44,556 nt of DNA, from the NCBI GenBank assembly GCA_904419785.1, contig CAJFSY010000015.1, positions 1 to 44,556 on the forward strand, read 5' to 3'. Shown piece after piece: positions 1 through 44,556 of this stretch (its first letter is position 1; every line of letters begins with the position of its first letter). This DNA is from an uncultured Neglectibacter sp. (GTDB lineage Bacteria; Bacillota; Clostridia; Oscillospirales; Acutalibacteraceae). The notes under the pieces are model-generated. The model had not been told where the DNA came from. It was given only the letters and a program-made list of their open reading frames with translations, and did not search any database. A program made the translations under genes and the position numbers.

Positions 1-1
1 T

Positions 2-154
2 CTTACTTGTGAAAAAATAGCCCGGATTTGCAAAGTCTCGAAATCATCCGTATTTCGAACTCTGAAAAATTCATCCATTGATCGGCGCGGTAAAGGTCGC
101 ACAAGTGTCACATATTACTGTGTAGAACCGTTAAGAGACCTTCTAGCAAGTTGA
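2..154 (+). CDS. C-terminal end of a helix-turn-helix protein, cut by the window edge
   Basis: An open frame enters from the left edge and stops at TGA 152-154, giving 50 residues. The segment IARICKVSKSSVFRTLKN reads as a helix-turn-helix (a helix, a short turn, then a recognition helix with S-S-V-F-R), followed by a basic stretch (DRRGKGRTS) that looks like a wing and a short C-terminal tail. The start is outside the window, so the family cannot be fixed; a regulator or excisionase-like protein of the neighbouring integrative element is the simplest reading because a conjugation-type operon follows on the same strand. A rho-independent terminator lies 20 bp after the stop, so this gene is a separate unit from the downstream operon. 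Confidence 0.55.
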   Translation, partial: LTCEKIARICKVSKSSVFRTLKNSSIDRRGKGRTSVTYYCVEPLRDLLAS

Positions 155-173
155 ATTACCTCAAAATAGATAA

Positions 174-215
174 ACGGATATTTCGGTCTAAAAGCCGGAT
201 ATCCGTTATTTTTTT
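174..215 (+). terminator. Rho-independent terminator after the HTH gene
   Basis: ACGGATAT (174-181) pairs perfectly with ATATCCGT (199-206), with a further CGG/CCG pairing inside the loop, and a T-rich run follows (207-215). It closes the upstream HTH unit. Confidence 0.75.
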
Positions 216-563
216 ACTCAAAAAGCCATATTGAAAAAAAATTTTTTTGGCGCGTCTCTTTTTTCGGAAAAATTGTTTGTGCTTTTTTTGGGGGGGTTAT
301 AAGTTATGTAAATTAATACATGAGCATGTAGGTTTAAAACTAAAATACCGCAACAGTGTTGCTCTTTTGTTCCCAAAATCAGTAAAGTTATATCGATACG
401 TAAATATTTCTTACATAAACTATGTTTATTGTATTTCGTATAATGAATATAAAATGAATATTTATTCACCTTTTGTTCGGTAATGTATTTAAAAAGTAAG
501 AAAAAATAAATAAAATGACACTTTACGGAGAAAGCGTTATGCAACTTTATCCAACAAATTGCA
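216..563. other. AT-rich intergenic stretch, no gene supported
   Basis: About 350 very AT-rich bases. Open frames exist on both strands, but they lack ribosome binding sites and code for low-complexity, Phe/Tyr/Asn/Lys-rich translations typical of non-coding AT-rich DNA. Such regions in integrative elements often hold operators for the element's regulator, but no convincing site was seen. Confidence 0.5.
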
Positions 564-592
564 TTGACAACGCTTATACTCAAAGTTATAAT
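564..592 (+). promoter_or_regulatory. Consensus sigma-A promoter for the conjugation-type operon
   Basis: TTGACA at 564-569 and TATAAT at 587-592 are separated by exactly 17 bp, so both hexamers are perfect. Transcription would start near 599 and give a leader of about 200 nt before the DUF961 gene. Confidence 0.85.
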
Positions 593-600
593 GAAAGCAT

Positions 601-654
601 AGGAATTGGAAAAATACAACATTATCTCCGGAGATAACGCGACAAACAATTCCT
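601..654 (+). promoter_or_regulatory. Nested inverted repeats in the operon leader
   Basis: AGGAATTG (601-608) is the exact inverse of CAATTCCT (647-654). Inside this pair lies a 16-bp perfect palindrome, TTATCTCCGGAGATAA (622-637). Both start at the predicted transcription start. They could be protein operators just downstream of the promoter or an RNA hairpin in the leader; the sequence alone does not decide. Confidence 0.55.
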
Positions 655-806
655 GGAATTTACTATTGTGAAAGAAGGCGATTCTATCATATTTTTCATA
701 AAAAAACTTGCTTTTCGCAAATGGTTCAAAAATCACAAACAGATTATCTTGTGTGTATACAGGAAATCTGTTAAGCCTAATTTTATGCCGCAAGGAGGTA
801 TGTGTC

Positions 807-1199
807 GTGGCTCTCTTTAAATACGCGAAAACGATATTCCGTGATAAGGACTTTTTGAAGGATACCCGCAACCGATTTAAGGTTGTCTCTGTCAGCCCTT
901 ACAGTGACAAAAAGGGAAAACTTCCAGATGGGCAGCGTTTGACACTGAAAATCTTGGAAGATGTTGGTACGCCGCCCACTGATAAAAACGGAAATCCGCA
1001 AGACAATCTTGTGGATGAAAATTTTGATGTAACTGTTTTATCCTGTGACCCGATGGTCAGAAAGGGGGAATATATTGCTCTTGAAAATTTTGACCAGGAA
1101 CATAGTTATGTGATCAACTATAGTGTGATCTTACGGTTTAAGGGGCTTCGGGTATTGCAGCCGCAGCAACCAAAAAACATGGGGGGTAAAAGTATATGA
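807..1199 (+). CDS. DUF961 family protein of a Tn916/ICEBs1-type element (Orf22/23, YdcP-like)
   Basis: A 130-residue soluble protein. The start is GTG at 807, chosen because AAGGAGG sits 8 nt upstream; the same frame is open further upstream but has no binding site. The pattern RFKVVSVSPYSDKKGKL, then a variable middle with DVTVLS and a C-terminal INYSVILRFKGLRVLQ strand, together with its position directly before an FtsK-like gene and a Rep_trans relaxase gene, matches the DUF961 proteins found at this place in Tn916 (Orf22/Orf23) and ICEBs1 (YdcP). Members are linked to conjugative transfer or element maintenance, but the molecular role is poorly defined. The stop overlaps the next start by 4 bp (ATGA), so the two are translationally coupled. 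Family assignment rests on recall of the pattern and on context. Confidence 0.7.
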   Translation: MALFKYAKTIFRDKDFLKDTRNRFKVVSVSPYSDKKGKLPDGQRLTLKILEDVGTPPTDKNGNPQDNLVDENFDVTVLSCDPMVRKGEYIALENFDQEHSYVINYSVILRFKGLRVLQPQQPKNMGGKSI

Positions 1200-2491
1200 C
1201 AAAGTCAAAATATTATCATACGTTTTTTCTTATGTCATGCGTGTGCGTGTTTTCTCTCACGCTCGGTGCGCATTTGCTTCCCGCCTTGACAATTCCCTAC
1301 CTGCCTATAGCGGGGACCGTTTGGTCAATCATTGTGGTGGCGTTGAATGTACTGTCTGCTTTGGCGTGTGTTGGAATTTCGGCATTACTTTTGCGGTTCT
1401 TCTTATCTCACGGTATTCGCAAAGGCGCCAAATATTTTTGGCGGCATGTTCGCATTTCAGCCCGCTTAAAGCGTCAGCTTGAAGACGCTGGATTCGCAGT
1501 CAAGCGGGAACGCTATGTGGAGATTCCCTGGTTTCAGCTTGGCTTTTCAGACGACCTTTCAACAGGGTTTCTGAAAATTCGCAACACGATCAAGCTTGAC
1601 CGAAAATTGGACGATGCTGTAATTAATGCGGCGTTGGGATATTTTGTGGTGGAGAACCGCTTTACTTCGTGTGACGGTAACTATTATATGTATGAGTTGG
1701 TAGATGGTCGGGCCGACTATAAGCTGGTATTTCCGTCAGCCCATGACTTTTCCGATTACGCCGATGAAATTCTCCCTAACCAGTGGTTTCTGGACGCACG
1801 GACACAGGTTCCGCTATGTCATACGTTGATTGTTGGACAGACAGGGTCGGGAAAGACCTATGCGATGCTTAGTTTGATCTTGCAGCTTCGTTTAATGGGG
1901 ACACATCCAGAGGTAAGTTTTGTCGATCTAAAGGCTTCCACAGTAGGCGTAATCGGTCGTGGAATCTCCCCGCACCGTACCGCTAAAACTTTTGACCAGG
2001 CGGTTGAGCAAATCCGCATTTTTCACCGAGAGATGGGATTTCGGAAACAGGATATGGAAAAATTGCTGGAAAGCAATCCAACGGGGGATTATAACACATT
2101 TCGCCTTCCTCCCCATGTCATGATCATTGACGAGTATGCATCATTTGCTCAGATTTTGAAGGGGAAAGAGAAAAAGCTGCGGGATGAAGTAATGGCTCTG
2201 CTATATGAGATTGTGCTGCAAGGTCGGCAACTTGGGTTTTTCCTGATGATCACCATGCAAAAGTCAGACGCTACCCTGATCGACACGGCGCTGCGGGACA
2301 ATATTCCTCTGAAAATTGTATTGGGCCAGAGCGAGGACACCACGTATATCACCTGTTTTGGAAGTGCTGCCGATGTTCCATTGCGAAAATATGCAAGGGG
2401 AGAGGGGGTGTTTACTCACCCGGAATTAACTCGAAAGCCCAGATTGGTGCAATTTCCAGAACTGAATTTTGACATTCTGGAAGCACTGTAA
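1196..2491 (+). CDS. FtsK/SpoIIIE-type coupling ATPase of an integrative element (Tn916 Orf21/ICEBs1 ConQ-like)
   Basis: A 431-residue protein. The N-terminus has two hydrophobic segments (about residues 8-28 and 38-65), so it is anchored in the inner membrane. The cytoplasmic part carries a Walker A motif, VGQTGSGKT (about residues 212-220), and a Walker B, HVMIIDEYAS, followed by a LQGRQLGFFLMITMQ stretch typical of the FtsK/HerA ATPases. In Tn916 and ICEBs1 this protein is the coupling protein that brings the relaxase-bound single strand to the mating channel. It overlaps the DUF961 gene and is followed by an oriT-like hairpin and the relaxase gene, the same order as in those elements. Length is close to that of the family (about 460-480), with a slightly short N-terminus. 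Confidence 0.88.
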   Translation: MTKSKYYHTFFLMSCVCVFSLTLGAHLLPALTIPYLPIAGTVWSIIVVALNVLSALACVGISALLLRFFLSHGIRKGAKYFWRHVRISARLKRQLEDAGFAVKRERYVEIPWFQLGFSDDLSTGFLKIRNTIKLDRKLDDAVINAALGYFVVENRFTSCDGNYYMYELVDGRADYKLVFPSAHDFSDYADEILPNQWFLDARTQVPLCHTLIVGQTGSGKTYAMLSLILQLRLMGTHPEVSFVDLKASTVGVIGRGISPHRTAKTFDQAVEQIRIFHREMGFRKQDMEKLLESNPTGDYNTFRLPPHVMIIDEYASFAQILKGKEKKLRDEVMALLYEIVLQGRQLGFFLMITMQKSDATLIDTALRDNIPLKIVLGQSEDTTYITCFGSAADVPLRKYARGEGVFTHPELTRKPRLVQFPELNFDILEAL

Positions 2492-2495
2492 GAGA

Positions 2496-2524
2496 GAACC
2501 CCCGTGGTGTAACCACGGGGGTTC
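2496..2524. other. oriT-like hairpin between coupling protein and relaxase genes
   Basis: GAACCCCCGTGG (2496-2507) and CCACGGGGGTTC (2513-2524) form a perfect 12-bp stem around the loop TGTAA. The C-run, a TAAC in the loop region and the G-run, and the position just upstream of the relaxase gene, resemble the nick regions of ICEBs1 and Tn916 (as recalled). It begins 5 bp after the coupling-gene stop. No T-run follows, so it does not look like a terminator. Confidence 0.6.
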
Positions 2525-2592
2525 CTCAAAAAAATAATCCCAGGAAGCACTCTGCATTCCTCATTTGTGGGCCTTGTGCCCGTGGAAAGGGG

Positions 2593-3783
2593 GTGATGGG
2601 ATTGCTGGAACTTGGTGTTGATGAATTCACGGTGGTTTGCCGGCCCACAGCCCTACATTCAAACTTTGTAAGGGACAACTGGCCCCATGTTGCTCAAAAC
2701 ATAATTCAAAAGCTGTCCGACCGCGGAGACCTGGAAACCGTTTTGGGACCTATACGGACTGAACTCAAGTGTTTGAAAGGGTATACTCATGGGTACACGT
2801 TTGGGGAACACAGCTTTTATAGCTGTGTTGCCTACCATATGGACAGAGACGACATGGGGGTGGCTTTACGATTTTCGGCCCAAGCGCTTGACTACTATTC
2901 TGATAAATCCGGGCTAAAAGTGTATGAGTTCCTTGGAAAAATCCAAGATACGGCCTACACAGCTAGGTTCAGCCGCATTGACTTCACAGCGGATTATATG
3001 AATTGCGGCATAGACCCAACCAAAATCTACCAGAAGTTAATGGACGGTCAATTGGCCATTTTCCGGGAAAAAACACGCAAAACAGCGTCTGGAAAAACAG
3101 AGACGAGTTATTTGAAAATTCCTTTTTCCTATCGGGGATTTTTAAAAGCTTCCGAAGTGCCAACGATTTATCTAGGAAGTCAAAAATCCAATGCGCTTTT
3201 ACGGATTTATGACAAGCGCCGGGAACAAATCGAGCGTAAGGGGCCTAAGCTGGATAAGGCTTTAGCTTGTGAAGATTGGACACGATTTGAAGCAGTTTTC
3301 AAAGGCGATTACGCCCACCAGCTGACAGACCAGTTACTTTCTGTGAAAAGCGAGGATGAATATCTCACTTTAATTGCCAATTCATTTTTACAAAAGTTTG
3401 ATTTTAGGGAAGTGGAAAACGGTGTGGTTCAGAATGAAGCAGAATTTTCAGAAATGCTATACGATGCATTGAAACAGGGAGATTTCGCGCTTCATGCGCC
3501 CACTTCTCGGAACTTCGATTTGATTCGAAGTATCCAATACCTGTTGAATGGCAGCGGTTTGTATCCGACCCTTTTCAAAATCCGGGAAATCTGGGGCTAT
3601 GAAGGTGTCAGCGAGTTCGTTAATCGTTTGATCATGTCTTTAGACACCTACGAGCCGAACAGGGATTGCCTGTCCTGGATAGCAAAACACGGGGACGACT
3701 ACAAAAGAAATTTCTCTGAGTTTTCTCTTTTCCTAAATTCTGCACTGCCTTTTTCGGATTTTGTCCCGGAGAATACAGCTTAA
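2593..3783 (+). CDS. Rep_trans-family relaxase / rolling-circle replication initiator (Tn916 Orf20, NicK-like)
   Basis: A 396-residue protein of the replication-initiation-factor family (PF02486 type). Family features visible are the central RFSRIDFTADY strand, the catalytic-tyrosine block LLRIYDKRREQ, and the following WTRFEAVFKGDYAHQL segment. Such proteins nick oriT, stay bound to the 5' end through the tyrosine, and start both transfer and rolling-circle replication of the element. The start is uncertain: GTG 2593, ATG 2596 and TTG 2602 all lie close behind a GGAAAGGGGG binding site, and TTG 2602 has the best spacing. An oriT-like hairpin sits 70 bp upstream. The gene is the last of the element in view; no integrase follows, so the element either has its recombinase left of the window or is an incomplete remnant. 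Confidence 0.87.
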   Translation: MMGLLELGVDEFTVVCRPTALHSNFVRDNWPHVAQNIIQKLSDRGDLETVLGPIRTELKCLKGYTHGYTFGEHSFYSCVAYHMDRDDMGVALRFSAQALDYYSDKSGLKVYEFLGKIQDTAYTARFSRIDFTADYMNCGIDPTKIYQKLMDGQLAIFREKTRKTASGKTETSYLKIPFSYRGFLKASEVPTIYLGSQKSNALLRIYDKRREQIERKGPKLDKALACEDWTRFEAVFKGDYAHQLTDQLLSVKSEDEYLTLIANSFLQKFDFREVENGVVQNEAEFSEMLYDALKQGDFALHAPTSRNFDLIRSIQYLLNGSGLYPTLFKIREIWGYEGVSEFVNRLIMSLDTYEPNRDCLSWIAKHGDDYKRNFSEFSLFLNSALPFSDFVPENTA

Positions 3784-3796
3784 TATCTCTAGGGAC

Positions 3797-3826
3797 AAAA
3801 AAAGAGACACTCTCAAGGAGTGTCTC
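3797..3826 (-). terminator. Terminator of the minus-strand tRNA unit
   Basis: GAGACACTC (3804-3812) pairs with GAGTGTCTC (3818-3826) around a 5-nt loop. On the minus strand the stem is followed by seven T (3803-3797), so it acts on transcripts coming from the tRNA side rather than on the relaxase gene. Confidence 0.75.
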
Positions 3827-3839
3827 CCGGTCTGTAAAC

Positions 3840-3879
3840 AAGCGCCAACCTATTCCGTATAAAGAATAGTTCGACGCTT
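3840..3879. repeat. Cruciform-like inverted repeat downstream of the tRNA
   Basis: AAGCG (3840-3844) pairs with CGCTT (3875-3879), and inside it CTATTC (3850-3855) pairs with GAATAG (3864-3869) around an 8-nt loop. It lies between the tRNA 3' end and its terminator and lacks a T-run. The function is unknown; it may be a processing structure in the tRNA transcript or part of an element end. Confidence 0.4.
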
Positions 3880-3886
3880 CCGCTTT

Positions 3887-3945
3887 TGGTGGACCGGACC
3901 GATCGGTTATGAGCCGACTGCTCTAACCAACTGAGCTAATGGTCC
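3887..3945 (-). pseudogene. tRNA-Met/Ile2 (anticodon CAT) lacking its T arm
   Basis: Read on the minus strand, this 59-nt segment has a 5' acceptor strand GGACCAT, a D arm GCTC/GAGC with AGTTGGTTA loop, an anticodon arm GTCGG-CTCATAA-CCGAT and a 3' end GGTCCACCA that pairs with GGACC. Between the anticodon stem and the acceptor there is only a variable-loop-like CGGTC; the 17-nt T stem-loop is missing. A normal tRNA of this type is about 77 nt. The gap lies at a repeated GGTCC, which suggests deletion between two short direct repeats. Promoter and terminator remain in place. T-armless tRNAs are known from some animal mitochondria but not as functional bacterial tRNAs, so a dead gene is most likely; the CAT anticodon could be Met or lysidine-modified Ile. 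Confidence 0.75.
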
Positions 3946-3995
3946 TTTTAAACGAAAGCATTAAAACAGTCTTTTTTAGACGCTTTAACTTAAAT

Positions 3996-4024
3996 ATGAT
4001 ATCACGTTTCTCATTGTTTGGCAA
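3996..4024 (-). promoter_or_regulatory. Promoter of the tRNA unit
   Basis: On the minus strand TTGCCA (4024-4019) and TATCAT (4001-3996) are separated by 17 bp. Transcription would start about 45 nt before the tRNA 5' end. Confidence 0.6.
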
Positions 4025-4031
4025 GAGGAAT

Positions 4032-4703
4032 CTATATTTTTTCGCAACTTTCCTGGGGTTTTACGCTTTTGGTGTTTAAGCGGAACTGAAAATTTTGCAC
4101 TTGATCGATCAGGAAAGATGACAGAGTCACAGTTACCAGAGAAAAAGCAATGCGGGAAACGGGGATATACGTCAACGACAAAGCAAGCACAAGCAAATCG
4201 GTAAATAAATAAGCTGAAGATAATCTGCGATGAGTCACTTTTGAGATCACCAAAGCTAGGGCGTCATCACCACCGCTGGAACCCCCTTGCCTTACGATAA
4301 GACCCACGCCGATGCCTACAAAAACGCCTCCCAAAACCGCTGCTATCAGCGGGTATGCTGAAAGGTCAGGCAGCATAGGCGGAAATTGTTCCCAAAGCTT
4401 ATAAAACAGGGATACACACAACGTGGAAATAATAGATGTACGAATAAAGGAACCACCTAAATACTTCAAGGCCAGCAAATAGCACAGGCCATCCAGTACA
4501 GGCGTGATATACGCCGGGGATATCCCCAACCAATGCTCCACAAGCAGCATTCCTCCGATAACTCCGCCTTCTGTAATTCCTGTTTGTTGATGAATGTTGT
4601 GAATTCCAAATGTACAAATGGCAGCGCCTAGAAAAATCCACAAAATTTTTTGCCAGGACAGACCCTCAAACAATTTGGCCGCCCATTGGTAAAGAGTGCG
4701 CAC
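4032..4703 (-). CDS. YitT-family integral membrane protein
   Basis: A 223-residue membrane protein with about five hydrophobic segments. Family signatures are the N-terminal FLGAAICTFGIHNI helix, GITEGGVIGGMLLVEH in the first loop, and GVFVGIGVGLIVRQGGSSGGDDALA, the glycine-rich stretch typical of YitT/DUF161 proteins. The usual C-terminal soluble DUF2179 domain of longer members (about 280-290 aa) is absent; the chain ends soon after the last membrane helix. Start is GTG at 4703 with AGGAGGT at good spacing. The substrate of YitT proteins is not established. The gene is divergent from a MerR-type regulator and its promoter has the 19-bp spacer typical of MerR-controlled genes, so it is probably the regulator's target. 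Confidence 0.85.
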   Translation of the reverse strand: MRTLYQWAAKLFEGLSWQKILWIFLGAAICTFGIHNIHQQTGITEGGVIGGMLLVEHWLGISPAYITPVLDGLCYLLALKYLGGSFIRTSIISTLCVSLFYKLWEQFPPMLPDLSAYPLIAAVLGGVFVGIGVGLIVRQGGSSGGDDALALVISKVTHRRLSSAYLFTDLLVLALSLTYIPVSRIAFSLVTVTLSSFLIDQVQNFQFRLNTKSVKPQESCEKI

Positions 4704-4738
4704 AAAAATACCTCCTTGTATTTTCTCTGCTATAAAGT

Positions 4739-4769
4739 ATAATAAAGGATATAGTAACTATATTGTCAA
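4739..4769 (-). promoter_or_regulatory. MerR-type promoter/operator for the yitT-like gene
   Basis: On the minus strand TTGACA (4769-4764) and TATTAT (4744-4739) are 19 bp apart. The spacer contains the palindrome ATATAG-TTA-CTATAT. A 19-20 bp spacer with a palindrome inside is the hallmark of promoters that MerR-family activators remodel. It also lies just upstream of the regulator's own start codon (4779), so it can serve both genes. Confidence 0.8.
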
Positions 4770-4778
4770 GAGGATTTT

Positions 4779-5594
4779 ATGGAAGATTTTTTCTCAATCG
4801 GCGAACTTTCACATTATCAAAATATTTCCAAACAAACGCTGATCTTTTACGACAAGACCGGGTTGTTCCGTCCCGCCTACGTGGACCCCAATAATGGTTA
4901 CCGCTATTACAGCGCCAATCAGTTGGACGAATTGGACACCATTCTCATTTTGAAAAAAAGCGGTCTCTCGCTTCAAAAAATCAAGGAACTTTTAAAGCAT
5001 TACACCACCACCAGCAGCTTGAAAGTTCTGCGGGACCAACTGGAGGTCATTGACAAGCAAATGCAAGAACTCAAGCTGGTACGCAGCCGGCTTGCCCAGC
5101 GCTGCACGCAGCTGGAAAGTGTCTACCTCCACGAAGGCGAAGAAACACCCCATATGGAACACATTCCTTCCCAGCGCCTTTTCACCCGCCCGGTTCCCCC
5201 TCCTTGCACGTTGCGGGAAATCAGCATCGCCACCAAACAGTGTTTCGCCCAGTCCTTTCAAGAACATTTACCCATCTTTTTCCAAAGCGGGGTCATAGTA
5301 CCTTACCAGCACATTTTAGAAGGCCGCTATACAGAAGCCTCCTTCGTGTTTCTTCCCATTGAGGAAACAAACCATTCACAAAATATCAAGGAGCTTCCAG
5401 AAGGGACATGCGCTGTAATTTATCACAAAGGCGACTACCTTTCCATTGGAAGGTCTTACGAAAAACTGTTACAGTTTTGTCGGGACAAGAATCTTGAGAT
5501 CCTTTCGGACGCTTACGAGTTTTGCATCAATGATTATATCACCACTGGGGATGAAAACGAGTATATCACGAAAATCTTATTTTACGTAGCGTAA
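4779..5594 (+). CDS. MerR-family regulator with a GyrI-like effector-binding domain
   Basis: A 271-residue regulator. Residues 1-75 form the winged HTH of the MerR family: FSIGELSHYQNISKQTLIFYDKTGLFRP then NGYRYYSANQLDELDTILILKKSGLSLQKIKELL. Residues about 80-115 form the long dimerisation helix (VIDKQMQELKLVRSRLAQRC). The remaining 150 residues look like a GyrI/BmrR-type effector-binding fold, so it probably senses a small, perhaps cationic or lipophilic, molecule. A GAGG binding site precedes ATG 4779. It is divergent from the yitT-like gene, and the shared region holds a 19-bp-spacer promoter with a palindrome, so it likely activates yitT and perhaps represses itself. The ligand is not predictable. 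Confidence 0.88.
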   Translation: MEDFFSIGELSHYQNISKQTLIFYDKTGLFRPAYVDPNNGYRYYSANQLDELDTILILKKSGLSLQKIKELLKHYTTTSSLKVLRDQLEVIDKQMQELKLVRSRLAQRCTQLESVYLHEGEETPHMEHIPSQRLFTRPVPPPCTLREISIATKQCFAQSFQEHLPIFFQSGVIVPYQHILEGRYTEASFVFLPIEETNHSQNIKELPEGTCAVIYHKGDYLSIGRSYEKLLQFCRDKNLEILSDAYEFCINDYITTGDENEYITKILFYVA

Positions 5595-5641
5595 CATTAT
5601 TTTGAAAGCCATGGCCTTTATCATGGAAAATAAAAAGCAGG

Positions 5642-5675
5642 AAAAGCCGTACCGGGTTTCCGGCGCGGCTTTTTT
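5642..5675. terminator. Bidirectional terminator between merR-type gene and cotJC
   Basis: AAAAGCCG (5642-5649) pairs with CGGCTTTT (5666-5673), with an inner CCGG/CCGG pairing. T-runs lie on both sides in the respective directions. It closes the regulator gene (plus) and the cotJABC operon (minus). Confidence 0.8.
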
Positions 5676-5684
5676 GAGAAAATT

Positions 5685-6101
5685 TTACCCTTTATCGAAA
5701 GAGGGATTAAAAGCATAAAAGTTTTTGGAATCCAGCTTGTCGGTCATAATACGCAATCCTTCGCCAAATCTCTGGAAGTGGACGATTTCCCGTTCACGCA
5801 AAAACTTGATCGGGTCCCGAACGTCGGGATCATCGGTAAAGCGCAGGATATTGTCATAGGTCATGCGGGCCTTTTGTTCCGCACTCAAATTCTCATGCAG
5901 GTCCGCAATAGTATCGCCTGTGACTGAAAAGGTATTGGCATTAAACGGTGTACCTGAAGCCGCTACGGGATATACTGCGGCAGTATGGTCCACGAAATAG
6001 CTGTCAAAACCGGCTTCCTTGATCTGCTCGGGCGTTAACCCCCGGGTAAGCTGATACACAATCGTACCGACCATTTCCAAATGGCTCAGTTCTTCTGTAC
6101 C
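5685..6101 (-). CDS. cotJC: cotJC, 3' part: spore-coat manganese-catalase-like protein, interrupted by an inserted element
   Basis: This frame encodes the C-terminal two thirds of CotJC, a ferritin-like Mn-catalase-family protein of the spore coat. Reading from the core it gives GTEELSHLEMVGTIVYQLTR and runs to a normal end (AFNPSFDKG). The first 64 residues lie 11.3 kb away at 17443-17625 on the same strand. The few codons before the core here (ending HCDTTV) come from the inserted element and have no ribosome binding site, so this half is probably not translated alone. Joining the two halves at the 10-bp direct repeat gives exactly 600 nt (199 aa plus stop) with no frameshift, and rebuilds ILTDIGTEELSHLEM, the conserved metal-ligand region. 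The B. subtilis homologue is 189 aa. No extra lesions are seen, which argues that the gene is still under selection. Confidence 0.93.
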   Translation of the reverse strand, partial: GTEELSHLEMVGTIVYQLTRGLTPEQIKEAGFDSYFVDHTAAVYPVAASGTPFNANTFSVTGDTIADLHENLSAEQKARMTYDNILRFTDDPDVRDPIKFLREREIVHFQRFGEGLRIMTDKLDSKNFYAFNPSFDKG

Positions 6102-6123
6102 TACTGTAGTATCACAATGACGC
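6092..6123. other. Left attachment site of the cotJC element (core 6092-6101, arm 6112-6123)
   Basis: Core CTTCTGTACC is identical to the right-end core. The flanking base to the left differs (T here, C at the right end) and so does the base after it (T versus G), so the shared core is exactly 10 bp. The element-side arm TCACAATGACGC is the inverse of the right-end arm GCATCATAGTGA with 10 of 12 matches. Confidence 0.88.
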
Positions 6124-6269
6124 AATGTCTCTTATACCAGAAATAAAATTATCTTAAGCGAACGGACTCTTTTCTCACTACTATTGCTTTTGCAAATAGT
6201 TAAGTATAAATTATAGGAATTTGCTATTTTTATTTTGAGATTTTATAATAACCTCAGAGGTGAAACGAA

Positions 6270-6845
6270 ATGAAATTACATGAGTTTTTAGCGTATATGG
6301 ATAGCGGAAAAGAAGTCATCGCCAATTCAGAAATCCACCAGTGTATGCATCTGCTATCGCAGGAAGCAATACGATTAACCTCCGAATTGAACAGCCGTTA
6401 TCACACCGCCGAAGAAATTGTGGAATTGATCGGGCAAATAACCGGAAGACCAGTAGACAGCAGCTTTGCTTTATTCCCTCCATTTTACACAGATTGCGGA
6501 AAAAATCTTAAAATCGGCAAAAATGTATTTTTTAATTCGGGTGTTAAAATTCAGGATCAGGGCGGAGTAACCATTGAGGACGGTGTACTGATTGGGCATA
6601 ACACTGTAATCGCCACGCTGGATCACAACCTTGATCCCAAATTGCGTGGAAACCTCATTCCCGCGCCTGTTCATATCGGTAAAAACGTGTGGATTGGAGC
6701 GAACGCGACCATCTGTAAAGGAGTAACCATTGGTGATGGCGCGGTGATTGCAGCGGGCGCTGTAGTGGTAACAGACGTACCGGAAAACACTATATTTGGC
6801 GGTGTCCCCGCCAAACTTATTAAAAATATTCCTCAAACATCCTAA
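6270..6845 (+). CDS. Sugar O-acetyltransferase of the left-handed beta-helix family (maltose/galactoside type)
   Basis: A 191-residue protein, close to the usual 180-200 aa of the Maa/LacA group. The N-terminal 60 residues are the helical cap with C/H-rich segments; from residue about 75 on, hexapeptide repeats form the left-handed beta-helix: [18 protein letters not shown], then the catalytic-type loop with [23 protein letters not shown] and [15 protein letters not shown], ending with the acetyl-CoA-site signature [16 protein letters not shown]. It transfers acetyl from acetyl-CoA to a sugar hydroxyl; the acceptor is not predictable. A GAGGTGA-type binding site precedes ATG 6270. It is the only plus-strand cargo gene at the left end of the element and is convergent with the ribokinase operon, so it may be expressed independently. 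Confidence 0.85.
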
Positions 6846-6874
6846 GATAAAAAGGAAAAAATATTCTTCTTTTA

Positions 6875-6916
6875 TAAAAACGTCCCCACCTGTTCACTTT
6901 ACCAACAGATGGGGAC
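6875..6916 (-). terminator. Terminator of the element's sugar operon
   Basis: GTCCCCA plus CTGTT (6882-6894) pairs with AACAG plus TGGGGAC (6904-6916) with one mismatch between the two blocks. On the minus strand the hairpin is followed by GTTTTTAT (6882-6875). It lies 39 bp after the ribokinase stop. Confidence 0.75.
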
Positions 6917-6954
6917 ATCGTCATTGCAATTATTTATTGTGATATTTTAAAATT

Positions 6955-7878
6955 TTACCGTGCGCACACTTTCATTTCAACTTCCTCTTTCGAGGGGATG
7001 GACGTCTGTGCGCCAGGACGGGATACTACAATATCAGAGACACGGGAAGCAAATTCCGCCGCCTCTGCCAGATCCTGCCCTTGGGAAATGGCTACTGCCA
7101 ATGCCGCCACATAACTGTCTCCCGCAGCGGTAGTATCCACAACTTGAACCGTGGAATCCGCTTCCAGCCGCACTTCGGTGCCGTCTTCCCGCAAGAGATA
7201 AGACCCGGCCCCACCCAAAGTTACCAGCACATTTTTCACGCCTTTGCGCTGAAGGCTCAAGGCGTCCTGTTGAAGCGACTGGGGGTCATAGGGATGTCCC
7301 ATTAAAATAGAAAGCTCTGTTTCATTGGGCTTGATGAGATACAAGCACCGCAGCAGTTCCTCGGGCAGACCTTCCACCGCTGGGGCAGGGTCCAAGATCA
7401 CCTGTTTTCCCAAGCGATAAGCCTCCTTGGCCGCATAGATCACAGTCTCCAAAGGAACCTCTAGTTGAAGCACCAGGATATCGCATTCTTCCAGCAAGTG
7501 ATGCTGTTCTTTTACATAGTCTGGAGTCACTTGAGCATTGGCTCCTTGAAGCACTAAAATGGAGTTGTCACCGTTGGGAAGCACGCTGATCACAGCCATT
7601 CCGGTAGGCGAATCACCCGCTTTGCGGATAGCGGAAATATCTACCCCCACAGAACCAAGGCTCTCACAGAGCCGTTCCCCGTGAAGGTCGGCTCCTACAG
7701 CGCCCAGCATGGATACTTCCCCGCCCAGTTTGCCCATTGCATAGGCCTGGTTAGCGCCTTTACCGCCGGGCACAAGCCGCAGGTTCTTTGCCAAAATGGT
7801 CTCTCCTACAGCCAGTGGGTGAGGCAGGTCTGTGACAAAGTCCATGTTCATACTGCCGATTACCAAAAGCTTTTTCAT
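6955..7878 (-). CDS. rbsK: Ribokinase (PfkB family)
   Basis: A 307-residue PfkB-family sugar kinase of normal ribokinase length. It starts MKKLLVIGSMNMDFV, has the sugar-binding PGGKGANQA motif (about residues 37-45), the ATP-site region VTLGGAG and the C-terminal catalytic and anion-hole signature DTTAAGDSYVAALA, where the usual DTTGAGD has A for the first G while the catalytic Asp is kept. It would phosphorylate ribose (or a related pentose or nucleoside) at O5. ATG 7878 overlaps the upstream ADP-ribosylglycohydrolase stop (ATGA), so both are made from one message; the pairing suggests that a hydrolase releases a ribosyl unit which this kinase traps. Last gene of the operon, followed by a terminator. 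A second kinase of this family is fused to the operon's regulator. Confidence 0.9.
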   Translation of the reverse strand: MKKLLVIGSMNMDFVTDLPHPLAVGETILAKNLRLVPGGKGANQAYAMGKLGGEVSMLGAVGADLHGERLCESLGSVGVDISAIRKAGDSPTGMAVISVLPNGDNSILVLQGANAQVTPDYVKEQHHLLEECDILVLQLEVPLETVIYAAKEAYRLGKQVILDPAPAVEGLPEELLRCLYLIKPNETELSILMGHPYDPQSLQQDALSLQRKGVKNVLVTLGGAGSYLLREDGTEVRLEADSTVQVVDTTAAGDSYVAALAVAISQGQDLAEAAEFASRVSDIVVSRPGAQTSIPSKEEVEMKVCAR

Positions 7879-10001
7879 ACCGTTTCCAGACTCCTTACTT
7901 CCCAGTCACGAACCAGGCAATGGCTCCCCTTCTGAACAGCCAGGCCAACGCAGCCCTGATTCAGCGGCTCATTGTCCTCCCAATCCAAAAGGACTTCTCC
8001 GTCGATGGAAAGCTGGATTTTCCCGCCGTTGACCGCCAGGCTCAAGCGGTACTCCTTGCCGGTCTGCCAGGGGAATTCTTTTTCTACCAAAGTAGTGTAG
8101 CCATTCTGGTTTTTAAGCAGCGCTACCTTGCCCTCACCATTGAAGCCAGCGGCATAGCACCGCATAGCGCCTTGCACCCGGGCCTGAATCAAATGGACTT
8201 GACCGGTCACAGGCTGGAGCGTGCAGGAAAGGGCATAATTTTTCCACAAATGATGGCCAGTGTACATCTCGCCGAAATCAGCGCAGGACAGGCTCAGATA
8301 AGGCCCATCCAGATAAGTATGGCCTTTCAAACGCGCGAACTGGGGCACTTCTTGATGGATACCATTCCAATAATCCAAATCCACTTTGGAGAAATCCAGG
8401 CGGTAATCCGGTTCGCCTTCCACATACAGATCGTCCAAATAAGCCACCAGATCCCCTTGGGCAAATCCCACGGCTTTCCCGCAAAGGATCACGCCCACTT
8501 CTTGGATATACCCTTCCTGATTCCCAGGGATGGACAGGGAAAGCTCATGCCACGCGCTATCGGCCTCCACTTTCTCGCCGCGGATCATCTCTCCGGTGGC
8601 GCCGTTTTTGGCGTAGATCTGCACGGCAACATCCATGCCTTTGCAAGGCAGAGGCATCACGCTCAGGTGGACTGTCTGGCCGGGATACACCAAAGGCGCG
8701 AAGAAAGGATCGTACCGGGAATCGCTGAAATCTTCAGGGCCGTAATAAGTCTGCTTGTAGAAGCAGCATTCTTCCCCGGATTCAGACCCAGAAGCGGTCA
8801 GCTTTAACGAGCGGCGCCCTGTGTGTGCCTGCTCATCTGTGTTGCGGATATGGCACAATGCCTGGCCGCGGCTGCGGATGGCATGGGTGCTGCCGGGATA
8901 CTCGAAATGGCAGCTTTCCAACTGCTCGCCCAACAGTTTATCCCAAGGCGCACAGGGAGTCTCCCCTGCCAGAAGGTAAGCCATTTTCGCGAAATAGCTG
9001 GCGCCATAAGGCACGTCCATAGCGTTTAAGGAAGGAACTACGCTGGAACAAGCCATAAAATCGTTGATGGGCTTGCGCCACTTGTCGTAATCGATCCCAT
9101 CCAGGCCGCAATGCACGCCCATGATGCAGCCCACATTGCCCACATTGCAGTCTGTATCCCAGCCGCACATATTGCAGATGCAGAGCGTCCGGGTAAAATC
9201 GCCTCCGCCGTAAAGCATAGAGAGAACCATCACCGCGGCGTTGGGGATGATATGGCAGTTTCCAGGATATTTGTCATAGCCGAAATTCTCATAGATATAC
9301 TGGTAGCAGTCCCGCCAATTCTCGGGGTGCTCTTTATAATACTCCGTCACAGCGCGGACAACCCGGGCATATTCGCAGTCCTGAGGGATGTAATCCAGCG
9401 CCTTTTCCAGCACTTTTTCCAAATCAGGCTCCACAAACGCCAAGCTGATGGCGCAGGCAATGTACACGCCGCCCCACACGCCATTGCCGCCGTGGGTAAC
9501 GCTGGCGGCTTTTTCCGCCAGCTCAGCTGCCTGTTTGGGGTTGCCCGGAGATACCAGGCCCCAGGGGTCGATAAAAATCTGGCCGCCGATCTGTTCCGCC
9601 ATGGTGGAACCATTTTGCTCGATACTGCCGCTGCGAGGCGCGGGAATCCCATTGCGCAGGTTCAAATAAGCCGTGTGCTCGGTGGAAATTCCGTAGCCGC
9701 CCCACCAGAAGAAACCGTGCTCAAAGGGAGCGTAGTTGAGCAGCGCTTCCGCTACATCCTGGGCAGAGAAAGACTTCAGATCCTTGCAATCCTCCAAAGC
9801 GCGGATAAAGAACAACGGGCCGTTGCTGTCGTCATCAGCGGCGAAATTCTTATACTGAGCGGGATAATCCCACAGTTCTCCGAATACCCGTTGAATTTTG
9901 TCGTAAGTCCAGCCTTCCACAGCCGCGCCCAGACGAATGCCAATGACTTTTCCCATCCATCCGGCATAAACTTGTTCCATATAATTTTCAGGAAGTTTCA
10001 T
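7875..10001 (-). CDS. ADP-ribosylglycohydrolase-family protein with C-terminal sugar-binding-like domains
   Basis: A 708-residue protein. Residues 1 to about 370 are an ADP-ribosylglycohydrolase (ARH/DraG) fold: GWMGKVIGIRLGAAVEG at the N-terminus, the first metal site FAADDDSNG (about 53-61), a THGGNGVWGG loop and the second metal motif GWDTDCNVGNVG. These Asp residues bind the two Mg ions. The remaining 300 residues contain beta-rich segments (TGRRSLKLTASGS; SLAVNGGKIQLSIDGEVLLDWED) like a laminin-G/concanavalin-type module of glycoside hydrolases. Together they suggest an enzyme splitting an N- or O-ribosyl bond in a small glycoside rather than in a modified protein. There is no signal peptide, so it is cytoplasmic and would act on an imported substrate. 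Start ATG 10001 with AAAGGAGA; ABC permease genes precede and a ribokinase follows with a 4-bp overlap. The true substrate is unknown. Confidence 0.85.
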   Translation of the reverse strand: MKLPENYMEQVYAGWMGKVIGIRLGAAVEGWTYDKIQRVFGELWDYPAQYKNFAADDDSNGPLFFIRALEDCKDLKSFSAQDVAEALLNYAPFEHGFFWWGGYGISTEHTAYLNLRNGIPAPRSGSIEQNGSTMAEQIGGQIFIDPWGLVSPGNPKQAAELAEKAASVTHGGNGVWGGVYIACAISLAFVEPDLEKVLEKALDYIPQDCEYARVVRAVTEYYKEHPENWRDCYQYIYENFGYDKYPGNCHIIPNAAVMVLSMLYGGGDFTRTLCICNMCGWDTDCNVGNVGCIMGVHCGLDGIDYDKWRKPINDFMACSSVVPSLNAMDVPYGASYFAKMAYLLAGETPCAPWDKLLGEQLESCHFEYPGSTHAIRSRGQALCHIRNTDEQAHTGRRSLKLTASGSESGEECCFYKQTYYGPEDFSDSRYDPFFAPLVYPGQTVHLSVMPLPCKGMDVAVQIYAKNGATGEMIRGEKVEADSAWHELSLSIPGNQEGYIQEVGVILCGKAVGFAQGDLVAYLDDLYVEGEPDYRLDFSKVDLDYWNGIHQEVPQFARLKGHTYLDGPYLSLSCADFGEMYTGHHLWKNYALSCTLQPVTGQVHLIQARVQGAMRCYAAGFNGEGKVALLKNQNGYTTLVEKEFPWQTGKEYRLSLAVNGGKIQLSIDGEVLLDWEDNEPLNQGCVGLAVQKGSHCLVRDWEVRSLETV

Positions 10002-10037
10002 TTGATATCTCTCCTTTCTGAAGCGTTTGAAAACAAA

Positions 10038-10895
10038 TTAATCTTTAATACCGCTCATCACGATACCTTGTACGAAATACTTTTGAGCGAACATATACAC
10101 TACCAAAATGGGCAGCATGGAGATCAGCGCCCCAGCCATCATCTGGTTCCATTGGGTCACATAGGTACCCTGGAACTTGGCCAGTCCCATGGAAAGCGTC
10201 CAGTTTTCCTGGTTATTCAGGAAGATTAACGGACGCAGGAAGTCGTTCCAGGTATTCATAAAGGTGAAGATCACCAATGTCATCAAAGCAGGCTTGGAGT
10301 TTTTCAAAATAACCTCCCAGAAAATCCTGGGATAGCTGCATCCATCGATCATCGCTGCCTCTTCCAGCTCCCTGGGCAAAGTCAAGAAGAACTGCCGCAA
10401 AAGGAACGTGCCAAACGCGTTGAAAATTCCAATGATGATCAATGACCAGATATTATCGATCAAACCCAGCACCTTGATGATCTGGAACTGAGGGATCATA
10501 ACTACCTGGAAGGGGATCATCATGGTTCCCAAATAAACCACGAACAGCGCATTTCTGCCTTTGAACTTCAACCGGGCAAAGGCATAGGCAGCCATAGAGC
10601 AGGTGATCAATTGTCCCAAAATCGTGAATACCGTAATGACGATCGTGTTGATGAAGTAGGTTCCCCAAGGAGCCTGCTCAAACATATAAACATAGTTTTC
10701 CCATGCGATATGTTTTGGAATCCATACAGGAGGTGCCATAAACAGTTCGTCTATATCTTTCAACGAACAAGAGATCATCCACAAAAAGGGCACCAGCATG
10801 GTGATGGAGCATAAAATCAAAATTGTGTGAACAAGCACTCGGAAAAATATCTTTTTTCCCCGGCCTTTCCGCTTTTGTACCATGGTTCTTTCCAT
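10038..10895 (-). CDS. Carbohydrate ABC transporter permease (MalG type, CUT1)
   Basis: A 285-residue inner-membrane permease with six predicted helices. The EAA loop, EEAAMIDGCSYPRIFWEVILK, contacts the ATPase subunit, and the C-terminal GIVMSGIKD end is typical of MalG-like subunits. Start ATG 10895 is preferred because AGGAGG lies 8 nt upstream; GTG 10904 is in frame but overlaps that site. The gene starts 12 bp after the first permease gene. No ATPase gene is in the operon, so the importer must borrow a shared MsmX-like ATPase, as is usual for CUT1 systems in Firmicutes. Confidence 0.9.
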   Translation of the reverse strand: MERTMVQKRKGRGKKIFFRVLVHTILILCSITMLVPFLWMISCSLKDIDELFMAPPVWIPKHIAWENYVYMFEQAPWGTYFINTIVITVFTILGQLITCSMAAYAFARLKFKGRNALFVVYLGTMMIPFQVVMIPQFQIIKVLGLIDNIWSLIIIGIFNAFGTFLLRQFFLTLPRELEEAAMIDGCSYPRIFWEVILKNSKPALMTLVIFTFMNTWNDFLRPLIFLNNQENWTLSMGLAKFQGTYVTQWNQMMAGALISMLPILVVYMFAQKYFVQGIVMSGIKD

Positions 10896-10907
10896 TGTCT
10901 CCACCTC

Positions 10908-11807
10908 CTACGCGTTATCCCGTTCGCTCATTTTAAGCTGGATGATACTGGCCACGAAAATAATGATAAACAGAATATATGCCATGGCGGAAGCGTATCC
11001 CTGCTTGAAATATTGGAAAGCGTTCATGTAGATCAAATAACTCACCACTTGAGTTGCCGTTCCAGGGCCGCCTTTGGTCATGATATAGATCTGGTCGAAA
11101 GCCTGGAAGGAATTGATCATGCTGATGATGGTGACAAACATGATGGTGGGCTTGAGCATGGGCAGAGTGATGTGGAAGAATTTCTGCACCACGTTGGCCC
11201 CGTCGATATCCGCCGCTTCATACACAGCGGGAGAAACACCCTGCACACCAGCCAAAAGGATGACCGAGTTAAAGCCCAAACTTTTCCAAATGCTCATAAT
11301 GATAACGGAAGGCATAGCCCAAGCACTGCTGGTCAGCCAGGGCGGCTGGGGCAGGCCCAAAGACGCCAAAGCGGAATTGATCAGACCGAAGTCCTCATTA
11401 TACAGCCACTGCCATACCATGGCGATAGACGTATAAGACACGATAACCGGGATGAAAAACGCGGATTTATAAGCGTTCAATCCCCGAATCTTCTGGTTCA
11501 GCAGCACAGCCACAATAATGGAGAGCAGAACCCCCACAGGAACGGTACCGATGGTAAAATAAATTGTATGCCAAAGAGCGCTGCCGAAGTCGCCGTTGGT
11601 AAACAAATCGATATAGTTTTGCAAACCTACAAACTTTGGAGGCGTTACGCCATCGTAGTTTGTAAAGCTATAGTACAAAGACATGACTACCGGAAAAATA
11701 GTAAACACTAAAAAGCCAATAATCACAGGCAGCAGAAACAAGTATCCCCAAAAAGTCTCATTGGCGTTTAGGGGCTTTTTCTTTTTTGCGGTATTTTTCT
11801 CCGCCAT
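10908..11807 (-). CDS. Carbohydrate ABC transporter permease (MalF/UgpA type, CUT1)
   Basis: A 299-residue permease. After a basic cytoplasmic N-terminus (KNTAKKKKPLNANETFWG) come six hydrophobic segments beginning YLFLLPVIIGFLVFTIFPVV. The EAA loop reads YEAADIDGANVVQKFFHITLPMLKPT. ATG 11807 is chosen since GAGGTGA precedes it; the frame is open upstream to 11846 without a binding site. It pairs with the MalG-type subunit just downstream. A strong hairpin separates it from the binding-protein gene, which would let the cell make more binding protein than membrane subunits. Confidence 0.9.
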   Translation of the reverse strand: MAEKNTAKKKKPLNANETFWGYLFLLPVIIGFLVFTIFPVVMSLYYSFTNYDGVTPPKFVGLQNYIDLFTNGDFGSALWHTIYFTIGTVPVGVLLSIIVAVLLNQKIRGLNAYKSAFFIPVIVSYTSIAMVWQWLYNEDFGLINSALASLGLPQPPWLTSSAWAMPSVIIMSIWKSLGFNSVILLAGVQGVSPAVYEAADIDGANVVQKFFHITLPMLKPTIMFVTIISMINSFQAFDQIYIMTKGGPGTATQVVSYLIYMNAFQYFKQGYASAMAYILFIIIFVASIIQLKMSERDNA

Positions 11808-11867
11808 AGCTTCATTCACCTCAATTACAAAAATAGTGGAAAACACAGCCGGCCAGGTTTTATATAG

Positions 11868-11904
11868 AAAAAGGAACTTTTATGTGTATGATAAAAGTTC
11901 CTTT
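11868..11904 (-). terminator. Intercistronic hairpin between binding-protein and permease genes
   Basis: AAAGGAACTTTTA (11870-11882) and TAAAAGTTCCTTT (11892-11904) form a perfect 13-bp stem with a 9-nt loop, followed on the minus strand by TTTTTC. In ABC operons such a hairpin after the binding-protein gene acts as a partial terminator or mRNA stabiliser. Confidence 0.75.
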
Positions 11905-11931
11905 CTCTTCGTTCTATACAATCGCCAAACT

Positions 11932-13263
11932 TTATCCGGCCAGAATCGCGTTGATCTCAGTGATCAGCGCCTGCTGAGTCTCTTCGGGAGTGCTTTCGCC
12001 GATAAGCATCTTATCAACCACTTCCTGCAATTTGGTGTTAACCTCAGTGCGGTAAATGGACAATTGGTCAGTCATATCAACGTCCGGAACGGAATCCACA
12101 AAAGCTTGTACATTCTCAGGGAATTTGGAATCCAAAACGATCTGGTTCGCGGCTTCATCGGTGCTGCCGGGCAAAGCCATGTTGCTCTCAGCCACGATGC
12201 GCATGCCCTCGGGCCCAACCAGGAATTTCAGCAAGTCCCAAGCAGCGTCGGGATTCTTGGAAGTGCTGGAAATGCCCCAGTTCAAGATACCGGCTTTGGT
12301 CTTCTGATTTTTGTCCATAGGCATACGAACAACATCCCATTCAAAGGGCAGGGGGTCTGCTTTATAAGTGGGCAGCTGCCACAGGCCGGCAGATTCCATA
12401 GCCACTGTCTGGTTGCGGAACATAGCGTCGGCGCCCTTTCCCATAGCGGTTAATGCGGCAGGGTTGGGAGAAAGCTGATCTACAACCACCAGGTCATACA
12501 GGAACTGCAAAGCTTCCAGGGCCTCGGGAGTATCCAGGCCTTTTACCTCGGTGCCGCTGATATCATATTCCACACCTGCGCGGGAGAACCAGCCCAAAAC
12601 CTGGTCAGCCCAAGCGCCGGGATGACGGTAACCATACACTTTCTTCTCGGGGTCGGTCAGGGCTTTTGCAGCAGCATAGAAATCGTCGATAGTCCAATCA
12701 TCAGTGGGCAGCTCCACGCCGGCCGCTTTGAACATATCCTTGTTGTAATAGATCACAAAAGGAGATACTTCCTGAGGCAGAGCATACAATTTGTCTTCAT
12801 AGCGCAAAGGAGTCAGCAAAGAATCAGGATATTGACTCAGGTCAAAATCCGCATCGTTGGCGATATAATCGTCCAAGCTCAGCAGCACATTGCGGTAAGC
12901 CAAGGAATAGCACCATTCGTTGATATAGATGATATCAGGTGCTGTACCGGAACTGACCAGAGTCATCAGTTTCTGGAAACGCTCGGCGCCAATATCGATG
13001 GGCTCAATGGTAACATTGGGATGTTCTTCAGTATAGAGATCGAACTTTTGCTGATGGATCTCCATTTCCTGGGCGCTGCCGCTAACAGCGACCTGGATGG
13101 TAACGGGTTCCCCGTCGTTACCAGTAGAAGCAGTGTCAGAAGTTCCTTCTGTTCCCGAAGTTTTGTCCCCGCCACCGCTCTGCTGGTTTCCGTTGCCGGA
13201 ACAACCAACCAGCATCGTCGACAGCAACGCAACTGCTAAAAACATTGCTAAAAATCTTTTCAT
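11932..13263 (-). CDS. Extracellular solute-binding lipoprotein of a CUT1 sugar importer
   Basis: A 443-residue lipoprotein. The start ATG 13263 (MKRFLAMFLAVALL) has AGGAGGAAA upstream. The signal peptide ends in the lipobox LVGC (cysteine about residue 21), followed by a Gly/Ser/Thr-rich linker. The mature part is a MalE-like family 1 binding protein: VTIQVAVSGSAQEMEIHQQKF, TAPDIIYINEWCYSLAY, YALPQEVSPFVIYYNKDMFKAAGVELP, ending WDLLKFLVGPEGMRIV. It captures the sugar or glycoside outside the membrane and delivers it to the two permeases. It lies 32 bp after the regulator-kinase gene with no promoter between them. The ligand is unknown; neighbours suggest a ribose-containing glycoside. Confidence 0.92.
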   Translation of the reverse strand: MKRFLAMFLAVALLSTMLVGCSGNGNQQSGGGDKTSGTEGTSDTASTGNDGEPVTIQVAVSGSAQEMEIHQQKFDLYTEEHPNVTIEPIDIGAERFQKLMTLVSSGTAPDIIYINEWCYSLAYRNVLLSLDDYIANDADFDLSQYPDSLLTPLRYEDKLYALPQEVSPFVIYYNKDMFKAAGVELPTDDWTIDDFYAAAKALTDPEKKVYGYRHPGAWADQVLGWFSRAGVEYDISGTEVKGLDTPEALEALQFLYDLVVVDQLSPNPAALTAMGKGADAMFRNQTVAMESAGLWQLPTYKADPLPFEWDVVRMPMDKNQKTKAGILNWGISSTSKNPDAAWDLLKFLVGPEGMRIVAESNMALPGSTDEAANQIVLDSKFPENVQAFVDSVPDVDMTDQLSIYRTEVNTKLQEVVDKMLIGESTPEETQQALITEINAILAG

Positions 13264-13295
13264 GACTGTTTTCCTCCTGAAATGATAATACAGTA

Positions 13296-15170
13296 TTATT
13301 TCCGCGCAGAGCATAAAAACTCTAACGTATCCCGGTCGATCATCGCATCGGTCACTCCCCACTTTGTGGTGGAGAATCCCGCCGCAATCGTAGCCCTTCG
13401 GATTGACTCCCGCATATCCAAGCCTTTGGTCAAACAGACTGCCAAAGCCGCTCCGAAAGCATCCGCGGCACCAGTTGTATCAACTGCTTCAAAATCCGCC
13501 GCAGGAAAAAACTCACGGTTTTCCCCGTCTGTCCAATAGCAGCCTTTATAACCCAATGTTATAATCACTTGCTTTGCGCCTTTTTTCAAGAAATAATCCG
13601 CTTGTTCCTCAAAACCCTTTTCTCCAGGACAAAGCAAGGAACTTTCCCGTTCATTGGGCAAGAAAATATCCGTCTTTTGCAAAAGGCTGTCGTCAATCCG
13701 ATCCAAAGCAGCTGGCTTGATGATAATTTTCACCTTCCTCTCCCAAGCCATTTGGGCCGCTGTTTCTATCACATCTAAATCTAACTCTGTAGAAAGCAAA
13801 CAATATTCCGCGCCTTCAAAGGCGCCACCACTGTCACGAATCTCTTCCGAAGTCAACAAATCGTTGGCCCCGTTATATACCATAATGCCGCTTTCACCAT
13901 CTTCTTGAACGCAGATATACGCGTTCCCTGTAGAATCTCGGGATGTGCGGCGCACATATTCCATATTGACTCCGCTTGACTGCAGATGGTCCCATATCTC
14001 GCTACCGGCATAGTCTTTGCCAACCTTGCCAATGAGGGCCACTGAACCTTCCAACTTGGCAATGGCTACCGCTTGGTTGAGCCCTTTCCCACCAGGACAC
14101 AACATCCGCGAATTGGAAATTTCAGTTTGCCCAATGCGGGGGAACCTGCCTAAAGCCAAGGTGGTATCCATATTGATGGTACCGACCACAACCAGTTTCT
14201 GGCCCCGCTCATTAGAAGGAAGCTCCAAGCTTCCTCCTGTTTCCAACCGAAAAGCCGGCGCCTGCCACGGAGACAGCACGGCAGAGGAATCCTCAATCCG
14301 CTGAATCACCCGCTGGCAAGCCTGCTGAGCCAATTCCTCAAAAGGAAGAGGAATTGTGGCGAGCTTTGGAAGGAACCCACTGGCGTTCCCTTCTCCCAAA
14401 CTGAGCAGCGATAAATATTTCGGGATCTTTCTGTTTTTCCGAAAAGCCTCTTGATACATTTTCGAAGCGAGGTCGATATCATAGCAAAGAGCCGCGGTAT
14501 TTTCAAACAACATTTTTGTCGTGATCCCCGCTGCGTCATACCTGCATATCTGGTTTGCCGCAAAAGGCAGATGGTGCTGGGCCAAACTTTTTTGAAACCC
14601 TTCCACGAATAGATTCTCGCTGTCAGAATTGCCGTGGACTACACAAAATATCCTGCGGTGCTTTCGCCGTATAAGGACTTCCGTGGCCTCTCGCCCCAAC
14701 TGCTCAAAATCGATACCTGGCATTGAGGGCGAAAGCCGTTTGTTAAATTCCAGCGTACAGCAAGGTATACCGTCAAAATACTTTTCCCCATCTTGAGCGG
14801 AGCCCGGCACCCGGCAAAACACCATGCCGTCCAGCGGGTAACCTTTTAATATATCCAGGCACGCCTGCTCTTCCTCCACATTTTCAGCGAAACGGGCGAT
14901 CACAGAATACCCCGCCTGGGAGGCTGTTTTCATCAAGGCTTCCAAAAAAAGGTCCATGCCCGGCCGTTTGCAGAGAACCGCTCCCAGCAGGAACGAATGG
15001 GGCCTCATGGGAAAACGGCTGCCTGAATAAGCCTGATAATGGTTCTCTTTCATCACCGACAGGACTTTTTGCCTTGTCTCCTCACTAATGGCCTGGTCTT
15101 TTTTATTGAGAACCTTTGACACCGTGGAAATGGAAACACCGGCCAGCTTCGCGATTTCACGAATATTCAC
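13296..15170 (-). CDS. LacI-family repressor fused to a ribokinase-like PfkB kinase
   Basis: A 624-residue two-part protein. Residues 1-55 are a LacI HTH and hinge (MNIREIAKLAGVSISTVSKVLN; EETRQKVLSVMKENHY). Residues about 60-320 are the periplasmic-binding-protein-like sensor (FLLGAVLCKRPGMDLF; PLDGMVFCRVPGS; IPLPFEELAQQACQRVIQRI). From about residue 328 a complete PfkB kinase follows: LVVVGTINMDTTLALG, CPGGKGLNQAVAIAKL, VIITLGYKGCYW and DTTGAADAFGAALAVCL, with the catalytic Asp kept and G to A in the usual DTTGAGD. The frame is continuous. The start is GTG 15170 with an AAGGGTGA site. As first gene of the catabolic operon it likely represses its own promoter through the palindrome at 15206-15221. 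The fusion could let one protein both sense and phosphorylate the sugar. Confidence 0.9.
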   Translation of the reverse strand: MNIREIAKLAGVSISTVSKVLNKKDQAISEETRQKVLSVMKENHYQAYSGSRFPMRPHSFLLGAVLCKRPGMDLFLEALMKTASQAGYSVIARFAENVEEEQACLDILKGYPLDGMVFCRVPGSAQDGEKYFDGIPCCTLEFNKRLSPSMPGIDFEQLGREATEVLIRRKHRRIFCVVHGNSDSENLFVEGFQKSLAQHHLPFAANQICRYDAAGITTKMLFENTAALCYDIDLASKMYQEAFRKNRKIPKYLSLLSLGEGNASGFLPKLATIPLPFEELAQQACQRVIQRIEDSSAVLSPWQAPAFRLETGGSLELPSNERGQKLVVVGTINMDTTLALGRFPRIGQTEISNSRMLCPGGKGLNQAVAIAKLEGSVALIGKVGKDYAGSEIWDHLQSSGVNMEYVRRTSRDSTGNAYICVQEDGESGIMVYNGANDLLTSEEIRDSGGAFEGAEYCLLSTELDLDVIETAAQMAWERKVKIIIKPAALDRIDDSLLQKTDIFLPNERESSLLCPGEKGFEEQADYFLKKGAKQVIITLGYKGCYWTDGENREFFPAADFEAVDTTGAADAFGAALAVCLTKGLDMRESIRRATIAAGFSTTKWGVTDAMIDRDTLEFLCSARK

Positions 15171-15205
15171 GGCCCGATCACCCTTCCACTGAAGAATTTC
15201 GATTC

Positions 15206-15221
15206 AGGAAACATTTTTCCT
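15206..15221. promoter_or_regulatory. Putative LacI-type operator
   Basis: AGGAAA-CATT-TTTCCT is a perfect 6-bp inverted repeat with a 4-bp centre. It lies about 20 bp downstream of the -10 box and 36 bp upstream of the GTG start of the regulator gene, a normal roadblock position. Confidence 0.6.
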
Positions 15222-15240
15222 AAACTTGTTTCTTGGCTGT

Positions 15241-15269
15241 ATGATATCATGTTCACTGTCAAATGTCAA
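15241..15269 (-). promoter_or_regulatory. Promoter of the element's sugar operon
   Basis: On the minus strand TTGACA (15269-15264) and TATCAT (15246-15241) are separated by 17 bp. It drives regulator-kinase, binding protein, two permeases, glycohydrolase and ribokinase. Confidence 0.8.
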
Positions 15270-15488
15270 GAACACTTTTCACACTTTCTTCATTTTTCCG
15301 TCTCATTTTATACATTTTTTAGTAGCCGTTGGCAAACAAATAATTCCCCCAATCCCATTTAAGCCGCTGTGGTCCAAATCCCTATCCACCGAAATAGTTG
15401 TTCAAAAACATCACAGCCGGAAATCGAAGAATAAACGCTTTCTTTTTTCTATCAGTTTTCATACCGGCAGACTGTTGGTCTGTTTTCA

Positions 15489-15521
15489 AATCCGCTGGGA
15501 ATCCCAGCGGATTTTGTTTTT
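15489..15521 (+). terminator. Terminator or attenuator upstream of the recombinase genes
   Basis: AATCCGCTGGG (15489-15499) and CCCAGCGGATT (15503-15513) form a perfect 11-bp stem with a 3-nt loop, followed by TTGTTTTT. No gene ends just before it on the plus strand, so it may stop read-through towards the recombinase or act as an attenuator. The rest of the 15270-15640 gap holds nothing else recognisable, and no promoter for the recombinase could be assigned. Confidence 0.65.
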
Positions 15522-15646
15522 AACACCAGCGGACGTTTTATGGGGAATACTTCGACTCAACGGGAACCGCTTTTTTCAACACGGAAACGAGGACACGCAG
15601 AAAATCCGCCCTTCCCCCATAGAATTGGAGGAAAGGAGCGAACCCT

Positions 15647-15829
15647 ATGACAAAATCAGAATGGGCTCTGCAAAGCAGCCCGCAAAACTTAGAAATCCAT
15701 CGGAAATCCAATCCACAGTTCTACCGCTTGTATCAGCAATCGGTCCTGCTGGCTTTGCATAGTGAAGGTGTGTTGGACGATTCCCAGCTTCAACTATGTC
15801 TCGACGCGCTGGATTCTTCCACCACATGA
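15647..15829 (+). CDS. Small acidic protein upstream of the serine recombinase (60 aa), unknown
   Basis: Sixty codons starting ATG 15647 behind a strong GGAGGAAAGGAG site. The sequence ends HSEGVLDDSQLQLCLDALDSSTT, a short helical, acidic C-terminus, and the middle NPQFYRLYQQSVLLAL is amphipathic. It stops 29 bp before the recombinase start, so both are one transcription unit. I do not recognise the family for certain; similar small proteins occur upstream of serine recombinases in Clostridia. Its place makes it a candidate for a recombination directionality factor, the partner that lets a serine integrase excise, but this is inference only. A SHOCT-like short oligomerisation module is another possibility. 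Confidence 0.65.
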   Translation: MTKSEWALQSSPQNLEIHRKSNPQFYRLYQQSVLLALHSEGVLDDSQLQLCLDALDSSTT

Positions 15830-15858
15830 CCACAGTTCTATCAAAAGGAGCGTCTTTC

Positions 15859-17427
15859 ATGAAAGTTGCCGCTTACTGCCGGGTATCCACCGACAAGGAA
15901 GATCAAATCAATTCTTTTGAGAGCCAGCGGAAATATTTTCGGGAATACATTGAGCGCCGGCCGAACTGGGAACTTTACCAAATTTACGCCGATGAAGGTA
16001 TCACCGGCACCACCACGAAAAAGCGGGCTGCCTTTAACCATATGATCGCCGACGCCCAGCTTCACCGCTTCGACCTGATCCTCACAAAAGAGGTCAGCCG
16101 ATTTTCCCGGAACATCTTGGATACCATTTCCTATACCCGAAAGCTGCGCCGGCTGGGTATAGGGGTGGTTTTCATGAACGATGGAATCAACACCCTGGAC
16201 CCAGACTCGGAACTGCGGCTCTCCATCATGGGAAGCATCGCCCAGGAAGAAAGCCGCAAGACTTCTTCCAGAGTCAAATGGGGACAAACGCGCCGCATGG
16301 AACAAGGGGTGGTATTCGGCCGTTCCATGCTGGGATATGATGTGTGGGATGGAAAGATGACTATCAACCCGCAAGGAGCGTCTGTTGTGCGATTGATTTT
16401 TCAGAAATACGTCTACGAACACAAGGGTACTACCGTCATCGCCCGGGAACTGCGGGAATCGGGGTACAAAACCCTGACCGGCAGCCCAAACTGGAGAAAC
16501 ACCATTATACTAAAAATTTTGAAAAATGAAAAATACTGCGGGGATCTAAAACAGAAAAAGACGATTACCCCAGATTACCTCACTCACCAAAAGAAATACA
16601 ACCGGGGCGAGGAGGAATTTATCTTTCTGCGAAACCATCACGAACCCATCGTCAGCCGGGAGTTGTGGGAAAAAGCTCAGGAAGAAATGGCTCGCCGGAA
16701 CAATGGGAGAAACCACAGCGGCCCTGGCTGCCGCTTTCCGTTGTCAGGGAAAATAAAATGCGGTGAATGCGGACAGAGTTTTGTTTCCCGCAGCCGCAAA
16801 CGAAAAAACGGAACCATCTATAAGGTATGGCGATGCGGTACCGCCACAGCAGAGGGAAAGCGCCGCATCGATATGGCAGGCAATATTATCGGATGCAATA
16901 CAGGCTACCAGCTTCGGGACGAGGCTGGGCTAGAGATGGTGCGGCGGTCGGTAAATATGCTGAAGCTGGATACACGAGCTGTCATCCGCAGCATCACTCA
17001 TATCGTCCTGAAAGTCCTTCAGCCCACCTGTGACAGCAGACAGACCGGCGTGGAACACCTGAGAAAAGAGTTGGAGCAGACGGAAGAAAAGAAAAAAGGC
17101 GTGCTGGACGCTTTCTTTGCAAAAAGTATTTCGGAAGCCGACATGCGGCTGATGAACCGCGAGTACGACCGCCGCATCGTCAAACTCAACGAAGAGATCG
17201 CGAGGACAGAGAAACAGGAGAACTTGCCCCGCCAAAGAGCGCTACTGGAAAAGGAACTCCACGCCAAGGTGATGGATATTGTCAGCGGGAAAACTGCTTG
17301 CGGCAACTTCTACGGCAATCTATTGGACTATATCACAGCCTACCCAGACCGGCGCCTGGAAGTGCGCTTGAAATTCTTTCCCGGGAAATGGACCTATACC
17401 CCCAAAAACGCGAAAGACGCATCATAG
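15859..17427 (+). CDS. Large serine recombinase of the cotJC element
   Basis: A 522-residue large serine recombinase. The resolvase domain (1-150) has the nucleophile in AAYCRVST (Ser10), SFESQRKYFREYI, the arginine motif LTKEVSRFSRNILDT and SIAQEESRKTSSRVKWG before the long helix. A recombinase domain (about 165-270; GYDVWDGKMTINPQGASVV, VIARELRESGYKT) is followed by a zinc ribbon (KIKCGECGQSFVSR through WRCGT to IIGCNTG) and a coiled-coil stretch (LRKELEQTEEKKKGVLD). This is the full architecture of integrating/excising enzymes such as SpoIVCA of skin, whose length is similar. ATG 15859 has AAAAGGAG upstream; the frame is open to 15796 but not conserved-looking. The stop lies 5 bp from the right core, as usual for integrases next to their attP. 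Confidence 0.95.
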   Translation: MKVAAYCRVSTDKEDQINSFESQRKYFREYIERRPNWELYQIYADEGITGTTTKKRAAFNHMIADAQLHRFDLILTKEVSRFSRNILDTISYTRKLRRLGIGVVFMNDGINTLDPDSELRLSIMGSIAQEESRKTSSRVKWGQTRRMEQGVVFGRSMLGYDVWDGKMTINPQGASVVRLIFQKYVYEHKGTTVIARELRESGYKTLTGSPNWRNTIILKILKNEKYCGDLKQKKTITPDYLTHQKKYNRGEEEFIFLRNHHEPIVSRELWEKAQEEMARRNNGRNHSGPGCRFPLSGKIKCGECGQSFVSRSRKRKNGTIYKVWRCGTATAEGKRRIDMAGNIIGCNTGYQLRDEAGLEMVRRSVNMLKLDTRAVIRSITHIVLKVLQPTCDSRQTGVEHLRKELEQTEEKKKGVLDAFFAKSISEADMRLMNREYDRRIVKLNEEIARTEKQENLPRQRALLEKELHAKVMDIVSGKTACGNFYGNLLDYITAYPDRRLEVRLKFFPGKWTYTPKNAKDAS

Positions 17428-17442
17428 TGACCCTTCTGTACC
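17419..17442. other. Right attachment site of the cotJC element (arm 17419-17430, core 17433-17442)
   Basis: Core CTTCTGTACC matches 6092-6101. The arm GCATCATAGTGA overlaps the recombinase stop codon and is inverted relative to TCACAATGACGC at the left end. In the circular form the arms would flank the core with 22 bp between them. On the host side the core continues into the palindrome CCGATATCGG. Confidence 0.88.
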
Positions 17443-17625
17443 GATATCGGTCAATATAGCTTTCAGCTCCGGCAAAGGCATGGTGTAGCGCTGGCTCAAA
17501 TAGCGCAGGGACGCGCCGATCTCTCCATGGGGGCCTCCATATTGGCTGATGATCATCTTTGCCAGGCGGGGGTTGGTGTTCTTGATGTGGATAGGATACT
17601 GTAAGCGTTTCTCATAAACAAACAT
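17443..17625 (-). CDS. cotJC: cotJC, 5' part: first 61 codons before the inserted element
   Basis: ATG 17625 follows the cotJB stop by 3 bp, with GGAGGGG as binding site. The frame gives MFVYEKRLQYP, then SQYGGPHGEIGASLRYL and ends PELKAILTDI before the core, exactly the N-terminus of CotJC. In the integrated state it reads through the core into element DNA and stops after GSL at 17422, giving a 67-aa stub. After excision it joins the 3' part at 5685-6101. CotJC belongs to the Mn-catalase branch of the ferritin-like superfamily and is made in the mother cell with CotJA and CotJB as part of the inner spore coat; in B. subtilis the operon is under sigma-E. No sigma-E promoter could be recognised with confidence here. 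Confidence 0.93.
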
Positions 17626-17628
17626 CTG

Positions 17629-17880
17629 TCAATTCCCCTCCTTTTCCCAAGGCCACGGGTCGCTTACCCAAGCCCAACGGGTCGTTTCCTGGCTGGAGTC
17701 TCCCAGGGGGCCATATTTCTCTTCATACTCTTTTTTCAGACGGTCCGCTTTGGCGGTATATTCCTCCAACTTTCGGATGGCGTCTTTATTGTTGGGATGG
17801 GTATCCAAAAACAAGTGGAGTTCCCAGCAAGCAAAACGGGCGGCGTAAACGCGCTTTCGCATCAGTTGTTCGTCCTTCAA
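17629..17880 (-). CDS. cotJB: CotJB spore-coat protein
   Basis: An 83-residue protein matching CotJB: the aromatic-rich helix AARFACWELHLFLDTHPNN, a charged middle (KLEEYTAKADRLKKEYEEKYG) and the C-terminal YGPLG...WAWVSDPWPWE signature. Start is TTG 17880 with GGGGGGAG upstream; it overlaps the cotJA stop by 4 bp (TTGA), and cotJC starts 3 bp after its stop. CotJB acts with CotJA and CotJC in the spore coat; its biochemical role is not known. Confidence 0.92.
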   Translation of the reverse strand: MKDEQLMRKRVYAARFACWELHLFLDTHPNNKDAIRKLEEYTAKADRLKKEYEEKYGPLGDSSQETTRWAWVSDPWPWEKEGN

Positions 17881-18080
17881 CGAGGCTCCCCCCTTCTGCC
17901 GTAAAACGGCTTATCTAAAACAGGAAACAGCGTGCCCGCATCCAAGGCCCGCTCTATGGAGTGAAGTTCTTCTCCCCACTGCTGAAAAGGTACATATGCC
18001 ATGCCGGGTACCGGGTCTTTCGGCAACGGGCTGCGGCCTTCATGCAGATCACAAGCTTTGCCCATCATTTCTTCCGCCAA
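17877..18080 (-). CDS. cotJA: CotJA spore-coat-associated protein
   Basis: A 67-residue protein with the CotJA pattern: PKDPVPGMAYVPFQQWGE, then the helix LHSIERALDAGTLFPVLDKPF. Start is TTG 18080 behind AAAGGGG. It is the first gene of cotJABC and is expected to be transcribed in the mother cell. B. subtilis CotJA is 82 aa, so this one is a little short at its ends. Confidence 0.9.
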   Translation of the reverse strand: MAEEMMGKACDLHEGRSPLPKDPVPGMAYVPFQQWGEELHSIERALDAGTLFPVLDKPFYGRRGEPR

Positions 18081-18365
18081 GTCGATTACCCCTTTCTGTA
18101 TTTTTTAGGGCGCCGGCTTTCTCCGGCCTTGTCCCCTTGCTACAGAATATGCGCGGCGGAAAAAATGGTGCTTTAAAGAGCAGAGCTTCTATTCTTCAAA
18201 GAAAAATCAGGCCACATCCTTTTTTGGAATCTCCAAAGCAGACCGTTAGACCATCTGACAAACACACGGAAAGAGGCTCACAAAAACGTGGGAAAGCTGT
18301 TACGATGATGCCAAGGGGGTTCTCGTTCATGGGAAAACAGTTTCTTACCGGATAACTGAAACAAC
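18081..18365. other. Intergenic stretch upstream of cotJA
   Basis: About 285 bp without a supported gene. It must contain the cotJABC promoter on the minus strand. GCATATT (18151-18145) resembles a sigma-E -35 element, but no CATACA-like -10 lies at the right distance, so no call is made. A short GCCGG/CCGGC hairpin lies at about 18113-18128. Open frames here have no binding sites. Confidence 0.4.
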
Positions 18366-18395
18366 AAAAGGCCGGCCCAAATGGGCCGGCCTTTC
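18366..18395. terminator. Terminator after the ACT-domain gene
   Basis: AAAGGCCGGCCC (18367-18378) and GGGCCGGCCTTT (18383-18394) form a perfect 12-bp stem with loop AAAT. On the minus strand it is followed by TTGTTGTTT. It lies 21 bp after the ACT-gene stop. Confidence 0.75.
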
Positions 18396-18415
18396 TTGTA
18401 TATATCCAGTTATGA

Positions 18416-18847
18416 TCACATGGAATAAATAGCCTCGGGGCTGAGGATCTCAAACCCGTTGGCGTGCAAAGCCTCTGCGGCTTTCTGACCGTTGTCCACA
18501 CGGATAATGACGAATGCCTTTCCCTTATCCCGGCTGATAAACGCATACATATATTCTACGTCAAAACCCTCGTTGGACAGCAGGCGCACTGCCTTGGAAA
18601 ATGCTCCGGGCTTGTCGTCGATGCCTACGGCGATTACTTTCGTCAAGGTTACGGTCATACCATGGGCTTTCAATGCTTCCACGGCTTCCTGGGGTTTATC
18701 CACAATCACCCGCAGAATGCCGAAATCACGGGTATCCGCCACAGAAATGGCCCGAATGTCAACCTGAGCCTCGGCCAGCACTTCCGTCACTTCCGCCATG
18801 CGGCCGGGCTTGTTTTCGATAAATACAGAAAGCTGCTGAATCTGCAT
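18416..18847 (-). CDS. Tandem ACT-domain protein linked to phenylacetate-CoA ligase
   Basis: A 143-residue protein made of two ACT domains: residues 1-68 (IQQLSVFIENKPGRMAEVTEVL, then FGILRVIVDKP) and 69-143 (KVIAVGIDDKPGAFSKAVRLL, then AFVIIRVDN). ACT pairs bind amino acids and sense them allosterically; in this context an aromatic amino acid or branched-chain relative is likely. Homologues regularly lie next to paaK and indolepyruvate oxidoreductase genes. Start ATG 18847 with GGAGAGG; a separate promoter (18938-18910) lies in the 99-bp gap after the ligase gene, so it can also be expressed on its own. Confidence 0.88.
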   Translation of the reverse strand: MQIQQLSVFIENKPGRMAEVTEVLAEAQVDIRAISVADTRDFGILRVIVDKPQEAVEALKAHGMTVTLTKVIAVGIDDKPGAFSKAVRLLSNEGFDVEYMYAFISRDKGKAFVIIRVDNGQKAAEALHANGFEILSPEAIYSM

Positions 18848-18909
18848 AAAGTCACGTCCTCTCCACTGAAACTCCGGCCCAAACAGGGCCTTGGCTTTTT
18901 TCTGCTTTT

Positions 18910-18938
18910 ATTATACCAAAGGGAAAACCGTTTGTCGA
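18910..18938 (-). promoter_or_regulatory. Internal promoter before the ACT gene
   Basis: On the minus strand TCGACA (18938-18933) and TATAAT (18915-18910) are 17 bp apart. The leader downstream contains a GGCCC/GGGCC hairpin before the ACT gene's binding site. Confidence 0.6.
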
Positions 18939-18946
18939 TATAGATT

Positions 18947-20251
18947 TTATCCCAAAGTTCTCCGGTCGATCACACGCTTCGCCTTGCCCTCTGAACGCTC
19001 GATGGACTTGGGCTCTAGCAATGTGATCTTGGCGGCGATGTTCAGCGTGGAGTGAAGTGCATCCGCGATGTTGCGCTCTACCTGCTCCAGGCTGCGCACT
19101 GTGTCGGCGAACATATTCTCGTTCATCTCCACCTGTACTTCCAGCGTATCCAGATTGTTTTTCCGGTCTACGATCATACGGTAGTTGGGGTCCATGCCCA
19201 GGTCAAGCAGCACGCTTTCGATCTGGGAGGGGAACACATTGATGCCCCGGATAATCAGCATATCGTCGGTACGGCCCTTGGGTTTGTTCATACGCACCAA
19301 GGTTCTGCCACACTTGCAGGGCTCATGATTCAAAGAACAGATATCCCGGGTGCGGTAGCGCAGTAAGGGCAGCGCCTCCTTGCCGATGCAGGTGAACACC
19401 AGCTCCCCTTCTTCCCCGTCGGGGAGCTGCTCTCCGGTAACAGGATCGATGATCTCCGGGAAGAAGAAATCCTCCTGGACATGCATGCCCGCTTGCTCTT
19501 CGCACTCGCAGGCCACGCCGGGGCCGGCAATCTCTGACAAACCGTAAATATCAAAGGCTCTGATCGCCAACGCCTTTTCGATTTCCCGGCGCATTTCCTC
19601 CGTCCAGGGCTCTGCCCCGAAAATGCCGATGCGGACTTTCAAGCTTTTAGGGTCAATGCCCTTGTCCCGGACAGTCTCCCCAATGTACATGGCATAGGAA
19701 GGCGTGCAGCACAGGATATCCGAACCGTAATCCTGCAAAATCTGCACCTGGCGGTTGGTATTACCCGAGGACACGGGAATTACGGTAGCGCCCAGCTTTT
19801 CAGCGCCGTCATGCAGGCCCAGGCCCCCGGTAAACAAACCGTAACCATAAGATACGTGGACAAAATCTTCTTTGGTGCCGCCGGTGCCTACTATAGCCCG
19901 CGCCGCACTGCGGGACCACACGTCCAGGTCATTTTGTGTATACGCCACCACGGTCTGCTTGCCCGTTGTACCGGAAGAGGCGTGGACACGGGCAAGTTCT
20001 CCCCGGGGAACAGCCACAAGACCGAACGGGTAGGTGTCCCGCAAGTCTTGTTTGGTGGTAAAGGGAAGTTTCGTCAAGTCGTCAATAGAACGGATATCTT
20101 CCGGCTTCAAGCCCAATTCATCGAATTTCTTCTTGTAAAAAGGCACGTTCTCATAGCAGCGCTTGACGGCCTGCACCAGCCTCTTGGACTGGATTTCCCG
20201 CAGTGTTTCCCGGGAAGCGCATTCGATCTCCGGCTCATAATAGTTTGGCAT
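18947..20251 (-). CDS. paaK: Phenylacetate-CoA ligase (first of two copies)
   Basis: A 434-residue adenylate-forming enzyme (ANL superfamily). The start ATG 20251 (MPNYYEPEIECASRE) follows AAAGGAA; upstream codons in the frame are not conserved-looking. Signatures: the ATP loop VHASSGTTGKQTVV, GYGLFTGGLGLHDGAEKLG, FDIYGLSEIAGPG, the hinge region YRTRDICSLN and KGRTDDMLIIRGINVFPSQIE near the C-terminus with the PaaK-type domain after it. It activates an arylacetate as acyl-AMP and forms the CoA thioester; run backwards with IorAB it can recover ATP from arylacetyl-CoA. The usual length is about 430. It lies between iorB (64 bp) and the ACT gene in one operon. Confidence 0.93.
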   Translation of the reverse strand: MPNYYEPEIECASRETLREIQSKRLVQAVKRCYENVPFYKKKFDELGLKPEDIRSIDDLTKLPFTTKQDLRDTYPFGLVAVPRGELARVHASSGTTGKQTVVAYTQNDLDVWSRSAARAIVGTGGTKEDFVHVSYGYGLFTGGLGLHDGAEKLGATVIPVSSGNTNRQVQILQDYGSDILCCTPSYAMYIGETVRDKGIDPKSLKVRIGIFGAEPWTEEMRREIEKALAIRAFDIYGLSEIAGPGVACECEEQAGMHVQEDFFFPEIIDPVTGEQLPDGEEGELVFTCIGKEALPLLRYRTRDICSLNHEPCKCGRTLVRMNKPKGRTDDMLIIRGINVFPSQIESVLLDLGMDPNYRMIVDRKNNLDTLEVQVEMNENMFADTVRSLEQVERNIADALHSTLNIAAKITLLEPKSIERSEGKAKRVIDRRTLG

Positions 20252-20315
20252 GGATAGGATGTTCCTTTCTCTGCTGTATGTTCTCCGGGAACCCCCGGCA
20301 ACTGTCAAAAAAACG

Positions 20316-20885
20316 TCAGGCTTGCCAGCCCAGTTCAAAGGCTTTCTGGTTCATTTCTAAGAACTTGGGAGGCACGCAGCGCTCCACCGCTTTCAGCCAG
20401 TCTTCTTTCTCCCCGCCCAAACGCTTTGCCATGGCGCCGATGAGCACCACATTCACCGCTTTGGGAGAACCGGCTTCTTCCGCCAAAGCCAGGGCGTCCA
20501 CCGCCAAAACTTTCACGCCTTTTTCTTCCATTTCAGCGATCAGGCCCTGGGGATACTCTTTCGCGCCAGTGACAACGGGCATAGGATCGATGCGCTGGGT
20601 ACTGGTGACCACAACGCCGCCCACTTTCAAATAAGGCAGGAACCGGGCTGCTTCCAACTGCTCGAACGCCAGGACCACATCGGCTTCCCCTGTCTCGATG
20701 ATGGGGGAATAAACCTTCTCGCCATAGCGCACATAGGTGACCACCGATCCGCCCCGCTGGCTCATACCATGGACCTCGCTGACCTTTACGTCATAGCCTT
20801 GGTCCATCATGGCGTCGCCTAAAATACGGCTGGCAAGCAAAGTACCCTGCCCGCCTACGCCTACGATCATTACACTTTTTATCAT
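20316..20885 (-). CDS. iorB: Indolepyruvate:ferredoxin oxidoreductase, beta (gamma-type) subunit
   Basis: A 189-residue protein with the 2-oxoacid oxidoreductase gamma fold: IVGVGGQGTLLASRILGDA at the N-terminus and VSEVHGMSQRGGSVVTYVRYG, both diagnostic of IorB. It partners IorA to convert aryl-2-oxoacids (indolepyruvate, phenylpyruvate, hydroxyphenylpyruvate) to aryl-acetyl-CoA, CO2 and reduced ferredoxin. ATG 20885 has AAAAGGTGG upstream; it starts 46 bp after iorA. Length is normal (about 190). Confidence 0.94.
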   Translation of the reverse strand: MIKSVMIVGVGGQGTLLASRILGDAMMDQGYDVKVSEVHGMSQRGGSVVTYVRYGEKVYSPIIETGEADVVLAFEQLEAARFLPYLKVGGVVVTSTQRIDPMPVVTGAKEYPQGLIAEMEEKGVKVLAVDALALAEEAGSPKAVNVVLIGAMAKRLGGEKEDWLKAVERCVPPKFLEMNQKAFELGWQA

Positions 20886-20931
20886 ACATAACCACCTTTT
20901 CCGTGTTGGTGTTTCCGCTCTCAGCGTTTCA

Positions 20932-22656
20932 TCAGCCTATAGCGCCTTTGGGACACAGCGAGGTGCACACGCCGCAGCCTACGCACTGGTTGGGGTCTAT
21001 CTCCGTTTTTCCGTCACGCAGGCTGATGGCCGGACAGCCAATCCCCAAGCAAGCTTTACAGCCGATACATTTCTCCTTGTCCACAGCAAGGGCCGGGGCG
21101 TGTTTTACATATTTCAGCAAGGCGCAGGGCCGGCGGCTGATGATCACCGAGGGTTCCTCAGCGGCAAGCTCCTCTTTCAGCACCCGGGTGACTTCTTTCA
21201 AATTGTAAGGGTCTACCACTGTGACCCGTCCAATACCGATGGCATGGCACAACGCTTCCAAATCGATAGCCGTAGCAGGCTCGCCCTTGATATTGTATCC
21301 AGTGGTGGGGTTCTGCTGGTGGCCGGTCATGCCGGTAATAGAGTTATCCAAAACGATCACCACGGAATTGGAGCGGTTATACGCGATATCGATCAGGCTG
21401 GTAATGCCGGAGTGGGCAAAGGTGGAATCGCCGATGACCGCCACCGATTTTTTCTCCCCTTCCTCGCCCCGGGCCTTATTGTACCCGTGGAGCGCGGAAA
21501 CAGAAGCACCCATGCAGATGCAGGCATCCATAGCGCCCAAAGGAGCGGAAGCCCCCAAAGTATAACAGCCGATGTCGCCGCTGACGTAGACTTTTTCCCG
21601 CTTGAGGGCATAGAACACGCCGCGATGAGGACAGCCGCAGCACATGACAGGCGGCCGCACCGGGATATCCGCTTCCAAGGAAACACTGTCCGCCTCTTCC
21701 CCGGTGAGAAGCTTTTTCACCAGCTTTTGAGAGAACTCTCCGTAGCGCGGGAACACTTCTTTTCCAATAACAGGCACACCCAGCGCTTTGCAATGGGTCT
21801 CCACAAAATCGTCCAGCTCTTCTACCACGTAGACTTTCTCGCAGGAAGCGGCAAAATCTTTGATCAGCTGTTGGGGCAGAGGATACACCAAACCCAGCTT
21901 CAAATAGTTGACGCTGTCCCCCATGGCTTCTTTCACATACTGGTACACAGCGCCGGAAGCGATCACGCCCACCTTGGCACCGTTATTTTCCACTTTATTG
22001 ATGGAAGTGGTCTCCGCATAAGCGATCAAGGTCTTGGTGCGGGCTTCCACCTTCTCGTGCTTGGGTTTGGCGAACGCGGGAAGCATCACGTTTTTCGCCG
22101 GGTCTTTCTTATATTCTTTCAATGGCAGTTCTTTCCGCTCCCCAGTTTCCACAATGCTGCGGGAATGGGCAATGCGGGTGGTCAGGCGCAGGATGACCGG
22201 CGTGTCGAACTGCTCGGAAAGCTCGTAGGCAAGCTTTGTAAACTCTTTACATTCTGAAGAATCCGCAGGCTCAAGCATTGGCACCTTCGCCGCGCGGGCA
22301 TAGTTGCGGGAATCCTGCTCATTCTGGGAAGAGTGCATCCCCGGGTCGTCGGCAACGGCCAATACCATGCCGCCGTTAACGCCTATGTAGCTCATGGTGA
22401 ACAAGGGGTCCGCCGCCACGTTCAAACCCACGTGCTTCATGGCGCAGAAAGACCGTGCCCCGCCGATAGCGGCTCCGCAGGCCGTTTCCGTGGCAACCTT
22501 TTCGTTGGGCGCCCACTCGCAATAGATTTCCGGGTATTTTACCGCCGCTTCGGTAATTTCCGTGCTGGGAGTTCCAGGATAAGCGGATACCACCCGGACT
22601 CCGGCCTCATAAAGACCTCTGGCAACGGCTTCGTTGCCCAGATATAATTCTTTCAT
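20932..22656 (-). CDS. iorA: Indolepyruvate:ferredoxin oxidoreductase, alpha subunit
   Basis: A 574-residue protein. The N-terminal pyrimidine domain (VRVVSAYPGTPSTEITEAA) is followed by the middle domain and a TPP-binding domain with GDIGCYTLGASAPLGAMDACICMGASVS and the Mg-TPP motif IGDSTFAHSG...NSVVIVLDN. The last 55 residues form a ferredoxin-like domain with two [4Fe-4S] motifs, CIGCKACLGIGCP and CVGCGVCTSLCP. This is the standard IorA layout (about 590 aa). The enzyme is cytoplasmic and oxygen-sensitive, in keeping with an anaerobe. ATG 22656 has GAGGAAGG upstream; it begins 13 bp after the second paaK gene. Confidence 0.95.
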   Translation of the reverse strand: MKELYLGNEAVARGLYEAGVRVVSAYPGTPSTEITEAAVKYPEIYCEWAPNEKVATETACGAAIGGARSFCAMKHVGLNVAADPLFTMSYIGVNGGMVLAVADDPGMHSSQNEQDSRNYARAAKVPMLEPADSSECKEFTKLAYELSEQFDTPVILRLTTRIAHSRSIVETGERKELPLKEYKKDPAKNVMLPAFAKPKHEKVEARTKTLIAYAETTSINKVENNGAKVGVIASGAVYQYVKEAMGDSVNYLKLGLVYPLPQQLIKDFAASCEKVYVVEELDDFVETHCKALGVPVIGKEVFPRYGEFSQKLVKKLLTGEEADSVSLEADIPVRPPVMCCGCPHRGVFYALKREKVYVSGDIGCYTLGASAPLGAMDACICMGASVSALHGYNKARGEEGEKKSVAVIGDSTFAHSGITSLIDIAYNRSNSVVIVLDNSITGMTGHQQNPTTGYNIKGEPATAIDLEALCHAIGIGRVTVVDPYNLKEVTRVLKEELAAEEPSVIISRRPCALLKYVKHAPALAVDKEKCIGCKACLGIGCPAISLRDGKTEIDPNQCVGCGVCTSLCPKGAIG

Positions 22657-22669
22657 CTGAACCTTCCTC

Positions 22670-23995
22670 TCATTGTTCCTCGGGCTGGTTCCGCAGATCC
22701 AACACCCGCTTGGCTTTGCCTTGAAAACGCTCCAAGCTCTTGGGGGAAACCAGGGTCACTCGGGTCTCCAAGCCCAGCACGCTTTTCAGCCGGTCATGTA
22801 TTTTCTTTTGCAGAGTTTGCAGCCCTCCAAAGCTTTCCAGCAAGGATGCGTCCACAAGCTCCACTTTCACTTCCAATGTATCAAGATAGTTCTTCTTTCG
22901 CACCACCAGCTGATAGTGGGGACCTACGTTCTCCATGCCTACCAGCACGCTCTCGATCTGGGACGGGAACACGTTTACGCCCTTGATAATCAGCATATCA
23001 TCGGTACGGCCCATCACTTTATCCATGCGCACATGGGTACGGCCACAGGCGCAAGGCTCGTAATTCAGCCGGGTGATATCTTTGGTCCTGTAGCGCAGCA
23101 CCGGCATACCAAGACGGGTCAAAGTGGTGACTACCAACTCGCCCACCTCTCCGGCGGATTTCTGCTCCAAAGTCTCCTGGTCGATGATTTCCGGCAAGAA
23201 CGCATCCTCGGCAAAATGCAGCCCGCACCGCAGATGGCATTCTCCCGACACGCCAGGGCCGGTCAACTCGGTCATGCCGTAGTTGTCCGTCACCGTAACG
23301 CCCAGGTTTTCCTCGATGCGTTGGCGCATTTCCTCGGTGCACCCCTCACTGCCCAAGATGCCGAATTTCAGCTTGGAATAAGCTTCCTTGGGGTAAGGGC
23401 TTTCCCGGACCAGTTCGCCCAGATACAAAGCGTAAGAAGGCGTGGCTACCAAACCGGTGACGCCGAAATCCCGCAGCATCATCAGCTGCTTCTCAGAATT
23501 CCCGGAAGATGCCGGAATCACCGTGGCGCCTACTTTTTCCAACCCAAAATGCAGCCCCAAAGCGCCTGTGAACAGGCCGTATCCAAAGGAAATTTGAATA
23601 ATATCCTCATCCGTGACGCCAGAAGCCGTAACAATACGGGCCACGAAGTCGGACCAGTTGTCAATATCCGAGCGGGTGTAAGCACCCACCGTGGGTTTCC
23701 CTGTGGTGCCCGACGAAGCGTGGATGCGCACGATCTCTTTCATGGGTACCGCCAGCATCCCGAAGGGATAGTTATCCCGGATATCATCTTTGGTGGTAAA
23801 GGGGATATATTGGATATCCGACAATGTGCGTATCTTATCCCCCGAGGTGATCCCCGCCACGCTTAAACGTTCGTGATAAAAGGGCACGTTATTATAGCAA
23901 TAGTCTACCATCCAGCGCAGCCGCCGAAGTTGCAGCTCCTCGATATCCGCCCGCTTCATGGTTTCGATGTCTTTTTGAAAAAACCTTGCTTCCAT
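22670..23995 (-). CDS. paaK: Phenylacetate-CoA ligase (second copy)
   Basis: A 441-residue ANL enzyme, clearly a paralogue of the copy at 18947-20251 but divergent. Motifs: IHASSGTTGKPTVGAYT, GYGLFTGALGLHFGLEKVG, TDNYGMTELTGPG, YRTKDITRLNYEPCACGRTHVRM and GRTDDMLIIKGVNVFPSQIE. Start ATG 23995 (MEARFFQKDIET) is favoured by AAGAAGG upstream; ATG 24022 is also in frame but has a weaker site. As first gene of the paaK-iorA-iorB-paaK-ACT cluster it probably serves a different arylacid from the other copy. Confidence 0.92.
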   Translation of the reverse strand: MEARFFQKDIETMKRADIEELQLRRLRWMVDYCYNNVPFYHERLSVAGITSGDKIRTLSDIQYIPFTTKDDIRDNYPFGMLAVPMKEIVRIHASSGTTGKPTVGAYTRSDIDNWSDFVARIVTASGVTDEDIIQISFGYGLFTGALGLHFGLEKVGATVIPASSGNSEKQLMMLRDFGVTGLVATPSYALYLGELVRESPYPKEAYSKLKFGILGSEGCTEEMRQRIEENLGVTVTDNYGMTELTGPGVSGECHLRCGLHFAEDAFLPEIIDQETLEQKSAGEVGELVVTTLTRLGMPVLRYRTKDITRLNYEPCACGRTHVRMDKVMGRTDDMLIIKGVNVFPSQIESVLVGMENVGPHYQLVVRKKNYLDTLEVKVELVDASLLESFGGLQTLQKKIHDRLKSVLGLETRVTLVSPKSLERFQGKAKRVLDLRNQPEEQ

Positions 23996-24098
23996 GGCCT
24001 TGCAAACCTTCTTTCCCGGCATGTCCCAAGGGCCTACGCCGGCTCTTTCCGCTTTAGCTTCCTGGCGCTTTAAATCAAAAAAGCGCTTTTAGGTTATT

Positions 24099-24986
24099 TT
24101 AGCGTAAATTTCCCAGGTTTGCAACACTTTTTCTGCAAGCTTCCATTTTTTCGGCCAGCCATGGCAGATGCGCCTCAAATTTAGGGCCGAAACGGTGGTC
24201 GGCACTTTTTTCAAAAGTGGTTTCGATGGTGCGCCAGGTAAATTCCGTGGCAATCTCGCAGGAAGCTTCCAATGTCATACCGTTCAGAAGCCCGCCCAGC
24301 AGCGCGGAAGCGAATAAATCGCCAGTGCCATGATAAAACCCTTCAATTCGGTCCGTAAGGAAAAGCTCCGTCCGGCCCGTTTGAGAATCGAAGCAAGCTG
24401 TGCCCAGGCTTCCCGCCTTCAGCCAAACACCGGTGAGCACCGCCATTTTCGGCCCCAGTTCACACAACCCCCGCAAAATCTCTTCCACCTGCTCCCGTGT
24501 ATAAGGACCGGGATCATAATCCCTTCCCAGCAGGTGGCAGGCCTCGGTCATATTGGGCACTACGATATCCGCTTTGCGGCAGAGACGCCCCATGCCGTCA
24601 GCCATTTCTTTGGTGTAAGTCTGATATAGCTTACCGCCGTCTCCCATGACCGGGTCAACCATAATAATCGTGTCCTTCTCCCGGAACCAGTCGAAAATCT
24701 GCTCTACCAGGCCGATCTGCCCGGCACTGCCTAAAAAACCGCTGTAAAGGGACTGAAAATGACATCCCACTTGTTTCCAATGCTCCGCCATAGGGAGCAA
24801 GTCTTCCGTAAGGTCGCGATATGTAAAACCAGTAAATCCCCCTGTATGGGTGGAAAGCACTGCCGTAGGCATGACCGAGGTCTCAACGCCACAGCAGGAA
24901 AGCACCGGCAGCGCCACTGTCAAAGAACATTTTCCCACCCCGGAAATATCGTGGATAGCCAAACAGCTCATCTCTTTATACACCAT
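24099..24986 (-). CDS. Pyridoxamine/pyridoxal kinase-like protein
   Basis: A 295-residue ribokinase-fold kinase of the PdxK/PdxY group. It begins CLAIHDISGVGKCSLTVALPVLSCCG, has MPTAVLSTHTGGF, the VDPVMGDGGKLY loop that is characteristic of pyridoxal kinases, VVPNMTEACHLLG, and the catalytic region FYHGTGDLFASALLGG (Asp in GTGD). It would phosphorylate the 5'-hydroxymethyl of pyridoxal or pyridoxamine in B6 salvage. Start ATG 24986 with AAAAGGTGGG. It has its own promoter and may read on into the second paaK gene, about 100 bp downstream. Confidence 0.88.
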   Translation of the reverse strand: MVYKEMSCLAIHDISGVGKCSLTVALPVLSCCGVETSVMPTAVLSTHTGGFTGFTYRDLTEDLLPMAEHWKQVGCHFQSLYSGFLGSAGQIGLVEQIFDWFREKDTIIMVDPVMGDGGKLYQTYTKEMADGMGRLCRKADIVVPNMTEACHLLGRDYDPGPYTREQVEEILRGLCELGPKMAVLTGVWLKAGSLGTACFDSQTGRTELFLTDRIEGFYHGTGDLFASALLGGLLNGMTLEASCEIATEFTWRTIETTFEKSADHRFGPKFEAHLPWLAEKMEACRKSVANLGNLR

Positions 24987-25053
24987 TGGTAACGTCCCAC
25001 CTTTTCTCTAGAATAATTAGTCGGATGATTTCCGCCAGAAACATAACGGAACC

Positions 25054-25082
25054 AGTGTAGTACAGCCTGCACCGATTGTCAA
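25054..25082 (-). promoter_or_regulatory. Promoter of the pyridoxamine-kinase-like gene
   Basis: On the minus strand TTGACA (25082-25077) and TACACT (25059-25054) are 17 bp apart, giving a leader of about 60 nt. Confidence 0.7.
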
Positions 25083-25165
25083 ACGAGAAATTCCTGTCCT
25101 CCGCTTAAAGCTTCTGAAAAAAGCTACAAAAGCAACGAGAAATCTTTGGTACTGGTTCTTTTATA

Positions 25166-25212
25166 GATTCTATTGCAATCGATAGGAGTTCTATTATAAT
25201 AGTAATAGAATC
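25166..25212 (+). promoter_or_regulatory. Promoter of the SLH protein gene inside an inverted repeat
   Basis: TTGCAA (25173-25178) and TATAAT (25195-25200) are 16 bp apart. The promoter is bracketed by GATTCTATT (25166-25174) and its exact inverse AATAGAATC (25204-25212), which could be an operator pair. Confidence 0.6.
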
Positions 25213-25281
25213 GCAGGAACAAAACGCAAAAAAGTAGGTATATTGCTATATCTACTGAGTTCAAAAGGAGGTTTGAGTATA

Positions 25282-26643
25282 ATGAAAAAGAGCGTGTTTC
25301 GAAAAGCGTTGTGCACACTGATGTCGGCGCTGTTTTTTTGCTGTTCCCTGCCTATAGGGGCCGCAGCGTCTTGGAAAAACCCCTTCCAAGATGTAAAGGA
25401 AACAGACTGGTTTTATTCCCATGTGTCCCATGTGGTGAAGGAAGGATATTTCGCTGGCACCTCCTCTACCACCTTCTCCCCAGAGGCTGAGATGACCCGG
25501 GGCATGTTCGTCACTGCCTTGGCTAACCGGGAAAAGATAGATCGGTCACGGTATCCCGGCAGCCGCTTTCAAGATGTGGAACCAGACGCCTGGTACGCTC
25601 CGGCCATTCAATGGGCAGCGTCCTGGGGAGTGGTCAGCGGCATGGGAACCCAAAAATTCACTTTCGACACGCCCACCTTGGAGCATTTCGAACCCAACAC
25701 ACCGTTATCCCGGCAGGATGCTGCGGTGATACTCATGGCCTATTGTAAAAACTTAGGGAGTTCAACTGAGTTGCCGGGCAGCAGTTTGGAAGCCTTCCCC
25801 GACAGCGGGGATGTGGCTCTTTACGCTATGATCGCTATGGAATGGGCCGTAGAAAGCGGGCTGCTTTCCGGCAGTGACGGGAAACTCCTGCCCCGGAAAA
25901 CTTTGACCAGGGCCCAGGCGGCCGCGCTGCTGAACAGCCTGGACCGCTGCTACCCCGAAGGATCGGCGGCATTTGGCAACAGCCCGGTAGGAATCTCCTT
26001 AGCGGAGAAGTTCACCTCCGGGGACACCACCTACACCTACCACATTCCCCTTATCCAGCTGGAAGGGGTCAACACCGACGCCTTGAATGCGGAAATCTCT
26101 CAAACCTACGCACAAACCCTCAATCAGGCTGTCAATAGCATTAGCCAAGGTTACCCTCCGATTTGCAGTGAAATCGGCTACTTCTGGAACGTATACAAAG
26201 ACGTGCTTTCCCTGGTCACCTGGGACTATCTCAACTCTTTCTATGAGTTCCATGTGTGGAACGTGGATATGACCACCGGACAGGTTTTGGACAGCCGGGA
26301 ACTGTTGGAGCGCGCCGGGTATCAGGAGGACGCATACACAGAAGCCGCCGAAACAGCCCTGAACCGGGCTTTTGATGAGTGGTTGCAGGTTCGCGGACCG
26401 CTGCCCGCTGAACAGGAACAGGCGCTGCGGGAACGGACGTTGCTCCCGGCCAACTGCGGGCTCGATGATTGGGAGCTGCCCCTGGATGAATCCACTTTCA
26501 TCTCCATGAAGGGAAATCAACTGTTCCTGGGCAACCCCTACGGCGAATTTTGGATGATCGGCTGTGTCTGGCACGACGTTGGCTCTGAGCGGCGTCATGT
26601 GGCCCTCCCGCTGAACCTTTACAGCGAACCCATTGCTAATTAA
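25282..26643 (+). CDS. Secreted surface protein with SLH domains and a DUF3298-like C-terminus
   Basis: A 453-residue exported protein. ATG 25282 follows AAAGGAGG. A signal peptide (MKKSVFRKALCTLMSALFFCC...GAAA, cut near residue 28) precedes three S-layer-homology-type repeats: NPFQDVKETDWFYSHVSHVVKEGYF..., SRFQDVEPDAWYAPAIQWAASWGVV, and PDSGDVALYAMIAMEWAVESGLL, spanning about residues 33-215; these anchor proteins to pyruvylated cell-wall polymers. Residues about 230-450 resemble the DUF3298/RsiV-type domain (YTYHIPLIQLEGVN, SFYEFHVWNVDMTTGQVLDSREL, FWMIGCVWHD). Function beyond wall attachment is unknown. A promoter with inverted repeats precedes it and a terminator follows, so it is monocistronic. 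Confidence 0.88.
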   Translation: MKKSVFRKALCTLMSALFFCCSLPIGAAASWKNPFQDVKETDWFYSHVSHVVKEGYFAGTSSTTFSPEAEMTRGMFVTALANREKIDRSRYPGSRFQDVEPDAWYAPAIQWAASWGVVSGMGTQKFTFDTPTLEHFEPNTPLSRQDAAVILMAYCKNLGSSTELPGSSLEAFPDSGDVALYAMIAMEWAVESGLLSGSDGKLLPRKTLTRAQAAALLNSLDRCYPEGSAAFGNSPVGISLAEKFTSGDTTYTYHIPLIQLEGVNTDALNAEISQTYAQTLNQAVNSISQGYPPICSEIGYFWNVYKDVLSLVTWDYLNSFYEFHVWNVDMTTGQVLDSRELLERAGYQEDAYTEAAETALNRAFDEWLQVRGPLPAEQEQALRERTLLPANCGLDDWELPLDESTFISMKGNQLFLGNPYGEFWMIGCVWHDVGSERRHVALPLNLYSEPIAN

Positions 26644-26658
26644 ACCGCACTTTTTTTG

Positions 26659-26688
26659 AAAGGCTGCCGGGAGACCGGCGGCCTTTTT
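26659..26688 (+). terminator. Terminator of the SLH protein gene
   Basis: AAAGGC-TGCCGG (26659-26670) pairs with CCGGCG-GCCTTT (26675-26686) with one mismatch, loop GAGA, followed by a T-run. Confidence 0.8.
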
Positions 26689-26717
26689 CTTTTCCATACC
26701 AGCCTTAAAACAAGGGA

Positions 26718-26746
26718 TTTACAAACAAAAAGAAAAATGGTAGACT
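26718..26746 (+). promoter_or_regulatory. Promoter for the small membrane peptide and possibly metG
   Basis: TTTACA (26718-26723) and TAGACT (26741-26746) are 17 bp apart. No terminator was seen between here and metG, so the transcript may carry the three repeats in its leader. Confidence 0.5.
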
Positions 26747-26798
26747 ATATAGTAATTATCGGTTTTTGGGAAACTCTACCCCTGAAAGGATGGACGGT

Positions 26799-26906
26799 AT
26801 GAAAGGCTACAACGACAAAGGCAGAAAATTGTTTGTCCGGATCACCGCGGCGGTTTTGGCTGTATTGATGGTAGCCACTGTGTTTTCCGCACTGATTTTC
26901 CGCTAG
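26799..26906 (+). CDS. 35-residue single-pass membrane peptide
   Basis: ATG 26799 with AAAGGA 8 nt upstream starts 35 codons ending at TAG 26906. The first 14 residues are polar and basic (MKGYNDKGRKLFVR), the rest is one hydrophobic helix ending in SALIFR. It resembles the many tiny DUF4044-like membrane proteins of Firmicutes but is too short to assign. It lies directly before the tandem repeats and metG. Confidence 0.6.
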   Translation: MKGYNDKGRKLFVRITAAVLAVLMVATVFSALIFR

Positions 26907-27170
26907 GGGGTTGCACCCCAGGCATGTCGAGAAGTCAGCTTTCTAAGAAACGTTGTAACTCGCTGCCCGACTGTTAATAAAGTCTACTTTTATAAACGCT
27001 CAGGGGTTGCACCCCAGGCATGTCGGGAAGTCAGCTTTCTAAGAAGCGTTGTAACTCGCTGCCCGACTGTTAACAAAGTTTACTTTTATAAACGCTCAGG
27101 GGTTGCACCCCAGGCGTGTCGGGAAGTCTGCTTTCTAAAGAAACGTTGTAACTCACTGCCAGGCTGCAAA
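26907..27170 (+). repeat. Three tandem copies of a 96-bp unit upstream of metG
   Basis: Units start at 26907, 27003 and 27099, each with GGGGTTGCACCCC, a 5-bp-stem hairpin. Units 1 and 2 are both 96 bp and differ at only four positions; unit 3 is more diverged and loses similarity after about 70 bp. Within a unit GTCGGG pairs with CCCGAC and an inner CAGC with GCTG, so each copy can fold into a two-part RNA structure. The array starts right after the small-peptide stop and ends 30 bp before the metG start. It lacks the T-box sequence and the known SAM-riboswitch features, so it is not an obvious known regulator of metG. Confidence 0.85.
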
Positions 27171-27203
27171 TTAAGTTCCAGGTGAAAATGGAGGGTTTTG
27201 AAA

Positions 27204-29162
27204 TTGAGCAACAAGGGAAAGTATTATCTCACCACAGCCATCGCTTACACATCCGGTAAGCCTCACATCGGCAACGTGTATGAAATCGTCTTGGCGGACA
27301 GCATCGCCCGCTTCAAGCGAATGGAAGGCTACGATGTGTTTTTCCAGACCGGCACCGACGAGCACGGCCAGAAAAACGAGCTGAAAGCAGAAGCGGAAGG
27401 CGTAACCCCTAAGGAGTTTGTGGATAAGGTGGCTGCCATCATCAAGGGCCAGTTCGACTTGATGAACGTCTCCTACGACCACTTCATCCGCACCACCGAC
27501 GACTACCACGAGCGTGAAGTCCAGAAGATCTTCAAGAAGCTTTACGACCAGGGTGACATCTACAAGGGCGCTTATGAAGGCCTGTACTGCACCCCCTGCG
27601 AAAGCTTCTGGACCGAAAGTCAGCTCATCGACGGCAAATGCCCCGACTGCGGCCGGGAAGTCCATCCCGCCAAGGAGGAGGCCTACTTCTTCAAAATGAG
27701 CAAATACGCCCAGCGCCTTATCGACCACATCAACGCCCATCCGGAATTCATCCAGCCTGTGGCCCGGAAAAACGAGATGATGAACAACTTCCTGCTGCCC
27801 GGTTTGCAGGACCTGTGCGTATCCCGGACCTCCTTCAAGTGGGGCATCCCCGTGGATTTCGATCCCAAGCATGTGGTCTATGTCTGGCTGGACGCTTTGA
27901 CCAACTATATCACCGGCATCGGCTACCACTGCGACGAGGAAAGCACGGAACAGTTCAACAAACTGTGGCCCGCTGACCTGCATTTGATTGGAAAGGATAT
28001 CATCCGTTTCCACACCATTTACTGGCCCATCTTCCTGATGGCGCTGGATCTCCCCCTGCCTAAGCAGGTGTTCGGCCACCCCTGGCTGCTGATGAACGGC
28101 GGCAAGATGAGCAAGTCCAAGGGCAACATCATCTATGCCGACGACCTGGTGGATATGTTCGGTGTAGACGCTGTGCGGTATTTCCTGCTTCATGAGATGC
28201 CCTATGACAACGACGGCAACCTGACCTGGGAACTGGTCTGCGAGCGGACAAACTCCGACCTGGCCAACACCTTGGGCAACCTGGTGAACCGGACCATCTC
28301 CATGAGCAACAAATATTTTGACGGCGTGGTACAAGACACCGGCACCGCCGAAGCTGTGGACGATGACTTGAAGGCTGTAGCTGCTGCTTGCCGGGATAAG
28401 GTCGCGGCGAAAATGGCCGATTTGAAAGTGGCCGACGCCATTACAGAAATTTTCACCTTGTTCAAACGGTGCAACAAATATATTGACGAAACCATGCCCT
28501 GGGTGCTGGCGAAGTCTGAGGAAAGCAAGCCCCGTCTGGCTACGGTGCTTTACAATCTGGTAGACTGCATCTGTCTGGGCACTTCCCTGCTCTATCCCTT
28601 CATGCCCGACACCTGCGAAAATATTTTCCGCCAGCTGAACACTCAAACCCGCGATTGGGACGATCTGACAAAAACCGGATTGTATCCCAGCGGGAACAAA
28701 GTCACCGAAAAACCGGAAATTCTCTTTGCCCGGCTGGACGTGGACGAAGTGATGGACAAAGTGGCTGCTATGGAAGAAGCCCGCAAACCTCAGCCTGACA
28801 TTGAAATCGAGCCCCTCCTCAACGAGCCGGTGGATTTCGATACTTTCTGCAAGTGTGATTTCCGGGCGGTAAAGGTAAAGGCCTGCGAAGCTGTGAAAAA
28901 GAGCCAGAAGCTGCTGCGCTTCACTCTGGATGACGGCACCGGCACTGACCGGCAGATCCTTTCGGGCATCCACAAATGGTATGAGCCGGAGGATTTGATC
29001 GGCAAGACTTTGGTGGCTATCGTGAACCTGCCGCCTCGGAAGATGATGGGCCTGGAAAGCTGCGGTATGCTTTTGTCCGCGGTGCACACAGAAAAGGGTG
29101 AGGAATGCCTGCATCTGATGATGGTGGACGACAGCATCCCCGCAGGCGCTAAACTCTGCTAA
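27204..29162 (+). CDS. metG: Methionyl-tRNA synthetase
   Basis: A 652-residue class I synthetase. TTG 27204 is preferred over TTG 27198, since GGAGGG is then 8 nt away. The HIGH-type motif is GKPHIGN (about residues 18-24), the zinc knuckle CTPC...CPDC lies near residues 128-150, and the KMSKS motif is GGKMSKSKGN (about 299-308). The anticodon-binding helices follow, and the last 110 residues are a tRNA-binding EMAP/OB-fold domain (CDFRAVKVKACE; PPRKMMGLESCGMLL), as in the longer bacterial form of about 650 aa. It charges tRNA-Met in the cytoplasm. The tandem repeats lie in its leader. tatD follows 91 bp downstream. Confidence 0.97.
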   Translation: MSNKGKYYLTTAIAYTSGKPHIGNVYEIVLADSIARFKRMEGYDVFFQTGTDEHGQKNELKAEAEGVTPKEFVDKVAAIIKGQFDLMNVSYDHFIRTTDDYHEREVQKIFKKLYDQGDIYKGAYEGLYCTPCESFWTESQLIDGKCPDCGREVHPAKEEAYFFKMSKYAQRLIDHINAHPEFIQPVARKNEMMNNFLLPGLQDLCVSRTSFKWGIPVDFDPKHVVYVWLDALTNYITGIGYHCDEESTEQFNKLWPADLHLIGKDIIRFHTIYWPIFLMALDLPLPKQVFGHPWLLMNGGKMSKSKGNIIYADDLVDMFGVDAVRYFLLHEMPYDNDGNLTWELVCERTNSDLANTLGNLVNRTISMSNKYFDGVVQDTGTAEAVDDDLKAVAAACRDKVAAKMADLKVADAITEIFTLFKRCNKYIDETMPWVLAKSEESKPRLATVLYNLVDCICLGTSLLYPFMPDTCENIFRQLNTQTRDWDDLTKTGLYPSGNKVTEKPEILFARLDVDEVMDKVAAMEEARKPQPDIEIEPLLNEPVDFDTFCKCDFRAVKVKACEAVKKSQKLLRFTLDDGTGTDRQILSGIHKWYEPEDLIGKTLVAIVNLPPRKMMGLESCGMLLSAVHTEKGEECLHLMMVDDSIPAGAKLC

Positions 29163-29253
29163 ACCTGCTTTTTCAGAGGGGGCATTGGACATGGTCGGGA
29201 ATATTATCATGTCGGTGTGTATGTGGAAAAATTGAGAAAAGGTACAGAAAACA

Positions 29254-30027
29254 ATGATACATTCCATTTTCGATTCTCACGCCCATTATGACGACGAGCA
29301 GTTCGACGAGGACCGTGAGCAGCTTTTGGGCTGGGTACTGCAAGAAAAAGGCGTTACCGGAATCATCAACATGGGCGCGGACCTTAAAAGCTCCCAAACC
29401 ACTTTGGAGCTCACCCGCCGGTACGATTATATCTTTGGGGGAGCGGGCGTCCATCCGGAATGTGCCCGGGACCTGCCGGAGGATTGGCTGGCACAGCTGC
29501 AAAGCATTTTAAGAGAGCCGAAGATCGTTGCCGTAGGAGAGATCGGCCTGGATTATCACTGGCTGGACGAATGCCCCAAAGACCGCCAGAAGGAAGTGTT
29601 TGCCGCTCAGCTGGAGCTGGCTCAAAAACTGGCGATGCCTGTGGTGATCCACGACCGGGAAGCCCATGGGGACGTTTTGGAATTTTTGCAGCAATATAAA
29701 CCTGCGGGCGTGGTACACTGTTTCTCAGGAAGCTGGGAAACCGCCCGGGAGATCCTCAAGCTGGGAATGTATATCGGGCTGGGAGGCGTCGTTACCTTTA
29801 AAAACGCCCGCCACGCGGTGGAGGTAGCGGAGAAAGTCCCCTTAGAGCGGCTTTTGCTGGAAACTGACGCCCCTTACATGGCGCCAGTGCCTTACCGCGG
29901 AAAACGCAACGACTCTTCCCTCATCGCTTTTGTGGCGGAAAAAATCGGTGAATTGCGTGGGATCGACCCTCAAGCGGTGCTGGATATCACCGCTGAAAAC
30001 TCCCGCAAACTTTTTGGGATCGCATGA
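29254..30027 (+). CDS. tatD: TatD-family metal-dependent DNase/hydrolase
   Basis: A 257-residue TIM-barrel amidohydrolase. Metal ligands are visible in FDSHAHYDDEQFDEDR (HxH after the first strand), VGEIGLDYHWLDECP (Glu), VVIHDREA and VVHCFSGSWETA (His residues), and LLLETDAPYMAP (Asp). Length is normal (about 255-260). TatD proteins are Mg-dependent 3'-5' exonucleases implicated in DNA repair. The metG-tatD order is common in Firmicutes; here a radical SAM gene follows 15 bp later, forming the known TatD-linked pair. Confidence 0.95.
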   Translation: MIHSIFDSHAHYDDEQFDEDREQLLGWVLQEKGVTGIINMGADLKSSQTTLELTRRYDYIFGGAGVHPECARDLPEDWLAQLQSILREPKIVAVGEIGLDYHWLDECPKDRQKEVFAAQLELAQKLAMPVVIHDREAHGDVLEFLQQYKPAGVVHCFSGSWETAREILKLGMYIGLGGVVTFKNARHAVEVAEKVPLERLLLETDAPYMAPVPYRGKRNDSSLIAFVAEKIGELRGIDPQAVLDITAENSRKLFGIA

Positions 30028-30042
30028 GAAAGGATTGGCAGT

Positions 30043-30669
30043 ATGGAACAAAATAAGTATGGCGCGGCCATCACCTATGAGTATGAAAAAAACCTCTATG
30101 TGAACATGACCAACGAGTGCTGCAACAGCTGCGATTTCTGCTTGCGGCAGAACAGTTCAGGCAGCCTCTACTCAGATAACCTGTGGTATCAGGGCGGTGA
30201 GCCTACAAAAGAGGAGATCTGGGAAGAACTTCTGCGCAGTGATATGAACCGCTACAATGAAGTTGTGTTCTGCGGCTATGGCGAGCCCGCCTGCCGCTGG
30301 GACGACATGATGTGGTTGTGCGATCAAATAAAAGCTCATGGATCCCATTTTATCCGCATCAATACCAACGGCCTGGCCAACTTGATCACCGGCCGCAACG
30401 CCGCTTTGGAACTGGACGGCCGGGTAGACGCTGTTTCTGTCAGCTTGAACGCCAGCACGCCCGAAGGGTATGACGCCATTTGCCACAGCAAGTTCGGCAT
30501 GGACGCTTTGCCCGCTATTCTGCGCTTTACTGCTTCCGCCGTGCTTAACGTCCCGCATGTGCGCATGACTGTTGTGAGCACCATGCCCAAGGAGGAAATC
30601 GACCAGTGTAAGCGGATTTGCGAAAGCATCGGCGCCGATTTCCACGTTCGGGAGTACATCGATCAATAA
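30043..30669 (+). CDS. TatD-linked radical SAM protein
   Basis: A 208-residue radical SAM enzyme, short for the superfamily. The cluster motif is CCNSCDFC (CX3CX2C, about residues 24-31) in MTNECCNSCDFCLRQ. Further barrel features are VVFCGYGEPACRW (the GGE-like SAM-binding position), IRINTNGLANL and VSVSLNA. It corresponds to the small family always found beside TatD in Firmicutes and other anaerobes (TIGR04038 as recalled). The substrate is not known. ATG 30043 with AAAGGA upstream is 15 bp after tatD, so the two are co-expressed, and a terminator follows its stop. Confidence 0.9.
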   Translation: MEQNKYGAAITYEYEKNLYVNMTNECCNSCDFCLRQNSSGSLYSDNLWYQGGEPTKEEIWEELLRSDMNRYNEVVFCGYGEPACRWDDMMWLCDQIKAHGSHFIRINTNGLANLITGRNAALELDGRVDAVSVSLNASTPEGYDAICHSKFGMDALPAILRFTASAVLNVPHVRMTVVSTMPKEEIDQCKRICESIGADFHVREYIDQ

Positions 30670-30670
30670 A

Positions 30671-30706
30671 AAAAAGTCCGTGGGCCTCTATGCTCACGGA
30701 CTTTTT
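30671..30706. terminator. Terminator shared by the radical SAM and XRE genes
   Basis: AAAAAGTCCGTG (30671-30682) and CACGGACTTTTT (30695-30706) form a perfect 12-bp stem. A- and T-runs on both sides make it bidirectional between convergent genes. Confidence 0.85.
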
Positions 30707-30720
30707 CGTTTGGGCACAGC

Positions 30721-30942
30721 TTACCGGAAAAACTCTTCCATAGTTCGGTGATACAGCTGGGAAAGCTGATACAGGTCTACAACGCCGGGGGTTGTTTTTC
30801 CGGTTTCATAATAAGTGTAGGTGGCCCGGTTTATCCCTAACCACTGGGCAATTTCCTGCTGGGAATAGTGCGCCTCGGTACGGAAGCGTCTCAGGTTTTC
30901 CCGCAAATTTTTTCGCAGCTGTTCTCCACAAATATTTTCCAT
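30721..30942 (-). CDS. Small XRE-family HTH regulator
   Basis: A 73-residue protein that is almost only an HTH domain: RRFRTEAHYSQQEIAQWLGINRATYTYYETGKTTPGVVDLYQLSQLY fits the Xre/Cro fold. ATG 30942 with AAAGGGG is chosen; the frame is open far upstream but those codons lie in the promoter region. It is divergent from a 65-aa ribbon-helix-helix-like protein, and the region between holds a perfect inverted repeat that could be its operator. The pair may be a small regulatory switch; no toxin-like gene is next to it. Confidence 0.88.
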   Translation of the reverse strand: MENICGEQLRKNLRENLRRFRTEAHYSQQEIAQWLGINRATYTYYETGKTTPGVVDLYQLSQLYHRTMEEFFR

Positions 30943-30997
30943 CCCACACACCCCTTTACGCCGCCAGATTACCACAAATTTCCATATACTTTCAACC

Positions 30998-31042
30998 TTG
31001 CAATAAGGTAGCACAAAACTGCAATACCAAGTAATATTGCAG
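30998..31042. promoter_or_regulatory. Putative operator between the XRE and RHH genes
   Basis: CTGCAATA (31019-31026) and TATTGCAG (31035-31042) are a perfect inverted repeat with an 8-bp gap. A further half site TTGCAATA lies at 30998-31005. A TATAAT for the plus-strand gene follows at about 31079-31084. Confidence 0.6.
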
Positions 31043-31123
31043 GAAATGTAATGCAGACATATAAATGACAGGCGCAGTATAATACATTTGAGAAAATCTG
31101 GAAACAGCTGCGAGGGGAGCTCC

Positions 31124-31321
31124 ATGAAAGAATTTCATCTACCATGCAGGATTCCCAAAATTCCCACAACTACTAATAAGACAATTCGTTTTCCAAACGA
31201 AATTATTGCCCAAGTAGAAAAGGCCATTTTCGGCACAGGTTGTTCTTTTACAGCTTTTGTTGTAGAAGCTACCCGAGTGGCTTTGGAAAGCCTGAAGGAA
31301 CAGCAGGAATCCCACCAGTAA
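31124..31321 (+). CDS. Small ribbon-helix-helix-like protein
   Basis: A 65-residue protein. ATG 31124 follows GAGGGGAG. After a proline-rich N-terminus, TNKTIRFPNEIIAQVEKAI and SFTAFVVEATRVALESL give the strand-helix-helix order of ribbon-helix-helix DNA-binding proteins (Arc/YlcI-like). Its target is unknown. It is divergent from the XRE gene and ends in a strong hairpin terminator, so it is monocistronic. Confidence 0.7.
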   Translation: MKEFHLPCRIPKIPTTTNKTIRFPNEIIAQVEKAIFGTGCSFTAFVVEATRVALESLKEQQESHQ

Positions 31322-31327
31322 TTCTGT

Positions 31328-31376
31328 ATAAACAGCGGGGAGCGCAAGCATAACGCTTACGCTCCCCGCTGTTTAT
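31328..31376. terminator. Long hairpin between the RHH gene and trpS
   Basis: A 17-bp perfect stem, starting ATAAACAGCGGGG at 31328-31344 and closing at 31360-31376, lies between convergent genes and probably ends both transcripts. It lacks a long T-run. Confidence 0.75.
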
Positions 31377-31405
31377 ATCTGTAAAGACCGGACGGTCCCT
31401 TCTAT

Positions 31406-32410
31406 TTACAAAGGCAGATAGCCTACTTTTTTCATCACTTTCTGCAAAGTTTTACGGGCAATGCGCTGGGCTTTCGGAGCGTTCTCCTTATAGCACTGTT
31501 CCAGATACGCTTTGTCCCCAATGATCTGCTGATACCGCTCTTGAATGGGTTTCAGCTCAGCGATCACAGCTTCCGCCACGGCAGGTTTGAAATCGCCATA
31601 GCCTTTGCCCTGGAACTCGGCTTCGATCTCTTCCATGGTCTTGCCCGTAGCGCAGGAATAGATTCCCATCAAATTGCTGACGCCGGGCTTGTTTTCAGGA
31701 TCGAAGCGAACCTGAGCGTCGCTGTCGGTAACAGCCCTCTTGAACTTCCGCAAAATGGTATCGGGATCATCCAAAACAGTAATAAACCCATTGACGTTCT
31801 CATCGGATTTAGACATCTTTTTCGTTGGGTCCTGAAGAGACATGATGCGGGCGCCGTGCTTGGGGATGATGGGTTCCGGCACAGTAAAGGTGGGGCTGTA
31901 CAAACCGTTAAACCGCTCGGCAATGTTCCGGGTCAGCTCCAAATGCTGTTTCTGGTCCGCGCCGATGGGTACATAATCCGCTTGATACAGCAGGATATCG
32001 GCAGCCATCAGACAGGGATAGGTAAACAGGCCCGCGTTGATGTTGTCGGCGTGTTTCTGAGATTTGTCTTTAAACTGGGTCATACGGGAAAGCTCGCCGA
32101 ACTGGGTATAGCAGTTGAGCACCCAAGCCAGCTGGGCGTGTTCCGGCACCTGACTTTGAATAAAGAAGATAGATTTCTCTAAATCGATACCCATCGCCAG
32201 CAGCAGGGCATAGGCGGACATGGTATTTTTCCGGAAGTCGCCGGGCTCCTGCCGCACGGTGATGGCATGCAGGTCCGCCAAAGCGTAAACACAGTCATAA
32301 TCATCCTGCAAGTGAACAAAATTTTTCAAAGCGCCCAGATAATTGCCCAGGGTAAAAGTGCCCGTGGGCTGAATCATGCTGAGGATGCGTTTTTTCTGTT
32401 GTGTTTCCAT
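31406..32410 (-). CDS. trpS: Tryptophanyl-tRNA synthetase
   Basis: A 334-residue class I synthetase of normal length. The HIGH-type region is IQPTGTFTLGNYLGAL, the middle shows CVYALADLHAITV and YPCLMAADILLYQADYVPIGADQKQHLE, and the KMSKS loop is DPTKKMSKSDENVN. ATG 32410 is preferred to GTG 32419 because of spacing from AAGG. It starts 10 bp after the aminotransferase stop; both lie behind a T-box leader whose specifier codon reads TGG, so charged tRNA-Trp level controls them. Confidence 0.96.
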   Translation of the reverse strand: METQQKKRILSMIQPTGTFTLGNYLGALKNFVHLQDDYDCVYALADLHAITVRQEPGDFRKNTMSAYALLLAMGIDLEKSIFFIQSQVPEHAQLAWVLNCYTQFGELSRMTQFKDKSQKHADNINAGLFTYPCLMAADILLYQADYVPIGADQKQHLELTRNIAERFNGLYSPTFTVPEPIIPKHGARIMSLQDPTKKMSKSDENVNGFITVLDDPDTILRKFKRAVTDSDAQVRFDPENKPGVSNLMGIYSCATGKTMEEIEAEFQGKGYGDFKPAVAEAVIAELKPIQERYQQIIGDKAYLEQCYKENAPKAQRIARKTLQKVMKKVGYLPL

Positions 32411-32420
32411 AATCGTCACC

Positions 32421-33614
32421 TTATCCTTTCATCTCTTGGAACGTTTCCGCCAAAAGCCGAATGCCTTCCCGAAGCTGTTCATCTGTAGGTGTGGAGAAAT
32501 TGATGCGGAACGACGAGCAAGGTTCGTTCTCATCCGTCAAGAAAGCTGTACCGGGCACCACGCACACTTTGCGTTCCATGCCGCGCTTGACAAAATCCAA
32601 CATATCCACGCCTTCCGGCAGGGTGCACCAGGCGAACAGTCCGCCCTCAAACTTGCTCCAAGTAATGCCAAGAGGTTTAAAATATTGCTCCATGGCTTCC
32701 AGCAAAACGCTGCTCTTCCTGCGGTAAATCTCCCGCAGGCGCTCCAAATGCGCTTCATAATCGTATTCTGTCATCATGCGGTGGCAGACGATCTGCGCCC
32801 ACATATTGGAGTGAACGTCCTCACCCTGCTTGCAGACCACCATTTTCTGAATGACTTCCTTGGGGCCGATGGCGTAACCTACCCGCATACCGGGGGAAAT
32901 GACCTTGGAGAAGGAGCCGGCGTACATCACCACGCCTTCCGTATCCAGCGATTTGATGGAAGGCACATCCTCCCCGGCAAAGCGCAAGTCCCCATAGGGA
33001 TTATCTTCCAAAACGATGACTCCATGGTCGCGGCACAGTTCATACACTTTCTTCCGTTTTTCCAAGCTCATGGTGATGCCGGAAGGATTTTGGAAATTGG
33101 GGATGGTGTAGAGATATTTCACATTCTTTTCCCGCTCCAAAGCTTCTTCCAGCTTTTTGGTATCGATGCCGTCCTCTTCCATGGGGATGCCCACCAAATT
33201 GGCCCGGTACGAACGGAACGTGTTCAAGGACCCGATAAAGCTGGGCGCTTCGCAAAGCACCGTGTCCCCCTCGTTGAGAAGGGTTTTCGTCAGCAGGTCC
33301 ATCACCTGTTGAGCGCCGCTGGTGATAAGGATATCATCGTCCTCTCCGCCCACATGATGTTTCTTCTTCATGTAAGCGAGCAGATGCTGGCGCAGCGGCC
33401 CATACCCTTCGGTGACGCCATATTGCAGCGCTTCAATGGGGGCGTGGCGCAGCAAATTTTGAGAGATCTCTTGGACCGCGTCGTAAGGGAACGCATCGGG
33501 AGCCGGATTGCCCGCCGACAAAGGGATCACATTAGGGTCTGAGGAATTTTTCAATATTTCCCGGATAGCGGAAGGTTTTAAACTTTGCACCCGCTGAGAG
33601 AACTGGTATTTCAT
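32421..33614 (-). CDS. PLP-dependent class I aminotransferase (2-aminoadipate/aromatic type)
   Basis: A 397-residue fold-type I aminotransferase. Features are VIPLSAGNPAPDAFP, ALQYGVTEGYGPLRQHL, DDILITSGAQQVMDLLTKTLL, VLEDNPYGDLRF, the PLP lysine in MYAGSFSKVISPGMRVGY and the C-terminal SSFRINFS arginine. It is like the LysN/AadAT and aromatic aminotransferases that convert amino acids to 2-oxoacids. The start ATG 33614 has GGAGCAG upstream. It lies between a Trp-specific T-box and trpS, so an aromatic (tryptophan) substrate is likely, and the product indolepyruvate would feed the IorAB operon in this window. Substrate assignment is inference. Confidence 0.9.
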   Translation of the reverse strand: MKYQFSQRVQSLKPSAIREILKNSSDPNVIPLSAGNPAPDAFPYDAVQEISQNLLRHAPIEALQYGVTEGYGPLRQHLLAYMKKKHHVGGEDDDILITSGAQQVMDLLTKTLLNEGDTVLCEAPSFIGSLNTFRSYRANLVGIPMEEDGIDTKKLEEALEREKNVKYLYTIPNFQNPSGITMSLEKRKKVYELCRDHGVIVLEDNPYGDLRFAGEDVPSIKSLDTEGVVMYAGSFSKVISPGMRVGYAIGPKEVIQKMVVCKQGEDVHSNMWAQIVCHRMMTEYDYEAHLERLREIYRRKSSVLLEAMEQYFKPLGITWSKFEGGLFAWCTLPEGVDMLDFVKRGMERKVCVVPGTAFLTDENEPCSSFRINFSTPTDEQLREGIRLLAETFQEMKG

Positions 33615-33653
33615 GGCTGCTCCACTCACTTTCTGAATATTTCTGATGGCAAT

Positions 33654-33921
33654 AAAAAAAGCCTGCCCCCGCCTTGTTTCCAAGGACCAGGGACAGGACT
33701 CGCCTGCGGTGCCACCCAATTTTGGCAAAGGAACACTTTGCCCACTCTCGATTCCTTAACGCGGAAAACGTCGGGCCATACTGCCAGCCGCGCTGGATTC
33801 CGGCCCGCCCTCCCGGGACCATTGGCGCAACGCCTCTGCCGCTTTTCCACCGCCGGCGGCTCTCTGAAAAAGAGGATATCTGCGCTACTCTCTCCCGTTC
33901 ACAGGTTTCACTTTCAAAATT
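33654..33921 (-). promoter_or_regulatory. T-box leader, tryptophan-specific
   Basis: The minus-strand leader has the T-box sequence TGGGTGGCACCGC (33718-33706), the stem I distal pattern CAGAGAGC...GGTGGAAAAGC and the AGAGAGTAG near its start. The 3' side of stem I reads CAA-TGG-TCCCGGGAG, which fits the usual specifier layout, so the specifier codon is TGG (33821-33819), i.e. Trp. A terminator hairpin with CCTTG/CAAGG and CCTGTCCC/GGGGCAGG ends in seven T (about 33697-33653). Uncharged tRNA-Trp would switch on the aminotransferase and trpS. Confidence 0.9.
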
Positions 33922-33927
33922 TTCTCT

Positions 33928-33956
33928 ATTATACTCCCCTGCACACAAAATGTCAA
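33928..33956 (-). promoter_or_regulatory. Promoter of the T-box/aminotransferase/trpS unit
   Basis: Perfect TTGACA (33956-33951) and TATAAT (33933-33928) on the minus strand, 17 bp apart. Confidence 0.9.
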
Positions 33957-34049
33957 ACACAAATGAACTTCGTCTAAGATTACATAAAAAATTACCATAA
34001 TTTTTTCGCTCAGATTTTTCCACACCAGCCCAATAGAATTCCCCGCGAA

Positions 34050-34135
34050 TGGGACAAACTGGATTTTTCCCAAGAAAACCGACAAGAACATTCCTCCTGA
34101 AAGTGACATGAAATTTTTCTAAACAAAGGTATAAT
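34050..34135 (+). promoter_or_regulatory. spoIIE promoter with 21-bp spacer and candidate Spo0A boxes
   Basis: GTGACA (34103-34108) and TATAAT (34130-34135) are 21 bp apart, the same unusual spacing known for the Spo0A-activated, sigma-A-dependent B. subtilis spoIIE promoter. Upstream, TGGGACAAA (34050-34058) matches the inverted 0A box TTCGACAAA at 7 of 9 and ACCGACAAG (34078-34086) at 6 of 9. Confidence 0.6.
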
Positions 34136-34190
34136 TCATGCACAAGCCGCATAGCGGTTACCATAATTTTAATTTGAGGCGGTGTTTTTG

Positions 34191-36536
34191 GTGGAAGAAA
34201 CAAAAGTCCGGCAGTTTCGCGCCCGGGTAGAGGAGGTCATGGCCTCCCCCTATACCCGCAAAGCGATCATCAATGTGGCTGGGTTCTTCGGTGGGCTGTT
34301 ATGCTCCCGTGGCCTGGTTTTTGGAAAATTCGCCCCCTTTGGTGTGGCGGTGGCGGCAAGTGTTCCCAGAGAGGGTCTATGGGCGGCGGTGCTGGGAGCT
34401 TTCTTCGGGTATCTTCTACCTTCCGCCGCCTATATCCCCGTGCGGTATGAAGCCGCTTTATTAGCTGTAGCTGCCATCCGCTGGTCCCTTTCCGAGCTGA
34501 AAGGGGTGAATTCCCACCCGTTGTTCGCTCCTGTCACAGCGTTTCTGCCCCTGCTGCTTACAGGAATGACTATGGTTTTCCTCAATGGCTCTTTAAGTTA
34601 CACCGCAGCCCTCTATGTGGCGGAATCCTTCCTGGGTGCGGGATGCGCTTACTTTTTGCGCCGCGCCGGGAACCTTCTGTTGGGGCTTACCGGAGACGGC
34701 AAGGTCAAATCTTCTGGAATCTACGACAGCGGCGATGTGGCCGCTTTGACGGTCTCCGCCGGTGTAGTAGTGCTTGCTTTCTCCGGGGTAACTTTCGGCG
34801 GCGTCTCTCTGGGGAGGATACTCATGGTTTTACTGGTGCTTTACTGCGCGCGCTTAGGCGGCATTGCCGGCGGTACAGTAGCCGGCGTAGCGGCAGGCGT
34901 TATCCAAGGGCTTTCCACTGCCGGACTTTCTTACTTATCGGGAGCTTACGGCTTGGGCGGACTGATGGCCGGCGTATTCTCCCCCATGGGAAAAATCGCT
35001 ACCGCGGTGGCGTTTATCCTCTCCCACGGAGTAGCTTCCATGCAGGTTGGCGCTAGTTCCCAGGAATATATCCTGCGGGGCGCCATTGAAGTGGGAGCCG
35101 CCACCATCCTCTATATGGCCCTTCCCAAAAGCCAGCGGATTTCCCAGTTCTTCGGCGTGCGGAAAGACACGCTCAGCGGAGGTGCTTTGCGTGGGAATAT
35201 CGTTTTGCGGCTGCGCCACGCTGCGGAAGCTCTGGCACAAGTACACACTTCGGTGGAAGAGATCTCCCAAAAGCTTTCGGTGGTATGCGCCCCCAATCTG
35301 CAAGGGGTGTATGACCGTTCGGTTGAGACAATCTGCGCCGGATGCAGCGGACGCAGCGCCTGCTGGCGCAAACACAAAGATGAAACTTTGCGGAACTTCA
35401 GCCAGCTCACCAAGCTGCTGAAAGAAAAAAGCCGGGTAGAAACCGTAGATTTCACCCGGGAATTTTCAGAACGGTGCGGCCGCGTAGGCGAAATGCGGGA
35501 TGAGATCAACAAAAACTACGGCAGGTATCTGATCAAAGAGACTGCGGAACTGCGGGCGGCGCAGATACGGGAAGTGGTGGAAGAGCATTTCCAAACCACC
35601 GCCGATATTTTGGATGAGATGGCGGGAGAGTTCTCACAATATCAGAATTTCGACGAGGAAGCCGCCGAACGTGTCAGCCAAATCCTGCGTGAAAACGGTA
35701 TTGAGCCTATCGAGGTCTGCTGCCGCCTGGACCGTTTCGGCCGGATGACTATCGAGGCGGAAGTCACAAAAGAACGGCAGAAACGCATTAACCGCGCAGT
35801 GTTCACCCGTGAGATTTCAGCGGCTTGCGGACGGGTGTTTTCGCCCCCCTGCGTCAGTGCCACGGGCGAGACCTGCCGCCTTCAAATGTGCCAGCGTCCA
35901 GCTTATGACGTTGCCCGGGGATTTTCCCAATACAGCGCTCGAAACGGCATCTTCTGCGGTGACAGCGCCAGCGTGTTTTACGACGGATGCGGGCGGCTGG
36001 TAGCGGTGCTGAGCGACGGTATGGGCACCGGCGGCCGGGCCGCTGTAGACGGCGCCATGACCTGCGCCATGGCAGAGAGTCTTTTAAAAGCGGGTATCGG
36101 ATTCGATTCCATGCTGCAAACAGTCAATTCCGCGCTGATCGCTAAAAGCGGGGATGAATCCCTGGCAACTTTGGATATCGCTTGCATCGACCTGTTCACC
36201 GGCCGGGCAGAGTTCCTCAAAGCGGGGGCGGCCTGCACCATCCTGCGCCGGGGACGTAAACCGGAAACCATAGAGGCTTCCAGCGTGCCGGTAGGAATTA
36301 TGCCCCAAGTGGAATTCGCCGCTTACCACCGGGACCTTTCCCCGGGGGACATCGTTGTGCTGGTATCCGATGGCGTGACCGCTTCCGGACAGGAATGGCT
36401 GGAAGATTTCGTCCTTCATTGGGACGAAGATGAGAATCCCAACTTGCTGGCCCAGCAGATCATCGACGAAGCCAAAAAGCGCCGCAGCGATGGCCATGAA
36501 GATGACATCACCGCTTTGGCGCTCATACTCAAATAA
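34191..36536 (+). CDS. spoIIE: Stage II sporulation protein E, PP2C-type serine phosphatase
   Basis: About 781 residues, close to the usual 800-830. The first about 310 residues hold some ten hydrophobic segments (KAIINVAGFFGGLLCSRGLVFGKFAPFG; GGVSLGRILMVLLVLYCARLGG), the membrane domain that places it at the polar septum. A central FtsZ-interacting/regulatory region contains a Cys cluster (ETICAGCSGRSACWRKH), and the C-terminal PP2C domain shows NGIFCGDSASVFYDGCGRLVAVLSDGMGTG with the metal-binding Asp residues and LVSDGVT, DDITALALIL at the end. It dephosphorylates SpoIIAA to free sigma-F in the forespore. Starts GTG 34182, TTG 34188 and GTG 34191 are possible behind GAGGCGG; 34191 has the best spacing. 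Its presence shows that the organism carries the early sporulation pathway. Confidence 0.95.
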   Translation: MEETKVRQFRARVEEVMASPYTRKAIINVAGFFGGLLCSRGLVFGKFAPFGVAVAASVPREGLWAAVLGAFFGYLLPSAAYIPVRYEAALLAVAAIRWSLSELKGVNSHPLFAPVTAFLPLLLTGMTMVFLNGSLSYTAALYVAESFLGAGCAYFLRRAGNLLLGLTGDGKVKSSGIYDSGDVAALTVSAGVVVLAFSGVTFGGVSLGRILMVLLVLYCARLGGIAGGTVAGVAAGVIQGLSTAGLSYLSGAYGLGGLMAGVFSPMGKIATAVAFILSHGVASMQVGASSQEYILRGAIEVGAATILYMALPKSQRISQFFGVRKDTLSGGALRGNIVLRLRHAAEALAQVHTSVEEISQKLSVVCAPNLQGVYDRSVETICAGCSGRSACWRKHKDETLRNFSQLTKLLKEKSRVETVDFTREFSERCGRVGEMRDEINKNYGRYLIKETAELRAAQIREVVEEHFQTTADILDEMAGEFSQYQNFDEEAAERVSQILRENGIEPIEVCCRLDRFGRMTIEAEVTKERQKRINRAVFTREISAACGRVFSPPCVSATGETCRLQMCQRPAYDVARGFSQYSARNGIFCGDSASVFYDGCGRLVAVLSDGMGTGGRAAVDGAMTCAMAESLLKAGIGFDSMLQTVNSALIAKSGDESLATLDIACIDLFTGRAEFLKAGAACTILRRGRKPETIEASSVPVGIMPQVEFAAYHRDLSPGDIVVLVSDGVTASGQEWLEDFVLHWDEDENPNLLAQQIIDEAKKRRSDGHEDDITALALILK

Positions 36537-36562
36537 TACCCGAACACAGTTCCATCCTAATA

Positions 36563-36600
36563 GAGAAGGCCCTCGGAAACATCCGGGGGCCTTCTCTTGT
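36563..36600. terminator. Terminator between spoIIE and the holin operon
   Basis: GAGAAGGCCC (36563-36572) pairs with GGGCCTTCTC (36587-36596), with an inner CGG/CCG pairing. It serves convergent transcripts. Confidence 0.8.
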
Positions 36601-36616
36601 TGACCATAGCTGGCTG

Positions 36617-36901
36617 TTATGTATTTTTTGGCTTTGGCGCCGCGTAGGACATCACCTGCTGGCTATCTCCCATGCCCTCTGTGGTAGGGTCTGTGACGCA
36701 CGCCCATAAAGAGGTCAAAGCCGCTACCAACAGCACGGGATTGCTCACCGCATTGCAAAGAGCTTCCCACAAAGCGCCCCAAGAAGTCATATCCTCCCAC
36801 TGGAGCCCTAAACCTACCAGCACAGGCGACAAAACAGCTGCCGCCGCTTGCGCCCAAAACAATGGATTTTTCAAACGTACCTGCCAATTAATCGTTTTCA
36901 T
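36617..36901 (-). CDS. Phage holin, phi-LC3 family
   Basis: A 94-residue membrane protein. It begins MKTINWQVRLKNPLFWAQ, the diagnostic start of phi-LC3-type holins, with a hydrophobic helix (AAAAVLSPVLVGLG), WEDMTSWGALWEAL, a second helix (PVLLVAALTSLWACVTDPTTEG) and DPTTEG-GDSQQVMSY at the end. Holins open the membrane for an endolysin or depolarise it. ATG 36901 follows GGAG and overlaps the upstream gene by 14 bp. It is the last gene of the terminase operon; no endolysin gene follows. Confidence 0.92.
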   Translation of the reverse strand: MKTINWQVRLKNPLFWAQAAAAVLSPVLVGLGLQWEDMTSWGALWEALCNAVSNPVLLVAALTSLWACVTDPTTEGMGDSQQVMSYAAPKPKNT

Positions 36902-37184
36902 AATGTGCTCCTTTCATTCGCTCTAAAAGCGCCAAACGGTTTTCACAATGGTTTAACCGCTTGTCCTGTCCATCGATCCGGATTCCTAAAAGCCGCTCCA
37001 TTTCTTCTCCTTTTGTCCGAAGCTTTTCATCCTCCCCTTCCAGCTTATCCAGTCTTACCAAAACGTGCTCTAAGATAGTGGAAAGCCGGGAGATCGTCCC
37101 GTTCAGCTTCACCAAAGGGCCAGCTACCGCCGCTGCCAATCCTACCACTACAGACAGGCTGGTCACCACGGTCCATTCATTCAC
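36888..37184 (-). CDS. Membrane-anchored coiled-coil protein of the phage module (98 aa)
   Basis: The N-terminal 28 residues are one hydrophobic helix (VVTSLSVVVGLAAAVAGPLV), followed by heptad-rich charged sequence (ISRLSTILEHVLVRLDKLEGEDEKLRTKGEEMERLL) that should form a coiled coil. GTG 37184 overlaps the terminase stop (GTGA) and has GGGGGGAG upstream. Similar small proteins (hemolysin XhlA/holin-associated type) occur before phage holins, so a role in lysis is the best guess. Confidence 0.75.
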   Translation of the reverse strand: MNEWTVVTSLSVVVGLAAAVAGPLVKLNGTISRLSTILEHVLVRLDKLEGEDEKLRTKGEEMERLLGIRIDGQDKRLNHCENRLALLERMKGAHYEND

Positions 37185-38647
37185 AACCGCTCCCCCCTTT
37201 TTCCCAGCGCTTCAAAAGGGGACTTCCCCACACTGATAAAGGGCGAGCTTCCCTTATCTTCTATCTGCCCCGACGCCCGCGCCCTGGTGAAGTATCCAAT
37301 GGCCAGCGCCATAACACAGTCATCGTGAGCGCCTTGCTGGGCTTCGGGACGGCCGTTTTCGTTGCGTACAAACGCAAGCATCTCGTGAAGTGTATCCCGG
37401 TCGTTCAGCCATTCAGGATGCTCTCTCACTACCTCCACCAATCCGGCGATGACTAATGGACGGGTGACGCTGCTTGTTTTGAATCCATAGCTTTGGCGGA
37501 CCCGATGGGTAAAACTGTCCTCCACCTGGCGCACATACTGCCTGGGATAGCGCAGCCGTTCCAGTTCCCGAATGGGATAACTGGAGAAGTTCGCTTCGAT
37601 GGAGACCAAGGCATTATTATAGTATTTGCCCAAGCAATACAGCTGTTTTGCAAACAGATCTTCATCCATCCTGCCCCGGATAGTACACACCTGCTGGCCC
37701 GAGTGACATCCAATCACCTGGCCCACATTGAAATCTGAACCTTCGCCCGCCGTATCCGCTCCGATCACATAAGGAGCGCCGGCCACAGGCTCTTGATAGA
37801 CTTTGATGGGACCGTCAGTGTGTTCTACCCAACGGATGGATTCGTCGTCGATCATTACCTGGCCTGCCTCTTGGCTATATCGGGTAGAAAACACGAATTC
37901 TCCTCGCTTTAGCGGTCCAGCCGCTTCCGCCAAACGCTGGTTGACTTTTCGCGCGTCGAAAATCGTCTGGCCCAAAACGCCCCATTCTCCCAGACAATAC
38001 ACCGAGTAATAGTAAGGGTCCGTCTCCCGATAGCTCTCTAACGTGCGCTTATAATCTTCGTCTAAAAAAAGGTTATCCTTATAAGTGGATTTCACCACTG
38101 CCGCCCGAGAATCTTCCCGGTCAAAAAAGCGTCGTTTCAGCCAATGGAGAACCGACACCGGATTGAATGTCAGCACGATTTGCTTGTGTGAGCCTTTGCC
38201 ACGCAAACGCACATCCAGCTGGTTGAAATCTTCTTCCCGGACTTCCGAGGCTTCTTCTATCCAAACATCCGTCAATTCCCCTTTTGGGAAAGTTACAGAC
38301 TTCAATTTCTCCGTGTCATCCAAGCCTTTGAAAATCACCGAATTGCCGTTGACACATGTGATCCGCAGATCCGACTCTTTCCAGGAAAACAAGGCTTCCA
38401 GCCCCCACCGGCTGATCGTCTGCCGGAACAAGGCATATGTGGAATCCCGGTTGGTGGCCGCTACAGCCCGCACCACCAGCACGTTGCACAAGGGCCGGGT
38501 CAGCAGCCGGTAAAGGAACCGTTGCACTGTAAACACACTTTTTCCAGAGCCAGCGCCTCCGTAAAACACCAGATAACGGTGGGCGTCATCGCGCAGGTAA
38601 GGATAAAACAAGGGATTGAACGCGTTTTTTGGAATGGTCACTTCCAC
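37181..38647 (-). CDS. terL: Phage terminase large subunit
   Basis: A 488-residue protein of the PBSX/terminase-3 type. The ATPase part has Walker A GGAGSGKS (residues 30-37), VLVVRAVAATNRDSTYALF, the Walker B LTDVWIEEAS and LTFNPVS coupling motif. The RNase H-like nuclease part shows VIGADTAGEGSDFNV, VSIEANFSSYP and HDDCVMALAIGYF, whose acidic residues bind metal. Length is normal, so both the packaging motor and the nuclease appear intact. Start GTG 38647 lies 1 nt after the small-subunit stop. No portal, protease or capsid gene follows, which is unusual because these come next in tailed phages. Confidence 0.94.
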   Translation of the reverse strand: MEVTIPKNAFNPLFYPYLRDDAHRYLVFYGGAGSGKSVFTVQRFLYRLLTRPLCNVLVVRAVAATNRDSTYALFRQTISRWGLEALFSWKESDLRITCVNGNSVIFKGLDDTEKLKSVTFPKGELTDVWIEEASEVREEDFNQLDVRLRGKGSHKQIVLTFNPVSVLHWLKRRFFDREDSRAAVVKSTYKDNLFLDEDYKRTLESYRETDPYYYSVYCLGEWGVLGQTIFDARKVNQRLAEAAGPLKRGEFVFSTRYSQEAGQVMIDDESIRWVEHTDGPIKVYQEPVAGAPYVIGADTAGEGSDFNVGQVIGCHSGQQVCTIRGRMDEDLFAKQLYCLGKYYNNALVSIEANFSSYPIRELERLRYPRQYVRQVEDSFTHRVRQSYGFKTSSVTRPLVIAGLVEVVREHPEWLNDRDTLHEMLAFVRNENGRPEAQQGAHDDCVMALAIGYFTRARASGQIEDKGSSPFISVGKSPFEALGKRGERL

Positions 38648-38648
38648 G

Positions 38649-39008
38649 CTAATCCTCCTCTCCTTCTACCCGCACTGTAATGGGTCCTGGGTCACGAGGG
38701 GATTTTTCCCCATAACCAAAGCTGCTTTGCAGAATAAACCTTGCACCGGAAGAAGTGTCTTTCCGGTAAACAGCCTGCAACGTCTCTTCTTCCACCAGGG
38801 AACGGGCCCATTCCATCCAATCGGAAGCCGAGCCTCCTTCTTTGGCGGCAAACCGTTCCATCTCCTCCCGTCCGGAAAAACCCAGTGCCAGGGCCAGTCC
38901 CGTCACCGTTGGGAAGCGCAGGGCCTGGTCACACTCCCGCAAATACTGCTCCACCGCCGCTTTCCAAGCGCGGGGGCTTTGAGGCCGTTTGGGACGTTTT
39001 CCCGTCAT
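38649..39008 (-). CDS. Phage terminase small subunit-like protein
   Basis: A 119-residue protein directly before terL. SPRAWKAAVEQYLRECDQALRFPTVTGLALALGFSGREEM is a DNA-binding helical segment of the type seen in terminase small subunits, followed by WMEWARSLVEEETLQAVYRKDTSSGARFILQSSFGYGEKSPRD, close to the YNG-type C-terminal half of GP3-like packaging proteins. ATG 39008 has GGGAGG 8 nt upstream; GTG 39017 is in frame. The start region overlaps the previous frame by 80 bp. Confidence 0.82.
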   Translation of the reverse strand: MTGKRPKRPQSPRAWKAAVEQYLRECDQALRFPTVTGLALALGFSGREEMERFAAKEGGSASDWMEWARSLVEEETLQAVYRKDTSSGARFILQSSFGYGEKSPRDPGPITVRVEGEED

Positions 39009-39243
39009 GCCGGTCACCTCCCCTCAGCAGCCGGGCATACTGGACTTTGAGCACTTCCAGTTCCCGTGCCTGCTGGGGATTCAATTCCTGTTCCTGGCAC
39101 AGCCGGTGGATTTCCCCAGCCACCAGACGCCTCGAATGAATGCGAAATGGACACGCTTCCTTCAAGCAGCGCGCCTCTCCGCCAGCCGCCCTGAAATACC
39201 GGCATGTATCCGGATAAGGACAGCTTTTTAGTTCTTTTCTCAT
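38929..39243 (-). CDS. Small cysteine-rich protein of the phage module (104 aa)
   Basis: ATG 39243 gives MRKELKSCPYPDTCRYFRAAGG then EACPFRIHSRR; four Cys (CX5C...CX?C) suggest a small zinc site. A helical part (LVAGEIHRLCQEQELNPQQARELEVLKVQYARLL) follows. The last 26 codons overlap the terminase small-subunit gene in another frame, an unusually long overlap that may mean a frameshift near the end. The start overlaps the previous gene's stop (ATGA). Function is not recognised. Confidence 0.6.
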   Translation of the reverse strand: MRKELKSCPYPDTCRYFRAAGGEARCLKEACPFRIHSRRLVAGEIHRLCQEQELNPQQARELEVLKVQYARLLRGGDRHDGKTSQTASKPPRLESGGGAVFAGV

Positions 39244-39398
39244 CTTGACTCCTCCTCTGTAAAGCAGAGCCCGCATACCCGGCTGTAAGCGTAGCGCGCC
39301 TTGCCTACGGTCCAGCGGTAGCCCAGCTCCGCCACAATTTGTTTCCAGGGGACAGGGCCGCCGTGTTCCAGCACCTGCTCAAATTCTACCCGTGTCAT
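39240..39398 (-). CDS. 52-residue protein of the phage module
   Basis: ATG 39398 to TGA 39240, with GGAG upstream and 4-bp overlaps with both neighbours. The sequence TRVEFEQVLEHGGPVPWKQIVAELGYRWTVGKARYAYSRVCGLCF looks like a small HTH-type fold and ends in a CX2C. The tight coupling in the operon supports that it is real. Function unknown. Confidence 0.65.
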   Translation of the reverse strand: MTRVEFEQVLEHGGPVPWKQIVAELGYRWTVGKARYAYSRVCGLCFTEEESR

Positions 39399-39595
39399 CC
39401 CGCACTCCGCAGGCCCCGGCGCTGCAGCACATGAGCTGTTACCCGCAAATCATCCCGGATCTCCATAAGCTTGCCCATCCGTTCCCATAAATCCGCCTCA
39501 CGGTGAAGGCGGCACGCTTGGCGCAGCTGTTCCAGCCGCCGGTCGATGCGCTCTACTTCCTCCAGGTATTCTTGTGCCATACGCTCATAATTCAT
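39395..39595 (-). CDS. 66-residue helical protein, first gene of the phage-module operon
   Basis: ATG 39595 with GGAGAGGG. The sequence is almost entirely charged helix (EYLEEVERIDRRLEQLRQACRLHREADLWERMGKL), probably a coiled coil. Similar short proteins lie early in the late or replication operons of Clostridia prophages. It overlaps the next gene by 4 bp. Its promoter carries the repressor operator. Confidence 0.65.
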   Translation of the reverse strand: MNYERMAQEYLEEVERIDRRLEQLRQACRLHREADLWERMGKLMEIRDDLRVTAHVLQRRGLRSAG

Positions 39596-39673
39596 CTTTG
39601 CCCTCTCCTTCCCTGTTTGGAACTTTCTGAAAACCCTCTAGAAAAAATTTCCTCTTTTGGGCTCTCTATTTTC

Positions 39674-39724
39674 AGTTTATTACTCTTTAGAGTATTTGTC
39701 AAGAGTTTTTTACTCCTAAGAATA
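39674..39724 (-). promoter_or_regulatory. Terminase-operon promoter with two repressor operators
   Basis: On the minus strand TTGACA (39702-39697) and TAAACT (39679-39674) are 17 bp apart. The spacer holds the palindrome TACTCT-TT-AGAGTA (39681-39694). A second, imperfect copy TACTCCTAAGAATA lies at 39711-39724, centre-to-centre 30 bp away. This arrangement fits a CI/LexA-like repressor that shuts off the operon. Confidence 0.8.
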
Positions 39725-39732
39725 AAGAAAGC

Positions 39733-39761
39733 TTGACTTTTTCCCTCTTCTGGTATATCCT
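39733..39761 (+). promoter_or_regulatory. Promoter of the repressor gene
   Basis: TTGACT (39733-39738) and TATCCT (39756-39761) are 17 bp apart. The start site would be near 39768, so translation most likely begins at ATG 39786 rather than 39762. Operator 2 ends 8 bp upstream of the -35, so autoregulation is possible. Confidence 0.55.
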
Positions 39762-39785
39762 ATGGCAAGAAAGTGGGTGAACCCT

Positions 39786-40526
39786 ATGACATTTTTAGAA
39801 AAGCTGGACTTTTTAATGGAAAGGTCCCACCTAAACCGCCGAACACTTTCTCTTAGAGCGGGCATCCCTTACACCACCATTGATAACTGGTATAAACGGG
39901 GATACGAAGGGCTGAAACTTTCCACCGCCGGAAAACTGGCAGAATTTTTTGACACCACCACCGATTATCTTTTGCGGGAGGACCTTACAGACCCAAACTA
40001 CGGAAAAACCGCCGGGTTCCAAGTGGATTTCCCAGAAATGAAGATGCTGCAAAAATATAGGACGTTGGACGTTTACGGCAAACGGGCTGTAGACACCGTG
40101 TTGGAAACAGAATATGACCGGATGACCCATGTGGCGGAACGGGAACAAAAAGGCTGGGTCACTTATATCAACTTGTATGACCTAGCTGTATCCGCCGGCA
40201 CCGGCGAGCCTTTAGGCGACACGTATTACACCACCCGGTTGGAGATTCCCACCGAAAAGGTGCCGGAAAACGCCCATTGCTGTCTGCGGGTCAATGGAGA
40301 CAGCATGGAGCCCGCTTACAAAGACGGCGACATCGTATTTGTCCAACGGCTGGAAAACGGCTCTTTGCGGGAGGGAGAGGTAGGCATCTTCGCGCTTAAT
40401 GGCGAAGGCTACATCAAACAGCTGGGCCACCGACAGCTTCTCTCATTTAACCCAAAATACGAGCCAATCCCCATCGGCCCCTTTGACCGCCTGGAATGCC
40501 AGGGACGAGTGCTGGCCAAACTCTAA
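39786..40526 (+). CDS. CI/LexA-type repressor with self-cleaving S24 peptidase domain
   Basis: A 246-residue protein (numbering from ATG 39786; ATG 39762 would add 8 residues). Residues 1-65 are an HTH (RRTLSLRAGIPYTTIDNWYKRGYEGLKLSTAGKLAEFF). After a linker, the S24/LexA domain shows the cleavage dipeptide Ala137-Gly138 (LAVSAGTGE), the nucleophile in RVNGDSMEP (Ser173) and the general base in GEGYIKQL (Lys211). The Ser-Lys distance of 38 residues is like LexA. All parts needed for RecA-stimulated self-cleavage are present. It is divergent from the terminase-holin operon and the operators between them show which genes it controls, so DNA damage should switch that operon on. Confidence 0.92.
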   Translation: MTFLEKLDFLMERSHLNRRTLSLRAGIPYTTIDNWYKRGYEGLKLSTAGKLAEFFDTTTDYLLREDLTDPNYGKTAGFQVDFPEMKMLQKYRTLDVYGKRAVDTVLETEYDRMTHVAEREQKGWVTYINLYDLAVSAGTGEPLGDTYYTTRLEIPTEKVPENAHCCLRVNGDSMEPAYKDGDIVFVQRLENGSLREGEVGIFALNGEGYIKQLGHRQLLSFNPKYEPIPIGPFDRLECQGRVLAKL

Positions 40527-40593
40527 ACTTTTGCAAAAGACCAAGCCAGAATGGATATTTGCAAAATTAGCTTGGACAAAATTCAGAAAAAAG

Positions 40594-40622
40594 TTGAAAT
40601 AAAGGGGTCTTTCCTCTATAAT
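40594..40622 (+). promoter_or_regulatory. Promoter of nfnAB
   Basis: TTGAAA (40594-40599) and TATAAT (40617-40622) are 17 bp apart, about 75 bp upstream of the nfnA start. Confidence 0.75.
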
Positions 40623-40696
40623 AAGGAATAGTTTGCAGGAACGCCGTGTGAAATCCATCATTTTATGCGTGTTTCTGCCACAAAGGAGTAATGCCT

Positions 40697-41539
40697 ATGT
40701 ACCGGATTGTTAAAAAACAGGTGCTGAATCCCACCGTGACCCGGATGGAGATCGACGCCCCCCTGGTTGCCCGAAAAGCGGAACCAGGGCAGTTCATCAT
40801 CCTGCGGGTGGACGAAAAAGGCGAGCGCATCCCTTTGACCGTTGCGGACTTTGACCGGGAGCGTGGCACTGTGACCATTATTTTCCAAATCGTGGGCGCC
40901 ACCACGGAAAAACTGAACCACCTGGAAGAGGGCGACTGCCTTCAAGATTTTGTAGGCCCCTTGGGGAGGCCTTCTGAAACGGAGGGGCTGCATAAAGTTG
41001 CCGTGATCGGAGGCGGCGTGGGTTGTGCTATCGCCTATCCCGTGGCGAAAAAGCTCCACGAGCAAGGCGCGGTGGTGCATTCCATCGTGGGTTTCCGCAA
41101 TAAAGACCTGGTCATTTTGGAACAGGAATTCGACGCGGTCAGCGACAAACTTGTCATGATGACCGACGATGGCAGTTACGGAGAAAAAGGCTTGGTCACC
41201 AACGCTTTGGAAAAGCTCATCGAGCAGGGCGAACCCTACGACGAAGTGATTGCTATCGGCCCCCTGGTGATGATGAAATTCGTCACCCAGCTGACCAAAC
41301 GCTACAATATCAAAACCGTTGTGAGCATGAACCCCATCATGATCGACGGCACCGGCATGTGCGGCGGCTGCCGTCTCACCGTTGGCGGACAAACGAAATT
41401 CGCTTGTGTGGATGGCCCGGATTTTGACGGTTTTGAAGTGGATTTTGACGAAGCCATGGCCCGCGGCACCATGTATCGTGATTTTGAACGGCACGCTCAC
41501 GAAGAAACTTGCAATCTGTTCCGGAAGGAGGTGCAGTGA
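40697..41539 (+). CDS. nfnA: NfnA: NADH-binding FAD/[2Fe-2S] subunit of the electron-bifurcating transhydrogenase
   Basis: A 280-residue protein of the ferredoxin-NADP reductase fold. RIVKKQVLNPTVTRMEIDAPLVARKAEPGQFIILRV is the FAD domain; VAVIGGGVGCAIAYPVAKKL binds the nucleotide; GTGMCGGCRLTVGGQTKFACVDGP supplies Cys ligands of the [2Fe-2S] cluster. With NfnB it couples NADH plus reduced ferredoxin oxidation to NADPH formation. Homologues are often labelled sulfide dehydrogenase or dihydroorotate dehydrogenase electron-transfer subunit. ATG 40697 is chosen because AGGAG is then 8 nt upstream; ATG 40691 is too close. nfnB follows after 1 bp. Confidence 0.93.
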   Translation: MYRIVKKQVLNPTVTRMEIDAPLVARKAEPGQFIILRVDEKGERIPLTVADFDRERGTVTIIFQIVGATTEKLNHLEEGDCLQDFVGPLGRPSETEGLHKVAVIGGGVGCAIAYPVAKKLHEQGAVVHSIVGFRNKDLVILEQEFDAVSDKLVMMTDDGSYGEKGLVTNALEKLIEQGEPYDEVIAIGPLVMMKFVTQLTKRYNIKTVVSMNPIMIDGTGMCGGCRLTVGGQTKFACVDGPDFDGFEVDFDEAMARGTMYRDFERHAHEETCNLFRKEVQ

Positions 41540-41540
41540 T

Positions 41541-42932
41541 ATGCCCAATATGTCTCTGAAGAAAAATGAAATGCCTTCCCAAGCCCCGGATATCCGGAAC
41601 AAAAACTTCTTGGAAGTAGCTTTGGGATACACAGAAGAACAGGCTATCGATGAGGCCCAAAGGTGTCTGCACTGCAAAAACAAGCCTTGTGTCAGCGGCT
41701 GCCCCGTGGGCATCGCGATTCCGGAATTCATCGCCAAAGTTGCGGAAAAGGACTATGAAGGCGCTTACCAGGTCATCACCCAGCAAAGCTCCCTCCCCGC
41801 TGTGTGCGGGCGCGTCTGTCCCCAAGAGACCCAGTGCGAGTCAAAATGCGTGCGTGGCATCAAAGGCGAGCCGGTAGGCATTGGCCGTTTGGAACGCTTT
41901 GTAGCAGACTGGCACAATCAGCATGTGAAAGAAGCCCCTGTAAAGCCCGCCCCCAACGGCCATCGGGTAGCGGTGGTTGGTTCCGGGCCTTCTGGCCTGG
42001 CCTGCGCGGGGGACCTGGCAAAGCGAGGCTATGAAGTCACTGTGTTTGAGGCTTTACATACCGCTGGCGGCGTATTGGTCTATGGCATCCCGGAGTTCCG
42101 CCTGCCCAAGGACATCGTGCAAAAGGAGATCGATACCCTAAAGGCTTTGGGTGTAAAAGTGGAAACCAACATGGTCATTGGCCGGGTGCTCTCCATCGAT
42201 GAACTGCTGGAACAGGGCTTCGAGGCGGTGTTTATCGGCTCTGGCGCTGGCCTGCCCCGGTTCATGAGAATCCCCGGTGAAAATTTAAAAGGCGTATACT
42301 CTGCCAATGAGTTCCTCACCCGGGTGAACTTGATGAAAGCTTATCAGCCCGGCAGCGATACCCCTATTGAGCACGCCAAGCGCGTAGCAGTGGTAGGCGG
42401 CGGCAACGTTGCCATGGACGCTGCCCGGTGCGCCAAACGTTTGGGCGCTGAAGATGTGTTCATCGTTTACCGTCGTTCTGAAAAGGAACTGCCCGCCCGT
42501 GCCGAAGAAGTGGAGCATGCCAAAGAAGAAGGCATCGTATTCCACCTGCTGAACAATCCCACCAAGATCCTGGGGGACGACAAAGGCAACGTAAAGGGTA
42601 TGGAATGTATCCGCATGGAACTGGGCGAACCGGACGCTTCCGGCCGCCGCCGTCCTGTGGAGGTGGAAGGTTCTGAGTTTATCCTGGACGTGGATTGCGT
42701 GATTATGGCCATCGGCACTTCCCCCAACCCGCTGATCAAATCTACCACAGAAGGTTTGGAAACCCAGAAATGGGGCGGCATCATCGTGGAAGAAGAGACT
42801 GGCCTCACCAGCCGGGAGGGCGTCTACGCTGGCGGTGACGCAGTGACTGGCGCCGCCACTGTGATTTTGGCGATGGGTGCAGGCAAAACCGCCGCTCACG
42901 CCATCGATGAGTATCTTCAAAACAAACAGTGA
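41541..42932 (+). CDS. nfnB: NfnB: NADPH-binding subunit, glutamate-synthase-small-chain-like
   Basis: A 463-residue flavoprotein with two [4Fe-4S] clusters at the N-terminus (RCLHCKNKPCVSGCPVGI; CGRVCPQETQCESKCVRG) and two nucleotide folds: VAVVGSGPSGLACAGDLAKRG for FAD and VAVVGGGNVAMDAARCAKRLG for NADPH, ending YAGGDAVTGAATVILAMGAGK. It is often annotated gltA (NADPH-dependent glutamate synthase), but the adjacent nfnA gene and the lack of a large glutamate synthase subunit make NfnB the better name. ATG 41541 follows GGAAGGAGG; the open frame upstream overlaps nfnA and is not coding. It is part of ferredoxin-NAD(P) balance in an anaerobe and can take up reduced ferredoxin made by IorAB. 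Confidence 0.94.
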   Translation: MPNMSLKKNEMPSQAPDIRNKNFLEVALGYTEEQAIDEAQRCLHCKNKPCVSGCPVGIAIPEFIAKVAEKDYEGAYQVITQQSSLPAVCGRVCPQETQCESKCVRGIKGEPVGIGRLERFVADWHNQHVKEAPVKPAPNGHRVAVVGSGPSGLACAGDLAKRGYEVTVFEALHTAGGVLVYGIPEFRLPKDIVQKEIDTLKALGVKVETNMVIGRVLSIDELLEQGFEAVFIGSGAGLPRFMRIPGENLKGVYSANEFLTRVNLMKAYQPGSDTPIEHAKRVAVVGGGNVAMDAARCAKRLGAEDVFIVYRRSEKELPARAEEVEHAKEEGIVFHLLNNPTKILGDDKGNVKGMECIRMELGEPDASGRRRPVEVEGSEFILDVDCVIMAIGTSPNPLIKSTTEGLETQKWGGIIVEEETGLTSREGVYAGGDAVTGAATVILAMGAGKTAAHAIDEYLQNKQ

Positions 42933-42949
42933 TTTTTTGATAAAAGAAA

Positions 42950-42980
42950 AAGAGTCCGGAGGAAATTCCTCCGGACTCTT
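42950..42980. terminator. Terminator after nfnB
   Basis: AAGAGTCCGGAGGAA (42950-42964) is the exact inverse of TTCCTCCGGACTCTT (42966-42980). It lies between convergent nfnB and the HAD phosphatase gene. Confidence 0.8.
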
Positions 42981-43002
42981 AGTATTTTCTGCTTTTTGAT
43001 GC

Positions 43003-43833
43003 TTAAATCAAGGCGAAACGTTCCAGCGCCCGGGCTAAGCCGTCCTCTGTATGTGGGACGGTGACATATTTTGCCGCAGCTTTCGCTTCTGGAGAACCAT
43101 CCCCCATAGCCACAGACACCCCGGCGTATTGCAGCATGGTCACATCGTTGCCATTGTCTCCCAAGGCCATTACCTCTTGTTGGGGAACTCCCAAACGCTG
43201 AGCCAACGCTTCCAGTGCGTGACCTTTATCCGCCCCTTGAACATTTACCTCTATATTATCCGGGATAGAAGAAGTCAGATGCAAGCCTCCCAAAGCCTCG
43301 ATCCGCTGCCATACCTCTTGGCGGAGCTGGGGCGTAGACAGATACGGAAGGTTGATCTTTTCAGGCTGCAATTTTGTTTCGGCCAGCATCGCCGCCATAT
43401 CTTCCGCCAGCACATAATCTTTTGACAAAAAATGCAGCTTTTCTTTAGGAAACCCATAGTGGTCTGTTGCCCGCTCCGGGTCACCTTTACGGGTAATAGA
43501 ACGCCCGCGGTCATAATACTCCACGAACAGATCGTATTGCGCCAGCAAATCTTGGACCTCACGGGCCTTTTCATTGGGGATCAAACACTGCCAGATGTTT
43601 TTGTTTTCTTTTAAATCGTAAACTCCGGCACCATTGGCGGTGATCACATACCGCACACCAGGCAGACTTGTGATCTCCTCTGGGAGGAAATCTTTCATCC
43701 TGCCGGAAGCCGGAACCAATATGATTCCCCGCCGGGCAGCTTCTTCCAGGGCCCGCCGGTTGCCTTGGGATAGATATTTGTGCTCTGTTAATGTAGTGCC
43801 GTCCAAATCGAATGCTATCAGGGAGACCGCCAT
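43003..43833 (-). CDS. Cof-type HAD phosphatase
   Basis: A 276-residue HAD-superfamily hydrolase (subclass IIB). Motif I is IAFDLDGTTL, motif II VPASGR, motif III includes KGHALEALAQRLG and motif IV VMALGDNGNDVTML, with the cap domain between. ATG 43833 has AAGGGG upstream; the preceding open codons are not conserved-looking. Such enzymes dephosphorylate sugar phosphates or FMN/PLP; the substrate cannot be fixed. It is monocistronic. Confidence 0.92.
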   Translation of the reverse strand: MAVSLIAFDLDGTTLTEHKYLSQGNRRALEEAARRGIILVPASGRMKDFLPEEITSLPGVRYVITANGAGVYDLKENKNIWQCLIPNEKAREVQDLLAQYDLFVEYYDRGRSITRKGDPERATDHYGFPKEKLHFLSKDYVLAEDMAAMLAETKLQPEKINLPYLSTPQLRQEVWQRIEALGGLHLTSSIPDNIEVNVQGADKGHALEALAQRLGVPQQEVMALGDNGNDVTMLQYAGVSVAMGDGSPEAKAAAKYVTVPHTEDGLARALERFALI

Positions 43834-43916
43834 TCCAAAACCCCTTTTCCTGTTCTTTTTTCCGCACCTATTATAGCACAGGCTCTTTCTTGCCGCAAAG
43901 GAAAAACACACCTACA

Positions 43917-43950
43917 GAAAAAACGGCTTAAAGGAATGCCCTTCAAGCCG
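43917..43950 (-). terminator. Terminator of the DUF1540 gene
   Basis: CGGCTTAAAGG (43924-43934) pairs with CCTTCAAGCCG (43940-43950) with one G-U pair, followed on the minus strand by a T-run (43923-43917). Confidence 0.8.
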
Positions 43951-43962
43951 CTTTTGCCTGTC

Positions 43963-44286
43963 TTACTTATTTTGGAAGGTACGGCATTCGGTGCCGCTCT
44001 TGGAGGAAACGTCTCCACTGCAGCAGCCCACGCACACGCTCTGAGCCTGACAACAGTTATTGGAGTTGTGGCTACAGCCCTTCACCCGGCACTGGATTTC
44101 CGTTTCTACGGAAGGATTCTGTCCCGCAGCGTTCTGGGCACTGCCGGGCCGGCGCTCTTCATAAGAAGCGCAGCAAGTCTGGCTGCACTCACGGGCGGAA
44201 GGTCCATCCACCTGGATACCGGCCAAACAGCACTGGTTGTTTTGAAAATGCTGACAGCTCTGCACTTGACATTCCAAACGGTTCAT
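43963..44286 (-). CDS. DUF1540 protein with two cysteine-rich repeats
   Basis: A 107-residue protein. ATG 44286 follows GAGGTG. Two copies of the DUF1540 motif are seen: LECQVQSCQHFQNNQCCLAGIQVDG with ETCSQTCC-like ending, and IQCRVKGCSHNSNNCCQAQSVCVGC with GTECRTFQ. Each has the CX4-5C...NxC...C pattern thought to bind a metal. The family is common in spore-forming Clostridia; a storage or spore-associated role has been proposed but is not established. It is monocistronic with its own terminator. Confidence 0.85.
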   Translation of the reverse strand: MNRLECQVQSCQHFQNNQCCLAGIQVDGPSARECSQTCCASYEERRPGSAQNAAGQNPSVETEIQCRVKGCSHNSNNCCQAQSVCVGCCSGDVSSKSGTECRTFQNK

Positions 44287-44389
44287 ATAAGGCACCTCGT
44301 TTTCGAAAAAATTCGCAAAGCGCCGCGGCGCTTCACAAAAGTTATTTTACCCCCGGCACCGTCTTTTATCCTAATTTTTTTATAAGCGA

Positions 44390-44418
44390 TAGACTTTTAT
44401 CTTTATCCTTTTTATAAT
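44390..44418 (+). promoter_or_regulatory. Promoter near the right edge
   Basis: TAGACT (44390-44395) and TATAAT (44413-44418) are 17 bp apart, pointing out of the window. Confidence 0.55.
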
Positions 44419-44463
44419 ATATAAAAATAGAAACTTTGTGAAAAACGGGAAGGAGTTTAAAGG

Positions 44464-44523
44464 TTGAAACATTGTAATTTAGGCACCATTCCGAAAAAAG
44501 GCGCACAAAACCCAGCCCCCTAA
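44464..44523 (+). CDS. Possible 19-codon leader peptide
   Basis: TTG 44464 lies 8 nt after AAGGAG (44450-44455) and opens a 19-codon frame (MKHCNLGTIPKKGAQNPAP) that stops at TAA 44521-44523. It may be a leader peptide or a chance frame in the 5' region of the next gene, which lies beyond the window. Low confidence. Confidence 0.2.
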   Translation: MKHCNLGTIPKKGAQNPAP

Positions 44524-44556
44524 AAGCGGGCAAAATTGAAGTCATGCTTAAAGTCT

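Follow-up and report, generated by a model that had tools for sequence, protein, structure and literature searches.

In the 44,556-nucleotide contig of an uncultured Neglectibacter sp. analysed here (hereafter the window), an 11,341-bp element interrupts codon 62 of the spore coat gene cotJC, which encodes a protein of the Mn-catalase family. This locus raises the question of whether the gene has simply been disrupted or whether it is kept in pieces and rebuilt by excision of the element.

Structure of the split gene and its intervening element

The sequence CTTCTGTACC is present in exactly two copies in the window (6092–6101 and 17433–17442), which lie on the same strand, 11,341 bp apart. The 5′ part of cotJC (codons 1–61; 17443–17625 on the reverse strand, start ATG at 17625) is located next to the right copy and the 3′ part, which extends to the stop codon (5685–6091, reverse strand), next to the left copy. 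The intervening element, including one core copy, thus spans positions 6102–17442. The probable crossover dinucleotide is CC, located at 17441–17442 in the right copy (GG on the gene strand, in codon 62) and at 6100–6101 in the left. Joining of the two halves at CTTCTGTACC generates an ORF of 600 nt (199 codons plus stop) that contains ILTDIGTEELSHLEM. Both halves match the Pfam profile Mn_catalase (1–65, E = 6e-18 for the 5′ part; 61–197, E = 1.9e-30 for the 3′ part), and the joined 199-aa protein aligns with the manganese catalases 1jku (E = 4.5e-18) and 6j42 (E = 9.5e-25). Five metal-ligand positions are kept in the joined protein, as read from the alignment with 1jku and its ligand numbering. 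Directly upstream of the 5′ part, in the order of the cotJABC operon, are cotJB (17629–17880; CotJB in Pfam, E = 4.3e-27) and cotJA (17877–18080; CotJA in Pfam, E = 2.7e-16), both on the reverse strand. A second, intact cotJC was looked for elsewhere in the same genome, and only the two pieces were found to match; spoIVA and a sigK/sigE-type match are both full-length in this genome.

The element carries a gene for a large serine recombinase (LSR) of 521 aa (15862–17427, forward strand), which is convergent with the cotJ genes and ends 5 bp from the core. An upstream start at 15796 was set aside; the ATG at 15862, preceded by AAAGGAG, is the likely start. The LSR contains an N-terminal resolvase domain, a recombinase domain, and a zinc ribbon (Resolvase, Recombinase, and Zn_ribbon_recom in Pfam). 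The exact restoration of cotJC upon removal of 11,341 bp, the position of cotJA and cotJB, and the 5-bp distance between recombinase and core had all been claimed in a preliminary description of the window, and each was confirmed by these analyses. Directly upstream of the LSR gene is a 60-aa ORF with a Shine-Dalgarno sequence (15647–15829, forward strand) and no Pfam match. A profile of this ORF matches upstream of 11 of 17 recombinases of the clade, five of these 11 being seeds of the profile itself, and no look-alike was found before the other six, including the two closest to the window LSR. From its position, the ORF might be guessed to be a candidate directionality factor.

The remainder of the element is cargo, identified by Pfam and consisting mainly of a sugar-uptake/ADP-ribosyl-hydrolase operon. 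Genes on the reverse strand encode a LacI-type regulator fused to a PfkB kinase (13296–15170), a sugar ABC solute-binding protein (11932–13362), two ABC permeases (10908–11846 and 10038–10904), an ADP-ribosylglycohydrolase family protein (7875–10001), and a ribokinase-like PfkB kinase (6955–7878), and a gene on the forward strand encodes an acyltransferase-like hexapeptide-repeat protein (6270–6845). No phage structural or lysis genes were detected among the eight element genes scanned with Pfam. The two arms of the element match as an inverted repeat at 17 of 28 positions, a value reached by 2 of 20,000 shuffles, and are attP-like. The exact circle junction had no matches in viral contigs, and a recombinase scan gave no relative in genome contigs and no match in viral contigs. 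As part of the overall interpretation proposed below, the element is likely an integrated one that does not look like a phage.

Recurrent break sites and their recombinase lineages

In the same family, cotJC is broken at one or more of the same four positions in 61 of the 153 genomes with a match and full-length in 66. Of 74 genomes that represent other families in the order, at least 18 have breaks at these positions. The preliminary description, which had suggested a search for uninterrupted cotJC in relatives, dealt with a single element; that element stands as described, but the phenomenon is wider, extending across the order and to several sites. The split is not attributable to chance, as relatives show it too, again with related recombinases alongside. 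The break sites are labelled 26, 61, 136, and 177, the window insertion (codon 62) belonging to site 61, which spans codons 62–66. Up to three elements are present at once, dividing the gene into up to four pieces, some of which are only ~25–35 codons long. Some 3′ pieces lie within longer open frames. In five genomes (G228, G202, G206, G099, and G203), inversion or a changed order of the pieces means that simple excision, as drawn, would not rebuild the gene.

An assembly artefact was ruled out, as the same arrangement is present in dozens of genomes, including the single-contig assemblies G054, G173, G152, and G007. General fragmentation of the assemblies was likewise ruled out: of 171 genomes that match SpoIVA, a protein 2.5 times longer, 163 exceed its cut-off, and G137 (1–459) is the only short one among the matches listed. 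The idea that DNA conservation alone accounts for the four sites was also considered and rejected. Core-centred 40-bp windows reach only the 62nd–87th percentile, and extreme conservation is therefore not apparent. Each of the four positions adjoins a metal-ligand motif, and nearness to these motifs is the better description of the sites.

In a tree of 66 LSRs, the recombinases of sites 26, 136, and 177 form one clade each (18, 11, and 14 rows, respectively; support 100/100), and those of site 61 form two clades (18 and 5 rows), one of which includes the window LSR. The site labels require three changes on this tree, which is the minimum, and none of 200 shuffles gave as low a number. On either side of the site-61 elements, all 10 aligned junctions have GG as the crossover dinucleotide. 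Three recombinases lying away from the junctions (L140_10774, L072_13476, and L077_12589) and five LSR pieces of <330 aa (in L037, L044, L145, L236, and L249) were left out of the final tree. The automatic labels of L138_6886 and L141_8545 were corrected by position (both to site 61), and 17 labels of later loci were set by hand, L247 being the most doubtful (tblastn places the start of its piece near codon 105). Earlier trees, in which the far rows and automatic labels were retained, agreed with the final one but required 6 and 8 changes. It is well supported that LSR lineages are dedicated to individual cotJC sites.

Coding constraint on the separated pieces

No stop codon was found at any of the 40 rejoined junctions tested (from the window and its relatives, with both sides anchored in the gene frame), and all 33 genes that could be rejoined in full, four-piece genes included, are free of stops. 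All five Mn-ligand residues are in register in 31 of these 33 genes; the rejoined genes of G119 and G021 carry the ligand motifs as well, with a one-codon insertion outside what the ungapped mapping allowed. The cleanest test of selection is provided by a site-26 element from a genus other than that of the window, and not by the window's own insertion, which may be young. One collinear element of ~9 kb is common to G054, G173, G232, and G231, with main blocks 83–92% identical at the nucleotide level, and synonymous divergence is similar for the LSR (dS 0.34–0.56) and the cotJC piece (dS 0.26–0.56); these four species share the element by inheritance. The detached 173-codon 3′ piece exhibits dN/dS values of 0.016–0.052 and an excess of changes at codon position 3 (P = 6e-7 to 1e-14; six non-independent pairs). 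These values are similar to those of intact cotJC in the genus of the window (dN/dS 0.025–0.066, at dS 1.1–2.6).

These data bear on a simple disruption, whereby a dispensable gene gathers serine-recombinase elements and its split copies are dead but not yet decayed. Within the family sample, spoIVA is present without any cotJC match in at least 11 genomes, and cotJC is therefore dispensable in some lineages. Moreover, some site-61 elements look horizontally spread (in the G214–G202 pair, dS is 0.56 for the recombinase versus 1.5 for cotJC), and several insertions may therefore be young; the recombinases of G204 (frameshifted near the start in this assembly) and G180 (no full-length recombinase found) look broken or missing. 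Such a disruption is nevertheless unlikely in view of the low dN/dS of a piece detached throughout the divergence of four species, the 33 stop-free rejoined genes, and the finding that, of 40 elements for which both ends were fetched on one contig, 39 have an LSR of at least 450 aa next to one junction. Separate translation of the pieces and their assembly as a split protein, with no DNA rearrangement, could accommodate the 3′ pieces within longer open frames, but the breaks adjoin metal-ligand motifs and some pieces are very short, which makes this reading scarcely credible. The stop-free junctions, the retained active-site residues, the purifying selection on the detached piece, and the site-dedicated recombinases together provide good support for the view, already taken in the preliminary description, that this is a site-specific recombinase element whose removal rebuilds cotJC and that the gene, whose pieces are not decaying, is still in use.

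Proposed excision and comparison with known systems

The element in cotJC is likely excised by its own LSR, probably in the sporulating mother cell, so that the gene is rebuilt there while the forespore keeps the element. The element would insert via its LSR into the codon-62 region at the GG crossover dinucleotide. Subsequently, the LSR together with a directionality factor, for which the 60-aa ORF might be the gene, would recombine the two junctions, and the element would leave as a circle, restoring uninterrupted cotJC. CotJC could then be made and placed in the coat. We infer this timing and cell type from the place of CotJC in the spore coat and by analogy with skin, SPbeta, gin, and yin.

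Serine-recombinase elements can also excise at low rates during growth. Excision might thus rebuild cotJC by random or stress-induced loss in growing cells, with no sporulation control and a working gene in that subpopulation. The region upstream of the shared site-26 recombinase contains a conserved block of ambiguous direction and sigma type, the alignment revealing no clear sporulation promoter, and both forms of the C. botulinum yin element are described from one culture (PMC10747680). As CotJC is a coat protein of the terminal cell, however, loss in growing cells would be expected to gradually empty the site, and the persistence of an element through speciation and of up to three elements in one gene argues against such loss, which we regard as quite improbable, slightly more so than simple disruption.

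For the order as a whole, it is fairly likely, on the present evidence, that genomes habitually keep cotJC as two to four pieces, which dedicated recombinase lineages, each tied to a single one of the four sites at metal-ligand codons, join only in the doomed mother cell. This would constitute a heterocyst-like somatic genome editing that has converged repeatedly on one coat enzyme. The elements would thereby gain a lineage-safe home and cargo space, and the host a lock that prevents the coat enzyme from being switched on before the terminal cell. Among spore formers, rearrangement of developmental genes was previously known from a handful of single cases, and cotJC was not found as a target of such elements in the literature searched. 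Here, many gut Clostridia have a single short gene split at four sites, by elements whose recombinases fall into at least five clades, yet selection on it is kept, providing a natural experiment on a large scale into why mobile DNA settles in terminal-cell genes. The split gene also predicts which gut commensals edit their genome on sporulation, and its elements supply dozens of serine recombinases whose attachment-site pairs can be inferred. In addition, annotation calls for caution, as a cotJC recorded in these genomes as missing or broken may be functional.

Sporulation genes with intervening elements described in PMC10747680 include sigK (skin), spsM (SPbeta), spoVFB (vfbin), gerE (gin), and yabG (yin), and gin is presented as a non-phage element using a serine recombinase and an additional factor, GirX (PMC5595907). 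The cotJC element, as read from sequence alone, resembles these systems: a sporulation gene is interrupted, a recombinase is carried, and excision at a short core (10 bp) would restore the ORF exactly. Selection on the interrupted gene, also expected for the skin, gin, and yin types, was found for the site-26 element of four species. Unlike in these types, the target encodes a Mn-catalase-type coat protein and has four recurrent sites within its short length, recombinases of at least five clades, two to three elements at once, and a distribution over many families of one order. Also similar to the cotJC elements are the heterocyst elements (in nifD, fdxN, hupL, and nifH; XisF-type), which are described as being excised in a terminally differentiated cell, with several sites per gene, variable content, and up to four elements in Rivularia nifD (PMC4874684). 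The heterocyst elements differ in residing in cyanobacteria, mostly in nitrogen-fixation genes, and in using both tyrosine and serine recombinases, whereas cotJC is a spore coat gene of Clostridia.

The best NCBIfam matches of the window LSR are CcrB and CcrC (116–118 bits versus cut-offs of 900), and XisF is also among its matches (106.6 bits versus a cut-off of 375). The staphylococcal CcrA/B/C recombinases belong to the same broad large-serine-recombinase family but have a different target, and we know of no developmental role for them. Compared with the manganese catalases of L. plantarum (1jku) and Anabaena (6j42, Alr3090), with which it shares the five ligand positions, CotJC is a short form found in the spore coat, and its gene is part of the cotJABC operon.

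Organization of the split cotJC in the window

The window contains exactly two copies of the core CTTCTGTACC (at 6092 and 17433), in the same direction and 11,341 bp apart, and joining at this core yields a cotJC of 600 nt (199 codons plus stop), both halves of which match Pfam Mn_catalase. The preliminary description of a gene split by an element, with exact rebuilding upon its removal, was thus borne out. Pfam also confirmed the presence of cotJB and cotJA upstream in operon order, and ORF position and Pfam domains (Resolvase, Recombinase, and zinc ribbon) verified a full-length large serine recombinase (LSR), whose start is probably at 15862 and whose end lies 5 bp short of the right core. 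The two pieces are the only cotJC matches in the genome (2.23 Mb, 38 contigs), with no intact second copy. The same genome contains full-length SpoIVA (profile 1-492). The sigK model is also matched along its whole length (2-226), at a score under its cut-off, by a sigma gene that would, judging by sequence, be of the sigK or sigE type; both genes are as expected of a spore former.

The genus of the window (Neglectibacter or its GTDB equivalent) is placed in the NCBI family Oscillospiraceae, and its GTDB family includes Ruminococcus bromii. CotJC of R. bromii YE282 shares 74% identity with that of G216, a genome of the window's genus. Strain L2-63 of R. bromii is described as sporulating (PMC5814915).

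The arms of the element form an inverted repeat (17 of 28 positions match; 2 of 20,000 shuffles were as good), resembling an attP site. The cargo includes genes for sugar ABC transport, kinases, and an ADP-ribosylglycohydrolase. One cargo ORF (13296-15170) encodes a fusion of a LacI-type regulator with a PfkB sugar kinase, to our knowledge an unusual domain combination, and is preceded by a sigma-70-like promoter match (15241-15269, minus strand; 11/12 with TG), one such match being found versus 0.7 expected by chance. A terminator-like hairpin (15488-15514; 12 pairs and a 3-nt loop, followed by a T-rich stretch) separates the cargo operon from the recombinase unit, and region 15180-15880 contains three terminator-like sites versus 0.7 expected. 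A gene for a Rep_trans replication initiation factor (2593-3783; Pfam E 1.2e-15) may belong to a further mobile element on the left-hand side of the window.

Recurrent interruption of cotJC and its recombinases

When 200 genomes of the family (including that of the window) were queried with the joined CotJC protein, 153 matched. At least 66 of these carry a full-length cotJC (in one, G104, only 53% identical, over 1-188), and at least 61 carry a cotJC interrupted at one of four recurring positions: among the matches listed, near codon 26 in 16 genomes, codon 61 in 23 (2 at contig ends), codon 136 in 10, and codon 177 in 12 (3 at contig ends). The other 26 comprised 2 with only a 34-35% paralogue, 5 partial or ambiguous cases, and 19 not among the matches listed. 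In the window's genus, 27 of 29 genomes matched, with 9 full-length and 14 broken genes (1 at a contig end). The search of the order covered 79 genomes, 74 of them outside the family; 33 of the latter have a full-length gene and at least 18 a gene broken at the same places, breaks being seen in 11 of 25 other families, a count that may include contig-end breaks. Uninterrupted cotJC, proposed earlier as something to seek in relatives, was therefore found at all three levels. General assembly fragmentation was ruled out as the cause of the breaks, because SpoIVA, which is 2.5 times longer, scored above the cut-off in 163 of the 171 matched genomes.

The gene is in four pieces in G106 (all on one contig) and in G021, G067, and G099 (over several contigs), and in two genomes of other families (G263 and G269) three pieces follow one another in the correct order on a single contig. 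Among genomes with at least two pieces on one contig, leaving out the ambiguous G201, the pieces are collinear on one strand in 34 but not in 5, being inverted in G202 and G228 and out of order in G206, G099, and G203. If the att sites in G202 and G228 are inverted, recombination would flip the intervening DNA instead of deleting it, and could nonetheless join the gene.

Forty junctions were available with both sides (from the window and related genomes, in some cases spanning contigs, with inverted and out-of-order genomes included). Rejoining created a stop in none, both sides having been anchored in the gene frame, so that frame is partly given by construction. The shared cores are 0-17 bp long, with 0 bp in two site-177 junctions (G186 and G021; the G021 reading is off by one residue owing to a one-codon insertion). 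In the window's clade, GG is present at codon 62 on each side in 10/10 aligned junctions; the best-scoring crossover in G228 is at codon 59, and G106 and G021, outside the alignment, are cut at codon 63. The second site-61 clade is cut at codons 64-66 (G127 and G209). Alignment to 1jku, whose Mn ligands we take to be E35, E66, H69, E148, and H181, places those of CotJC at E35, E65, H68, E136, and H169, and all five are present in 79/79 ungapped intact copies. Each insertion place (approximately codons 28-35, 62-66, 134-137, and 172-178) lies at a Mn-ligand motif, and the DNA around the cores shows only moderate conservation (62nd-87th percentile).

An LSR of at least 450 aa was found within 2.5 kb of a junction in 39 of the 40 elements whose two ends were both recovered on a single contig. 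In the 40th (G180), only a 201-aa ORF was found, and a site-177 recombinase query gave no match there. For G204, seen from one side only, this assembly shows a frameshift close to the start of the recombinase. In the tree of 66 LSRs (some rows dropped and some site labels corrected beforehand), sites 26 (18 members), 136 (11), and 177 (14) each form one clade with 100/100 support, and site 61 forms two, of 18 (including the window's) and 5 members. The labels require three changes, the minimum, matched by 0/200 shuffles, and LSRs from other families have a same-site LSR as nearest BLAST match in 9/9 cases. The elements range from ~2.3 kb (G119) to ~60 kb (between pieces, G127), and cargo is unrelated where examined (window versus G054, which carries genes for FIST-GGDEF, clostripain-like, and FG-GAP proteins).

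Sequence constraint on the split gene

Four species of another genus (G054, G173, G232, and G231) carry one common site-26 element, which is collinear with main blocks 83-92% identical over ~9 kb; the G231 copy aligns in several blocks, one at 70%. The similar dS values of the recombinase (0.34-0.56) and the cotJC 3' piece (0.26-0.56) indicate that this element was inherited. From that point on, the detached 173-codon 3' piece has evolved at dN/dS of 0.016-0.052, compared with 0.13-0.14 for the recombinase, and the 29-codon 5' piece (18 codons in G231, the rest being N), though small, is in line (dN 0-0.025 at dS 0.18-0.39). Intact cotJC in the window's genus has dN/dS of 0.025-0.066 at dS of 1.1-2.6, near saturation. 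Evidence for selection from genomes sharing site-61 and site-177 elements is weaker, because dS is saturated or the recombinase has apparently spread horizontally.

No stop interrupts any of 33 fully rejoined genes (including those of G228, G202, G206, and G099), which, with the 40 junctions, supports the earlier reading that the gene remains in use. The five ligands are in register in 31/33; in G119 and G021 the motifs are present and a one-codon insertion shifts the ungapped mapping.

Proposed excision, known parallels, and extra 3' copies

In the most likely mechanism, cotJC is restored at the time of coat production through excision of the element by its recombinase, with excision itself, its timing, and the cell type all being inferred. 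Immediately ahead of the window's recombinase lies a 60-aa ORF, a candidate directionality factor, a role that GirX plays for the gin element (PMC5595907). Of the 17 clade recombinases for which 450 bp of upstream sequence were available, 11 (5 seeds and 6 more) are preceded by a match to a profile of five such small ORFs; the other 6, including the two nearest the window's, are not, so that this role stays a guess. At the G191 locus (L045), the cotJC 5' piece is followed within ~200 bp, and on its own strand, by a small ORF and then the recombinase. The cotJ promoter itself could thus serve both, which would provide a simple route coupling excision to coat-gene expression.

Interrupted sporulation genes listed in print are sigK, spsM, spoVFB, gerE, and yabG (PMC10747680), and genes with multiple elements are described in heterocyst formers, nifD of Rivularia having as many as four (PMC4874684). 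Searches of the open-licence PMC literature, also for DNA rearrangement in gut Ruminococcaceae, listed no report of cotJC as the target of a recombinase or intervening element. The nearest report places phage phi027 beside a CotJC homologue in C. difficile; the account of this phage gives deletion of a neighbouring gene downstream of attR and no interrupted gene (PMC11222575).

In G098, G185, and G145 (loci L050, L083, and L084), a nearly identical partial copy of the 3' end lies 3-15 kb downstream of an intact cotJC (98% over 446 bp in G098; 94% over 277 bp in G185; in G145, 100% over 267 bp including a gap and thereafter 90% over 83 bp), and no LSR was found within the fetched regions. The G098 copy begins at the codon-62 GG, and the preceding bases (TCAGTA) equal, by eye, the arm of the G191 element. 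On our reading, these loci look like genes made whole by another route, possibly repair by a carried or duplicated 3' end. Extra 3' copies in G119 (L087; 95% over 171 bp) and G171 (L085; 94% over 78 bp) adjoin a cotJC copy that is split or at a contig edge.
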